Source: Patescibacteria group bacterium | Lineage (GTDB): Bacteria > Patescibacteriota > Patescibacteriia > UBA2591 > CALHIP01 | NCBI GenBank assembly: GCA_026417895.1 | Contig: JAOACJ010000006.1 | Coordinates: 1 to 32,992 of the forward strand | Reading direction: 5' to 3' | DNA length: 32,992 nucleotides | In this document: positions 1 to 32,992 of the stretch, one piece after another | Numbering within the stretch: position 1 is the stretch's first letter | Layout: each line of letters opens with the position of its first letter | The notes under the pieces: model-generated | Database searches by the model: none | The model's input: only the letters and a program-made list of their open reading frames with translations | Told to the model about the DNA's origin: nothing | Program-made: the position numbers and the translations under genes

Positions 1-1
1 T

Positions 2-286
2 CTGATTACTGATTTCTCAAAGACCTTAACCTTTCATGTTTTATCCGCCGAAAAGAAAGAAAAGAAGAAAGAGCAAAAAGAAGAAATAAAACTACCTGCT
101 GGCTGTCATAAAGTTAATCTTAATTGTGATCTTAATAAAAAGAATCAACAGAGAATCAATTTTGTTGACGTTTCTATTTTACTTTACAATTGGGGCCGGC
201 CAAAAAATAAAAGAGCTGATTTAAATAATGATGGTTGGGTCAATTATACCGACTTAAGCATTTTACTTTATTATTGGACCGGCTGA
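2..286 (+). CDS. C-terminal part of a dockerin-type domain protein (5' end outside window)
   Basis: An open frame runs from the window edge to a TGA at 284-286, giving 94 residues. After a Lys/Glu-rich linker (about residues 17-31) come two related repeats, each ending in an ILLYxW block: CDLNKKNQQRINFVDVSILLY and, 30 residues later, ADLNNDGWVNYTDLSILLYYW (segments shown overlap no further than this). The second repeat has the D-x-N-x-D-G-x-V-N-x-x-D calcium-binding loop of type I dockerins; the first loop is degenerate. A dockerin normally docks the protein to a cohesin module, and a cohesin-like gene starts 39 nt downstream. The catalytic or adhesive part lies outside the window, so the role of the whole protein is unknown. 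Dockerin-like assignment is by motif only. Confidence 0.75.
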   Translation: MITDFSKTLTFHVLSAEKKEKKKEQKEEIKLPAGCHKVNLNCDLNKKNQQRINFVDVSILLYNWGRPKNKRADLNNDGWVNYTDLSILLYYWTG

Positions 287-325
287 TAATATTTTAAAAG
301 CACTTAAAATAAATATAATAAAAAA

Positions 326-1258
326 ATGAAAAGAGGGGCGATAAAAAACTATAAAAGTATTTTTATATTTTTAATCTTTGTTTTTAGTCTTTTGTTTTTG
401 ATTTTTGATTTTTGTCAGGCTGCAACATTATATTTAGAACCCGCATCAGCCGAATATGGCGTCGGTGAGACTTTTATTTTAGAAAGTCGAATTGATTTAG
501 AGCCGGGTGAAAATATTAATATTGTTGAAGTTCATTTGCAATACCCGATCGAAATTTTAGAAGTTAAAGATGTCAGTTTTGGTCATTCTATTTTTAATCT
601 CATACCTCAAAGACCGATCATCAACCAAGAGCAGGGGATTATTTCGTTTGCCGGTGGAGTGATTGGCGGTTATACCGGTCGAATTCCAGGAGACCCAGGC
701 CAGAGTAATTTATTAGCAAAAATAATTTTTCATAGCCTTGCCACCGGTCTAGCGACAATTAATTTTCAAGAAACTTCTCGAGTTTTATTAAATGATGGTT
801 TTGGAACACCAACAAATTTAACCTTTAGGTCTGCTTCTCTTAAATTTTCGGCCCTTGAGGGTCCAAGGTTAGACTCTTGGCAAAAAGAGTTAGAAAAAGA
901 TCAAATTCCGCCCGAATTTTTTCAGCCAGAAATTGTTAAAATTGACGAAAGATACTATCTTGTTTTTTCTACGACTGATAAACAAACAGGCCTTGATTAT
1001 TACGAAATTTCAGAAACCAAAAAAGAAGGGAAAGAAAATTGGCGCAGAGGTGAAAGCCCATATCTTTTAACCGACCAAAGTCTTCAGAGTTTTATCAAGG
1101 TCAAAGCTATTGATAAAGCTGGCAACGAAAGGGTAGGGAAAATTTTCCCCCAGATAAAAAAAAGACGAATTAATCTTTTGACTTTGATTATTGCTTTTCT
1201 CGCAGCTATTTTTTCCCTTTTTATTTTGTTGAAAAAATTCTATCCTAAAAGATATTAA
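326..1258 (+). CDS. Membrane-anchored cohesin-like domain surface protein
   Basis: 310 aa. Residues 10-32 form a hydrophobic signal peptide or anchor ending near CQAA. Residues about 33-175 look like a cohesin-type beta-sandwich: LYLEPASAEYGVGETF opening, alternating hydrophobic strands, LLAKIIFHSLATGLATINF near the end. A second region (about 195-275) contains PPEFFQPEIV, a YYLVFSTTD strand and the VKAIDKAGNERVG motif typical of Ig-like surface repeats. Residues 286-304 are a C-terminal membrane helix followed by a basic tail, so the body should face outward and be held in the membrane. It follows a dockerin-bearing gene by 39 nt, suggesting a cohesin-dockerin pair. A TATAAT at 314-319 lies only 6 nt before the ATG, so a separate, nearly leaderless transcript is possible. 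Function beyond anchoring is not visible. Confidence 0.7.
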   Translation: MKRGAIKNYKSIFIFLIFVFSLLFLIFDFCQAATLYLEPASAEYGVGETFILESRIDLEPGENINIVEVHLQYPIEILEVKDVSFGHSIFNLIPQRPIINQEQGIISFAGGVIGGYTGRIPGDPGQSNLLAKIIFHSLATGLATINFQETSRVLLNDGFGTPTNLTFRSASLKFSALEGPRLDSWQKELEKDQIPPEFFQPEIVKIDERYYLVFSTTDKQTGLDYYEISETKKEGKENWRRGESPYLLTDQSLQSFIKVKAIDKAGNERVGKIFPQIKKRRINLLTLIIAFLAAIFSLFILLKKFYPKRY

Positions 1259-1283
1259 CCAGTCTTCTTGCCATTTTCTGAAT

Positions 1284-2282
1284 TTAAGATAAGATGGTGT
1301 CAATAATTTCTCGATGGCCATTCAAAAATTCTTGAGCACTCATCTTTCTTTTTCCTTCTAATTGAACTTCTTCTAAAACTAAAACATCTTGGCGACAAGC
1401 AATAGCCAACTCTTTTTTTTCTGTTAAAAAAACTGCGCCCGGCTCTCTTTGATTTTTTGTCTTTAAGACCCTTGCCTTTATAATCTTTAGCATTTTTGAA
1501 TTTTGGAATTTTGGGGTTGTTTGTAATTTGTAATTTGTCATTTGTAATTTTAGGTAGGTATAAGTGCCTGGCCATGGATTATAGGCTCGTATCATTCTTT
1601 CAATTTCTTCAGCTGATTTTCGCCAATCGATTTTTCCGTCTTCTTTTTTGATAACCCTGGTGTAGGTCGCTTGAGAGTGATCTTGAGGAAGTGGGTTTAT
1701 TTCACCCTTAATCCATTGAGGAAGGGTTTCGATTAATAGATTTCCCCCTAATTCGGCTAAAGTTTTTGTCAATTCTGGAGTGGTAATTTTGTTATTTGAG
1801 ATTTGGTATCTAGTCTTAGCTATTATCGGGCCGTGGTCCATTTTTTCATCCATCAAAATAATGGTCACGCCGCTTTCTTGATCGCCATTTAAAATCGTCG
1901 TTTGAATCGGCGAAGCACCTCGATATTTTGGCAAAAGTGATGGATGAATATTAAGGCAGCCATATTTCGGAATTTCTAAAATTTCTTTAGGGATAATTTG
2001 GCCATAGGCGGCGAGAACAATCAAATCAGGTTTGGAATTTAGAATATAAAATTTAGAATCTATGATTTTTGTTGGCTGGAGAACTGGAATTTTATATTTT
2101 TCAGCCATCACCTTTAAGGGCGAAGGAGTAAGAGTTTGTTTTCTGCCAACTGGTTTATCTGGCGCCGTGACCACCGTTATAGGTTTGAAGCCCGTTTTTA
2201 TCATTTTCTCTAAAATAATGGCACTAAATTCCGGTGTGCCTAAGAAAATAATTCGTAAATTTTGATTAACGGATTTTGACAT
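1284..2282 (-). CDS. fmt: Methionyl-tRNA formyltransferase
   Basis: 332 aa. Transfers a formyl group from 10-formyl-THF to Met-tRNA(fMet) for translation initiation. The N-terminal Rossmann domain begins RIIFLGTPEFSA (10-21). The family signature SLLPKYRGASP is at 115-125, with the catalytic Asn/His/Asp set visible as N112, H114 (NIHPSLL) and D150 (DEKMDHGPI). The C-terminal OB-like domain follows from about residue 208 (TRVIKKEDGKIDW). Two stretches are odd: residues 72-84 (IIDSKFYILNSKP) and 245-264 (LQMTNYKLQTTPKFQNSK) look like in-frame insertions of an AT-rich repeat seen elsewhere in the window. They make the protein a little longer than the usual 310-315 aa. It is transcribed divergently from greA; a TATAAT on the minus strand lies at 2324-2329. 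Convergent with the cohesin-like gene. Confidence 0.95.
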   Translation of the reverse strand: MSKSVNQNLRIIFLGTPEFSAIILEKMIKTGFKPITVVTAPDKPVGRKQTLTPSPLKVMAEKYKIPVLQPTKIIDSKFYILNSKPDLIVLAAYGQIIPKEILEIPKYGCLNIHPSLLPKYRGASPIQTTILNGDQESGVTIILMDEKMDHGPIIAKTRYQISNNKITTPELTKTLAELGGNLLIETLPQWIKGEINPLPQDHSQATYTRVIKKEDGKIDWRKSAEEIERMIRAYNPWPGTYTYLKLQMTNYKLQTTPKFQNSKMLKIIKARVLKTKNQREPGAVFLTEKKELAIACRQDVLVLEEVQLEGKRKMSAQEFLNGHREIIDTILS

Positions 2283-2323
2283 TTGAGATTTAATTTTTAA
2301 AGTTTTAAGATTTATAATTTTAT

Positions 2324-2369
2324 ATTATACCAAACTGTGGATATCTTGTCTTGAAATTTTTGCTATAAT
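2324..2369. promoter_or_regulatory. Divergent fmt/greA promoter region with a DnaA-box-like site
   Basis: Minus strand: TATAAT (plus coordinates 2324-2329) faces fmt. Plus strand: an extended -10, TGCTATAAT (2361-2369), faces greA; its -35 is weak. Between them, at 2336-2344, lies CTGTGGATA, whose complement TATCCACAG is one base short of the TTATNCACA DnaA-box consensus. The site overlaps the -35 area of both promoters, so a factor bound there could affect both. Promoter calls are by motif only. Confidence 0.55.
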
Positions 2370-2378
2370 AGAATAACT

Positions 2379-2447
2379 CAATAAAGCATTTCATTGGCCT
2401 GTTGAAAAATAAAATAAACAGGCAAATCTTTTTATTACTCTTTATTG
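2379..2447 (+). promoter_or_regulatory. Nested stem-loop potential in the greA 5' leader
   Basis: CAATAAAG (2379-2386) can pair perfectly with CTTTATTG (2440-2447), enclosing a second stem GCCTGTT (2397-2403) with AACAGGC (2417-2423). The structure starts about 10 nt after the greA -10 box and ends 24 nt before the chosen ATG at 2472, so it would fill the 5' leader. No known riboswitch class is recognised. Function is unknown. Confidence 0.4.
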
Positions 2448-2471
2448 CTCTATGTTAAAAATTTTAACTAT

Positions 2472-2924
2472 ATGGAATATCTCACTCCTGAAGGATTTAA
2501 AAAAATTCAAGAGAGATTAAAATATCTTAAAGAAGAAAAGAGAGAAGAAATTGCCAGACGTCTAGCCGCTGCTATTGAGTTAGGCGATTTGACAGAAAAT
2601 GCCGAATACATTGCTGCCAAAGAGGAACAAGGTTTAACCGAGGCAGAGATCAGGCGCCTAGAGAACCTTTTGCGAACAGCTGTCGTTGTTGACGATAAAA
2701 AACAAAAAAATAAAGTTTTACCCGGTAGTCAGGTTCTGGTGCAAATTGAAAAGGAAAAAGAGAAATATTGGTTAGTTGGTTCTGAAGAAGCTGACCCAGG
2801 TAAAGGAAAAATTTCCATTGACTCGCCAATTGGTCGTGCTCTTTTAGACAAGACAATTGGCGAAGTTGTTGTTGTTAAAACACCGGCTGGCCAGAAAAAA
2901 ATTAAGATCTTAGAAATTTCTTAA
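2472..2924 (+). CDS. greA: Transcription elongation factor GreA
   Basis: 150 aa from the ATG at 2472. GreA rescues arrested RNA polymerase by stimulating transcript cleavage. The N-terminal antiparallel coiled coil (about 1-75) has the family pattern YLTPEGFKKIQERLKYLKEEKR, then AIELGDLTENAEYIAAKEEQ, whose tip acidic residues (D and E in GDLTENAEY) are the catalytic ones. The C-terminal FKBP-like domain has PGSQVLVQIE, GSEEADPGKGKISIDSPIGRALL and the final VVVVKTPAGQKKIKILEI. An in-frame start nine codons earlier (2445) would add MLYVKNFNY, which is not part of the family and overlaps the leader hairpin, so 2472 is preferred. No Shine-Dalgarno is evident. lysS follows 38 nt downstream with its own -10. 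Confidence 0.95.
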   Translation: MEYLTPEGFKKIQERLKYLKEEKREEIARRLAAAIELGDLTENAEYIAAKEEQGLTEAEIRRLENLLRTAVVVDDKKQKNKVLPGSQVLVQIEKEKEKYWLVGSEEADPGKGKISIDSPIGRALLDKTIGEVVVVKTPAGQKKIKILEIS

Positions 2925-2928
2925 CTAT

Positions 2929-2956
2929 TTTACTTTTTTTGTTTTTTTTATATAAT
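2929..2956 (+). promoter_or_regulatory. lysS promoter, close enough to the ATG for a leaderless mRNA
   Basis: TATAAT at 2951-2956 ends 6 nt before the lysS ATG (2963), so a start about 7 nt downstream of the -10 would coincide with the A of ATG. A poor -35, TTTACT (2929-2934), sits 16 nt upstream across a T-rich spacer. No ribosome binding site fits between. Confidence 0.5.
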
Positions 2957-2962
2957 AGAAAG

Positions 2963-4423
2963 ATGTCTGAAATTGAAAAAATAAGAATTAAAAAGCTAAG
3001 ACAACTAGAGGAAATGGGTCTTGATCCTTATCCGGCCAAAGTCTGGCGCAGCCATTCTTCTCGGGAAGTAAGAGAAAACTTTGAGCAATTCATGAAAGAA
3101 AAAAAAGAAGTTGTCCTTTGTGGTCGTTTAAAAGCTATCCGTCGCCATGGCAAATCAGCCTTTGCTCATTTGGTAGATGAAGGTGGTGAAATTCAACTTT
3201 ATTTTAAAGAAGATCTTTTGGGAAAGAAAAGTTATCAAATTTTTTCTGATTTAGTTGACATTGGCGATTTTGTCGAAGGTCGGGGCAATTTGATGAAAAC
3301 AAAAACTGGCGAAAAAACTTTAGTCTTGAATAACTTTCGTTTGATTAGTAAATCTCTTTTACCCCTACCAGAAAAATGGCATGGCCTAGAAGATATTGAG
3401 ATTCGTTATCGTCAACGCTATTTAGATTTACTGGCCAATCCAGAAGTTAAGGAAATTTTTAAAAAAAGATTTTCAATTATTCAGACAATTCGCCAGTTTT
3501 TTATCAAAGAGGGGTTTTTAGAAGTAGAAACACCGATTTTACAGCCAATGGCTGGCGGGGCAACAGCTAAACCTTTTGTTACCCATCACGATGCTTTAGG
3601 TATCAATCTTTACCTTTCAATTGCTCCAGAGCTCTATCTCAAGCGTTTAATCATTGGCGGTTTTGAAAAAGTTTTTGAAATTACTCGTTGTTTTCGTAAC
3701 GAAGGAATTGATTGGGCTCACAATCCAGAATTTACCCAGATTGAATTTTATCAGGCTTATGCTAATTATCAGGATTTAATGAATTTGACAGAAAAATTAT
3801 TCTGTTATCTTTTTGAAAAGTTAGCCATGCCATTTGAGATGAATTTTCGAGGACAAAAGATAAATTTTAAACCACCATACCCAAGAAAAAAATTTATTAC
3901 TGCTGTTCGAGAGTCGACTGGTTTAGATTTAGAAAAATTAAAAGAAAAAGAAAAAATTTATCAAGCAGCAAAAAAAATAGGTTTGTCAGTAGAAAAAAAT
4001 TGGTCTTGGCCAAAAATCGTTGATGAAATCTTTAAGGAACGTGTTCGCACAAAAATTACTAATCCAGTTTTTATTATCAATCATCCCATTGAACTTTCAC
4101 CTTTAGCCAAAAGAACAGCGGATAATCCAAATTACGTTGAGAGGTTTCAACTTCTGGTTGGTGGTTTTGAAATTTGTAATGCCTATTCAGAATTGAATAA
4201 TCCATTAGATCAAGAAGAAAGATTTAAATATCAACTTTCTTTAAGAAAGACTGGCGATGAAGAAGCTCAAATGTACGATCAAGATTTTATTGAAGCTCTA
4301 AAATATGGTATGCCACCAACAGCCGGTGAAGGAATTGGTCTTGATCGATTAGCAATGATTTTGACTGGAACTAAAAATTTAAAAGAAGTGATTTTATTTC
4401 CGACTTTAAAACCTAAAAACTAA
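2963..4423 (+). CDS. lysS: Lysyl-tRNA synthetase, class II
   Basis: 486 aa from the ATG at 2963, in line with bacterial LysRS. The start MSEIEKIRIKKLRQLEEMGLD is the usual N-terminus; the upstream in-frame start at 2939 lies in the promoter. The OB-fold anticodon-binding domain spans about 45-145 (VVLCGRLKAIRRHGKSAF). The class II core follows: motif 1 around FIKEGFLEVETPILQP, motif 2 RCFRNEGIDWAHNPEFTQIEFYQAY, with the segment's Arg and Glu contacting ATP and lysine (motif spans about 245-270), and motif 3 GEGIGLDRLAMILTG near the C-terminus. It charges tRNA(Lys) in the cytoplasm. It sits between greA and serS, 42 nt before the serS start, in a translation-related plus-strand run. No anomalies seen. 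Confidence 0.96.
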   Translation: MSEIEKIRIKKLRQLEEMGLDPYPAKVWRSHSSREVRENFEQFMKEKKEVVLCGRLKAIRRHGKSAFAHLVDEGGEIQLYFKEDLLGKKSYQIFSDLVDIGDFVEGRGNLMKTKTGEKTLVLNNFRLISKSLLPLPEKWHGLEDIEIRYRQRYLDLLANPEVKEIFKKRFSIIQTIRQFFIKEGFLEVETPILQPMAGGATAKPFVTHHDALGINLYLSIAPELYLKRLIIGGFEKVFEITRCFRNEGIDWAHNPEFTQIEFYQAYANYQDLMNLTEKLFCYLFEKLAMPFEMNFRGQKINFKPPYPRKKFITAVRESTGLDLEKLKEKEKIYQAAKKIGLSVEKNWSWPKIVDEIFKERVRTKITNPVFIINHPIELSPLAKRTADNPNYVERFQLLVGGFEICNAYSELNNPLDQEERFKYQLSLRKTGDEEAQMYDQDFIEALKYGMPPTAGEGIGLDRLAMILTGTKNLKEVILFPTLKPKN

Positions 4424-4465
4424 AAATTAAAAATCTTTTATCTTGTGTTTAATTTTGGAGTGTTT

Positions 4466-5707
4466 ATGCTTGAGATTAAATTTATTAGAGAAAACAAAGA
4501 AAAGGTGAAAACAGCCTGTCAAAATCGGGGAGTAAAAATTGAGATTGAATGGTTATTAGAATTAGACAAAAAAAGAAGGGATCTCATTCAAAAAATTGAA
4601 AAATTAAGAGCTGAAAAAAAAGAAAAAAATAAAAAAATTGAAGAGTTGAGAAAGAAAAAAGAGGAAATTAAGAACTTAGAAAAGAAATTAGAAAAAATAG
4701 AACAAGAATTTCGAGAATTGATGTTTAAAGTTCCTAATGTACCATTCGACGATGTACCAATCGGTCGAGACGAAGGCGGGAATGTAGTTTTAAAGACGAT
4801 CGGTCAAAAAAAAGGGTTTTCATTTCCAGTCAAAGATTACCTGACAATCGCCCGGGAACAAATTGACTTAGAAAGAGCGGCTAAAACTTCCGGTAGCCGT
4901 TTTTATTACTTAAAAGATGAAGTGGCTTTATTAGAATTAAAACTGATTAATTTTGCTGTTAATTTTTTAACAGACGAAAAAAATATTCAAAAAGTAATTG
5001 AAGAAAAAAAGTTAAATCTCGTCACTAAACCCTTTCGGCCAGTTGTCCCACCTTTAATGCTTAAACCAGAAATTATGAAAGGGATGGGTTATTTAGATCA
5101 AGCACCAGATGAAACTTATTTTTTAGAAAAAGATCAATTATATTTAATTGGTACAGCCGAACAGTCACTGGTGGCAATGCATGCTAATGAGATTTTGAAA
5201 GAACAGGACTTACCCCTACGTTATTTAGCTTTTCCTTGTTCGGCCTTTCGACGCGAAGCTGGTTCTTATGGTAAGGATGTGCGAGGTATTTTTCGGGTTC
5301 ATCAATTTGAAAAAGTGGAGATGGTTATTTTTTGTACCCCAGAAACTTCAAAATTAGAACACGAGTTGTTGGTCGGGCTAGAAGAGGCGATGATGCAAGA
5401 GTTAGAAATTCCTTATCGGATTGTTCAGATTTGTACTGGCGACCTTTATTATTCTTCAGCCAAAAGCTATGACATTGAAGCTTGGATTCCTTCTCAAGAA
5501 AAGTATCGCGAGTTAGGTTCCTCCTCTAACTGTACCGATTTTCAGGCGAGGCGATTAGGGATTAGATATAAAAATAAAAAAGGGAAAAATATCTTTGTTC
5601 ATACTTTAAATGCCACCGCCTTGGCCATACCGAGAACAATTATTGCTATTATAGAAAATTATCAAGAAAAAGAGGGTGGTTTTCGGTGGCCAGAAGTTTT
5701 ATGTTGA
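4466..5707 (+). CDS. serS: Seryl-tRNA synthetase
   Basis: 413 aa from the ATG at 4466, which has a GGAG 8 nt upstream; the in-frame ATG at 4445 would add seven residues not typical of the family. The N-terminal long coiled-coil arm that grips the tRNA variable loop is plain (about residues 30-95, Lys/Glu rich). The class II core has the SerRS pattern: TSGSRFYYLKDEVALLELKL, PPLMLKPEIMKGMGYL, YLIGTAEQSLVAMHANE, FRREAGSYGKDVRGIFRVHQ (motif 2) and NATALAIPRTIIAIIENYQ (motif 3). It charges tRNA(Ser), and tRNA(Sec) where present. Its end overlaps the alr start by 7 nt (ATGTTGA, 5701-5707), indicating translational coupling between SerRS and alanine racemase. Confidence 0.96.
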   Translation: MLEIKFIRENKEKVKTACQNRGVKIEIEWLLELDKKRRDLIQKIEKLRAEKKEKNKKIEELRKKKEEIKNLEKKLEKIEQEFRELMFKVPNVPFDDVPIGRDEGGNVVLKTIGQKKGFSFPVKDYLTIAREQIDLERAAKTSGSRFYYLKDEVALLELKLINFAVNFLTDEKNIQKVIEEKKLNLVTKPFRPVVPPLMLKPEIMKGMGYLDQAPDETYFLEKDQLYLIGTAEQSLVAMHANEILKEQDLPLRYLAFPCSAFRREAGSYGKDVRGIFRVHQFEKVEMVIFCTPETSKLEHELLVGLEEAMMQELEIPYRIVQICTGDLYYSSAKSYDIEAWIPSQEKYRELGSSSNCTDFQARRLGIRYKNKKGKNIFVHTLNATALAIPRTIIAIIENYQEKEGGFRWPEVLC

Positions 5708-6912
5708 CTTGGTTAGAAATATCAAAATCAGCCCTCATTCACAATCTAAAGCAATTTCGAAAAATTATTTCTCCAGAAGTAAAAATAATGGGGGTGATTA
5801 AGTCAAATGCCTATGGCCATGGCTTGATTGGTGTGGCGAAAATTCTTGAGAAATATATTGACTATTTTGGCGTTGCCTCTTTAGACGAAGCCCTCGTATT
5901 AAGAAAAAATGGCTTTAAAAAGCCAATTTTAATTTTGACCTATTGGGATCTTACTGAGACAGATAAGATTCAACAGGCTATTACTGAAAGGATAGACTTT
6001 GCTCTTTATACTTATCCACAGGTCAAAATTTTATCAAATTTAAGCCAAAAAATAGGCAAAAGGGTAAGGATTCATCTTAAAATAGATACCGGCACCTCAA
6101 GGATTGGTATTTTACCTAAAAATGCCTTAAATTTTGCTTTAAAATGCTTTAAATTGCCTGGATTGGAGCTGGAGGGTATCTTTACTCATTTTGCCAAATC
6201 AGAAGCCTATTATCAAAAATATACGCTTCTCCAAACTCAACGACTAATTAAAACAGTTCAAGAAATCAGTCAAAAAATTAGTCAAAAAACCATCCTCTAT
6301 AATAATCTTAGAAATAGAAACGTCTTAAGTTTCACTGCGATCGCTGGTAAAAATAAGACGAAATTGCCTTTAATTCATGCGGCTTGTACGGCGGCAACCA
6401 TTGTTAATCCAGCTACCCATTTGGATATGGTGCGGATTGGTCTTGGTTTGTATGGGCTCTGGCCAAGTTCAGAAACTAAGAAATTGGCCCAACAATTGGG
6501 TCGAAAAATTGATTTAAAACCTGCTTTAACTTGGAAAACAAGAGTGATCCAGGTCAAAGAGTTACCAGCCGGAACACCGATTGGCTATGATTGTACTTAT
6601 CGACTGAAAAAGAAAGGCAAGATTGCTGTTTTGCCGGTTGGTTATTGGGATGGCTATGATCGGAAACTTTCTAATTGTGGTGAAGTTTTAATCAAGGGAA
6701 GACGAATACCGATTCGTGGTCGGATTTGTATGAACTTGACAATGGTGGAGGTGACAAAAGTTTCAGATGTTAAAGAAGGTGATGCAGTAGTTTTGATTGG
6801 CCGACAAGGTCAAGAAGAAATTACTCCTGAAGAATTAGCGGAAAAAGTCGGAACGATTAATTACGAAATAGTAACAAGAATTAATCCTCTATTACCAAGA
6901 ATTTATAGATAA
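5701..6912 (+). CDS. alr: Alanine racemase
   Basis: 403 aa from the ATG at 5701; the start at 5686 would overlap serS by 22 nt and add MARSF before the conserved MLTWLEISKSAL. Interconverts L- and D-alanine with PLP for peptidoglycan. The TIM-barrel domain carries the PLP lysine K34 in VIKSNAYGHG; the substrate-side catalytic tyrosine is Y296 in PIGYDCTYR, followed by LPVGYWDGYDR and the C-terminal beta domain with GRICMNLTMVEV. About residues 190-225 (SQKISQKTILYNNLRNRNVLS) are an unusual lysine/asparagine-rich stretch between barrel strands. It is the last gene of the greA-lysS-serS-alr run and ends 21 nt before a strong terminator. Its D-Ala product would feed the Ddl enzymes whose genes, just downstream, are broken. 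Confidence 0.95.
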   Translation: MLTWLEISKSALIHNLKQFRKIISPEVKIMGVIKSNAYGHGLIGVAKILEKYIDYFGVASLDEALVLRKNGFKKPILILTYWDLTETDKIQQAITERIDFALYTYPQVKILSNLSQKIGKRVRIHLKIDTGTSRIGILPKNALNFALKCFKLPGLELEGIFTHFAKSEAYYQKYTLLQTQRLIKTVQEISQKISQKTILYNNLRNRNVLSFTAIAGKNKTKLPLIHAACTAATIVNPATHLDMVRIGLGLYGLWPSSETKKLAQQLGRKIDLKPALTWKTRVIQVKELPAGTPIGYDCTYRLKKKGKIAVLPVGYWDGYDRKLSNCGEVLIKGRRIPIRGRICMNLTMVEVTKVSDVKEGDAVVLIGRQGQEEITPEELAEKVGTINYEIVTRINPLLPRIYR

Positions 6913-6933
6913 AATTTTACAAAAATACAAAAA

Positions 6934-6965
6934 GACGAGGATTGTTTTATCCTATCTTCCTCGTC
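6934..6965. terminator. Bidirectional intrinsic terminator between alr and the convergent orphan gene
   Basis: Perfect 8-bp stem GACGAGGA (6934-6941) / TCCTCGTC (6958-6965) with a 16-nt AT-rich loop. On the plus strand a T-rich tract (from 6969) follows; on the minus strand the stem is followed directly by TTTTTGTATTTTTG. It therefore fits as terminator for alr and for the minus-strand gene at 6981-7373. Confidence 0.85.
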
Positions 6966-6980
6966 CTAAATTTTTATTTT

Positions 6981-7373
6981 TTATTTATTTTTTACTTTTA
7001 CTTCCACCTCGGCCTTATTGAGCCAGAAAAGGATTAGGCCGAGAAGACCTACAAGAGTTATACATACCGCTTCTATCGGACGAAAAGTAATTTTCGGCAA
7101 ACCAATTGCAGTAAGAGGTATAGCGTATAACAAGATGAGAGCGAGATACGTATAATACGTCCAAGCAGCAAAATTGAAAAGAAGATTGAATTTTCCAACT
7201 ATCTGAGGCGGGTGGCTGATCGCCGTATAGTAGAAGATGTTATCGCGATAGCCGTATAGCCGTTGAGATTCACACGATTTTTTTTTCTCAACAGAACGAG
7301 GCTGTACGTGAGCATGATATCGACAAGAAGGAAAATAAAAAAAAGAAAATATTTTTAGAAAGACTGGTATCAT
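6981..7373 (-). CDS. Orphan membrane protein, function unknown
   Basis: 130 aa, family not recognised. Hydrophobic segments lie at about 3-15, 70-92 (AAWTYYTYLALILLYAIPLTAIG) and 101-118 (IEAVCITLVGLLGLILFWL), followed by a charged tail EVEVKVKNK, so at least two C-terminal membrane helices are likely. The middle is rich in Tyr, Cys and His. The start is well supported: AGAGGTGA lies 7-8 nt before the ATG, one of the clearest Shine-Dalgarno sequences in the window, and a TTGATA-16-TATAAT promoter lies upstream (plus 7413-7440). A terminator follows 15 nt after the stop. The 3' half is more GC-rich than neighbouring genes (45% in one 60-nt stretch), which hints at separate origin. It is a stand-alone unit facing alr. 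Confidence 0.6.
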   Translation of the reverse strand: MIPVFLKIFSFFYFPSCRYHAHVQPRSVEKKKSCESQRLYGYRDNIFYYTAISHPPQIVGKFNLLFNFAAWTYYTYLALILLYAIPLTAIGLPKITFRPIEAVCITLVGLLGLILFWLNKAEVEVKVKNK

Positions 7374-7412
7374 TTTTAATCACCTCTTAAGCAAATACTT
7401 TCTCAATTTTTT

Positions 7413-7440
7413 ATTATAAAAAATCTAAAAACTTTATCAA
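7413..7440 (-). promoter_or_regulatory. Promoter of the orphan membrane protein gene
   Basis: Minus strand TTGATA (plus 7435-7440), 16-nt spacer, TATAAT (plus 7413-7418). About 40 nt precede the ATG at 7373 and contain the AGAGGTGA ribosome binding site. It is back to back with the plus-strand promoter at 7443-7471. Confidence 0.75.
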
Positions 7441-7442
7441 GT

Positions 7443-7471
7443 TTGTCTAAAAGACTATTTTTGATTATAAT
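7443..7471 (+). promoter_or_regulatory. Promoter of the DUF5654-ddl unit
   Basis: TTGTCT (7443-7448), 17-nt spacer, TATAAT (7466-7471), giving a predicted leader of about 30 nt before the ATG at 7508. Divergent from the promoter at 7413-7440, with only 2 nt between the two -35 boxes. Confidence 0.7.
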
Positions 7472-7507
7472 TAATCTAAATTAAGTATTAAATCATAGTT
7501 AAATCAT

Positions 7508-7780
7508 ATGTCCGAGGAAGCCAATCAAAAAAAGTCTCTTAAGTTGGAAATTCTGGAAAAAATTAGTTCATTAGTAACAGCTGGTTTTGGCTTGGTGGCG
7601 GCTTTAGCCTGGAATGAGGCAATTAAAGAATTTTTTACTGTTCTTTTTCCTCAACCAAGTATGATCTGGGGAAAATTTGCTTATGCCCTACTCATTACAG
7701 TTCTGGTGGTTATTATTACTGTCAAGTTGGGTGATTTGATTGGTCGAATAAAGGAAAAAATTAGTAGTGAAGAAAAATAA
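7508..7780 (+). CDS. DUF5654 family small membrane protein
   Basis: 90 aa. The pattern KISSLVTAGFGLVAALAWNEAIKEFF followed by WGKFAYALLITVLVVIITVKLG (about residues 20-46 and 54-76; two membrane helices) matches what I know as DUF5654, a small family seen in Patescibacteria and archaea with no assigned function. The N- and C-terminal tails are charged and probably cytoplasmic. Its stop codon overlaps the start of the first Ddl copy (TAATG, 7778-7782), so the two were built as a coupled pair under the promoter at 7443-7471. Family assignment is from memory of the motif, not a search. Confidence 0.75.
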   Translation: MSEEANQKKSLKLEILEKISSLVTAGFGLVAALAWNEAIKEFFTVLFPQPSMIWGKFAYALLITVLVVIITVKLGDLIGRIKEKISSEEK

Positions 7781-8890
7781 TGGTATCAGAAAAGACAAAA
7801 TTAAAAATTGGTGTTATTTTTGGTGGTAAATCATCGGAGAAAGAAGTCTCTTTAGCCGGTGGCCGACATGTTTATCAACACCTCGATCGTTCAAAATTTA
7901 TACCGCTGGCTATTTTTTGGGATTCAAAATTGAAGTTTTGGCAAATTCCTGATAGCTTAATTATCAGAAATACTTGTAAGTAAATTGAGGAAAATTTAGA
8001 AAATATTAGAAAATAAAGGTACCAAAAGAATCTCGTTTGAAGATCTGAAGAGTTGAAAAATTTAATTGACTTAGCTTTTTGGTCACTCATGGTAAATATG
8101 GTGATGATGGTTGTTTACAAGGACTGTTAGAACTTTTAGAGATTCCTTATACTGGTTCGGGTGTTCTTTCTGCTGCCTTGGGTATGGATAAAGCGATGCA
8201 AAGAGAATTAATGAAGGCTTATGGTGGCATTAATATACCAGATTATTTAGTTATTTCCCAAAAGGAGTGGCAAGAAAATAAAGAAAAAGTAAGAGAAAAA
8301 ATAGAAAAAAAATTCGGTTGGCCAGTGGTAACGAAGCCAACGCGCGAAGGTTCGACAATTGGTGTAATGTTGGTTAAGGAATTTAAGGATTTAGAAAAAG
8401 CAATGAACTATGCTTTGCTTTGACATACGACAATCAGGTTTTAGTGGAAAAAGGGATTCGTGGAAGAGAATTTTATTGCATTGTTTTTGGTAATGAAGAT
8501 CCAGTAGCCTTTTTACCTACCGAAACAATTTATGAATCAGAGATTTTTACTTACGACCACAAATATCTACCCGGCGCTTCCAGAAAGGTGACACCGATTA
8601 AAATAGAAGAGAAAATTATTCAAGAAATTCAAGAACAAGCCAAACGGATGTATCTGGTTTTAGGTTGTCAAGGCTACGCACGAATTGACAGTTTTGTTGA
8701 AGAGGGTGGGCGAGTTTTCATTACTGACCCAAACTCAGCCGCCTCAACAGGAATGGGGCCATCTTCTTGGACTTATCATCAGGCTGCTTTGGCTGGCTTG
8801 TCGGTACCGGAATTTTTAACCAAGATTATTGAATTGGCTCTGGAGGCGCATCAAAGTAAAGATATAGAACTAATGAAAGTAAAGATATAA
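7780..8890 (+). pseudogene. ddl: D-alanine--D-alanine ligase-like gene, copy 1, broken by several frameshifts
   Basis: ATP-grasp ligase joining D-Ala to D-Ala (or another D-residue) for the peptidoglycan stem. Homology continues across three frames: KIGVIFGGKSSEKEVSLAGG from 7780 until a TAA at 7981; a muddled stretch 7980-8080 where GTKRISFEDL and EELKNLIDLAF lie in different frames; VTHGKYGDDGCLQGLLE through KPTREGSTIGVML from 8079 to 8423; and YDNQVLVEKGIRGREFYC to the end from about 8420. The join near 8075 looks like loss of one T in a T-run. The metal-binding end is unusual: TDPNSAASTGMGPSS in place of the E-x-N-T-x-P-G-M seen in standard Ddl and in copy 2. Coupled to the DUF5654 gene. 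A real pseudogene or locally poor assembly are both possible; an intact protein cannot be made by normal decoding. Confidence 0.85.
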
Positions 8891-8911
8891 AAAGCTTTTT
8901 CACTCCACTAA

Positions 8912-8933
8912 TTGTGTTAATACATTAACACAA
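8912..8933. repeat. 22-bp perfect palindrome, left copy
   Basis: Arms TTGTGTTAAT (8912-8921) and ATTAACACAA (8924-8933) are exact reverse complements around a 2-nt centre, AC. The site starts 22 nt after the stop of Ddl copy 1. The same sequence, with one base changed and opposite orientation of the centre, lies at 13007-13028 after the recombinase gene. It could be a recombinase or regulator site, or a 3'-end RNA hairpin; there is no T-tract for a standard terminator. Confidence 0.8.
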
Positions 8934-8934
8934 G

Positions 8935-8979
8935 TTATACACAGCCCCGCTTGACAAAAACAATTAAGACTTATATATT
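8935..8979 (+). promoter_or_regulatory. Strong promoter with an abutting DnaA-type box
   Basis: TTGACA (8951-8956), 17-nt spacer, TATATT (8974-8979). Seven nt upstream of the -35 is TTATACACA (8935-8943), matching the DnaA-box consensus TTATNCACA. The predicted leader of over 100 nt runs to the small gene at 9100, which has a second -10 box (TATAAT, 9085-9090) much nearer. The order box, -35, -10 is repeated before the recombinase gene at 11915-11961. Confidence 0.7.
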
Positions 8980-9099
8980 ATATATGGTAACAGTTCTACG
9001 ACAATCTTTGACAGTTCTTTGACATCTAAAAATAAAGTTCAGAAATAAACTCAAAAATTAAGCCGGCTATATAATCTATCTTGATATAATTTAATCTCT

Positions 9100-9423
9100 A
9101 TGTCTGAGGGGGGCCCTGAACAACCTCTGTCTCGGTCCGAACTGCTACTAGAGAAACAACTGCAAGAACAAGAACAAGAGCAAGAACAAGAGAAAGATAG
9201 AGAGAAAAGAAGACAGTTGAATAATCTTGATCTAAAGAGAGTAGAACTCCTTAACCAGCGGGCTGAGATAGAAGCAAAGAAAGAGCTCCTCCAGGCGGAT
9301 CCGGCTAATCGTGATCGGCTACTGATTCTCGATCAGGAGCTAAAAAGGGTAGAGAGAAAAATAGAAAACGTGAGTCGAAAAATACAAAGGTTAGGTGCCG
9401 ATTGGATTCGGGTTAGAGATTAA
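9100..9423 (+). CDS. Small charged coiled-coil protein, function unknown
   Basis: 107 aa, family not recognised. No signal peptide or membrane segment. A Gln/Glu run at about residues 20-32 comes from a short hexamer-like DNA repeat (9163-9192); residues 15-98 are almost continuous heptad-like helix rich in Glu, Lys, Arg, Leu and Gln, ending in RLGADWIRVRD. The GC content (about 47% in the first 60-nt lines) is well above that of neighbours, and CTG/CTC/CTA leucine codons are frequent, suggesting a different origin. The gene lies between the two broken Ddl copies, with a promoter at 8951-8979 or a near-leaderless one (TATAAT 9085-9090, 9 nt before the ATG) and its own terminator at 9499-9531. 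The insulated layout fits a mobile or accessory cargo gene. Confidence 0.6.
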   Translation: MSEGGPEQPLSRSELLLEKQLQEQEQEQEQEKDREKRRQLNNLDLKRVELLNQRAEIEAKKELLQADPANRDRLLILDQELKRVERKIENVSRKIQRLGADWIRVRD

Positions 9424-9498
9424 ACAAAAAAACATGAGTAAAGTAGAACGTTGTCAATGGACCGAGATTTAAAAAAGCCTCATTAAGTAAGCGATGGG

Positions 9499-9531
9499 GA
9501 GGATTCGTATTAAATAAAAATCCTCTTTTTT
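9499..9531 (+). terminator. Intrinsic terminator after the coiled-coil gene
   Basis: GAGGATT (9499-9505) pairs with AATCCTC (9519-9525) over a 13-nt loop, followed directly by six T residues. It would stop transcription before Ddl copy 2. Confidence 0.8.
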
Positions 9532-9549
9532 ATTTTAGCCAAACGAGAC

Positions 9550-9577
9550 TTAACATTTTTATAAAATTCATTATAAT
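9550..9577 (+). promoter_or_regulatory. Promoter of Ddl copy 2
   Basis: TTAACA (9550-9555), 16-nt spacer, TATAAT (9572-9577), only 10 nt before the ATG at 9588. The promoter looks intact although the gene is broken. Confidence 0.65.
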
Positions 9578-9587
9578 ATTGACAAAT

Positions 9588-10660
9588 ATGTCTAAAGAAT
9601 CAAAAATGAAAATCGGTATCATTTTTGGTGGTAAATCCTCAGAAAAAAAGTTTCTTTAGTTAGAAGGTGGTCGTCATGTTTATTATAAAATTTCTTCGGA
9701 AAAGTACGAAAAAAAATTCCCTTTTTTGTTGATACCAAACTTCAATTATGGAAAATTAACGATTTTCTTATTATCCAAAATACGACCTCTGACTTAGAGC
9801 GACTTTTACCAGAATACGGCGAGAGGGTTCGTTATGAAAAATTGCCGGAAATGATTGATTTTGCCTTTATTATTGGACATGGTAAGTATCTTGAGGATGG
9901 ATACTTTCAGGGACTTTTAGAGATCTTAGATGTTCCCTACAATGGGCCGGGTGTTTTAGGCTCGGCTTTGGGGATGAATAAATATGTTTTTCGACAAATT
10001 TTGGCAGCTCAAGGACTGAAAGTGCCAAAATATCTAGCTGTTTTTGACCAAGAGTGGATAAAGAATCGGGAAAAAATTATCAGTCAAATCAAGGAAAAGA
10101 TAGGTTTTCCCTGCTTAATTAAACCATCTCGCGAGGGTTGTAGTACTGGTATTACGGTGGTGCGAGAAGAAAATAGACTTCCAGAGGCGATAGAAAAAGT
10201 CTTTGTTTGGGATCGGATTATTTTGGTGGACGAATATATATATTGAAAAGGCTATTGAAATTACTTGTTCAGTTTTAGGTAACGAAAAATTAGAAGCCCT
10301 GCCTTTGACGGAAACACCTTGGCAGCAGAATTTAGAGTATCTAACCTTATTAGACAAATTTTTACCTGGTGGCGCAGAGATGATTACTCCGGCTCGACTC
10401 GATGACGAGACAACAAAAAGGGCCAAAGAAACAGCCATTAAGGTTTGTCAAATTTTAAATTTAATTGGTTATCCAAGGATTGATATGTTTGTGAGGGATG
10501 GTGAAATTATTGTTTTAGAACCGAACACTTTACCCGGCGTAACACCCCCAACAATGGTTTTCCATCAGACAGCTGAAATTGGAATGACTCCGGAGGAATC
10601 TTGGATCGGATTATTCAATTGGGGCTAGAAGCGCATCGAAATAAAAAGGGTTCACTCTAA
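9588..10660 (+). pseudogene. ddl: D-alanine--D-alanine ligase-like gene, copy 2, broken by several frameshifts
   Basis: A paralogue of the copy at 7780-8890 with clearly diverged protein sequence. Homology runs through alternating frames: MKIGIIFGGKSSEK then a TAG at 9657; a compensating indel pair around 9640-9662 (EVSL-GGRHVY recoverable); one A missing in the A8 run near 9710; MIDFAFIIGHGKYLEDGYFQ to RIILVDEY in one frame (to 10246); a slip in the TA-dinucleotide run near 10240; EKAIEITCSVLGN to EESWIGL in the next; and a last shift near 10610 leading to QLGLEAHRNKKG and TAA at 10660. It keeps the standard metal-binding end EPNTLPGVTPPT, so it resembles a normal Ddl more than copy 1 does. 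It has its own promoter and is followed 45 nt later by ftsQ, a normal ddl-ftsQ order. Confidence 0.85.
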
Positions 10661-10705
10661 TTTATAATTAATGAAAATAGAGCCTGGAATTTAGAATCTA
10701 GAAAA

Positions 10706-11527
10706 ATGCGCATCATTTCTTTTTTTCAAAAAAAACAAATACCAGAAAGGAAGAGGGCGAGACGAGAGTACCAAGAAAAAAAGACGGTTTCAAAGTTTCT
10801 CATCTGGGTCATTATTTTTTTTGTTGTTTTTTTGATTAGTAGTTTATTTTATTTAATTTTCTTTTCATCAATTTTTAAAATTAGATATATCTCTTTTGAA
10901 GTCAATGATCAACCTTTATTGAAAATAGATGAGGAATTGTTAAAAAGTGAAATTAATAAAATTTTATCGAAAAAGTTTTATTTTTTAACTTTGGATAACA
11001 TTTTCTTTTTGCCAAAAAAAGAAATAGAAAATCTTTTTACCAGCGATCGGCAGATAGAAAAGTTTCAAATTTTTAAAATTTTTCCTAATGGAATGAAGAT
11101 AAAAATTGATCTTTGGCAACCAGTAGCGACTTTTTTGTCTCAAGGGGGCGATTACTTATTATTAAACAAGAACGGCGCCATAATTAAGAAGATAAATGAG
11201 AGTGAGGCTACTTTAGCTGATTTACCGATGATTGTTGATCTGAGTAATCGTCCAATGGGAACTTTGCCGCTTTTATCTATTTTTGAATTTTTCAAAAAAA
11301 CCACTAATTTTGACTGTAAGATTCGTAGAATAGAAATTATTGAAGAAAAAGGTGTTTTAAGTTACCAAGCCATTACTTCAGAAAATTGGAAAATTTATTT
11401 TGAACCAAAAGAGAATCTATCTGAACAAATTAACAACCTTGCCCTGATTTTAAGAGAAAAAATTGATGACCGACAAAAACTTGAATATATTGATTTGAGA
11501 TTTGGTCATCGAATTTTTTATAAATAA
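10706..11527 (+). CDS. ftsQ: Cell division protein FtsQ/DivIB-like
   Basis: 273 aa bitopic membrane protein. A basic cytoplasmic tail (1-30) is followed by one membrane helix at about 31-54 (FLIWVIIFFVVFLISSLFYLIFF). The extracytoplasmic part starts with a POTRA-like segment (FKIRYISFEV, then NFFFLPKKEIENLF-type pattern and KIFPNGMKIKIDLWQPVATF) and the FtsQ beta domain (YLLLNKNGAIIKK). The ending KLEYIDLRFGHRIFYK is the form often seen in Patescibacteria. It would link the FtsBL and septal synthase complex at the divisome. It lies directly after Ddl copy 2, a common ddl-ftsQ arrangement, but ftsA and ftsZ do not follow; a small membrane protein and a recombinase do. An AT-rich repeat-like tract lies just before the start (10667-10704). 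Confidence 0.85.
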   Translation: MRIISFFQKKQIPERKRARREYQEKKTVSKFLIWVIIFFVVFLISSLFYLIFFSSIFKIRYISFEVNDQPLLKIDEELLKSEINKILSKKFYFLTLDNIFFLPKKEIENLFTSDRQIEKFQIFKIFPNGMKIKIDLWQPVATFLSQGGDYLLLNKNGAIIKKINESEATLADLPMIVDLSNRPMGTLPLLSIFEFFKKTTNFDCKIRRIEIIEEKGVLSYQAITSENWKIYFEPKENLSEQINNLALILREKIDDRQKLEYIDLRFGHRIFYK

Positions 11528-11536
11528 AATATTTTT

Positions 11537-11806
11537 ATGCGTTATTTTTCTATTCTCTTACTTTTGGTTTTGCCCCGTCTTTTAATTGTTCTTTTGAAAT
11601 TGCTGACCAATTGGTTTGAAAAGGTTTTTGCCGGCTGGTTTTGGTTAGTTTTAGGCATTATCTTTGCTCCTTTTACTTTGTTATGGTATTCGATTGTTAT
11701 TAATTGGTTTAATGGAAAATGGGAGATATTACAGGTCGTTGTTTTAGCCCTAGCTATTATTCTGGATTTATTTGCCTTGAGTCGATTTCGCGGCTTTGAA
11801 GATTAG
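11537..11806 (+). CDS. Small three-helix membrane protein, function unknown
   Basis: 89 aa, family not recognised. Three hydrophobic stretches: about 3-24 (YFSILLLLVLPRLLIVLLKLL), 33-54 (GWFWLVLGIIFAPFTLLWYSIV) and 63-80 (ILQVVVLALAIILDLFAL), with a short acidic C-terminus GFED. It starts 9 nt after the ftsQ stop with no promoter between, so it is probably cotranscribed with ftsQ and may act in the envelope; that is inference from position only. Confidence 0.65.
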   Translation: MRYFSILLLLVLPRLLIVLLKLLTNWFEKVFAGWFWLVLGIIFAPFTLLWYSIVINWFNGKWEILQVVVLALAIILDLFALSRFRGFED

Positions 11807-11914
11807 TAGAAGGTATCACATTTTATCACTTTTTGGTCTTTCGACGACTTAAAAAGTTTTGTTAATTTTATTTTATTTTTTTTTAAAATTTAGTTGTGTT
11901 AGAAAGAGATAGAG

Positions 11915-11961
11915 TTATCCACAGGGGATTGGTTTGACAGACGTTGTTAGGCTTTTATAAT
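11915..11961 (+). promoter_or_regulatory. Promoter of the recombinase gene with an abutting DnaA box
   Basis: TTGACA (11934-11939), 16-nt spacer, TATAAT (11956-11961). Ten nt upstream of the -35 is a perfect TTATCCACA DnaA box (11915-11923), and further up a half copy of the palindrome arm, TTGTGTTA (11894-11901). The predicted leader of about 70 nt before the ATG at 12039 contains a second TATAAT (11979-11984) and a CTCAAT...ATTGAG pair. Confidence 0.75.
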
Positions 11962-12038
11962 AATTATATTAAAGTGAGTATAATATCCCTTACACTCAAT
12001 TTATAGTCGTATTATTATATTGAGATTAATTAAATTTT

Positions 12039-12983
12039 ATGAAAAGAATTGTCCTACCTTATCTAGATGAATTTTTGCTTAATCTCCAGACTAATAATTA
12101 TTCTGAAGAGACAATTTATAATTACGAAAGAGATTTAATAACTTTCCAAAATTTTCTTAACGAATCAAAAGTTAATTTTGAAAATATTGATAAAAAGACA
12201 ATTCTCAATTATAAGGCTTATCTAACTTCTCGAGACCGTAAGACGCCAAAAAATTTGCCGAGCAAAAAAAGGCTTGGCAGTTATTCTATCAACCGAACAC
12301 TTTCGAGTCTTCGCTCTTATTTTAAATTTTTAATTGAGATGGACCATCCCACACCAGTCTCGCCGGATGTTATTAAATTAATTAAAACGGAAAAAAGACA
12401 TCCGCGTGTTTCAGAATTTGAGGAAGTGATAAAGTTAATTGAATCGCCGACTCTTTTTGAGAAAAATAGAGTTGTAGCAGCTCGAAATCGGGCTATTTTG
12501 GAAACGCTATTTTCAACAGGAATGAGGATTTCAGAGTTAATTAATCTCAAAAAAAATCAAATTGATCCGCAAGGACGCATTTTTATTCGTGGGAAGGGAA
12601 AGAAAGAACGATTTGTTTATCTAACACCTCGCGCAGAAAAATATATTAAAAGATATCTAGCCATTCGAGGTCAAACGGATTCTCCTTATTTATTTATCCC
12701 CTATCGCGGGAAAAACGTCAATTTAAAAGATAAAAAGATTTCTCCTAATTATTTAGAAGAAAGAGTAAAGAGATATCGAGAATTACTTGGTCTCAATGTG
12801 CCTATTTCGGTTCATGGCATCCGTCATGCTTTTGCCACCTATCTCGCTGAAAGTGGTGCCAATCCAGCAGCCATTCAAATTTTATTAGGCCATGAATCGT
12901 TAGATACAACTACCAAATATGTTCACGCCTCCGATCGCTATGCGGAAAAAATTCATCGAAAATTTCATCCTCTCAAAGAATAA
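12039..12983 (+). CDS. Tyrosine site-specific recombinase, XerC/XerD type
   Basis: 314 aa. The N-terminal SAM-like DNA-binding domain spans about 5-105 (YLDEFLLNLQTNNYSEETIYNYERDL). The catalytic domain has the full set: R163 in STGMRISELINL, the beta-hairpin lysine in GKGKKERFVYL (186-190), H259-x-x-R262 in VHGIRHAFATYL, H285 in LLGHESLDTTTKYVH and the nucleophile Y294. Length and the HESLDTTTKYVHAS ending fit Xer proteins that resolve chromosome dimers; a role as an integrase of a small element is equally possible from sequence. It has its own DnaA-box promoter and is followed 23 nt after the stop by the right copy of the 22-bp palindrome. The gene is convergent with the small membrane protein at 13044-13214. 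Confidence 0.9.
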   Translation: MKRIVLPYLDEFLLNLQTNNYSEETIYNYERDLITFQNFLNESKVNFENIDKKTILNYKAYLTSRDRKTPKNLPSKKRLGSYSINRTLSSLRSYFKFLIEMDHPTPVSPDVIKLIKTEKRHPRVSEFEEVIKLIESPTLFEKNRVVAARNRAILETLFSTGMRISELINLKKNQIDPQGRIFIRGKGKKERFVYLTPRAEKYIKRYLAIRGQTDSPYLFIPYRGKNVNLKDKKISPNYLEERVKRYRELLGLNVPISVHGIRHAFATYLAESGANPAAIQILLGHESLDTTTKYVHASDRYAEKIHRKFHPLKE

Positions 12984-13006
12984 ATCTTACAATTGTCTTG
13001 ATTGTA

Positions 13007-13028
13007 TTGTATTAATGTATTAACACAA
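13007..13028. repeat. 22-bp near-palindrome, right copy
   Basis: Arms TTGTATTAAT (13007-13016) and ATTAACACAA (13019-13028) around the centre GT. Compared with the reverse complement of the left copy (8912-8933) it has one difference, at the fifth base. The pair is thus inverted and brackets about 4.1 kb that includes the coiled-coil gene, Ddl copy 2, ftsQ and the recombinase. Confidence 0.8.
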
Positions 13029-13043
13029 CTTGTATCGACCTTT

Positions 13044-13214
13044 TTATTTATCTTTATCTATAGTTGTTATTATATGGTTATAAGGAAAAAATTCTGTAGA
13101 AATTTTATATAATTCTTGCCCAATTTTAAAACCAAGGAAGAAAGTTAAAAGAATAAAAATAATTAGAACAATAATAGAAAGAGTGGGATGAAGATGTTGT
13201 CGCCAAAAAGCCAT
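13044..13214 (-). CDS. 56-aa single-helix membrane protein, function unknown
   Basis: An ATG at 13214-13212 opens 56 codons to a TAA at 13044-13046. The product MAFWRQHLHPTLS is followed by one strong membrane helix at about 14-33 (IIVLIIFILLTFFLGFKIG) and an outer or cytoplasmic tail KISTEFFPYNHIITTIDKDK. It lies 44 nt after the M23 peptidase stop on the same strand and nothing separates them, so cotranscription is likely. The balanced hydrophobic helix and the good position argue for a real gene, but there is no family evidence. Confidence 0.5.
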   Translation of the reverse strand: MAFWRQHLHPTLSIIVLIIFILLTFFLGFKIGQELYKISTEFFPYNHIITTIDKDK

Positions 13215-13258
13215 AACAAAAATTACTGATTACTAATGACAAAATATAGAAATTAAAA

Positions 13259-14497
13259 TTAAGGCAAATAATTTAAGGGATTAACTGGAATACCATCTTT
13301 TCTAATTTCAAAATGGAGATGTGGTCCGGTTGAAAATCGGCCGGCCCCTGGTGTACCAGGTATTCCACCGCTCAGACCAATAACTTCTCCTCTTTTTACA
13401 TAAGTCCCCTCTTCAACGTTAATTTTCAAGAGGTGACCATAGACGGTTGAAAATCCTTGTTGGTGAATAATCATGACATAAGAGTAACCCATACCTCCAT
13501 GTTTGGCCCGAGCAACATAGCCACCAGCTGAGGCACGTACCGCTGTTCCCTGTGAAGCTTTAATATCAATACCAGAATGTTCTCCTAACCAAGCACGAAA
13601 TGGATAATCGGGATCGTGAAAAGTAGAAGTCACCACTCCGCCTGGCACCGGCCAAGAAAAAACCAGAAGACCCATTTCTTCCAGTTCTTGCCACTGTCTT
13701 TCTTGAGCTTCGGCTAATTTTTTTCTAATTTCAGTTTCTAAACGAGCAATTTCTCTTTCCGCTTGTTTCATTTCCAATTTTGCCTCAGCTAAAAGTGTCT
13801 GGAATTTCCATTCCGCCCCTTGAGTCTCTTCAAGAAGAATTCTTTTTGCTCTTTCTTCATTTTCTAATTTTGTCTTTTCTGAAGAAAGTTCCCTTTTAAG
13901 ATTTTCTAATTCTGCTTTTTTTTGCTGAAGATTTTTTTGTTCTGTTTCTAGGTTTTCTTTGACTAATTGAACGTTATCTAGAGTTTTCTGTAAAGAGTTT
14001 TGTAAATTTTGACTAACTTTTAAAAGATTAAAATAATCGGAGATATGCTCGTTAAGAAGAATAATTTCTAAATAGCTTTTATTATCATATTGATAAATTT
14101 TTCTTAAAAACTCAGCAATTTTTTCTTTAAGATCGCTAATCTCTATATTTTTATTCTGAATTTGATCTTGAATTTCTTCGATTTCTAAATTTGTTTTCTT
14201 AATCTGTGCCTCCTTTTTTTTAATCTCTGTTCTCGTTCTAGAAATTTGGTTAGTTAAAATACTAATTTGATTTTTTAGAGTTAAAGCCTCTTTTCTTTTA
14301 ATTTTAATATTTGCTTCATAAATTTGCTGTTGTTTTTCTAATTCTTTGATATACTCTTGTTGCTGTCGAATTTTTTCTTTTAAATCATCGGTAGTTTGAG
14401 CGAGTAGTGTCGAAGAATGAATGGAAAATAGAGAGATGCTGCTTATTATAAAAATGGCAAAGACTAATAACAAGATTGTTTTTTCTTTTTTACTCAT
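13259..14497 (-). CDS. M23 family murein peptidase with long coiled coil (EnvC-like)
   Basis: 412 aa. A signal peptide or anchor covers about 8-33 (LLLVFAIFIISSISLFSIHSS... LLAQ). Residues about 36-275 are nearly continuous coiled coil rich in Lys, Glu and Gln. The C-terminal LytM/M23 domain (about 280-412) has the zinc ligands H307 and D311 in HSGIDI and H395 in GPHLHFEIR, with H393 and H355 (YGHL) as the further active-site histidines, so it should be an active endopeptidase rather than a degenerate activator. It would cut peptidoglycan cross-links outside the membrane, probably in division or growth. Its start overlaps the gltX end by 8 nt, so it is translated from the gltX transcript. Architecture matches EnvC/NlpD-type hydrolases; the exact bond cut is unknown. 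Confidence 0.92.
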   Translation of the reverse strand: MSKKEKTILLLVFAIFIISSISLFSIHSSTLLAQTTDDLKEKIRQQQEYIKELEKQQQIYEANIKIKRKEALTLKNQISILTNQISRTRTEIKKKEAQIKKTNLEIEEIQDQIQNKNIEISDLKEKIAEFLRKIYQYDNKSYLEIILLNEHISDYFNLLKVSQNLQNSLQKTLDNVQLVKENLETEQKNLQQKKAELENLKRELSSEKTKLENEERAKRILLEETQGAEWKFQTLLAEAKLEMKQAEREIARLETEIRKKLAEAQERQWQELEEMGLLVFSWPVPGGVVTSTFHDPDYPFRAWLGEHSGIDIKASQGTAVRASAGGYVARAKHGGMGYSYVMIIHQQGFSTVYGHLLKINVEEGTYVKRGEVIGLSGGIPGTPGAGRFSTGPHLHFEIRKDGIPVNPLNYLP

Positions 14498-16052
14498 ACC
14501 TAATCTTCGTTTTTTTAATTGCCTCTTCTATTCTCGAAACAACTCGTTTTTTCCCTAAAATTTCCGCTATTTCAGCGGCGGGGGGCGAAGCCTCTTTACC
14601 AGATAAAGCAACCCGGAATGGCCAAAAAATTTGACCCGCTCCTTGTTTTTGAGCCAATTCTTCAAGAGTTTTTTGGATATTTTTCTTGTTAAATATTCTG
14701 GCCGGCAGTTTTTCTAAATTCTTTTTAATGAGACTTAAATTATCAACAACCTCTTTTTGACTCATTTTTTTCCAGATTAAAATTTCTGGCTCATATTTTA
14801 ATTCATCTTTAAAAAAGAAATCAGCTAAAGTTATGAGGTCGGTTAACTTTTTCATTCTTTCCTGTTCTGAAGCGACAACTTTCTTGAGCCAATTAAAAGT
14901 GATAATTTTTTGAGAATTTTGGATTCTGAATTTTGAATTTTGAATTTGTTTAGAATCTGTAATTTGTGATTTAGGATTTAAAAAATTAATTAAACCAGCC
15001 TGAATTAAATATGGAATACATCTTTTTGTCAATTCATTTATTTCTAATTTACGAATATAGTATCCATTTAGCCAATCTAATTTTTCAAGATTGAAAATCG
15101 CGCCAGCTTTTTGAATTTTTTCTAAAGAAAAATTCTTAATCAACTCTTGAAGAGAAAAGATCTCTTGATTAGTATCAGGATTCCAACCCAAAAGAGCGAC
15201 AAAATTTAAAAGTGCTTCCGGCAAGTAACCCTTGTTTAAATAATCTTCGACCGCAATGTCGCCCTGACGTTTAGACAATTTAGAACGATCAGGATTCAAT
15301 AAAAGTGGTAAATGAGCAAATTTTGGCAATGGCCAATTGAAAGCTTGGTAAATTAAAAGATGTTTTGGAACACTTGGCAGCCACTCTTCTCCCCTGATGA
15401 CATGGGTAATTTTCATCAAATGGTCGTCGACAACGACAGCTAAGTGATAAGTTGGATAGCCATCTGATTTTAATAAAACCTGATCATCAATATTTTTTAA
15501 ATCAAATTCTATTTCACCGCGAATTAAATCATAAAATTTAAGCCTCCCCTCCTCTGGCACTTTCAGACGGATGACATAAGGATTTTTATTTTTGATTTTT
15601 TTATCTACTTCTTTTTTGCTTAATCTTCGACATCTTTCATCGTACATTGGCGGTAATTTTTTCGCTATCTGTTCCTGACGCATTTTTTCTAAATCTTCAG
15701 GGGTACAGAAACAATAATAGGCCTTATCAAGATCAATTAATTTTTGTGCAAATTTTCTATAAAGAACTAATCGTTGTGACTGAATATAGGGACTATACCT
15801 ACCCTTAGATTTGAGATTCTTTTGTCTTTTCGATAAAACCGGCCCTTCGTCCCAATTCAAGCCAACTGCTTGAAGTGTCTTTATTAAATTTTCTACCGCT
15901 CCGTATACTTGTCTTTTTACATCTGTATCTTCAATTCTTAAAACAAACTTACCATTATTTTTCTTAGCAAATAAAAAATTATATAGAGCCGTTCTGAGGC
16001 CACCGATATGTAAAAAACCAGTGGGGCTTGGAGCAAAACGAACCCGAATCAT
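14490..16052 (-). CDS. gltX: Glutamyl-tRNA synthetase
   Basis: 520 aa class I synthetase. The Rossmann core begins RVRFAPSPTGFLHIGGLRTA with the HIGH-type motif at 15-18 and RIEDTD at 39-44; the KMSKS-type loop is KLSKR at 258-262 (RSKLSKRQGDIAVEDYL). The anticodon-binding helical region follows LLNFVALLGWNPD. Residues 359-384 (NPKSQITDSKQIQNSK and FRIQNSQKI) look like an in-frame insertion of the AT-rich repeat found elsewhere in the window. gatB is nearby, so this may be a non-discriminating GluRS that also charges tRNA(Gln) for GatCAB to convert; that is inference. Translation of the M23 peptidase gene is coupled to its end. A TACAAT lies about 22 nt before the ATG as a possible weak -10. 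Confidence 0.95.
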   Translation of the reverse strand: MIRVRFAPSPTGFLHIGGLRTALYNFLFAKKNNGKFVLRIEDTDVKRQVYGAVENLIKTLQAVGLNWDEGPVLSKRQKNLKSKGRYSPYIQSQRLVLYRKFAQKLIDLDKAYYCFCTPEDLEKMRQEQIAKKLPPMYDERCRRLSKKEVDKKIKNKNPYVIRLKVPEEGRLKFYDLIRGEIEFDLKNIDDQVLLKSDGYPTYHLAVVVDDHLMKITHVIRGEEWLPSVPKHLLIYQAFNWPLPKFAHLPLLLNPDRSKLSKRQGDIAVEDYLNKGYLPEALLNFVALLGWNPDTNQEIFSLQELIKNFSLEKIQKAGAIFNLEKLDWLNGYYIRKLEINELTKRCIPYLIQAGLINFLNPKSQITDSKQIQNSKFRIQNSQKIITFNWLKKVVASEQERMKKLTDLITLADFFFKDELKYEPEILIWKKMSQKEVVDNLSLIKKNLEKLPARIFNKKNIQKTLEELAQKQGAGQIFWPFRVALSGKEASPPAAEIAEILGKKRVVSRIEEAIKKTKIRYE

Positions 16053-16111
16053 AGGATTTTGATTTATTGTATCAAAAAATTAAAAAAGAGAGAATGGTTG
16101 ACAATTTATAT

Positions 16112-16312
16112 TTATATTTGTTTTGTGCTATCGACCCTCTGCCAAATCTGAGAGAATTGTTTTTTAGTAATCCTAATTCGCCAAAAAATTAAGAGCCAAA
16201 GATATAGACGAGCTAGATAAAGTAAAATCGTCCAGAAAAATTCTTTTAAATTTCTTGGATAAGTAAAAAATAGCTTTAATCCACTTTTTATTTCTTCAAA
16301 AAATCCGCGCAT
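16112..16312 (-). CDS. C-terminal membrane segment of a split family 2 glycosyltransferase
   Basis: 66 aa, overlapping the 3' end of the glycosyltransferase gene by 25 nt in the -1 frame. It reads MRGFFEEIKSGLKLFF, then YPRNLKEFFWTILLYLARLYLWLLIFWRI (helix at about 26-45) and a basic tail. The content fits the C-terminal membrane-associated tail expected for the upstream enzyme, whose own frame ends in an abrupt CADFLKK. Adding one A to the A6 run at 16312-16317 would join the two into one protein of about 300 aa. Alternatives are a separate coupled small membrane protein, a sequencing error, or slippage that makes both forms. Confidence 0.55.
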   Translation of the reverse strand: MRGFFEEIKSGLKLFFTYPRNLKEFFWTILLYLARLYLWLLIFWRIRITKKQFSQIWQRVDSTKQI

Positions 16313-17010
16313 TTTTTAATTTTAAATTTTAATTTATAGTTTTGAATTTTTTGGATATATCCACCAGTCGTTCTAATTTTTTGTTTTAACCAATCAGATA
16401 AGTTGTCTGGATACTTGACATAAACTTTCGCTTCCGGTTCATAAATAATTTTATATCCTTTTTGCCAAATAGTTTGTGAAATAATCGAGTCTTCAACCAA
16501 GGTCTCTTCTGGAATTTTTTCAATGATGGTATTTCGAAAAGCATAGAGATAACCAGAGCAAACAAGATACTCACCCCTTTTTGATTTTTTTTGTCGGAGA
16601 AGGTGGGCTGCTGTTGTTAAAAAATGCGACCAATAACCAAAAAGGTTGTTTCTGGAATTAATTGAAATAGGATAACCACTGACTGCCCCAATTTTTTTAT
16701 CTTTAAAATGTTGTAAGAGTTTTTTTATTGCTCCTTTCTCAATAAAAACATCACCATCAGTTAAAACTAAAATTTCTCCTTTGGCTTCTTTGAAAGCTAA
16801 ATTAAGAGCCGCTGGCTTACCCCTTCCTTTATCTTTTATATATCTAATTTGTGGATAAGTAATTTGAAAATCCTGAACTATTTCTTCTGTTTCTCTGTCT
16901 GGACCGACGACGATTAATTCATAATTTTCTATATTTTCATCAACAATGAGCCGAATAGATTTCGTCAAGGTTTTTTTTTCGCGATAAGTAGTGACGACAA
17001 TTGAGACCAT
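16288..17010 (-). CDS. Family 2 glycosyltransferase, probably truncated by a frameshift
   Basis: 240 aa. GT-A fold with MVSIVVTTYREKKTLTKSI at the N-terminus, nucleotide-sugar binding DGDVF (DxD-type, about 89-93, in ILVLTDGDVFIEKGAI), a PAALNLAFKEAKGE segment, and the acceptor-side EETLVEDSIISQTIWQKGY with the ED motif, then QKIRTTGGYIQ (Q/RxxRW-like). These support an inverting processive or semi-processive GT2 for cell-surface polysaccharide. The last residues KKCADFLKK arise after an A6 run where the frame probably breaks; the natural C-terminus appears to be the -1 frame product at 16112-16312. The upstream 77 nt carries two short perfect palindromes (17011-17020 and 17060-17071). Substrate unknown. 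Confidence 0.85.
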   Translation of the reverse strand: MVSIVVTTYREKKTLTKSIRLIVDENIENYELIVVGPDRETEEIVQDFQITYPQIRYIKDKGRGKPAALNLAFKEAKGEILVLTDGDVFIEKGAIKKLLQHFKDKKIGAVSGYPISINSRNNLFGYWSHFLTTAAHLLRQKKSKRGEYLVCSGYLYAFRNTIIEKIPEETLVEDSIISQTIWQKGYKIIYEPEAKVYVKYPDNLSDWLKQKIRTTGGYIQKIQNYKLKFKIKKCADFLKK

Positions 17011-17087
17011 AGTCTAGACTAATCTTTATAAAATTTTAAATAAAATTTATCCACTCTTTACGCATATGCGTTTTTTTGTGAATAATT

Positions 17088-17654
17088 TTAAAAAGGGAAT
17101 TTTTTGAGAATGGTATATTTGGCGCCAAGGGGCGTGAGTTCGCTTTTCATTAAATCAATTGACCTTACTTCAAAATTAAAATCTTGTAACTTGTCATTAA
17201 TCATTTTTAATTTGGCCGGTGTTTTGAGGCGTGCCAATGTCAGGTGTGGCGTCCATTCTCTTTTGTCAATTTCAATACCTAATTTTTCTAATTCTTTACT
17301 TAGTCCTTTTTGTAATTTTTTAATCAAATGTTTTTCACCGTCTTCTCGATAACCAATAAATAAAACACGTGGCCAAGATAAATTAGGAAAGGCATTGATT
17401 TCAGTGGCAATCAATTTTGGAGCTTTTTGGTTTAGGTGTAGCTCCTTAATTTTTTTCTCGATTTTTTCGCCAACCATCTGGAGAGTATTCTCTTCCTGTG
17501 AACCTAAAAAATGAAGGGTGATGTGTAGCCCTTCATTAGAGACCCATTTTACTGGTATTCTTTTATTTTCTTTTTTTAATCTTTCTAGCAAGAAACCTAT
17601 TTCTTTTTTTAAATTCTCGGGTAGATTGATAGCAATAAAAGAACGAATCTTCAT
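17088..17654 (-). CDS. thpR: RNA 2',3'-cyclic phosphodiesterase (LigT/2H family)
   Basis: 188 aa, usual family length. The two catalytic H-x-T/S-x motifs of the 2H phosphoesterases are present: HITL at 44-47 and HLTL at 137-140, giving the paired histidine active site. MKIRSFIAINLPENLKKEI and KWVSNEGLHITLHFLG are typical of ThpR, which opens 2',3'-cyclic phosphate on RNA ends. Residues about 148-162 (LKMINDKLQDFNFEV) have the sound of the AT-rich repeat insert seen in other genes, but this is weaker here. It starts 10 nt after the gatB stop in the tmk-gatB-thpR run, so it is likely cotranscribed with them. Confidence 0.9.
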   Translation of the reverse strand: MKIRSFIAINLPENLKKEIGFLLERLKKENKRIPVKWVSNEGLHITLHFLGSQEENTLQMVGEKIEKKIKELHLNQKAPKLIATEINAFPNLSWPRVLFIGYREDGEKHLIKKLQKGLSKELEKLGIEIDKREWTPHLTLARLKTPAKLKMINDKLQDFNFEVRSIDLMKSELTPLGAKYTILKKFPF

Positions 17655-17664
17655 TATAGTCTTA

Positions 17665-19146
17665 TTATGATTTTAAAAATTTTTTTAATAATTTTTCCAA
17701 TATTTTTGGGTCAGCCCTACCTCTGGTAGCAGCCATGACTTGACCAATAAGATATTTGATGGCTGCTTTTTTTCCTTTTTTATAATCCGAAACAGCCTCT
17801 GGATAGTTTTCTAAAACAAGGTTAATTGTTTCTTTTAACTCTTCTTCTGAGGGTTCTTCTGTTTTTATTTTTTCTTGAGAAAGAACTTCCTCCGGTGATT
17901 TGCCGGTTTGATAGATTTCTCTTAGTATATCTTGAGCAATTTTTGAGGGAATTTTATTTTTGACTATCAGAAAAATAAAGGAGGAAAAATTTTCTGGCGT
18001 CAATTCTTCATTCTTTATCTTCAAAATTAACTGTTCTCTTTTGTCTAGACTAAAAAGTCTATTAATGAGCCAATCGCCAACCTTTTTGGCTATTTTTTCT
18101 TTATAAATTTCTAATTCTTCTATCTCTTCCTTTAATTTCTCATAAAGTAGATCCATTACCCTTTCCACAAAAAAAGAAAAATCTTGCTCTTGAGTAAGAA
18201 TTTTAGCATAAGGAGGAGAAAATTTATATTCTTCAATAAATCTTTTTCTTTTGACTAATGGAAGTTCTGGCAATGATTTTTTTATTTCGTTTATTTGATA
18301 ATCAGTTAATTCTAAAAGCGGTAGATCTGGTTCAGGAAAATATCGATAGTCTTCAACTTCTTCCTTTAATCGTTGTTGAACGGTTTTTTGTTTTGTTTCA
18401 TCCCAACCCCGAGTTTCATGTTGAATTTCTCCGCCTTTTTCTAAAATTTCCTCCTGTCTTTTGATTTCATATTCAATGGATCTCTCTATAGCTCGGAAAG
18501 AATTTAAGTTTTTTATTTCTACTTTTGTTCCTAACTTTTGAGTTTTGACCTTTGACTTTTGACTTACTGAAATGTTAACCTCACAACGCATCTCTCCCTT
18601 TTCCATATTTGCTTCAGAAATTTTAAGATATCTAATAATCGTTTGAAGTTCTTGACAAAATTCCTTTGCTTCTTGAGCTGAAAAGAGGTCCGGCTCGGTG
18701 ACTAGTTCTAAAAGAGGTAAACCGGCCCGATTAAAATCAAGAAGAATTTTATCTGAAAAATGATAAATTTTAGCCGTATCTTCTTCCAAATGGATCTCTC
18801 TAATTCTAATTTTTCGATTGTTAATTTCTAAAAAAGCATTTTTAATGAGTGGAGCAGATTTTTGAGAGATCTGATAGCCCTTAGGCAGGTCAGGATAGAA
18901 ATAGTTTTTTCTTTCAAAATAGCTTCTTTTTTGAACTTCTCCATTTAAAGCTAAACCCAAGATTAAAGCCATCTCAACGGCTTTCTCATTTAAAGTAGGC
19001 AAGGTACCGGGAAGGCCTAAACAAATTGGACAGACACTGGTGTTTGCTGGAGTATCAAATTTAGGATTTTCACAGGAGCAAAACATTTTCGACTGTGTCG
19101 CTAATTGAAGATGAATTTCTAATCCGATGTTTACCTTTTTTTCCAT
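17665..19146 (-). CDS. gatB: Asp/Glu-tRNA amidotransferase subunit B
   Basis: 493 aa. Subunit of GatCAB, which turns Glu-tRNA(Gln) and/or Asp-tRNA(Asn) into the correct amide. It starts KVNIGLEIHLQLATQSKMFC, with the zinc ligands C23, C25, C39 and C42, and has YFYPDLPKGYQISQ (83-95), DFNRAGLPLLELVTEPD and EIKNLNSF (about 210-217). The C-terminal helical/YqeY-like tail that contacts tRNA ends in QVMAATRGRADPKILEKLL. Residues 195-205 (SQKSKVKTQKL) look like a short in-frame repeat insertion. gatA and gatC are not in the window. Its start overlaps tmk by 16 nt. The neighbouring gltX is its likely partner for glutamine. Confidence 0.95.
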   Translation of the reverse strand: MEKKVNIGLEIHLQLATQSKMFCSCENPKFDTPANTSVCPICLGLPGTLPTLNEKAVEMALILGLALNGEVQKRSYFERKNYFYPDLPKGYQISQKSAPLIKNAFLEINNRKIRIREIHLEEDTAKIYHFSDKILLDFNRAGLPLLELVTEPDLFSAQEAKEFCQELQTIIRYLKISEANMEKGEMRCEVNISVSQKSKVKTQKLGTKVEIKNLNSFRAIERSIEYEIKRQEEILEKGGEIQHETRGWDETKQKTVQQRLKEEVEDYRYFPEPDLPLLELTDYQINEIKKSLPELPLVKRKRFIEEYKFSPPYAKILTQEQDFSFFVERVMDLLYEKLKEEIEELEIYKEKIAKKVGDWLINRLFSLDKREQLILKIKNEELTPENFSSFIFLIVKNKIPSKIAQDILREIYQTGKSPEEVLSQEKIKTEEPSEEELKETINLVLENYPEAVSDYKKGKKAAIKYLIGQVMAATRGRADPKILEKLLKKFLKS

Positions 19147-19748
19147 AAAAAAATATGGCGAGTCAGGACATTTTTTATTCTTTTTGAAACAGAATCAATA
19201 CTCCCCTCGCCGTCAATAATATGAATATTTTTAAATTTTTTTGCAATTAAAGAATAAACTTTCCACACCGAAGAAAGTTTTTTTTCTTTCTCAAAAAGTT
19301 CAATAGTCAACCGCCCCCTTTCTATTCTTTTAAGACAAATTTTTGGCGGTGTCTTAAGTAAAAAGGTAATGTCAGGTAAAATAAAGTTTTTATTAATTTC
19401 TAATAACCACTTAAAAGATAAACCAGAGGCGGTGCCATAAGCGATGGAAGAAAAAAGATATCGATCGCAGACGACAATATATCCTTTTTTGAGAGCGGGA
19501 ATAATTTCTTTTTCTAAATGATGCGCTCGATCAGCGGCGAAAAGAAGCTGAAGACATTCTGGTGAAGTTTTCCAGTCATGAGAGAGTTGTCCCTTAATCA
19601 AACCACCGATGATATTAGAGGTTGGCTCTTTGGTAAGAAGAACAGGAAAACTCATACCCTCTAACCAATCAGAAATAATTTTTGATTGGGTTGAATTACC
19701 CGAACCATCTTGCCCTTCAAAGACAATAAATTTTCCTTTCATTTTCAT
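19131..19748 (-). CDS. tmk: Thymidylate kinase-like protein with an atypical P-loop
   Basis: 205 aa. Phosphorylates dTMP to dTDP. Overall pattern is TMK: KFIVFEGQDGSGNSTQSKII, TKEPTSNIIGGLIKGQL, the DRY motif in YIVVCDRYLFSSIAYG, and LPDITFLLKTPPKICLKRIERG in the lid region. The odd point is the Walker A: the invariant lysine (GKS/T) is replaced by Asn (codon AAT at 19695-19697), so nucleotide binding must differ. Starts ATG at 19748 (MKMKGK) or 19742; both follow an extended -10 promoter within 15 nt. The end overlaps gatB by 16 nt. The neighbouring ThyX-like gene would supply dTMP. Whether this subfamily is catalytically active cannot be told from sequence. Confidence 0.85.
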   Translation of the reverse strand: MKMKGKFIVFEGQDGSGNSTQSKIISDWLEGMSFPVLLTKEPTSNIIGGLIKGQLSHDWKTSPECLQLLFAADRAHHLEKEIIPALKKGYIVVCDRYLFSSIAYGTASGLSFKWLLEINKNFILPDITFLLKTPPKICLKRIERGRLTIELFEKEKKLSSVWKVYSLIAKKFKNIHIIDGEGSIDSVSKRIKNVLTRHIFLWKKR

Positions 19749-19757
19749 AGGTAAATA

Positions 19758-19786
19758 ATTCTAGCAAAAATTTAATAGACAATCAA
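19758..19786 (-). promoter_or_regulatory. tmk-gatB-thpR promoter, nearly leaderless
   Basis: Minus strand TTGATT (plus 19781-19786), 17-nt spacer, TAGAAT (plus 19758-19763) with an upstream TGC forming an extended -10. Only 9 nt separate the -10 from the ATG at 19748. Confidence 0.7.
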
Positions 19787-19838
19787 ACTTTCTCTAGTGA
19801 TATAAAATTAAAGCCACGACCATAATTGTACAGCAGTT

Positions 19839-21197
19839 TTAATTTGATATTTTGATAAATTTAATCAGTTGAGGATGAACCCTTTTGACTTCTTGATACA
19901 TCTGTTGAGCAATTTGACGGTAAGAGGAATGAGCCTTTGATGATGAACGGAGAGGAATTAGATGATAAAGTTCGCGGAGATTTAAAGTGAGTAAAAACCT
20001 TTTGCGAAAAGCCAAAGGAAGAAGATAGGATGCTTCTTCAGGAAATTTTTTTGAAATCTTTTTGAAGGCCTCACCTGCTTCTTTCATTGTCTTTTCGTAT
20101 TCTTGTTTAAAACCATATTTTTCAATCTCGATGGGCAGACTGTATCCATAATCAGTGGTTAATTTCTGATTAGTTTGGGTACAAATGCGATGTCTTTGTA
20201 GATCACGAAAGGCGCCGTAGTCTAACAAAAGGTCGAAGGTGTAATAAGTATGCTCTAATTCTCTTAAAGGTTGATCATGAAAACCTCTTTTTCTCATTGC
20301 TTCACTAAAAATTTTTTCTTTTTCCCCTCGACTCATTTTTTTTACTTTCTTTTTTATTTCTTGATAGGATAAATTAGAGAATCGATATAAAAGAGCGGTG
20401 ATAATTTTTTCTTCAGCATTTTTGTCATATTCAACCAGTTCAACTGACTGATAGTGACTGCGTTGAGGCTTTTGTTTTAATATTTTTTTAGTTAGTCTTG
20501 CTAAATTTTTTGAAGTTTGTATCAAATATGAATTAACCTCAGTATATTTTAAAAGAGTGGGAACAATTTTTAAACCAGCGCTTTTCAATTCCTGACCAAT
20601 CTCCTGAAATTCTTCTAAAGGCGAAGAAAGGAGTTTTTTAATTAAATGTGCCAAAGAACGAGCATTAATGGTCATACCTAGATTAGTTAAAGTGGCGGTC
20701 GGCAAGATGAAACGGACAATATCACAAGTCTTCGTTTTTAACTCCATTTCTGAAAAAGAAGAAAGTTCCATCTTTATTTTCTCCCTAATTTTTTCATAAA
20801 GATTGAGATAGCAATCAATGAGTTTTTGACATGTCTTTTCGTATAAATTTTTAAATTCTGAGTTAAGAATTCTTTTTGGTCGATAAAATTTATCTCTTTC
20901 AAAAACCTGATAACGAGTTGACTTTTCTGTAAAAGAAGCTAAACGTGTGTCTTCTATAGCTTTAGTCGCCAAAATAGAGACGTTTTCAATGGCTAAAGAT
21001 AAAACCGCGTGCTCGGCAATTGAGGAATGACCAAAACCTAAAACCCATTTTTCATGAAACTGCGAAGATTTTTCTTCTGTTAATTCTTGAGCAATTTGAT
21101 CAAATGGCAAGGGTAAGCGACTACACTTAGCAAAAGTTACCGCCTTGACTTCTGGCGGTAAGTTTTCTAAGGGATAAATGCGACGAGGATAGTTCAT
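19839..21197 (-). CDS. Tandem-domain ThyX-like (flavin-dependent thymidylate synthase family) protein
   Basis: 452 aa, about twice a normal ThyX. Each half carries ThyX-like blocks. First half: GFGHSSIAEHAVLS, EDTRLASFTEKSTRYQ (82-97, a degenerate form of RHRxxSxNExSxRY) and RFILPTATLTNLGMTINARSL (162-182). Second half: LEHTYYTFDLLLDYGAFRDLQRHR, with RHRICTQTNQKLTTDYGY at 335-352, and LLPLAFRKRFLLTLNLREL (392-410). So the RHR is in the second half and the SxxEKSTRY element in the first, as if the canonical motif were shared between domains. ThyX makes dTMP from dUMP with methylene-THF and FAD; the adjacent tmk would take dTMP on. Starts within the metK stop (ATGA overlap, 21194-21197). Enzyme activity is not certain. 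Confidence 0.8.
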   Translation of the reverse strand: MNYPRRIYPLENLPPEVKAVTFAKCSRLPLPFDQIAQELTEEKSSQFHEKWVLGFGHSSIAEHAVLSLAIENVSILATKAIEDTRLASFTEKSTRYQVFERDKFYRPKRILNSEFKNLYEKTCQKLIDCYLNLYEKIREKIKMELSSFSEMELKTKTCDIVRFILPTATLTNLGMTINARSLAHLIKKLLSSPLEEFQEIGQELKSAGLKIVPTLLKYTEVNSYLIQTSKNLARLTKKILKQKPQRSHYQSVELVEYDKNAEEKIITALLYRFSNLSYQEIKKKVKKMSRGEKEKIFSEAMRKRGFHDQPLRELEHTYYTFDLLLDYGAFRDLQRHRICTQTNQKLTTDYGYSLPIEIEKYGFKQEYEKTMKEAGEAFKKISKKFPEEASYLLPLAFRKRFLLTLNLRELYHLIPLRSSSKAHSSYRQIAQQMYQEVKRVHPQLIKFIKISN

Positions 21198-22357
21198 ATT
21201 TCCTTTAATAACTCTTTTACTTTATCTGTCTTTTCCCAGGTGAAATTTTTTTCTTGACGACCAAAATGGCCATAACAAGCTGTTGGGCGAAAGATTGGTC
21301 GAAGTAAATTTAATTGTTTTATCATCCCAGCCGGCGATAAATCAAAAACCTTTTTAATCGCCTCAATAATTTTTTTCTCTTCAACCCGTGCTGTTCCATA
21401 AGTGTTTAAAGAAATAGCCAAGGGATAAGTGCCGGCAATAACAAAAGCCATTTGTAATTCACATCTTTCCGCTAAACCAGCAGCAACGATATTTTTACAA
21501 ATATAACGAGCCATATAAGCCGCTGTCCGATCAACCTTGGTTGGATCTTTGCCGGAAAAAGCTCCACCACCATGGGCACAGGCTGAGCCATAAGCATCAA
21601 CTTCTGTTTTTCGACCACTCATTCCAGAATCAGAAACTGGCCCACCAATGACAAAACGACCGGTATTATTAATATAAAAACGAGTTTTTTTGGTCAAATA
21701 TTCACGGCAGACTGGTTGAATTACTTCTTTAATAATGGCTGATTTTAATATACTCATTTTCACATTCGGCTCATGTTGAGCGGCAATAACAACATTAGTC
21801 AATCTCTTTGGTTGACCATCTTCATACTCAATACTGACTTGGCTTTTACCATCCGGTCTTAAAAACTTCAAAATTTTCTTTTTACGAACCTCGGCCAATC
21901 TTTTCGTAAGACGATGGGCTAATAAAATCGGTAGAGGCATTAACTCGGGTGTCTCCCGACAAGCATAACCAATCATCATTCCTTGATCACCGGCTCCTTG
22001 TTTTTTACTGGCTGTTTTTCTTACACCCCGCGCAATATCAGGCGACTGCTCGGTAATTGTATTGAAAACAGCCACCGTTCGGTAGTCAAAGCCGTATTCA
22101 GGCTTTACATAGCCAATATCTCTCAAAACCTCTCTAACTAAATTATTCTGATCAACCCACGCCTTAGTAGTAATTTCTCCACCAATAACGACATAACCTT
22201 TAGCGGTAAAGACTTCACAGGCAACACGTGCGTATTTATCCTGCTTGAGAATTTCGTCAAGCATAGTGTCAGCGATTTGGTCACAGATTTTATCAGGATG
22301 GCCTTCAGTAACTGATTCAGAGGTTAAAAGATAATTCCTTTTGTTTTGATTATTCAT
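21194..22357 (-). CDS. metK: S-adenosylmethionine synthetase
   Basis: 387 aa, normal length. Makes S-adenosylmethionine from ATP and methionine. Signatures visible: LLTSESVTEGHPDKICDQIADTML (N-terminal, with the ATP-contact His in GHPDK), GGEITTKAWVD, GAGDQGMMIGYA (methionine binding hexapeptide region), and the glycine-rich GGGAFSGKDPTKVDRTAAYMARY (P-loop-like). FVIGGPVSDSGMSGRKTEVDAYG is also standard. It lies 16 nt after the sugar transferase stop and overlaps the ThyX-like gene by 4 nt, so it appears to be in the middle of a transcript driven from 23760-23788. No anomalies. Confidence 0.97.
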   Translation of the reverse strand: MNNQNKRNYLLTSESVTEGHPDKICDQIADTMLDEILKQDKYARVACEVFTAKGYVVIGGEITTKAWVDQNNLVREVLRDIGYVKPEYGFDYRTVAVFNTITEQSPDIARGVRKTASKKQGAGDQGMMIGYACRETPELMPLPILLAHRLTKRLAEVRKKKILKFLRPDGKSQVSIEYEDGQPKRLTNVVIAAQHEPNVKMSILKSAIIKEVIQPVCREYLTKKTRFYINNTGRFVIGGPVSDSGMSGRKTEVDAYGSACAHGGGAFSGKDPTKVDRTAAYMARYICKNIVAAGLAERCELQMAFVIAGTYPLAISLNTYGTARVEEKKIIEAIKKVFDLSPAGMIKQLNLLRPIFRPTACYGHFGRQEKNFTWEKTDKVKELLKEI

Positions 22358-22373
22358 AGGATTTTAAGGTTAT

Positions 22374-23741
22374 TTATTTTGCCCCTTTGCCAGAAAGGAC
22401 AAGGGGGATAGTTTTTAAAATTATTTCTAAATCTTTCCAAATTGACCAGTTTTCGATGTAATAAATATCAATTTTTGCTTCTTCTTCGAACGGTAAATTA
22501 GAACGGCCATAAATTTGTGCTAAACCAGTCATGCCAGGTTTGATATTCAAAAGCCGTTTCTGGTAATTTTCGTATAAGGCAACTTCCTCTGGTTCATGGG
22601 GTCGAGGACCAACTAAACTCATTTCACCTTTTAAGACATTAACAAGTTGGGGTAATTCGTCAAGACTTGTTTTTCTTAAAAATTTGCCAAACCTGGTAAT
22701 CCGCGGGTCGTTTTCCATCTTAAAGAGTGGTCCCTTTCTTTCTGAAAGAGGAAGGAGATTTTTTTTCATTTTTTCAGCTCCTCGAATCATTGAGCGAAAT
22801 TTTAAAAGAGAGAAAATTTTGCCTCTTTCCCCTACTCTTTTTAATTTAACAAAAACTGGTCCTTCCGAATCTATCTTAATGACGAGACTGATAATTAAAA
22901 ACAGGGGGAAAAATAAAATTAAGAAAAGAATGGAAAAAACAAGATCAAAAATTCTTTTGGCAACCTTACCCCAACCCTCTAAAGACGTTCTTTTAATAGA
23001 AATTAATGGTAGACCGAAAAAAGTTTCTACGCCGACATTGGTAGCTTGAGCATCAAAAGGATCAGCCAGATATTTAAAAGGCAGATGAAAATCATCTGCT
23101 AAACTTAATAAACGCCATCTTTCTGCTCGACTTAAAGAAGGGTCAAGAAGAATAATTTCGTCAACTTCTTCCCCTCTTTTTTGTAAAAAGTCCTGATCTA
23201 AATCAGCCGGATTTCTCAACCAAGCAACAATTTGATAACCCGACGATGGATTTTGGGTGATAATTTTTACAAAATCTTCAGCTAACTGGCCGGAACCAAG
23301 ACAAACAATTTTTTGAAAAATCTTTGTTTTGACGAGAATTTTTCTCCAAACGAGACGAAAAACTTTTCGACCAAGATAAACATACAAAATGGAAAATAAC
23401 CAAGCGGCTAAAATAATAAAACGCGAAGAAAAAAGTTCTCGAGAAAAAAAGATTGTCAAAATAATTATCATGACAGCCGAGGAAGAGGCAAGGAAAATTT
23501 TAGAAAACTCTTTTCTTGGATTTGGCGAGTAAAGTCCGGATGCAGCAAAAATTAGAAGAAAAAAAAGCGAAATTAAAAGCGAATATCCAAAGTAAGTTTT
23601 AAAATGGATTTCAAAAATAACTGGTCGCAACTCAACTAAAGCTTCAAAACGTAACCAATAAATAGTCAGGGCTGTTAAAATTAACATTAAGTAATCAAGT
23701 GGCAGAAGGAGAATGGAAAATGTCAGGTCTGGCTTTTTCAT
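22374..23741 (-). CDS. Polyprenyl-phosphate sugar-1-phosphate transferase (exopolysaccharide/O-antigen initiation)
   Basis: 455 aa from the ATG at 23741; the longer frame to 23939 would run through the rnpB gene and is rejected. N-terminal four-helix membrane region (about 5-115), a Rossmann-like segment (KIVCLGSGQLAEDFVKII), then the catalytic bacterial sugar transferase domain. That domain has one membrane hairpin after KRIFDLVFSILFLILFFPL and the signatures KLKRVGERGKIFSLLKFRSM, RKTSLDELPQLVNVLKGEMS, VGPRP and KPGMTGLAQIYGR. These match the WbaP/PglC-type phosphotransferases that load the first sugar-1-phosphate on undecaprenyl phosphate at the inner membrane. A TTGTTT-17-TATAAT promoter lies upstream. 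The sugar is not predictable. Confidence 0.92.
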   Translation of the reverse strand: MKKPDLTFSILLLPLDYLMLILTALTIYWLRFEALVELRPVIFEIHFKTYFGYSLLISLFFLLIFAASGLYSPNPRKEFSKIFLASSSAVMIIILTIFFSRELFSSRFIILAAWLFSILYVYLGRKVFRLVWRKILVKTKIFQKIVCLGSGQLAEDFVKIITQNPSSGYQIVAWLRNPADLDQDFLQKRGEEVDEIILLDPSLSRAERWRLLSLADDFHLPFKYLADPFDAQATNVGVETFFGLPLISIKRTSLEGWGKVAKRIFDLVFSILFLILFFPLFLIISLVIKIDSEGPVFVKLKRVGERGKIFSLLKFRSMIRGAEKMKKNLLPLSERKGPLFKMENDPRITRFGKFLRKTSLDELPQLVNVLKGEMSLVGPRPHEPEEVALYENYQKRLLNIKPGMTGLAQIYGRSNLPFEEEAKIDIYYIENWSIWKDLEIILKTIPLVLSGKGAK

Positions 23742-23759
23742 AGGCAATGTTTTGTTAAA

Positions 23760-23788
23760 ATTATAACAAAATTTTCTTGAAAAAACAA
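23760..23788 (-). promoter_or_regulatory. Promoter of the sugar transferase-metK-thyX-like run
   Basis: Minus strand TTGTTT (plus 23783-23788), 17-nt spacer, TATAAT (plus 23760-23765), 18 nt before the ATG at 23741. It lies directly after the rnpB 3' end. Confidence 0.7.
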
Positions 23789-23790
23789 TA

Positions 23791-23816
23791 TTTTCAAAAA
23801 TTTTTGAAAAATAAAA
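23791..23816 (-). terminator. Possible rnpB 3' end signal: T-rich tract and AT-only palindrome
   Basis: Directly after the rnpB P1 stem the minus strand runs CTTTTATTTTTC, and positions 23791-23810 form a perfect 20-bp palindrome of A/T with one C and one G per arm half. The P1 helix plus the T tract could itself terminate transcription; the palindrome may help. Confidence 0.4.
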
Positions 23817-24131
23817 GCCGGGTAGATCGATAAGCCGAATTCTGTCGAGGATGGTCATTTGTCTAGGACTAATATTGCTATTAGTCTCAAACGGGTTATA
23901 CCCTTTCACCCAGTAAGGATTTAGCCGTTTCACCTTCACATTGCTGTGAAGCTCATCCTAAAAATTTAGGATGTCTGGTTCCTTTCGGAACCAGTCGTCT
24001 CTGTTCGCACCTCTGTCCTTACGGACGGTGGGTGTTACCCACTACTTTTTTATCCCTCAAACCAGGAGGGTGTTCGGACTTTCCTCTTCCAACGGTAAGA
24101 AAGTTGGAAGCGACCATCTGATCTACCCGGC
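23817..24131 (-). ncRNA. rnpB: RNase P RNA, class A
   Basis: About 315 nt on the minus strand. Ends pair as helix P1: GCCGGGTAGATC (5', plus 24120-24131) with GATCTACCCGGC (3', plus 23817-23828). The universal P4 strands are clear: GAGGAAAGTCCGAAC (plus 24072-24086) and ACAGAATTCGGCTTAT (plus 23830-23845). Other bacterial features follow in order: a GGTTCC-GAAA-GGAACC hairpin, GTGAAACGGCTAAATCC and GGGTGAAAGGGT segments. It is the ribozyme that trims tRNA 5' leaders, with the RnpA protein (not in this window). Preceded by a consensus promoter and followed by a T-rich tract. End positions are set from the P1 pairing and could be off by a few nt. Confidence 0.95.
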
Positions 24132-24143
24132 CGATGTTTAATT

Positions 24144-24172
24144 ATTATAAGAAATTTAGAATCGTTGTCAAA
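24144..24172 (-). promoter_or_regulatory. rnpB consensus promoter
   Basis: Minus strand TTGACA (plus 24167-24172), 17-nt spacer, TATAAT (plus 24144-24149): a perfect sigma-70-type promoter with the predicted start within a few nt of the RNA 5' end. The -35 overlaps the stop codon of the upstream gene (24168-24170). Confidence 0.9.
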
Positions 24173-25016
24173 TCTCTTTTAAAATTTCAAAATCTTCTTC
24201 TGAATCGATGTCATGGGCAAAGGAAGGAATATTGATAACTTCAAGGTGGCAATTTTTTTCTTTTCTAAATTCTTTTTTGACAAAAATAGAACTAACAAAT
24301 TTTTCTAATTCAATAAAGGTTAATTCTTTTTTCAAATATTTTTTAAAAATAAAAAACATCTTAATAATTTTAGGAATGAGAAAAGGTATTAAAGTTGGAT
24401 ATTTTAAAAGAAGGAAAATTGTTCTGCAAAGTATCAAAAAAAATCGCGTCCAGCAAGTAATTCTCTTTCTTCTAGCTGGTCTGAGTAGCTCGGTTAAAAA
24501 ATAGATTATTTTTTTATTTAGATGGTTTGGTCGAAGAATAAAAAAGTTATAAACGAAGGTATAAGGCAGAGCATTATTGTTAAAATCTCTTTTAAAAAAA
24601 TCTGGTTCTCTTTTTATCCTCATCAGGTTTAAGGGGGTAAAACCAGCGATAAGATCGTATCCAAGAAAAGGTTTAAGTTGAGAAAGTAAAATTTTAAAAT
24701 CATCACTTTTTGGCAAAATATCAAAAGTGATAATAGCGACCTGAATGTTATAGTCAAAGTTTTTTTCTAAAAATTCAAAGATAATTTTTAAATTGTCTTT
24801 TAATGTCCCCTGACTAAGAAAAAAGTTGATTTCTTTTTTGGGCTGAATTTCTTTTGGCCCGACGAGGTAAATTTCGGAAAAACAATCCGACTGCTTGATT
24901 TCTCTAATCAGACGATCTAGAATCGGTTCATCTTTAATTTTAAGTTCAAAAAGCCTTTTTCTCAAGAATTTATTTTCTACGTCATAACCTGCCAAGATAA
25001 AAATTGGTAACTTCAT
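24168..25016 (-). CDS. Nucleotidyltransferase-like protein (MobA/CofC-like fold)
   Basis: 282 aa. MKLPIFILAGYDVENKFLRK at the N-terminus resembles the NTP-binding strand and loop of the NTP-transferase family, though the usual GGxGTR is not present. PILDRLIREIKQSDCFSEIYLVGPKEI is the second strand pattern, VAIITFDILPKSDDF occupies the place of the metal-binding aspartate, and the ending SFAHDIDSEEDFEIL is the typical DIDTPED-type C-terminus of such enzymes. Residues about 180-225 are basic and hydrophobic (RKRITCWTRFFLILCRTIFLLLK...), suggesting membrane association. Last gene of the minus-strand run from 32738; it starts 12 nt after the RNase H stop. Substrate unknown; the degenerate G loop makes activity uncertain. 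Confidence 0.6.
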   Translation of the reverse strand: MKLPIFILAGYDVENKFLRKRLFELKIKDEPILDRLIREIKQSDCFSEIYLVGPKEIQPKKEINFFLSQGTLKDNLKIIFEFLEKNFDYNIQVAIITFDILPKSDDFKILLSQLKPFLGYDLIAGFTPLNLMRIKREPDFFKRDFNNNALPYTFVYNFFILRPNHLNKKIIYFLTELLRPARRKRITCWTRFFLILCRTIFLLLKYPTLIPFLIPKIIKMFFIFKKYLKKELTFIELEKFVSSIFVKKEFRKEKNCHLEVINIPSFAHDIDSEEDFEILKEI

Positions 25017-25028
25017 AAGCCTGCTGAA

Positions 25029-25433
25029 TTATAGATTAATTTTTTTTAGTGCTAAATTAACCAATCGATCAGCTTCTTTATTCTTTTCTCTCGGAATATA
25101 GAAAAAATTTATTTTTTTAAAAGCTTGGCTCAAATTCCAAATTTTAACAAAGACCTGTCCAAGCTCGGTGTTTTTAATTTTAAATCGACGACTCAACTGA
25201 CCAACCAAAAGTTCGCTGTCTAAATAAAAATCAATTTCTTGAGCACCAACCTTTTTTGCTTCCTTTAAGGCATCAATGACGGCTCGATATTCTGCTTGAT
25301 TGTTTGTTGCTTCACCAATATATTTAGAATATTTTTTGATTATTTTTTTATTTTCGTGACAAATCACGACACCAATAGCAGCTGGACCAGGATTGCCCCT
25401 TGCCCCTCCGTCAGTATAGATTATTAATTTCAT
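25029..25433 (-). CDS. Ribonuclease HI family protein
   Basis: 134 aa. RNase H fold with all four acidic residues visible: D8 (YTDGGARGNPGP), E48 (NNQAEYRAVIDAL), D72 (LDSELLVGQL) and D122 (KNKEADRLVNLAL). It lacks the basic protrusion of E. coli RNase HI, like the short RNase HI proteins of Gram-positives and archaea. Cleaves RNA in RNA:DNA hybrids, for example R-loops or primer remnants. It begins 6 nt after the stop of the P-type ATPase gene and precedes the NTP-transferase-like gene in a tight run that also contains recJ. The rnhA symbol is plausible, but which RNase H subtype is the main one here cannot be told. Confidence 0.92.
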   Translation of the reverse strand: MKLIIYTDGGARGNPGPAAIGVVICHENKKIIKKYSKYIGEATNNQAEYRAVIDALKEAKKVGAQEIDFYLDSELLVGQLSRRFKIKNTELGQVFVKIWNLSQAFKKINFFYIPREKNKEADRLVNLALKKINL

Positions 25434-25439
25434 AATTTT

Positions 25440-28049
25440 CTAATTTCTCTTTGGTCTAAATAGCCACTTACCAAATTCAATTAAAAGAAGATTGATTAAG
25501 CTCAAACCACCAAGGATCGACCAATCAATGAATCTCAGTGGTACGGTTTGAAGGAAATTCTGAAAAAATGGAATATAAAGCGCCAACAAAAACATTAAAA
25601 AGCCGAAAACAACACTTAAATTAAGAAAGGGATTGTCAAAAGGGTTATATTGCCAGATATTTTTCTTTAAATTTTTACAGGCAAAAACATAAAACATTGT
25701 TGTTAGACCAACGGCGACAAACATCATTGTCTGAGTATAAGCAAGATCCTTAGTTTTGTACCAAAAATATAAAAAGAAGTTAAATAGAATTAAATTAAAA
25801 AACATACTAACACCAAAGATTAAAAATTTTGTTTGACGATCTAAAATTGGCACTTTTAGACCCCGCGGCCTCTCTTTCATAACTTCAGGAGAGGTTTTTT
25901 CATAAGTTAAAGCCATAGCTGGGGGGCCGTCTTGAACAATATTAATCCATAAAATTTGACCGGGCAAGATTGGCAATGGTAGTCCAGCAAGTAAACTGCC
26001 AGCCACTAAAATAATTTCTGTAAAGCTGTTACATAATAAATAAAGCACAACTTTTTTGATATTGTCAAAAATGCCCCGGCCTTCTTTAATCGCCTCAACA
26101 ATGGTTTTGAAATTGTTATCAAGTAAAACAAGATCAGCTGTTTCCTTAGTTACATCAGTCCCGGAACCTAAGGCGATGCCAATATCGGCTGACTTAATAG
26201 CCGGCGCGTCATTAACACCGTCACCGGTCATAGCTACGACTTCTTTTTTCTTTTGTAAAAGGTCAACAATTCTGATTTTATGTTTTGGTTCGACTCGAGC
26301 AAAGACACTTACTTCATTGAGTTTTTGAGTCAATTGGTCGTCATCTAACCTATCTAGATCTCTGCCTTCTAAAATTTCTTTATTAGCCAGGCCAATTTCT
26401 TGAGCAATTGATTGAGCGGTCAATCGATGATCGCCAGTAACAATCACTGGTCTGATGCCGGCTTCTTGACATTCCATAATTGTCGCTCTTGCCTCTGCTC
26501 TTAAAGGGTCTTTAAGGGCTACTAGACCGACCAAAATTAAATTATTAACGTCATTAATTTTTAATTCTTTACTATCAGTAGGCTTATAAGCTATCGCCAG
26601 AACCCTTAAACCTTCTTCAGTGAGCTTTAGATATTTATTTTCTATTTCTTCTCTCTTTGTTTTAGTCAACACCTCTTCTCGCTGATTACCTCTCTCTAAA
26701 AAATTCGATAAAGACAAAATCTTTTCCGGCGCCCCTTTGACAAAAATAAAGTTTTGATATTTAGCATTTGACATTTGACATCGGTGGAGTGTTGCCATCC
26801 ACATTCTTTCTGAATCAAAAGGAATTTCAGAAAGTCGAGGACATTCTTGATGTAAATTTTTCCACTTATTAACCCCCTCTTTGTTAATTATTGCCAAGAC
26901 TAAAGATTTTTCCGTTTCATCGCCTTCAATCAGCCAATTTTCTATTTGATCTTCTGGATTTTCGACAATGAGACTATTACAGAGTAATCCAATCTTAAAA
27001 ATGAGATCGTTATTTTTATCAAAATTAATGATTTCAGAAAGACTCATTTTCCCCTCAGTCAAGGTTCCGGTTTTGTCGGAACAAATTGTTGTCACTGAAC
27101 CCAGTGTCTCCGCGGCTATTAATTTTCTTACCAAAGCTTTCTTCTTCAAAATTCTTTGCATTCCTGTTGCCAAACAAACGGTAATAGCAATTACCAAACC
27201 TTCCGGAACACCAGCTACCGCTAAAGCGACTGACGTTAAAAGCATTTCTTCTCCTTTGCGACGTGTAGTCAAGCCAAGAATAAATAGGCAAATAACTAAA
27301 ATGACAATGACCGAACCAATAACTTTGGCTAAATGAGTCATTTTTCTTTGAAGGGGTGTTTCATCTTCTCTCGTCTCTTTGATTAAACTAGCGATTTTGC
27401 CAAATTCAGTTTGAAAACCAGTTGCTATTACCAGAGCTTTTCCCTTTCCTCGACTGATAATCGTTCCTTGATAGACCATATTTTCCCGATCAGCTAAGAT
27501 AGTATCTTTAGATAATACTTCAATCTTTTTATTTGATGGTTTTGATTCACCAGTTAAAACTGCTTCCATTGTTTGTAGGTTATGACTTTCAATGACCCGC
27601 GCATCAGCCAAAACTATATCACCGGCCTCTAAAATTAAGATATCACCCGGTACAAGTTTTTCCGCTGAAATTAGATGTTCTTCTCCATTTCTTACCACCT
27701 TTGCTTTATGTTCAACCATTTTTCTGAGCTGATGAACGGCCCTTTCTGATTTTTCTTCTTGCCAATAACCAATAAAAGTGTTTAAAACAACCGCTACTAA
27801 AATAACAGACAAATTTTTCAAATCTTTTAAGAAGAAACAAATACCAACCGCCACTATTAGAACTATGATGAGGGGGTTTTTAAATTGTGATAAGAAAATC
27901 GTCAATTTGGTTAATCGTTTTGGTTCGGGCAATTTATTGAGACCATATTTTTTAGTTCTTTTCTCTGCTTCTTCAAAACTCAAACCAGACGCGGAAGTTT
28001 TAAAAAACTTGATTACTTCTTCAACAGAAAGATTGTGAAATTCTTTCAT
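25440..28049 (-). CDS. P-type cation-transporting ATPase, calcium-pump type (P2A)
   Basis: 869 aa. N-terminal cation ATPase domain (HNLSVEEVIKFFKTSASGLS), actuator loop TGES at 166-169, phosphorylation site DKTGT with D325, VKGAPE at 437-442 in the nucleotide domain, TGD at 538-540 and TGDGVNDAP at 608-616. Calcium-site residues of SERCA-type pumps are kept: E283 in VAGVPEGL (M4), N674 and E678 in CNSFTEI (M5), and N703 with D707 in WINIVQDG (M6). About ten membrane helices. It likely exports Ca2+ (or Mn2+) from the cytoplasm. Residues 422-436 (HRCQMSNAKYQNFIF) resemble the in-frame AT-rich repeat. Starts with a 4-nt overlap with recJ. The calcium specificity is inference from these residues. 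Confidence 0.93.
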   Translation of the reverse strand: MKEFHNLSVEEVIKFFKTSASGLSFEEAEKRTKKYGLNKLPEPKRLTKLTIFLSQFKNPLIIVLIVAVGICFFLKDLKNLSVILVAVVLNTFIGYWQEEKSERAVHQLRKMVEHKAKVVRNGEEHLISAEKLVPGDILILEAGDIVLADARVIESHNLQTMEAVLTGESKPSNKKIEVLSKDTILADRENMVYQGTIISRGKGKALVIATGFQTEFGKIASLIKETREDETPLQRKMTHLAKVIGSVIVILVICLFILGLTTRRKGEEMLLTSVALAVAGVPEGLVIAITVCLATGMQRILKKKALVRKLIAAETLGSVTTICSDKTGTLTEGKMSLSEIINFDKNNDLIFKIGLLCNSLIVENPEDQIENWLIEGDETEKSLVLAIINKEGVNKWKNLHQECPRLSEIPFDSERMWMATLHRCQMSNAKYQNFIFVKGAPEKILSLSNFLERGNQREEVLTKTKREEIENKYLKLTEEGLRVLAIAYKPTDSKELKINDVNNLILVGLVALKDPLRAEARATIMECQEAGIRPVIVTGDHRLTAQSIAQEIGLANKEILEGRDLDRLDDDQLTQKLNEVSVFARVEPKHKIRIVDLLQKKKEVVAMTGDGVNDAPAIKSADIGIALGSGTDVTKETADLVLLDNNFKTIVEAIKEGRGIFDNIKKVVLYLLCNSFTEIILVAGSLLAGLPLPILPGQILWINIVQDGPPAMALTYEKTSPEVMKERPRGLKVPILDRQTKFLIFGVSMFFNLILFNFFLYFWYKTKDLAYTQTMMFVAVGLTTMFYVFACKNLKKNIWQYNPFDNPFLNLSVVFGFLMFLLALYIPFFQNFLQTVPLRFIDWSILGGLSLINLLLIEFGKWLFRPKRN

Positions 28050-29770
28050 AATGTTTCGCTTTTCTTTAAATCTAAAATTCTAAATTCTAATTCCTTTAAG
28101 CCATCCCATTCATTTTCTCCTAATTCAAAAACAGTGTCAATTTGATCACCTCTTTTTAGATGATTCAGTTGATGACCGTTATCAAAATAAATCATCTTTT
28201 TTCCGCCACCAACAATAATTTTTGCGTGCTGACCGTTTTTCCCAACATTACTTATATCTTCAATGATCAAGTTTCTGGCTAAAAAAATTGGCTTGGGATT
28301 ACCTTGGCCAAAGGGTTCAAATTTTTTTATTTCTTCATAAAGAGGCCAGTTTATATCCGAAAAATTGATTTCAGTATCAATAAAAATTTTATGCCGCAAA
28401 TCTAAATCTTTTAATTTATCTTCAGCAATGTCTTTTATAGCTCGACAAAATTCAGCGAATAGAGATAAATTTTTTTCTTTGAAAGTGAAGCCAGCTGCTC
28501 CGGCGTGCCCACCATAATGAGAAAAAAATCCTTCTAATTGTTTTAACGATTCAATTAAATTAAACTCTTTGATACTTCGTCCAACACCCTTAATATCATT
28601 TTGACGAAGACTAACAGCCAAGATCGGTCTTAGGTACTCATCAACAAATTTATTGGCAATTAGACCGAGAATACCGACTGGCCAATTTTCCTGAAATAAA
28701 ATTAAAATTTTTTCTTTTGGTTCAAGACCAATTTTACTTTGCCATTTCTGAAAAATGTCTTCGACCAATCTCTGCCTTTCGGCATTGATTTTATTGATTT
28801 TTTTAGCCAAATTCTCTGCTTCTTTTCTATCATCAGTTAATAAAAGTCTTAAAGAAGTATTGGCATGATCCATACGTCCGGCTGCATTTAGGCGCGGTGC
28901 TAATTGGTAACTTATATGCCATGTCCCAAGATTTCCTAAAAAAAGACCAGCCTCTTTGACTAAGGCCCGTAGACCAAGACGTGAAGTTTTATTTAAAACC
29001 ATTAAACCATACTTAACCAATGTTCGATTCTCGCCCTTTAACTCAACAAGGTCAGCAACTGTCCCAATGGCCACTAAATCTAGAAGCCACTTTTCAAAGG
29101 CTTCCGGATTGGAAAATTGAAAATTAAAGACCGGAGATTTTCTTAGTAGTGCTTGAACTAGTTTAAAGGCCACACCGGCACCACTTAAATCTTTAAATGG
29201 ATATTTTTCATCTTTTATTTTTGGATTGAGATTAACTAAAGATTCAGGCAGTGTCTCTAGGGGCGTATGGTGGTCAGTGATAATGACTTCTAAACCAAGG
29301 TGGTTGGCTAGAGCCACCTCTTGTTCATTGGTAATACCGCAATCAACTGTAATGATTAATTTTGTGCCATTTTGAGCCAGTCTTCTAATGGCGGTAGTAT
29401 TTAGACCGTAACCTTCCTTTTCTCGATCAGGAATGTAATAATCAACTCGAGCACCTATTTTTTTTAAAGTGAGATAAAGAATGGTTGTACCACAGATGCC
29501 GTCAGCATCATAATCGCCATAAACAGTAATCAATTCTTGCTGATGAATAAGAGAGAGGATTTTTTCTACCGCTTTTTTCATGCCTTGAAATAAAAAAGGA
29601 TCATGAAGGTCCTGTGAATAATCAGGCAAAAGAAATTCGTCAATCGTTTCTTGTGTTTTTAAACCCCGATTCCAAAGCAGCTGGAGAAGAATAGGGTTAA
29701 TTTCTGGAAATTGATTTCTGAAATCATCAGGAATTTTTGGTGCTATTTGCCAGAGATAATTATTTTCCAT
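28046..29770 (-). CDS. recJ: Single-stranded-DNA-specific exonuclease RecJ
   Basis: 574 aa, very close to the E. coli length. DHH phosphoesterase core: YGDYDADGICG (motif I, 84-94), DCG at 143-145, DHH at 166-168 in IITDHHTP, NPKIKDEKYPFKDLSGAGVAFK, and the DHHA1 part with GVGRSIKEFNLIESL and SHYGGHAGAAGFTF. The OB-type C-terminal domain (about 470-565) includes FEPFGQGNPKPIF. It degrades ssDNA 5'-3' in recombinational and mismatch repair. The end (ELEFRILDLKKSETL) and residues about 215-220 (FNFQFSN) fall in AT-rich repeat-like DNA. Overlaps the glycosyltransferase gene upstream by 11 nt and the ATPase gene downstream by 4 nt. Confidence 0.96.
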   Translation of the reverse strand: MENNYLWQIAPKIPDDFRNQFPEINPILLQLLWNRGLKTQETIDEFLLPDYSQDLHDPFLFQGMKKAVEKILSLIHQQELITVYGDYDADGICGTTILYLTLKKIGARVDYYIPDREKEGYGLNTTAIRRLAQNGTKLIITVDCGITNEQEVALANHLGLEVIITDHHTPLETLPESLVNLNPKIKDEKYPFKDLSGAGVAFKLVQALLRKSPVFNFQFSNPEAFEKWLLDLVAIGTVADLVELKGENRTLVKYGLMVLNKTSRLGLRALVKEAGLFLGNLGTWHISYQLAPRLNAAGRMDHANTSLRLLLTDDRKEAENLAKKINKINAERQRLVEDIFQKWQSKIGLEPKEKILILFQENWPVGILGLIANKFVDEYLRPILAVSLRQNDIKGVGRSIKEFNLIESLKQLEGFFSHYGGHAGAAGFTFKEKNLSLFAEFCRAIKDIAEDKLKDLDLRHKIFIDTEINFSDINWPLYEEIKKFEPFGQGNPKPIFLARNLIIEDISNVGKNGQHAKIIVGGGKKMIYFDNGHQLNHLKRGDQIDTVFELGENEWDGLKELEFRILDLKKSETL

Positions 29771-30929
29771 ACCTCACTTGTTTAAGAGTTTTTATAAAAA
29801 GATTAATTTGATAACGCCAACTAAACCTCTCTACCCATTTTCTAGTTTGACTTTTAAGTTTAGTCATTAGATTTGAATCGGTTAATATTTTGACAATAGC
29901 TTGGCGAAGCGCCTCAACATCTTCGGGTGGTACTAAGAAACCGGTCTTTTGATCGGCCACTACTTCAGGAATGCCACCACTTCTGGTTGCTACTACTGGT
30001 TTTCCCATCGCTTGTGCTTCAAGATAAGAGGTGCCAAAACTCTCCTGATGTTGATAGCCGGAATATGTCAAAACTCTGGATGGCCCAAGATAAAGATCAG
30101 CTAAAAAATAATAAGGAATCGCCTCTTCTGGCCTTTTCACTGCTCCGACAAAAATCACTTCGTTTTCTAAATTTAACCTTCTCACCAATTCTTTCAATTT
30201 TTTTTCTTCTGGGCCTTGACCAATAATGAGATAGACAACATTGTTAATTGATTTCTTGATCTCTGGCAAAGTTTTGATGACTAAGTCAAAACCCTTGATT
30301 TTGGCCATCCGACCAACAGAAATGAGAATTTTTTTTTCTTTAAGACCTAAAGAATTTTTGATTTCTTCCAAAACTTTTAAATCGACTCTCTCCGGATTAA
30401 ACTTTTCTAAGTCAATTCCTGGATAAACTACTCTAATTTTTCTTTCTGGAATACCAAGTTTGACAACTTCTTTTTCAGTATAATGACTGTTGGTTAAAAC
30501 ACAATTTGCCATTTTTAAGTTAAATTTTAGAAAAAACTTGCTTATTTTTCCTTGTTGGTCAATCAGAAGATCAACACCTCGCCCATAAATTAAAAATGGA
30601 ATCTTAAGAAATTTCTTAAAAAGAATACCAAGTAAGCAGTAATGAGCATAGTGGCCAAACAAAATAACCTCAATTTTTTCTTTTTTAACGATTCGCCAAA
30701 TTTTAAAAAAAAGAAATAGCCAGCTCGGTTTTAAAAATTTAGAGCCAAAGAATTTAGCTCGATAAATTTTGAAATTCTGTTTTTGATCAAATTCTTGCCA
30801 ACCATTTTCTTTGTCAGCCAATACAACAATTTTTTCGGGGGGTAATCTTTGACAAAGATTGGCTAAAGAATGTTCAATGCCGCCCATTTTTGGCGGAAAG
30901 AAAAAAGTAATCAGTAAAGTTTTAGGCAT
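29760..30929 (-). CDS. Family 4 glycosyltransferase (GT-B)
   Basis: 389 aa. Two Rossmann-like domains. The N-terminal part begins TLLITFFFPPKMGGIEHSLANL, where GGIE is the usual acceptor-side loop; FGHYAHYCLLGILFKKFLKIPFLIYGRGVDLL is the mid-domain strand set. The C-terminal donor domain has VGRMAKIKGFDLVIKTLPEI, LIIGQGPEEKKLKELVRRL and the E-x7-E motif in ESFGTSYLEAQAMGKPVVATRSGGIPEVV. A retaining enzyme using a nucleotide sugar at the inner face of the membrane, probably for surface glycan. It lies 1 nt after the rmuC stop, so it is in the same transcript. Sugar and acceptor unknown. Confidence 0.92.
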   Translation of the reverse strand: MPKTLLITFFFPPKMGGIEHSLANLCQRLPPEKIVVLADKENGWQEFDQKQNFKIYRAKFFGSKFLKPSWLFLFFKIWRIVKKEKIEVILFGHYAHYCLLGILFKKFLKIPFLIYGRGVDLLIDQQGKISKFFLKFNLKMANCVLTNSHYTEKEVVKLGIPERKIRVVYPGIDLEKFNPERVDLKVLEEIKNSLGLKEKKILISVGRMAKIKGFDLVIKTLPEIKKSINNVVYLIIGQGPEEKKLKELVRRLNLENEVIFVGAVKRPEEAIPYYFLADLYLGPSRVLTYSGYQHQESFGTSYLEAQAMGKPVVATRSGGIPEVVADQKTGFLVPPEDVEALRQAIVKILTDSNLMTKLKSQTRKWVERFSWRYQINLFIKTLKQVRYGK

Positions 30930-30930
30930 T

Positions 30931-31899
30931 TCACTTTAATAATTTGGTTTGGTCTATTTTACTGGAAAGTTTAGCGTATTCGGCATTAACCCGGTCGAGG
31001 GCTAAGCGGGCGTTATTAAGATGGGAAGTTAAAATTCTTAATTGTTCAGAAAATTTGCTGGCATCTTTTTGGATGGCGGCTAACATTTCTAAAATTCTTT
31101 TCGTTGCCTCTTCAATTCTTTTTCCTTCCAGACCGATCATTAGAACCTTTAAAAAATAATAAAAACTATTGGGTGAAACAACTAAAACCCTTTTCTCAAT
31201 GGCGTAACGATTGAGATCAATATTTTTAATCACTTCATAATAGACGGCTTCAGCCGGAATATACATCACGGCAAAATCAACTGTTCCTTCCTGAGGTAAA
31301 ATATATTGTTCAGAAATATCGTCAATATGTTTTTTAACATCACGGATAAAGCCGCGAAAGTATTCCTTCTTTTCTTTCTCATCCCTGCTTTGGATATATT
31401 TCTGAAAATTTTCCATAGGAAACTTCGAGTCAATCGGAATAATCCCTTTGTCAGTTTTTAAAATAGCATCAACAACCCGGCCGGTTTTAAATTTGTACTG
31501 AAGTTTAAATTGAGTGTAAGGAAAGTATTGTTCTAAAAGATCTCTTAAAACTTGCTCGCCAATGTTGCCTCTTAATTTCGGTGATTTCAAAAAAGCTTGA
31601 AGGTCGCTCATTTGTCTGGCTATTTCCTGGAGTTCGCCAATAACTCGTGCTGCTTGTGTCAACCTTTCGTTAGTGGTAGAAAGTTGTTTTTGAATCATTT
31701 CGTTGCTTCTATCTAAACCACCCCTCATTTCTTGTCGGGTTGCCGAAAGTTCTTGTTGGGTGGTTTTAATCAGCTCTGCCACCTGACTTAAAGGATTTTC
31801 TTTCGCTTCCTGCATTCTCTTTAATTCTTTTAGTTGATAAATAATAAAGATCAACAAACCTGTCAGAAAAGCAATTAAGATGTAGATCAAACTGGTCAT
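30931..31899 (-). CDS. rmuC: DNA recombination protein RmuC
   Basis: 322 aa. N-terminal membrane helix (about 4-21, LIYILIAFLTGLLIFIIY), then a coiled coil (about 27-105, QQELSATRQEMRGGLDRSNEMIQ), then the conserved RmuC nuclease-like domain: LKSPKLRGNIGEQVLRDLLEQYFP, GRVVDAILKTDKGIIPIDSKFPMENF, and VDFAVMYIPAEAVYYEVIK, with LVVSPNSFYYFLKVLMIGLEGKRI. The DxK-like and E positions fit a PD-(D/E)XK-type fold. RmuC limits inversions or rearrangements between inverted repeats in E. coli, which is of interest given the inverted palindrome pair at 8.9-13 kb. Overlaps the GT2 gene upstream by 4 nt. Confidence 0.92.
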   Translation of the reverse strand: MTSLIYILIAFLTGLLIFIIYQLKELKRMQEAKENPLSQVAELIKTTQQELSATRQEMRGGLDRSNEMIQKQLSTTNERLTQAARVIGELQEIARQMSDLQAFLKSPKLRGNIGEQVLRDLLEQYFPYTQFKLQYKFKTGRVVDAILKTDKGIIPIDSKFPMENFQKYIQSRDEKEKKEYFRGFIRDVKKHIDDISEQYILPQEGTVDFAVMYIPAEAVYYEVIKNIDLNRYAIEKRVLVVSPNSFYYFLKVLMIGLEGKRIEEATKRILEMLAAIQKDASKFSEQLRILTSHLNNARLALDRVNAEYAKLSSKIDQTKLLK

Positions 31900-32738
31900 C
31901 TGTTTATTTTAGCATTTTTTTGAATTTTGAAAATATTTAAAATTTTATTTTTCCAAACTGCCAATAAGGGCAATCCTAAAAAACCATAGATAATCAAACC
32001 CAACAATCTAATTAAAAAAGCTTTAAAATAGCCAGAATAATAAAAGCGGTATTTTTTAATCAAGACAAGAGATTTTCTTAGCTGCTCTTTTTTATATTTT
32101 CGACTGATACGATGGTGATGAAGACAACGCGCGCCGTAAAAATTAAGAATGGCGATTTTACCAATCGTGCCTAATTTTAAAATTAAATCGTAATCTTCAA
32201 TATATCTTTCACTTTCTTTTTCACTATAACCACCTAATTTTAAAATCGCTTCTTTGCGAAATAAAATAGTTGAAGTGAGGAAGAGATTGTTTCTTAAAAT
32301 TTTTTTTCTTATCTCTTCATCCAATCCGGTTTGATTGATTCGATAAAGTTCTCGATAATTCTTATCAACAATGATGGCTTTGGTACCTACTAAAACATAA
32401 TCAGGATTTTTTTCTAAAAATTCAACCTGTTTTCTTAATTTCTCACAATCAAGCCACTCATCGTCATCATCGAGCCGAGCAATCAATGCACCCTGCGCCT
32501 CTTTTAATCCTCTGTTGGCTGATTGCTGAATGCCGAGATTTTTTTTATTTTTTAAAACAACAATTCTGTGATCTTTTTTTGCCCATTGATTAATAATTTG
32601 AAAAGTATTGTCTGTCGAACCATCATCCACTATTATTAATTCAAAATTATTAAAACTTTGAGCGAGGACACTTTTTATCGCTCGCTCAATAAATTGACTG
32701 CCGTTATAGGTTGATAAAATTATTGAAACTTTTGGCAT
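31896..32738 (-). CDS. Family 2 glycosyltransferase
   Basis: 280 aa. Classic GT-A start MPKVSIILSTYNGSQFIERAIKSVLAQS, followed by ELIIVDDGSTDNTF, NLGIQQSANRGLKEAQG and the DxD-type RLDDDDEWL (about 92-100). SERYIEDYDLILKLGTIG carries the ED motif of the acceptor side. The C-terminus has a hydrophobic stretch (about 238-265, LIRLLGLIIYGFLGLPLLAVW) that may lie in the membrane. First gene of a long minus-strand run (GT2, rmuC, GT4, recJ, ATPase, RNase H, NTP-transferase-like). Probably adds a sugar to a lipid-linked glycan; substrate unknown. Confidence 0.92.
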   Translation of the reverse strand: MPKVSIILSTYNGSQFIERAIKSVLAQSFNNFELIIVDDGSTDNTFQIINQWAKKDHRIVVLKNKKNLGIQQSANRGLKEAQGALIARLDDDDEWLDCEKLRKQVEFLEKNPDYVLVGTKAIIVDKNYRELYRINQTGLDEEIRKKILRNNLFLTSTILFRKEAILKLGGYSEKESERYIEDYDLILKLGTIGKIAILNFYGARCLHHHRISRKYKKEQLRKSLVLIKKYRFYYSGYFKAFLIRLLGLIIYGFLGLPLLAVWKNKILNIFKIQKNAKINR

Positions 32739-32770
32739 AGCTTTTTTATTCCCATCAGTTCAGTGTGCTA

Positions 32771-32798
32771 ATATTACTTTAAATTGATTAAAAATCAA
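32771..32798 (-). promoter_or_regulatory. Promoter of the GT2-to-NTP-transferase run
   Basis: Minus strand TTGATT (plus 32793-32798), 16-nt spacer, TAATAT (plus 32771-32776), about 32 nt before the ATG at 32738. The -35 lies in a short TTGATT/AATCAA inverted pair. Confidence 0.5.
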
Positions 32799-32857
32799 AA
32801 AGATTAAGAGAGGGTAAAAACAAACAATTAGAAACTAGATTCTATTTTCCGATTCTT

Positions 32858-32992
32858 CTATTTTTCATAGTACCAAAAATAGACATTATCAATCATTCTT
32901 GGTTCGCCTAAAAATTTTTTTATTTTATCAAAAATTTCTGACTTGAGCCATTCTTGATTCACGACTAAAAAACATTTTTCTGCACCAGTGAT
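32858..32992 (-). CDS. 3' end of an unidentified gene (start outside window)
   Basis: The last 44 codons and TAG stop (32858-32860) of an open minus-strand frame that continues past the window edge. It reads ITGAEKCFLVVNQEWLKSEI then FDKIKKFLGEPRMIDNVYFWYYEK. Such an ending occurs in some membrane glycosyltransferases, but the fragment is too short to assign. About 120 nt separate it from the GT2 gene, which has its own promoter. Confidence 0.55.
   Translation of the reverse strand: MTGAEKCFLVVNQEWLKSEIFDKIKKFLGEPRMIDNVYFWYYEK

Follow-up and report, generated by a model that had tools for sequence, protein, structure and literature searches.

The window, that is, the whole stretch of 32,992 nucleotides analysed here, is the start of contig C6, from base 1, of a Patescibacteria genome of 649,900 bases (18 contigs, 98.5% complete). 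Its first two genes encode the end of a dockerin protein, referred to below as D, and a secreted, membrane-anchored cohesin protein, C1; their features are collected in the table. Because the window begins at base 1 of its contig, the reading frame of D is open at its 5′ end, and the remainder of the gene is found at the end of contig C2, on the minus strand, in the same genome. The last 141 bases of the reverse-complemented end of contig C2 are exactly the first 141 bases of the window, and as overlaps of that kind stem from assembly breaks, the two contigs are, judging from the sequence, very likely joined through D. Read across the overlap, D comes to 363 residues. A second genome of the genus (locus L055, genome G001) has a counterpart with 67% identity, and there the gene is contiguous, with no break.

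Features of the D-C1 locus, in positions of the window
Feature	Position	Strand	Basis or remark
3′ end of gene D	2..286	+	94 aa in the window, reading frame open at the 5′ end; full protein 363 aa
Dockerin domain of D, 62 aa	98..283	+	Pfam match, own dockerin model, AlphaFold model
Dockerin repeat 1 loop, calcium-type, 6-residue insertion relative to the 12-residue form	116..169	+	alignments
Dockerin repeat 2 loop, DLNNDGWVNYTD, canonical D-x-N-x-D-G ... D	218..253	+	alignment, motif count
C1, secreted membrane-anchored cohesin protein, 310 aa	326..1258	+	reading frame, relatives, AlphaFold model
C1 signal peptide, about residues 1-32	326..421	+	sequence, judged by eye
C1 cohesin domain	419..859	+	own cohesin model, AlphaFold, Foldseek, VIA
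C1 OmpL47/Ig-like stretch	965..1129	+	weak family match, E 0.006, below cut-off
C1 C-terminal transmembrane segment (residues 280-307), then a short basic tail	1163..1246	+	transmembrane scan

D carries, by sequence, a signal segment and a stretch rich in cysteine (CGN...GEQCD), together with a glycine linker, Ig-like domains and the terminal dockerin. The earlier note had seen a dockerin-like double repeat at its end, and two dockerin-type repeats do close the protein (Pfam Dockerin_1, PF00404, E 8.8e-4), with a score of 19.9 bits that lies below the curated cut-off of 22.9. The family scan of the operon covered 65 of 97 selected proteins (X or stops occurred in two of the 97), and the best match to PF00404 among these 65 reached E 3.6e-11. 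Loop 2 of the window dockerin is canonical, while loop 1 carries, in the window and in near relatives, an insertion of 6 residues relative to the 12-residue form (13 in G018, as counted on the alignment); helices are placed at residues 22-30 and 50-60 in the AlphaFold model. The D-x-S-I motif occurs twice in 75 of 81 dockerins, that of the window included. The counterpart of D at L055 has a Big_6 Ig domain (E 8.5e-8). Neither D nor C1 showed an enzyme domain above cut-off; the GH43 match of C1 reaches only E 0.17. As for topology, 78 of 80 D proteins have a hydrophobic N-terminus and 76 of the 80 have no later transmembrane segment, so that D would be exported without a membrane anchor of its own.

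The cysteine-rich stretch occurs elsewhere in the genome too. It recurs, in the form CGN...EECD, in a large secreted protein (L139, 3084-5999; the match at C14:55836-55997) that has a PKD domain and four lamin-tail stretches, and this module of D is thus reused on a second surface protein.

In C1 a hydrophobic signal segment precedes a cohesin-like domain and a weak match to OmpL47, and a membrane helix lies near the C-terminus. Its match to the Pfam Cohesin family (PF00963) is weak, with E 0.08 and 11.9 bits in the scan of its own genome against a cut-off of 24.1, and the L055 cohesin, at 15.4 bits, falls below the same threshold. In direct searches of Pfam, NCBIfam and PDB sequences the window protein had no match to Cohesin; its identity is consequently drawn from its relatives and its fold. 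In the VIA comparison the best match is 6kgc_A, with Z 16.2 and an rmsd of 2.1 over 133 residues, and 49 of the 50 rows listed are cohesins, scaffoldins or such modules; 2o4e is titled only as a protein-protein interaction module, and the last row is a CLIPPER domain. Foldseek, run on the joint model of D and C1, gave 4dh2_C first (E 3e-10), and all 50 matches listed are cohesins, scaffoldins or cohesin-dockerin complexes by title. C1 is therefore, as far as the predicted fold tells, a divergent cohesin below the Pfam threshold, and the reading of this gene in the earlier note, a cohesin-like domain with a signal peptide and a C-terminal anchor, holds. The same topology is found at other loci: among 76 C1 proteins, 66 have a hydrophobic N-terminus and 74 a C-terminal transmembrane segment.

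C1 is not the only cohesin protein. A second one, protein C2, is as a rule longer than C1 and has the same features, with a hydrophobic N-terminus in 64 and a C-terminal transmembrane segment in 62 of 65 loci. It follows C1 in most loci of the class. In the window genome it lies away from C1, on the minus strand of contig C2 (L138, L006), about 14 kb before D and on the same strand as D; in G002 and G018 (L037, L038), two further genomes from the same order, it is found 6-11 kb upstream.

How would the two proteins meet? The AlphaFold input was an alignment of 139 rows, namely the window read-through (dockerin, linker and cohesin) and 138 rows from the loci of D relatives, 18 of which were also read-through pairs; the L058 cohesin row, cut by a contig end, was left out. 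In the alignment each kind of row fell on its own domain, dockerin on dockerin and cohesin on cohesin. The fused chain, made of 62 aa of dockerin, 45 aa of linker and 147 aa of cohesin, was modelled with a pTM of 0.83 and a pLDDT of 89.1, the dockerin part ranging from 85 to 96 in 10-residue blocks. By our own arithmetic, a freely moving dockerin would give a pTM near 0.6; since 0.83 was reached over domains of 147 and 62 residues with a weak linker between them, the two domains would have to be placed confidently relative to each other. The model, a prediction for one fused chain, implies that the dockerin of D would dock into the cohesin domain of C1. From the fold, the fused-chain model and the conserved gene order described below, a membrane-anchored cohesin that docks a secreted dockerin protein emerges, which supports the surface docking that had been suggested for the pair, and we consider it very probable that D and C1 are such partners. 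The structure prediction that the earlier note had proposed as a check thus gave a cohesin fold, not an unrelated one, and a fused chain whose pTM suggests a docked dockerin.

The gene order is conserved in other genomes. From a genome search with D alone, the best 80 of 330 relatives were retained; their titles, where named, are of the Patescibacteria type, save one labelled Methylomirabilis. Among these best 80 of 330, a cohesin gene lies downstream of D on the same strand in 78, and in 70 of those 78 loci the second cohesin gene (C2) comes next. The two misses, L080 and L111, are on contigs that end 55 and 208 bases past D. Within the first 20 relative loci, D stands before a cohesin gene in 16 (in L051 only at E 0.05), the exceptions being L036, L039, L052 and L054.

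In a wider survey of 285 genomes of the class, 109 are matched by the dockerin model (E 1e-3) and 99 by the cohesin model (E 1e-6). At a strict level, with D taken to E 2.1e-18, there are 73 D places in 66 genomes and, among the matches listed, at least 150 cohesin places in at least 72 genomes. At this level, again among the matches listed, 64 genomes have both, 2 have only D, 8 have only the cohesin and 211 have neither. The corresponding Fisher p of 5e-52 ignores relatedness, and the adjacency of D and the cohesin genes is the stronger fact: a cohesin match lies at most 1.5 kb downstream of 68 of the 73 strong D places, with a median of 108.5 bases between the domains. Reading the five exceptions raised this number to 69, as the seeming D-only genome G140 does have a cohesin downstream, just weaker than the matches listed, and the remaining four places are 6, 62, 340 and 600 bases from a contig end. 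All six misses, over the 80 loci and the 73 places, thus fall within 600 bases of contig ends. Of the eight genomes with a strong cohesin and no strong dockerin, four (G031, G077, G101 and G275) have a weaker dockerin match, in two (G162 and G211) the cohesins start at a contig end, and two (G062 and G219) are real exceptions. With a cohesin downstream at 78 of the 80 loci, and at 69 of the 73 places with a strong dockerin, the pairing of D and C1 is more than chance.

D and C1 are also part of a larger gene group. At the 64 loci with more than 2.2 kb of sequence upstream of D, two further families recur on the same strand: T, a secreted beta-sandwich protein, in 52 loci, and W, membrane-anchored, in 51, with both in 50, only one in 3 and neither, by family, in 11. 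W is found in 60 loci, in 56 of them directly before D, and a transmembrane segment is found in 59 of these 60 proteins. The window genome carries a W gene and two T genes ahead of D; the best match of its W is the W of L124 (E 6e-109), and its T proteins match family 5 with E 3e-87 and 1e-67.

What are T and W? One likeness is to the NCBI "Pam pilus" of CPR bacteria (NF058581, NF058579). The NCBIfam "Pam pilus system pilin subunit" is matched by 12 of the 65 operon proteins at E 0.01 or better, the best E to the pilin C-terminal model being 2.7e-45. When scanned singly, the T relatives of L080, L101, L102 and L100 match the Pam pilin, and for NF058581 the T of L102 is above cut-off (64.4 against 55 bits), with those of L080 and L101 just below. 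PamT is matched by 7 of the 65 proteins at E 0.01 or better (best E 1.4e-36) and, weakly, by the T relative of L102 (E 1.6e-4). The likeness does not extend to the whole operon, however: single scans of D, C1, C2 and W proteins gave no match to a Pam model, the T proteins of the window genome have no NCBIfam or Pfam match above cut-off, Pam pilin included, and PamT was not found in the window genome. An identification of PamT with W or C1 was dropped, as none of the singly scanned W, C1, C2 and D proteins matched it, and NF058580, guessed to be a third Pam model, proved to be an unrelated lipase family. No paper on the Pam pilus was found in the open-licence literature.

A second likeness is to the WxL clusters, in which WxL and WxLIP proteins go together. 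W is membrane-anchored, and the WxLIP_PGBD family, proposed to bind peptidoglycan and WxL (PMC10599100), is matched by 6 of the 65 operon proteins at E 0.01 or better (best E 3.9e-7). The W of the window genome gave no match to this family. In contrast to the WxL clusters, a WxL domain is absent from the families listed for the 65 operon proteins (25 of 29), and cohesin and dockerin genes are added.

D and T are alike at their mature N-termini. In the window genome, mature D begins with SNLSTSVSVVVTV and mature T with TNLGTSVTVANAA; the sister genome has a different type of T, with ATIEATVTAQN, and its D has ATIWATIKISV. Over 53 loci the mature N-termini of D and T score 18.2 within the same locus against 16.4 for other pairs (p 0.0004, and p 0.0037 within T type), a test made with a crude signal-peptide cut and no relatedness correction. 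The control pairings D-W, D-C1, D-C2, C1-T and W-T gave no such same-locus agreement. The gain is small in the commonest T type (31 loci; 16.94 against 16.43) and larger in the other two.

The predicted fold of T is compatible with a fibre subunit and with other Ig folds. The AlphaFold model of the L055 T is a beta-sandwich (pLDDT 84.9) with an N-terminal extension that is strand-free and of lower confidence. Foldseek placed the TasA fibre 8aur_A first (E 6.4e-4), the only match below E 0.001, followed by the type 1 pilus rod and PapE of the P pilus; with VIA, non-fibre Ig-like chains came first (Z 8.4), and fibre subunits were not favoured over other Ig folds. The likeness to TasA fibres is thus a weak fold match. 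In Bacillus subtilis, TapA has a complete Ig fold and donates an N-terminal strand at the start of the TasA filament (PMC10151520). D would be a membrane-clipped analogue of TapA as it is described there, with a hypothetical strand exchange and, unlike TapA and TasA, an added dockerin for membrane anchoring.

Collectively, these data lead to a preferred reading, to which we give a probability of about 0.6: D and C1 are a dedicated, non-cellulosomal pair, and D is most likely the basal adaptor of a surface fibre, clamped to membrane cohesins. C1 and protein C2 would be held in the cytoplasmic membrane through their C-terminal helices; the dockerin at the C-terminus of D would clamp into a cohesin domain, that of C1 and perhaps also that of the longer C2; the N-terminal strand of D, like that of T, would complete an adjacent T subunit in the donor-strand manner; and the clamp between dockerin and cohesin would in this way tie the T fibre to the membrane. 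Taken by itself, the role of D as the basal adaptor is plausible, at even odds or a little less. More tentatively, the assembly may be a donor-strand-type pilus in which the basal D is clipped into the membrane cohesins in a calcium-dependent, reversible manner that replaces anchoring by an usher or a sortase. Attachment to a host, raised in the earlier note, may be a function, as the operon around the pair hints at a fibre on the cell surface.

The same docking evidence (fold, joint model and gene order) would apply equally to a surface-retention pair with no fibre, in which C1 and C2 keep D, an adhesin with Ig domains or an envelope protein, at the membrane, and T and W are a separate, S-layer-like or WxL-like neighbour system. 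The Big_6 domain on the L055 D and the WxLIP_PGBD matches in the operon fit this alternative, as do the 11 of 64 loci that have D and cohesin genes with no recognised T and W. By a regular-expression sorting of the N-termini, which looks wrong by eye for L065, L108 and L109, D carries a different N-terminal domain in eight of these 11 loci but in just 1 of the 53 where T or W is present. This distribution fits a strand made for T; it also means that the clamp is used with other modules and that the pair of D and cohesin is not always part of a fibre. Against a pair that merely retains D at the surface speak the presence of T and W together upstream of D in 50 of the 64 loci with room for them, the position of W directly before D in 56 loci, and a D N-terminus that tracks that of T. 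We consider this alternative unlikely, if still a serious one.

Far less probable is that both domains are degenerate and have lost binding, their order being kept through co-transcription only. The dockerin and the cohesin are both under their Pfam cut-offs and loop 1 of the window dockerin is altered, as such decay would have it, but the paired D-x-S-I motifs are kept in nearly all dockerins, the joint model is confident, and D and the cohesins closely co-occur in the 285 genomes. Least probable of all is a minimal cellulosome or scaffoldin-like system collecting enzymes on the surface, for which the cohesin and dockerin modules are present, since the 650 kb genome has one dockerin place (with the Pfam model at E up to 1, and likewise with our own model) and two cohesin proteins, C1 and C2, with one cohesin match each, 59 of the 66 strong-D genomes have a single strong D, and neither D nor C1 has an enzyme domain above cut-off. 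The collection of further dockerin-bearing proteins, which had been recommended, accordingly yielded this one place only, and scaffold assembly in the cellulosomal sense, also entertained at the outset, is not supported.

The pair of D and C1 can be set beside known cohesin-dockerin systems. With the type I pairs of clostridial cellulosomes (4dh2, 1ohz) it shares the predicted cohesin beta-sandwich and a dockerin with two calcium-type loops, the first of them altered here by its insertion; it differs from them in being one dedicated pair with one cohesin match per protein, a membrane helix instead of a scaffoldin, and no enzyme domain found. The Archaeoglobus fulgidus cohesin 2xdh is likewise non-cellulosomal and matches C1 with a VIA Z of 15.3; the cohesin and dockerin genes of Archaeoglobus are presumably neighbours. 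ANME archaea have cohesins and dockerins outside cellulose breakdown, in proteins that are variable and partly scaffoldin-like (PMC9012536). In contrast to the proteins described there, the Patescibacteria have the fixed order D-C1(-C2), commonly behind T and W.

A search of the open-licence literature by title and start of abstract found no description of a dockerin-cohesin pair in Patescibacteria. The parts are known already; the combination in this group was not found described. For the way in which these bacteria hold on to hosts, a conserved surface operon with a clamp of a known, strong type is a concrete candidate. It is present across many lineages of Patescibacteria, it can be tested with recombinant proteins alone, and it would extend the biology of cohesins and dockerins from enzyme scaffolds to the possible anchoring of fibres.

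The surroundings of the operon offer a few more observations. The gene immediately after C1 in the sister genome encodes a P-type ATPase (L055, 5648-8233, plus strand); a gene that resembles it by eye lies in the window at 25440-28049 on the minus strand, 24 kb off, and its displacement to the other strand points to a rearrangement beside the operon. At L107, L113, L130 and L133, a cohesin-matching protein of 163-173 residues is encoded on the minus strand, opposite the downstream end of the operon. Small genes lie inside or beside the operon in the window genome (contig C2:981-1385 and C2:6987-7358) and at L057, L063, L071, L083, L089 and L093, and we take them to be four-helix-bundle-like and GIY-YIG-like. 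Genes of these two kinds stand at times between W and D or between D and C1, as if inserted, and in the window genome a small gene of the four-helix-bundle kind sits between W and D.

Follow-up and report, generated by a model that had tools for sequence, protein, structure and literature searches.

Probable recent loss of an unusual tandem pair of D-Ala-D-Ala ligase genes in a Patescibacteria genome

The window, that is the whole stretch of 32,992 nucleotides analysed here, is contig C6 of the Patescibacteria genome G000, which comprises 649,900 bases in 18 contigs with an estimated completeness of 98.5%. Its genes are arranged in the order greA, lysS, serS, alr, DUF5654, ddl copy 1, a small ORF, ddl copy 2, ftsQ and a xer-type recombinase, with a tandem pair of Ddl paralogues placed between alr and ftsQ. 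The features of this region are:

5686..6912, + strand: alr, alanine racemase, intact (PF01168 3e-55, PF00842 3e-47; TIGR00492 349 bits, cut-off 168)
7508..7780, + strand: small protein of the DUF5654 family, intact (PF18898 2e-21; synteny)
7780..8890, + strand: ddl copy 1, pseudogene with a rewritten C-terminal end (translation, frameshift-aware alignment to the sister genome G001, pieces matched by PF07478)
9100..9423, + strand: small intact ORF of 107 aa between the ddl copies (ORF list)
9588..10636, + strand: ddl copy 2, pseudogene (translation, frameshift-aware alignment to G001, pieces matched by PF07478)
10706..11527, + strand: ftsQ/divIB, intact, end of the alr-ddl-ftsQ slot (PF03799 4e-5)

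All remaining genes of the window are intact according to their ORFs, Pfam matches and an orthologue survey. The DUF5654 gene is also found 3′ of alr in the ddl-less genomes G007 and G008 and has no counterpart at this spot in G001, which belongs to the same genus as G000. The 107-aa ORF gave no match in a Pfam search; it contains an internal EQ-rich repeat, and its counterpart in G001 is an 80-aa ORF in the same place, alike only at the ends.

An earlier note, based on the sequence alone, had described both ddl paralogues as broken beside an intact alanine racemase, copy 1 being spread over three frames and copy 2 over two alternating ones, with in-frame stops TAA 7981 and TAG 9657. Three-frame translation and frameshift-aware alignment to the intact proteins of G001 confirmed this layout in full. 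In copy 1 the stop at 7981 is accompanied by frame changes near 8005, 8034, 8075 and 8419, while in copy 2 the stop at 9657 belongs to a disturbed stretch at approximately 9640–9660 and is followed by frame changes near 9715, 10241 and 10600. Several of these breaks fall within homopolymers or short repeats, as the note had pointed out for homopolymer and TA runs. PF07478 matches pieces of the broken copies (the best with 2e-28), and the N- and C-terminal domains of Ddl, which share one open frame in G001, do not share one in either copy of G000. Thus, both genes bear the marks of pseudogenes, with several independent disabling lesions in G000 and intact orthologues in G001. No other Ddl was found in G000 by searches with PF07478 and with a profile of 24 Ddl sequences.

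In G001 the same block carries both ddl genes open, with 355 and 356 codons. Read through their breaks by frameshift-aware alignment, the G000 copies share 275 of 351 residues (78%, copy 1) and 278 of 351 residues (79%, copy 2) with their G001 counterparts, which places homology far above chance. Both values exceed the median identity between the two genomes (71% over 336 orthologues), so that the genes were constrained through most of the period after the species split. The last ancestor shared by G000 and G001 most probably had two functional copies.

The same orthologues were used to see whether the damage is local. Proteins of G001 were searched against approximately 633 kb of the 650 kb of G000, and only 10 of the 336 orthologues, including both ddl genes, were flagged as broken. 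Two flagged ORFs lie in a contig-end stretch and look like spurious antisense rRNA ORFs; another flagged gene, called nadD-nadE-like on the basis of its sequence alone, is fused in G001 but split in G000. Apparently genuine breaks in individual genes affect pheS, a class-I aminotransferase and a 2-thiouracil desulfurase. The reverse search, from G000 into G001, flagged six genes, mostly short ORFs. Most lesions of the survey fall in the ddl pair, which rules out a generally bad assembly as their cause and agrees with the earlier description of the damage as local. The broken aminotransferase (L055:11338-10152, contig C3) has a stop and a frame change and is intact in G001 (L097:1490-2713); no other homologue of this class was detected in the part of G000 searched, and a counterpart of the second homologue of G001 (L103) was not found there.

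The main rival to a real loss is that base-level consensus errors, arising in homopolymers or short repeats or from low coverage or a mixture of strains, broke frames that are intact in the living cell. The position of several breaks in homopolymers and short repeats is what such errors would produce. In pheS (L028:3131-4188, contig C8) one frame change relative to G001 was found in a repeat-rich stretch, and since this gene is expected to be essential, the assembly probably contains some frame errors. Substitution rates give an ambiguous answer. Over 46 control genes private changes were almost equally divided between G000 and G001 (1059:1034), and for copy 1 they are also near even (18–23 in G000 versus 14–21 in G001), as in a gene that is still constrained, while copy 2 accumulated 20–29 changes in G000 against 10–14 in G001, depending on the outgroup, with p < 0.05 for one of the three outgroups. 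At positions invariant in four intact homologues, copy 1 is changed 7 times in G000 and 5 times in G001, copy 2 12 times and 2 times, respectively. With no excess in copy 1 and a modest one in copy 2, the loss looks recent. Given how few extra substitutions there are, the indels are numerous, and consensus errors would leave the same picture; this pattern fits recent inactivation and would also be compatible with local errors. Active-site residues kept in both copies also speak for errors. Nevertheless, frame breaks are rare elsewhere in the genome, so that errors would need to have accumulated in two neighbouring genes; neither the substitution-type lesion TAA 7981 together with the rewritten end of copy 1 nor the excess of changes at invariant positions of copy 2 is expected of them. 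We consider consensus errors an improbable source of the whole pattern.

The two copies are not alike in their active sites. For the catalytic residues of Ddl, which we take to be Glu15, Lys144, Tyr216, Arg255, Asp257, Glu270 and Asn272 in the numbering of E. coli DdlB, most are kept, the exceptions being Asp for Glu270 in copy 1 and Phe for Tyr216 in copy 2, and the active-site residues are retained in both broken copies of G000. Copy 1 has ITDPNSAASTGMGPSSW at the place of the Ddl motif E-x-NT-x-PG, its metal loop being rebuilt, while copy 2 retains EPNTLPG and carries, besides Phe at position 216, a Cys in the GSS loop. All four close copy 2 proteins share the motif DKFLPGGA, with its Phe at the Tyr/Phe switch, and the broken copy 2 of G000 has it too. 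Diverged paralogues with different metal-loop motifs had thus been correctly recognised, and because the differences at catalytic positions are consistent across genomes, it is plausible, as far as sequence can tell, that the copies made different dipeptides. In lactic acid bacteria the Tyr/Phe switch determines dipeptide versus depsipeptide activity, Phe being typical of D-Ala-D-Lac ligases (PMC5996685). Against TIGR01205 (cut-off 245.65 bits) the intact copies of G001 score 249.4 (copy 1) and 244.8 (copy 2), and copy 1 of the Giovannonibacteria locus L040 scores 215.6, versus 382 for an ordinary Ddl of the class. Copy 2 of G001 reaches 161.3 bits with the NCBIfam model D_ala_D_lac, below its cut-off of 550 bits. 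An AF2 model of G001 copy 1 has a pLDDT of 90.9 and resembles Ddls of solved structure, its best Foldseek match being S. aureus Ddl (7u9k, TM 0.86 by query).

The pair itself is not confined to one genus. It was found in G001, G288, G124 and the Giovannonibacteria locus, and in a diverged form in G036. A tree built from 46 Ddl-type proteins places copy 1 and copy 2 in separate groups, and in every bootstrap tree each group occupies one side of a branch; the groups adjoin one another and are set apart from ordinary Ddl of the class, though their joint grouping has a support of only 80/49. The pair lies directly between alr and ftsQ in G001 and G288 and 5′ of ftsQ in G124. In G003, of the same order, one ordinary ddl occupies this slot, also next to ftsQ, so that the pair appears to have replaced a single ddl. 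In L040 and G124 the stop codon of copy 1 overlaps the start codon of copy 2, which suggests that their translation may be coupled; a heteromeric enzyme is a conjecture. Taken together, the copies, which appear to be old tandem paralogues, constitute a defined two-gene variant of Ddl. Two neighbouring arrangements were also registered: in G124 an aminotransferase with a Mur-ligase-like fragment (L160:5459-7369) stands between serS and the pair, replacing alr, and in Giovannonibacteria a third Ddl-like gene with the degenerate metal site INKANALPK (L040:5071-5997) is placed directly 5′ of the pair. Composite proteins occur in the order as well. G023 encodes a 792-aa Ddl-Ddl fusion with two sets of N- and C-terminal domains (L015:163-2541), the halves of which are on very long branches of the tree, and in G009 a protein of approximately 800 aa (L014 and L020) combines an ATP-grasp half similar to L-amino-acid ligases with a Ddl-like half.

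The steps on both sides of Ddl are preserved in G000, which retains intact Alr, MurF (TIGR01143 above cut-off), four Mur ligases and three transpeptidases. Relatives show a similar combination. No PF07478 match was obtained in 14 of the 26 genomes of the order, while all 26 have a MurF match (above the curated cut-off in only 6). Alr is present in eight Ddl-less genomes (G007, G008, G012, G014, G018, G019, G021 and G024), and in none of these, nor in G011 and G017, did the Ddl profile give a match at E values up to 10; all ten have a MurF match. Not all Ddl-less assemblies are fragmented (G007 consists of 2 contigs, G018 and G019 of 4 each), and G007 and G008 preserve the order of genes around alr, with ddl simply absent. 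Over the 381 genomes of the class Alr was found in 234, of which 74 had no match to G001 copy 1, an upper bound as a single protein was used for the search. A search with PF13535 across the order yielded no replacement ATP-grasp candidate common to the Ddl-less genomes, nor was a ligase candidate encoded next to alr or murF in them (RecJ, DUF5654, RNase H, Ham1 and an FtsI-like PBP are encoded there). Literature on the D-Ala-D-Ala ligase of Patescibacteria offered nothing on point. Since Ddl is absent recurrently in the order while Alr and MurF are kept, G000 looks like one more loss.

Based on these data we favour, with a probability of about 0.7, the view that G000 has really and recently lost its unusual tandem pair of Ddl genes, within a lineage that often loses Ddl. 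The alr-ddl-ftsQ slot usual for Patescibacteria was occupied here by old tandem paralogues, and both probably lost their function recently, chiefly through short slippage-type indels with the addition of nonsense codons. The cell would now be devoid of an ATP-grasp D-Ala-D-Ala ligase, and MurF would be fed by dipeptide or stem peptide taken from outside, or by the product of an unrecognised ligase. Genomes of the same order with Alr and MurF but no Ddl must already rely on one of these two sources, and supply of dipeptide from outside fits a reduced, episymbiont-like genome. Of the earlier claim that, if both copies are dead, D-Ala has no ligase here and the wall pathway must use another gene or has changed, the first part stands in so far as no other Ddl was found in G000, while the second turns into a question of the whole lineage rather than of one genome.

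It may also be that the pair made a side product, such as D-Ala-D-Lac, so that one copy or none mattered for the wall, and that its loss cost nothing because an unrecognised dipeptide route operates throughout the order. As the genes are truly broken in this case too, it is a variant of the preferred reading and the weights of the two overlap. Absence of Ddl in many relatives with Alr and MurF is in line with it, as is the Phe of copy 2 at the position of Tyr216, a mark of depsipeptide ligases (PMC5996685). However, the pair occupies precisely the canonical position of ddl, adjoining alr and ftsQ, and the PF13535 search gave no alternative ligase, which makes a mere side product unlikely. Expression by programmed frameshifting or a changed genetic code could appeal to the coding potential retained in pieces, but each gene would require approximately four such sites, the sister G001 has plain open frames and reading TGA as Gly (table 25) leaves both ddl genes closed, so this is hardly credible.

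D-Ala-D-Ala ligase joins two D-alanines; it is held indispensable for peptidoglycan and is a target of antibiotics. G000 retains the steps before and after it, yet both copies have apparently just been broken, and several near-complete genomes without Ddl stand beside it. The question raised is how such tiny bacteria complete their wall precursor, whether a new ligase does it, the stem peptide is altered or a wall component is obtained by cross-feeding; the altered catalytic positions of the pair pose an enzyme question of their own. The intact sister pair, the wider two-gene family and the recurrent absence of Ddl in the order, all of them added to the first reading of the locus, make an alternative wall route a lineage-wide question and not a single-genome quirk. 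More tentatively, some Patescibacteria may possess an obligate two-gene, possibly heteromeric, Ddl with complementary active-site changes, and much of the class, G000 included, may have Alr, MurF and transpeptidases but no Ddl and use an unknown ligase or the dipeptide of neighbours; this broader picture is possible though doubtful.

Compared with known systems, the copies resemble Ddl (PF01820 and PF07478, TIGR01205) in the predicted fold of G001 copy 1, in the N-terminal Glu motif, and in keeping the catalytic Lys of the KP motif, the Arg and the first metal Asp. They differ in being only about 30% identical to solved Ddls and in that both genes are broken in G000; moreover, in copy 1 Asp takes the place of the metal Glu and the loop is two residues longer and lacks the PG motif, and copy 2 replaces Tyr216 by Phe and the first Ser of the GSS loop by Cys. 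With D-Ala-D-Lac ligases, such as LmDdl2 of Leuconostoc and lactobacillar Ddl, copy 2 shares Phe at the activity-setting position, but it remains far under the cut-off of the D_ala_D_lac model and such an activity would be putative. In MurC-Ddl of Chlamydia, a fused Ddl protein, and in the Ddl-Ddl fusion of G023 a Ddl unit is likewise passed on jointly with a second enzyme unit, whereas the ddl pair consists of two separate genes.
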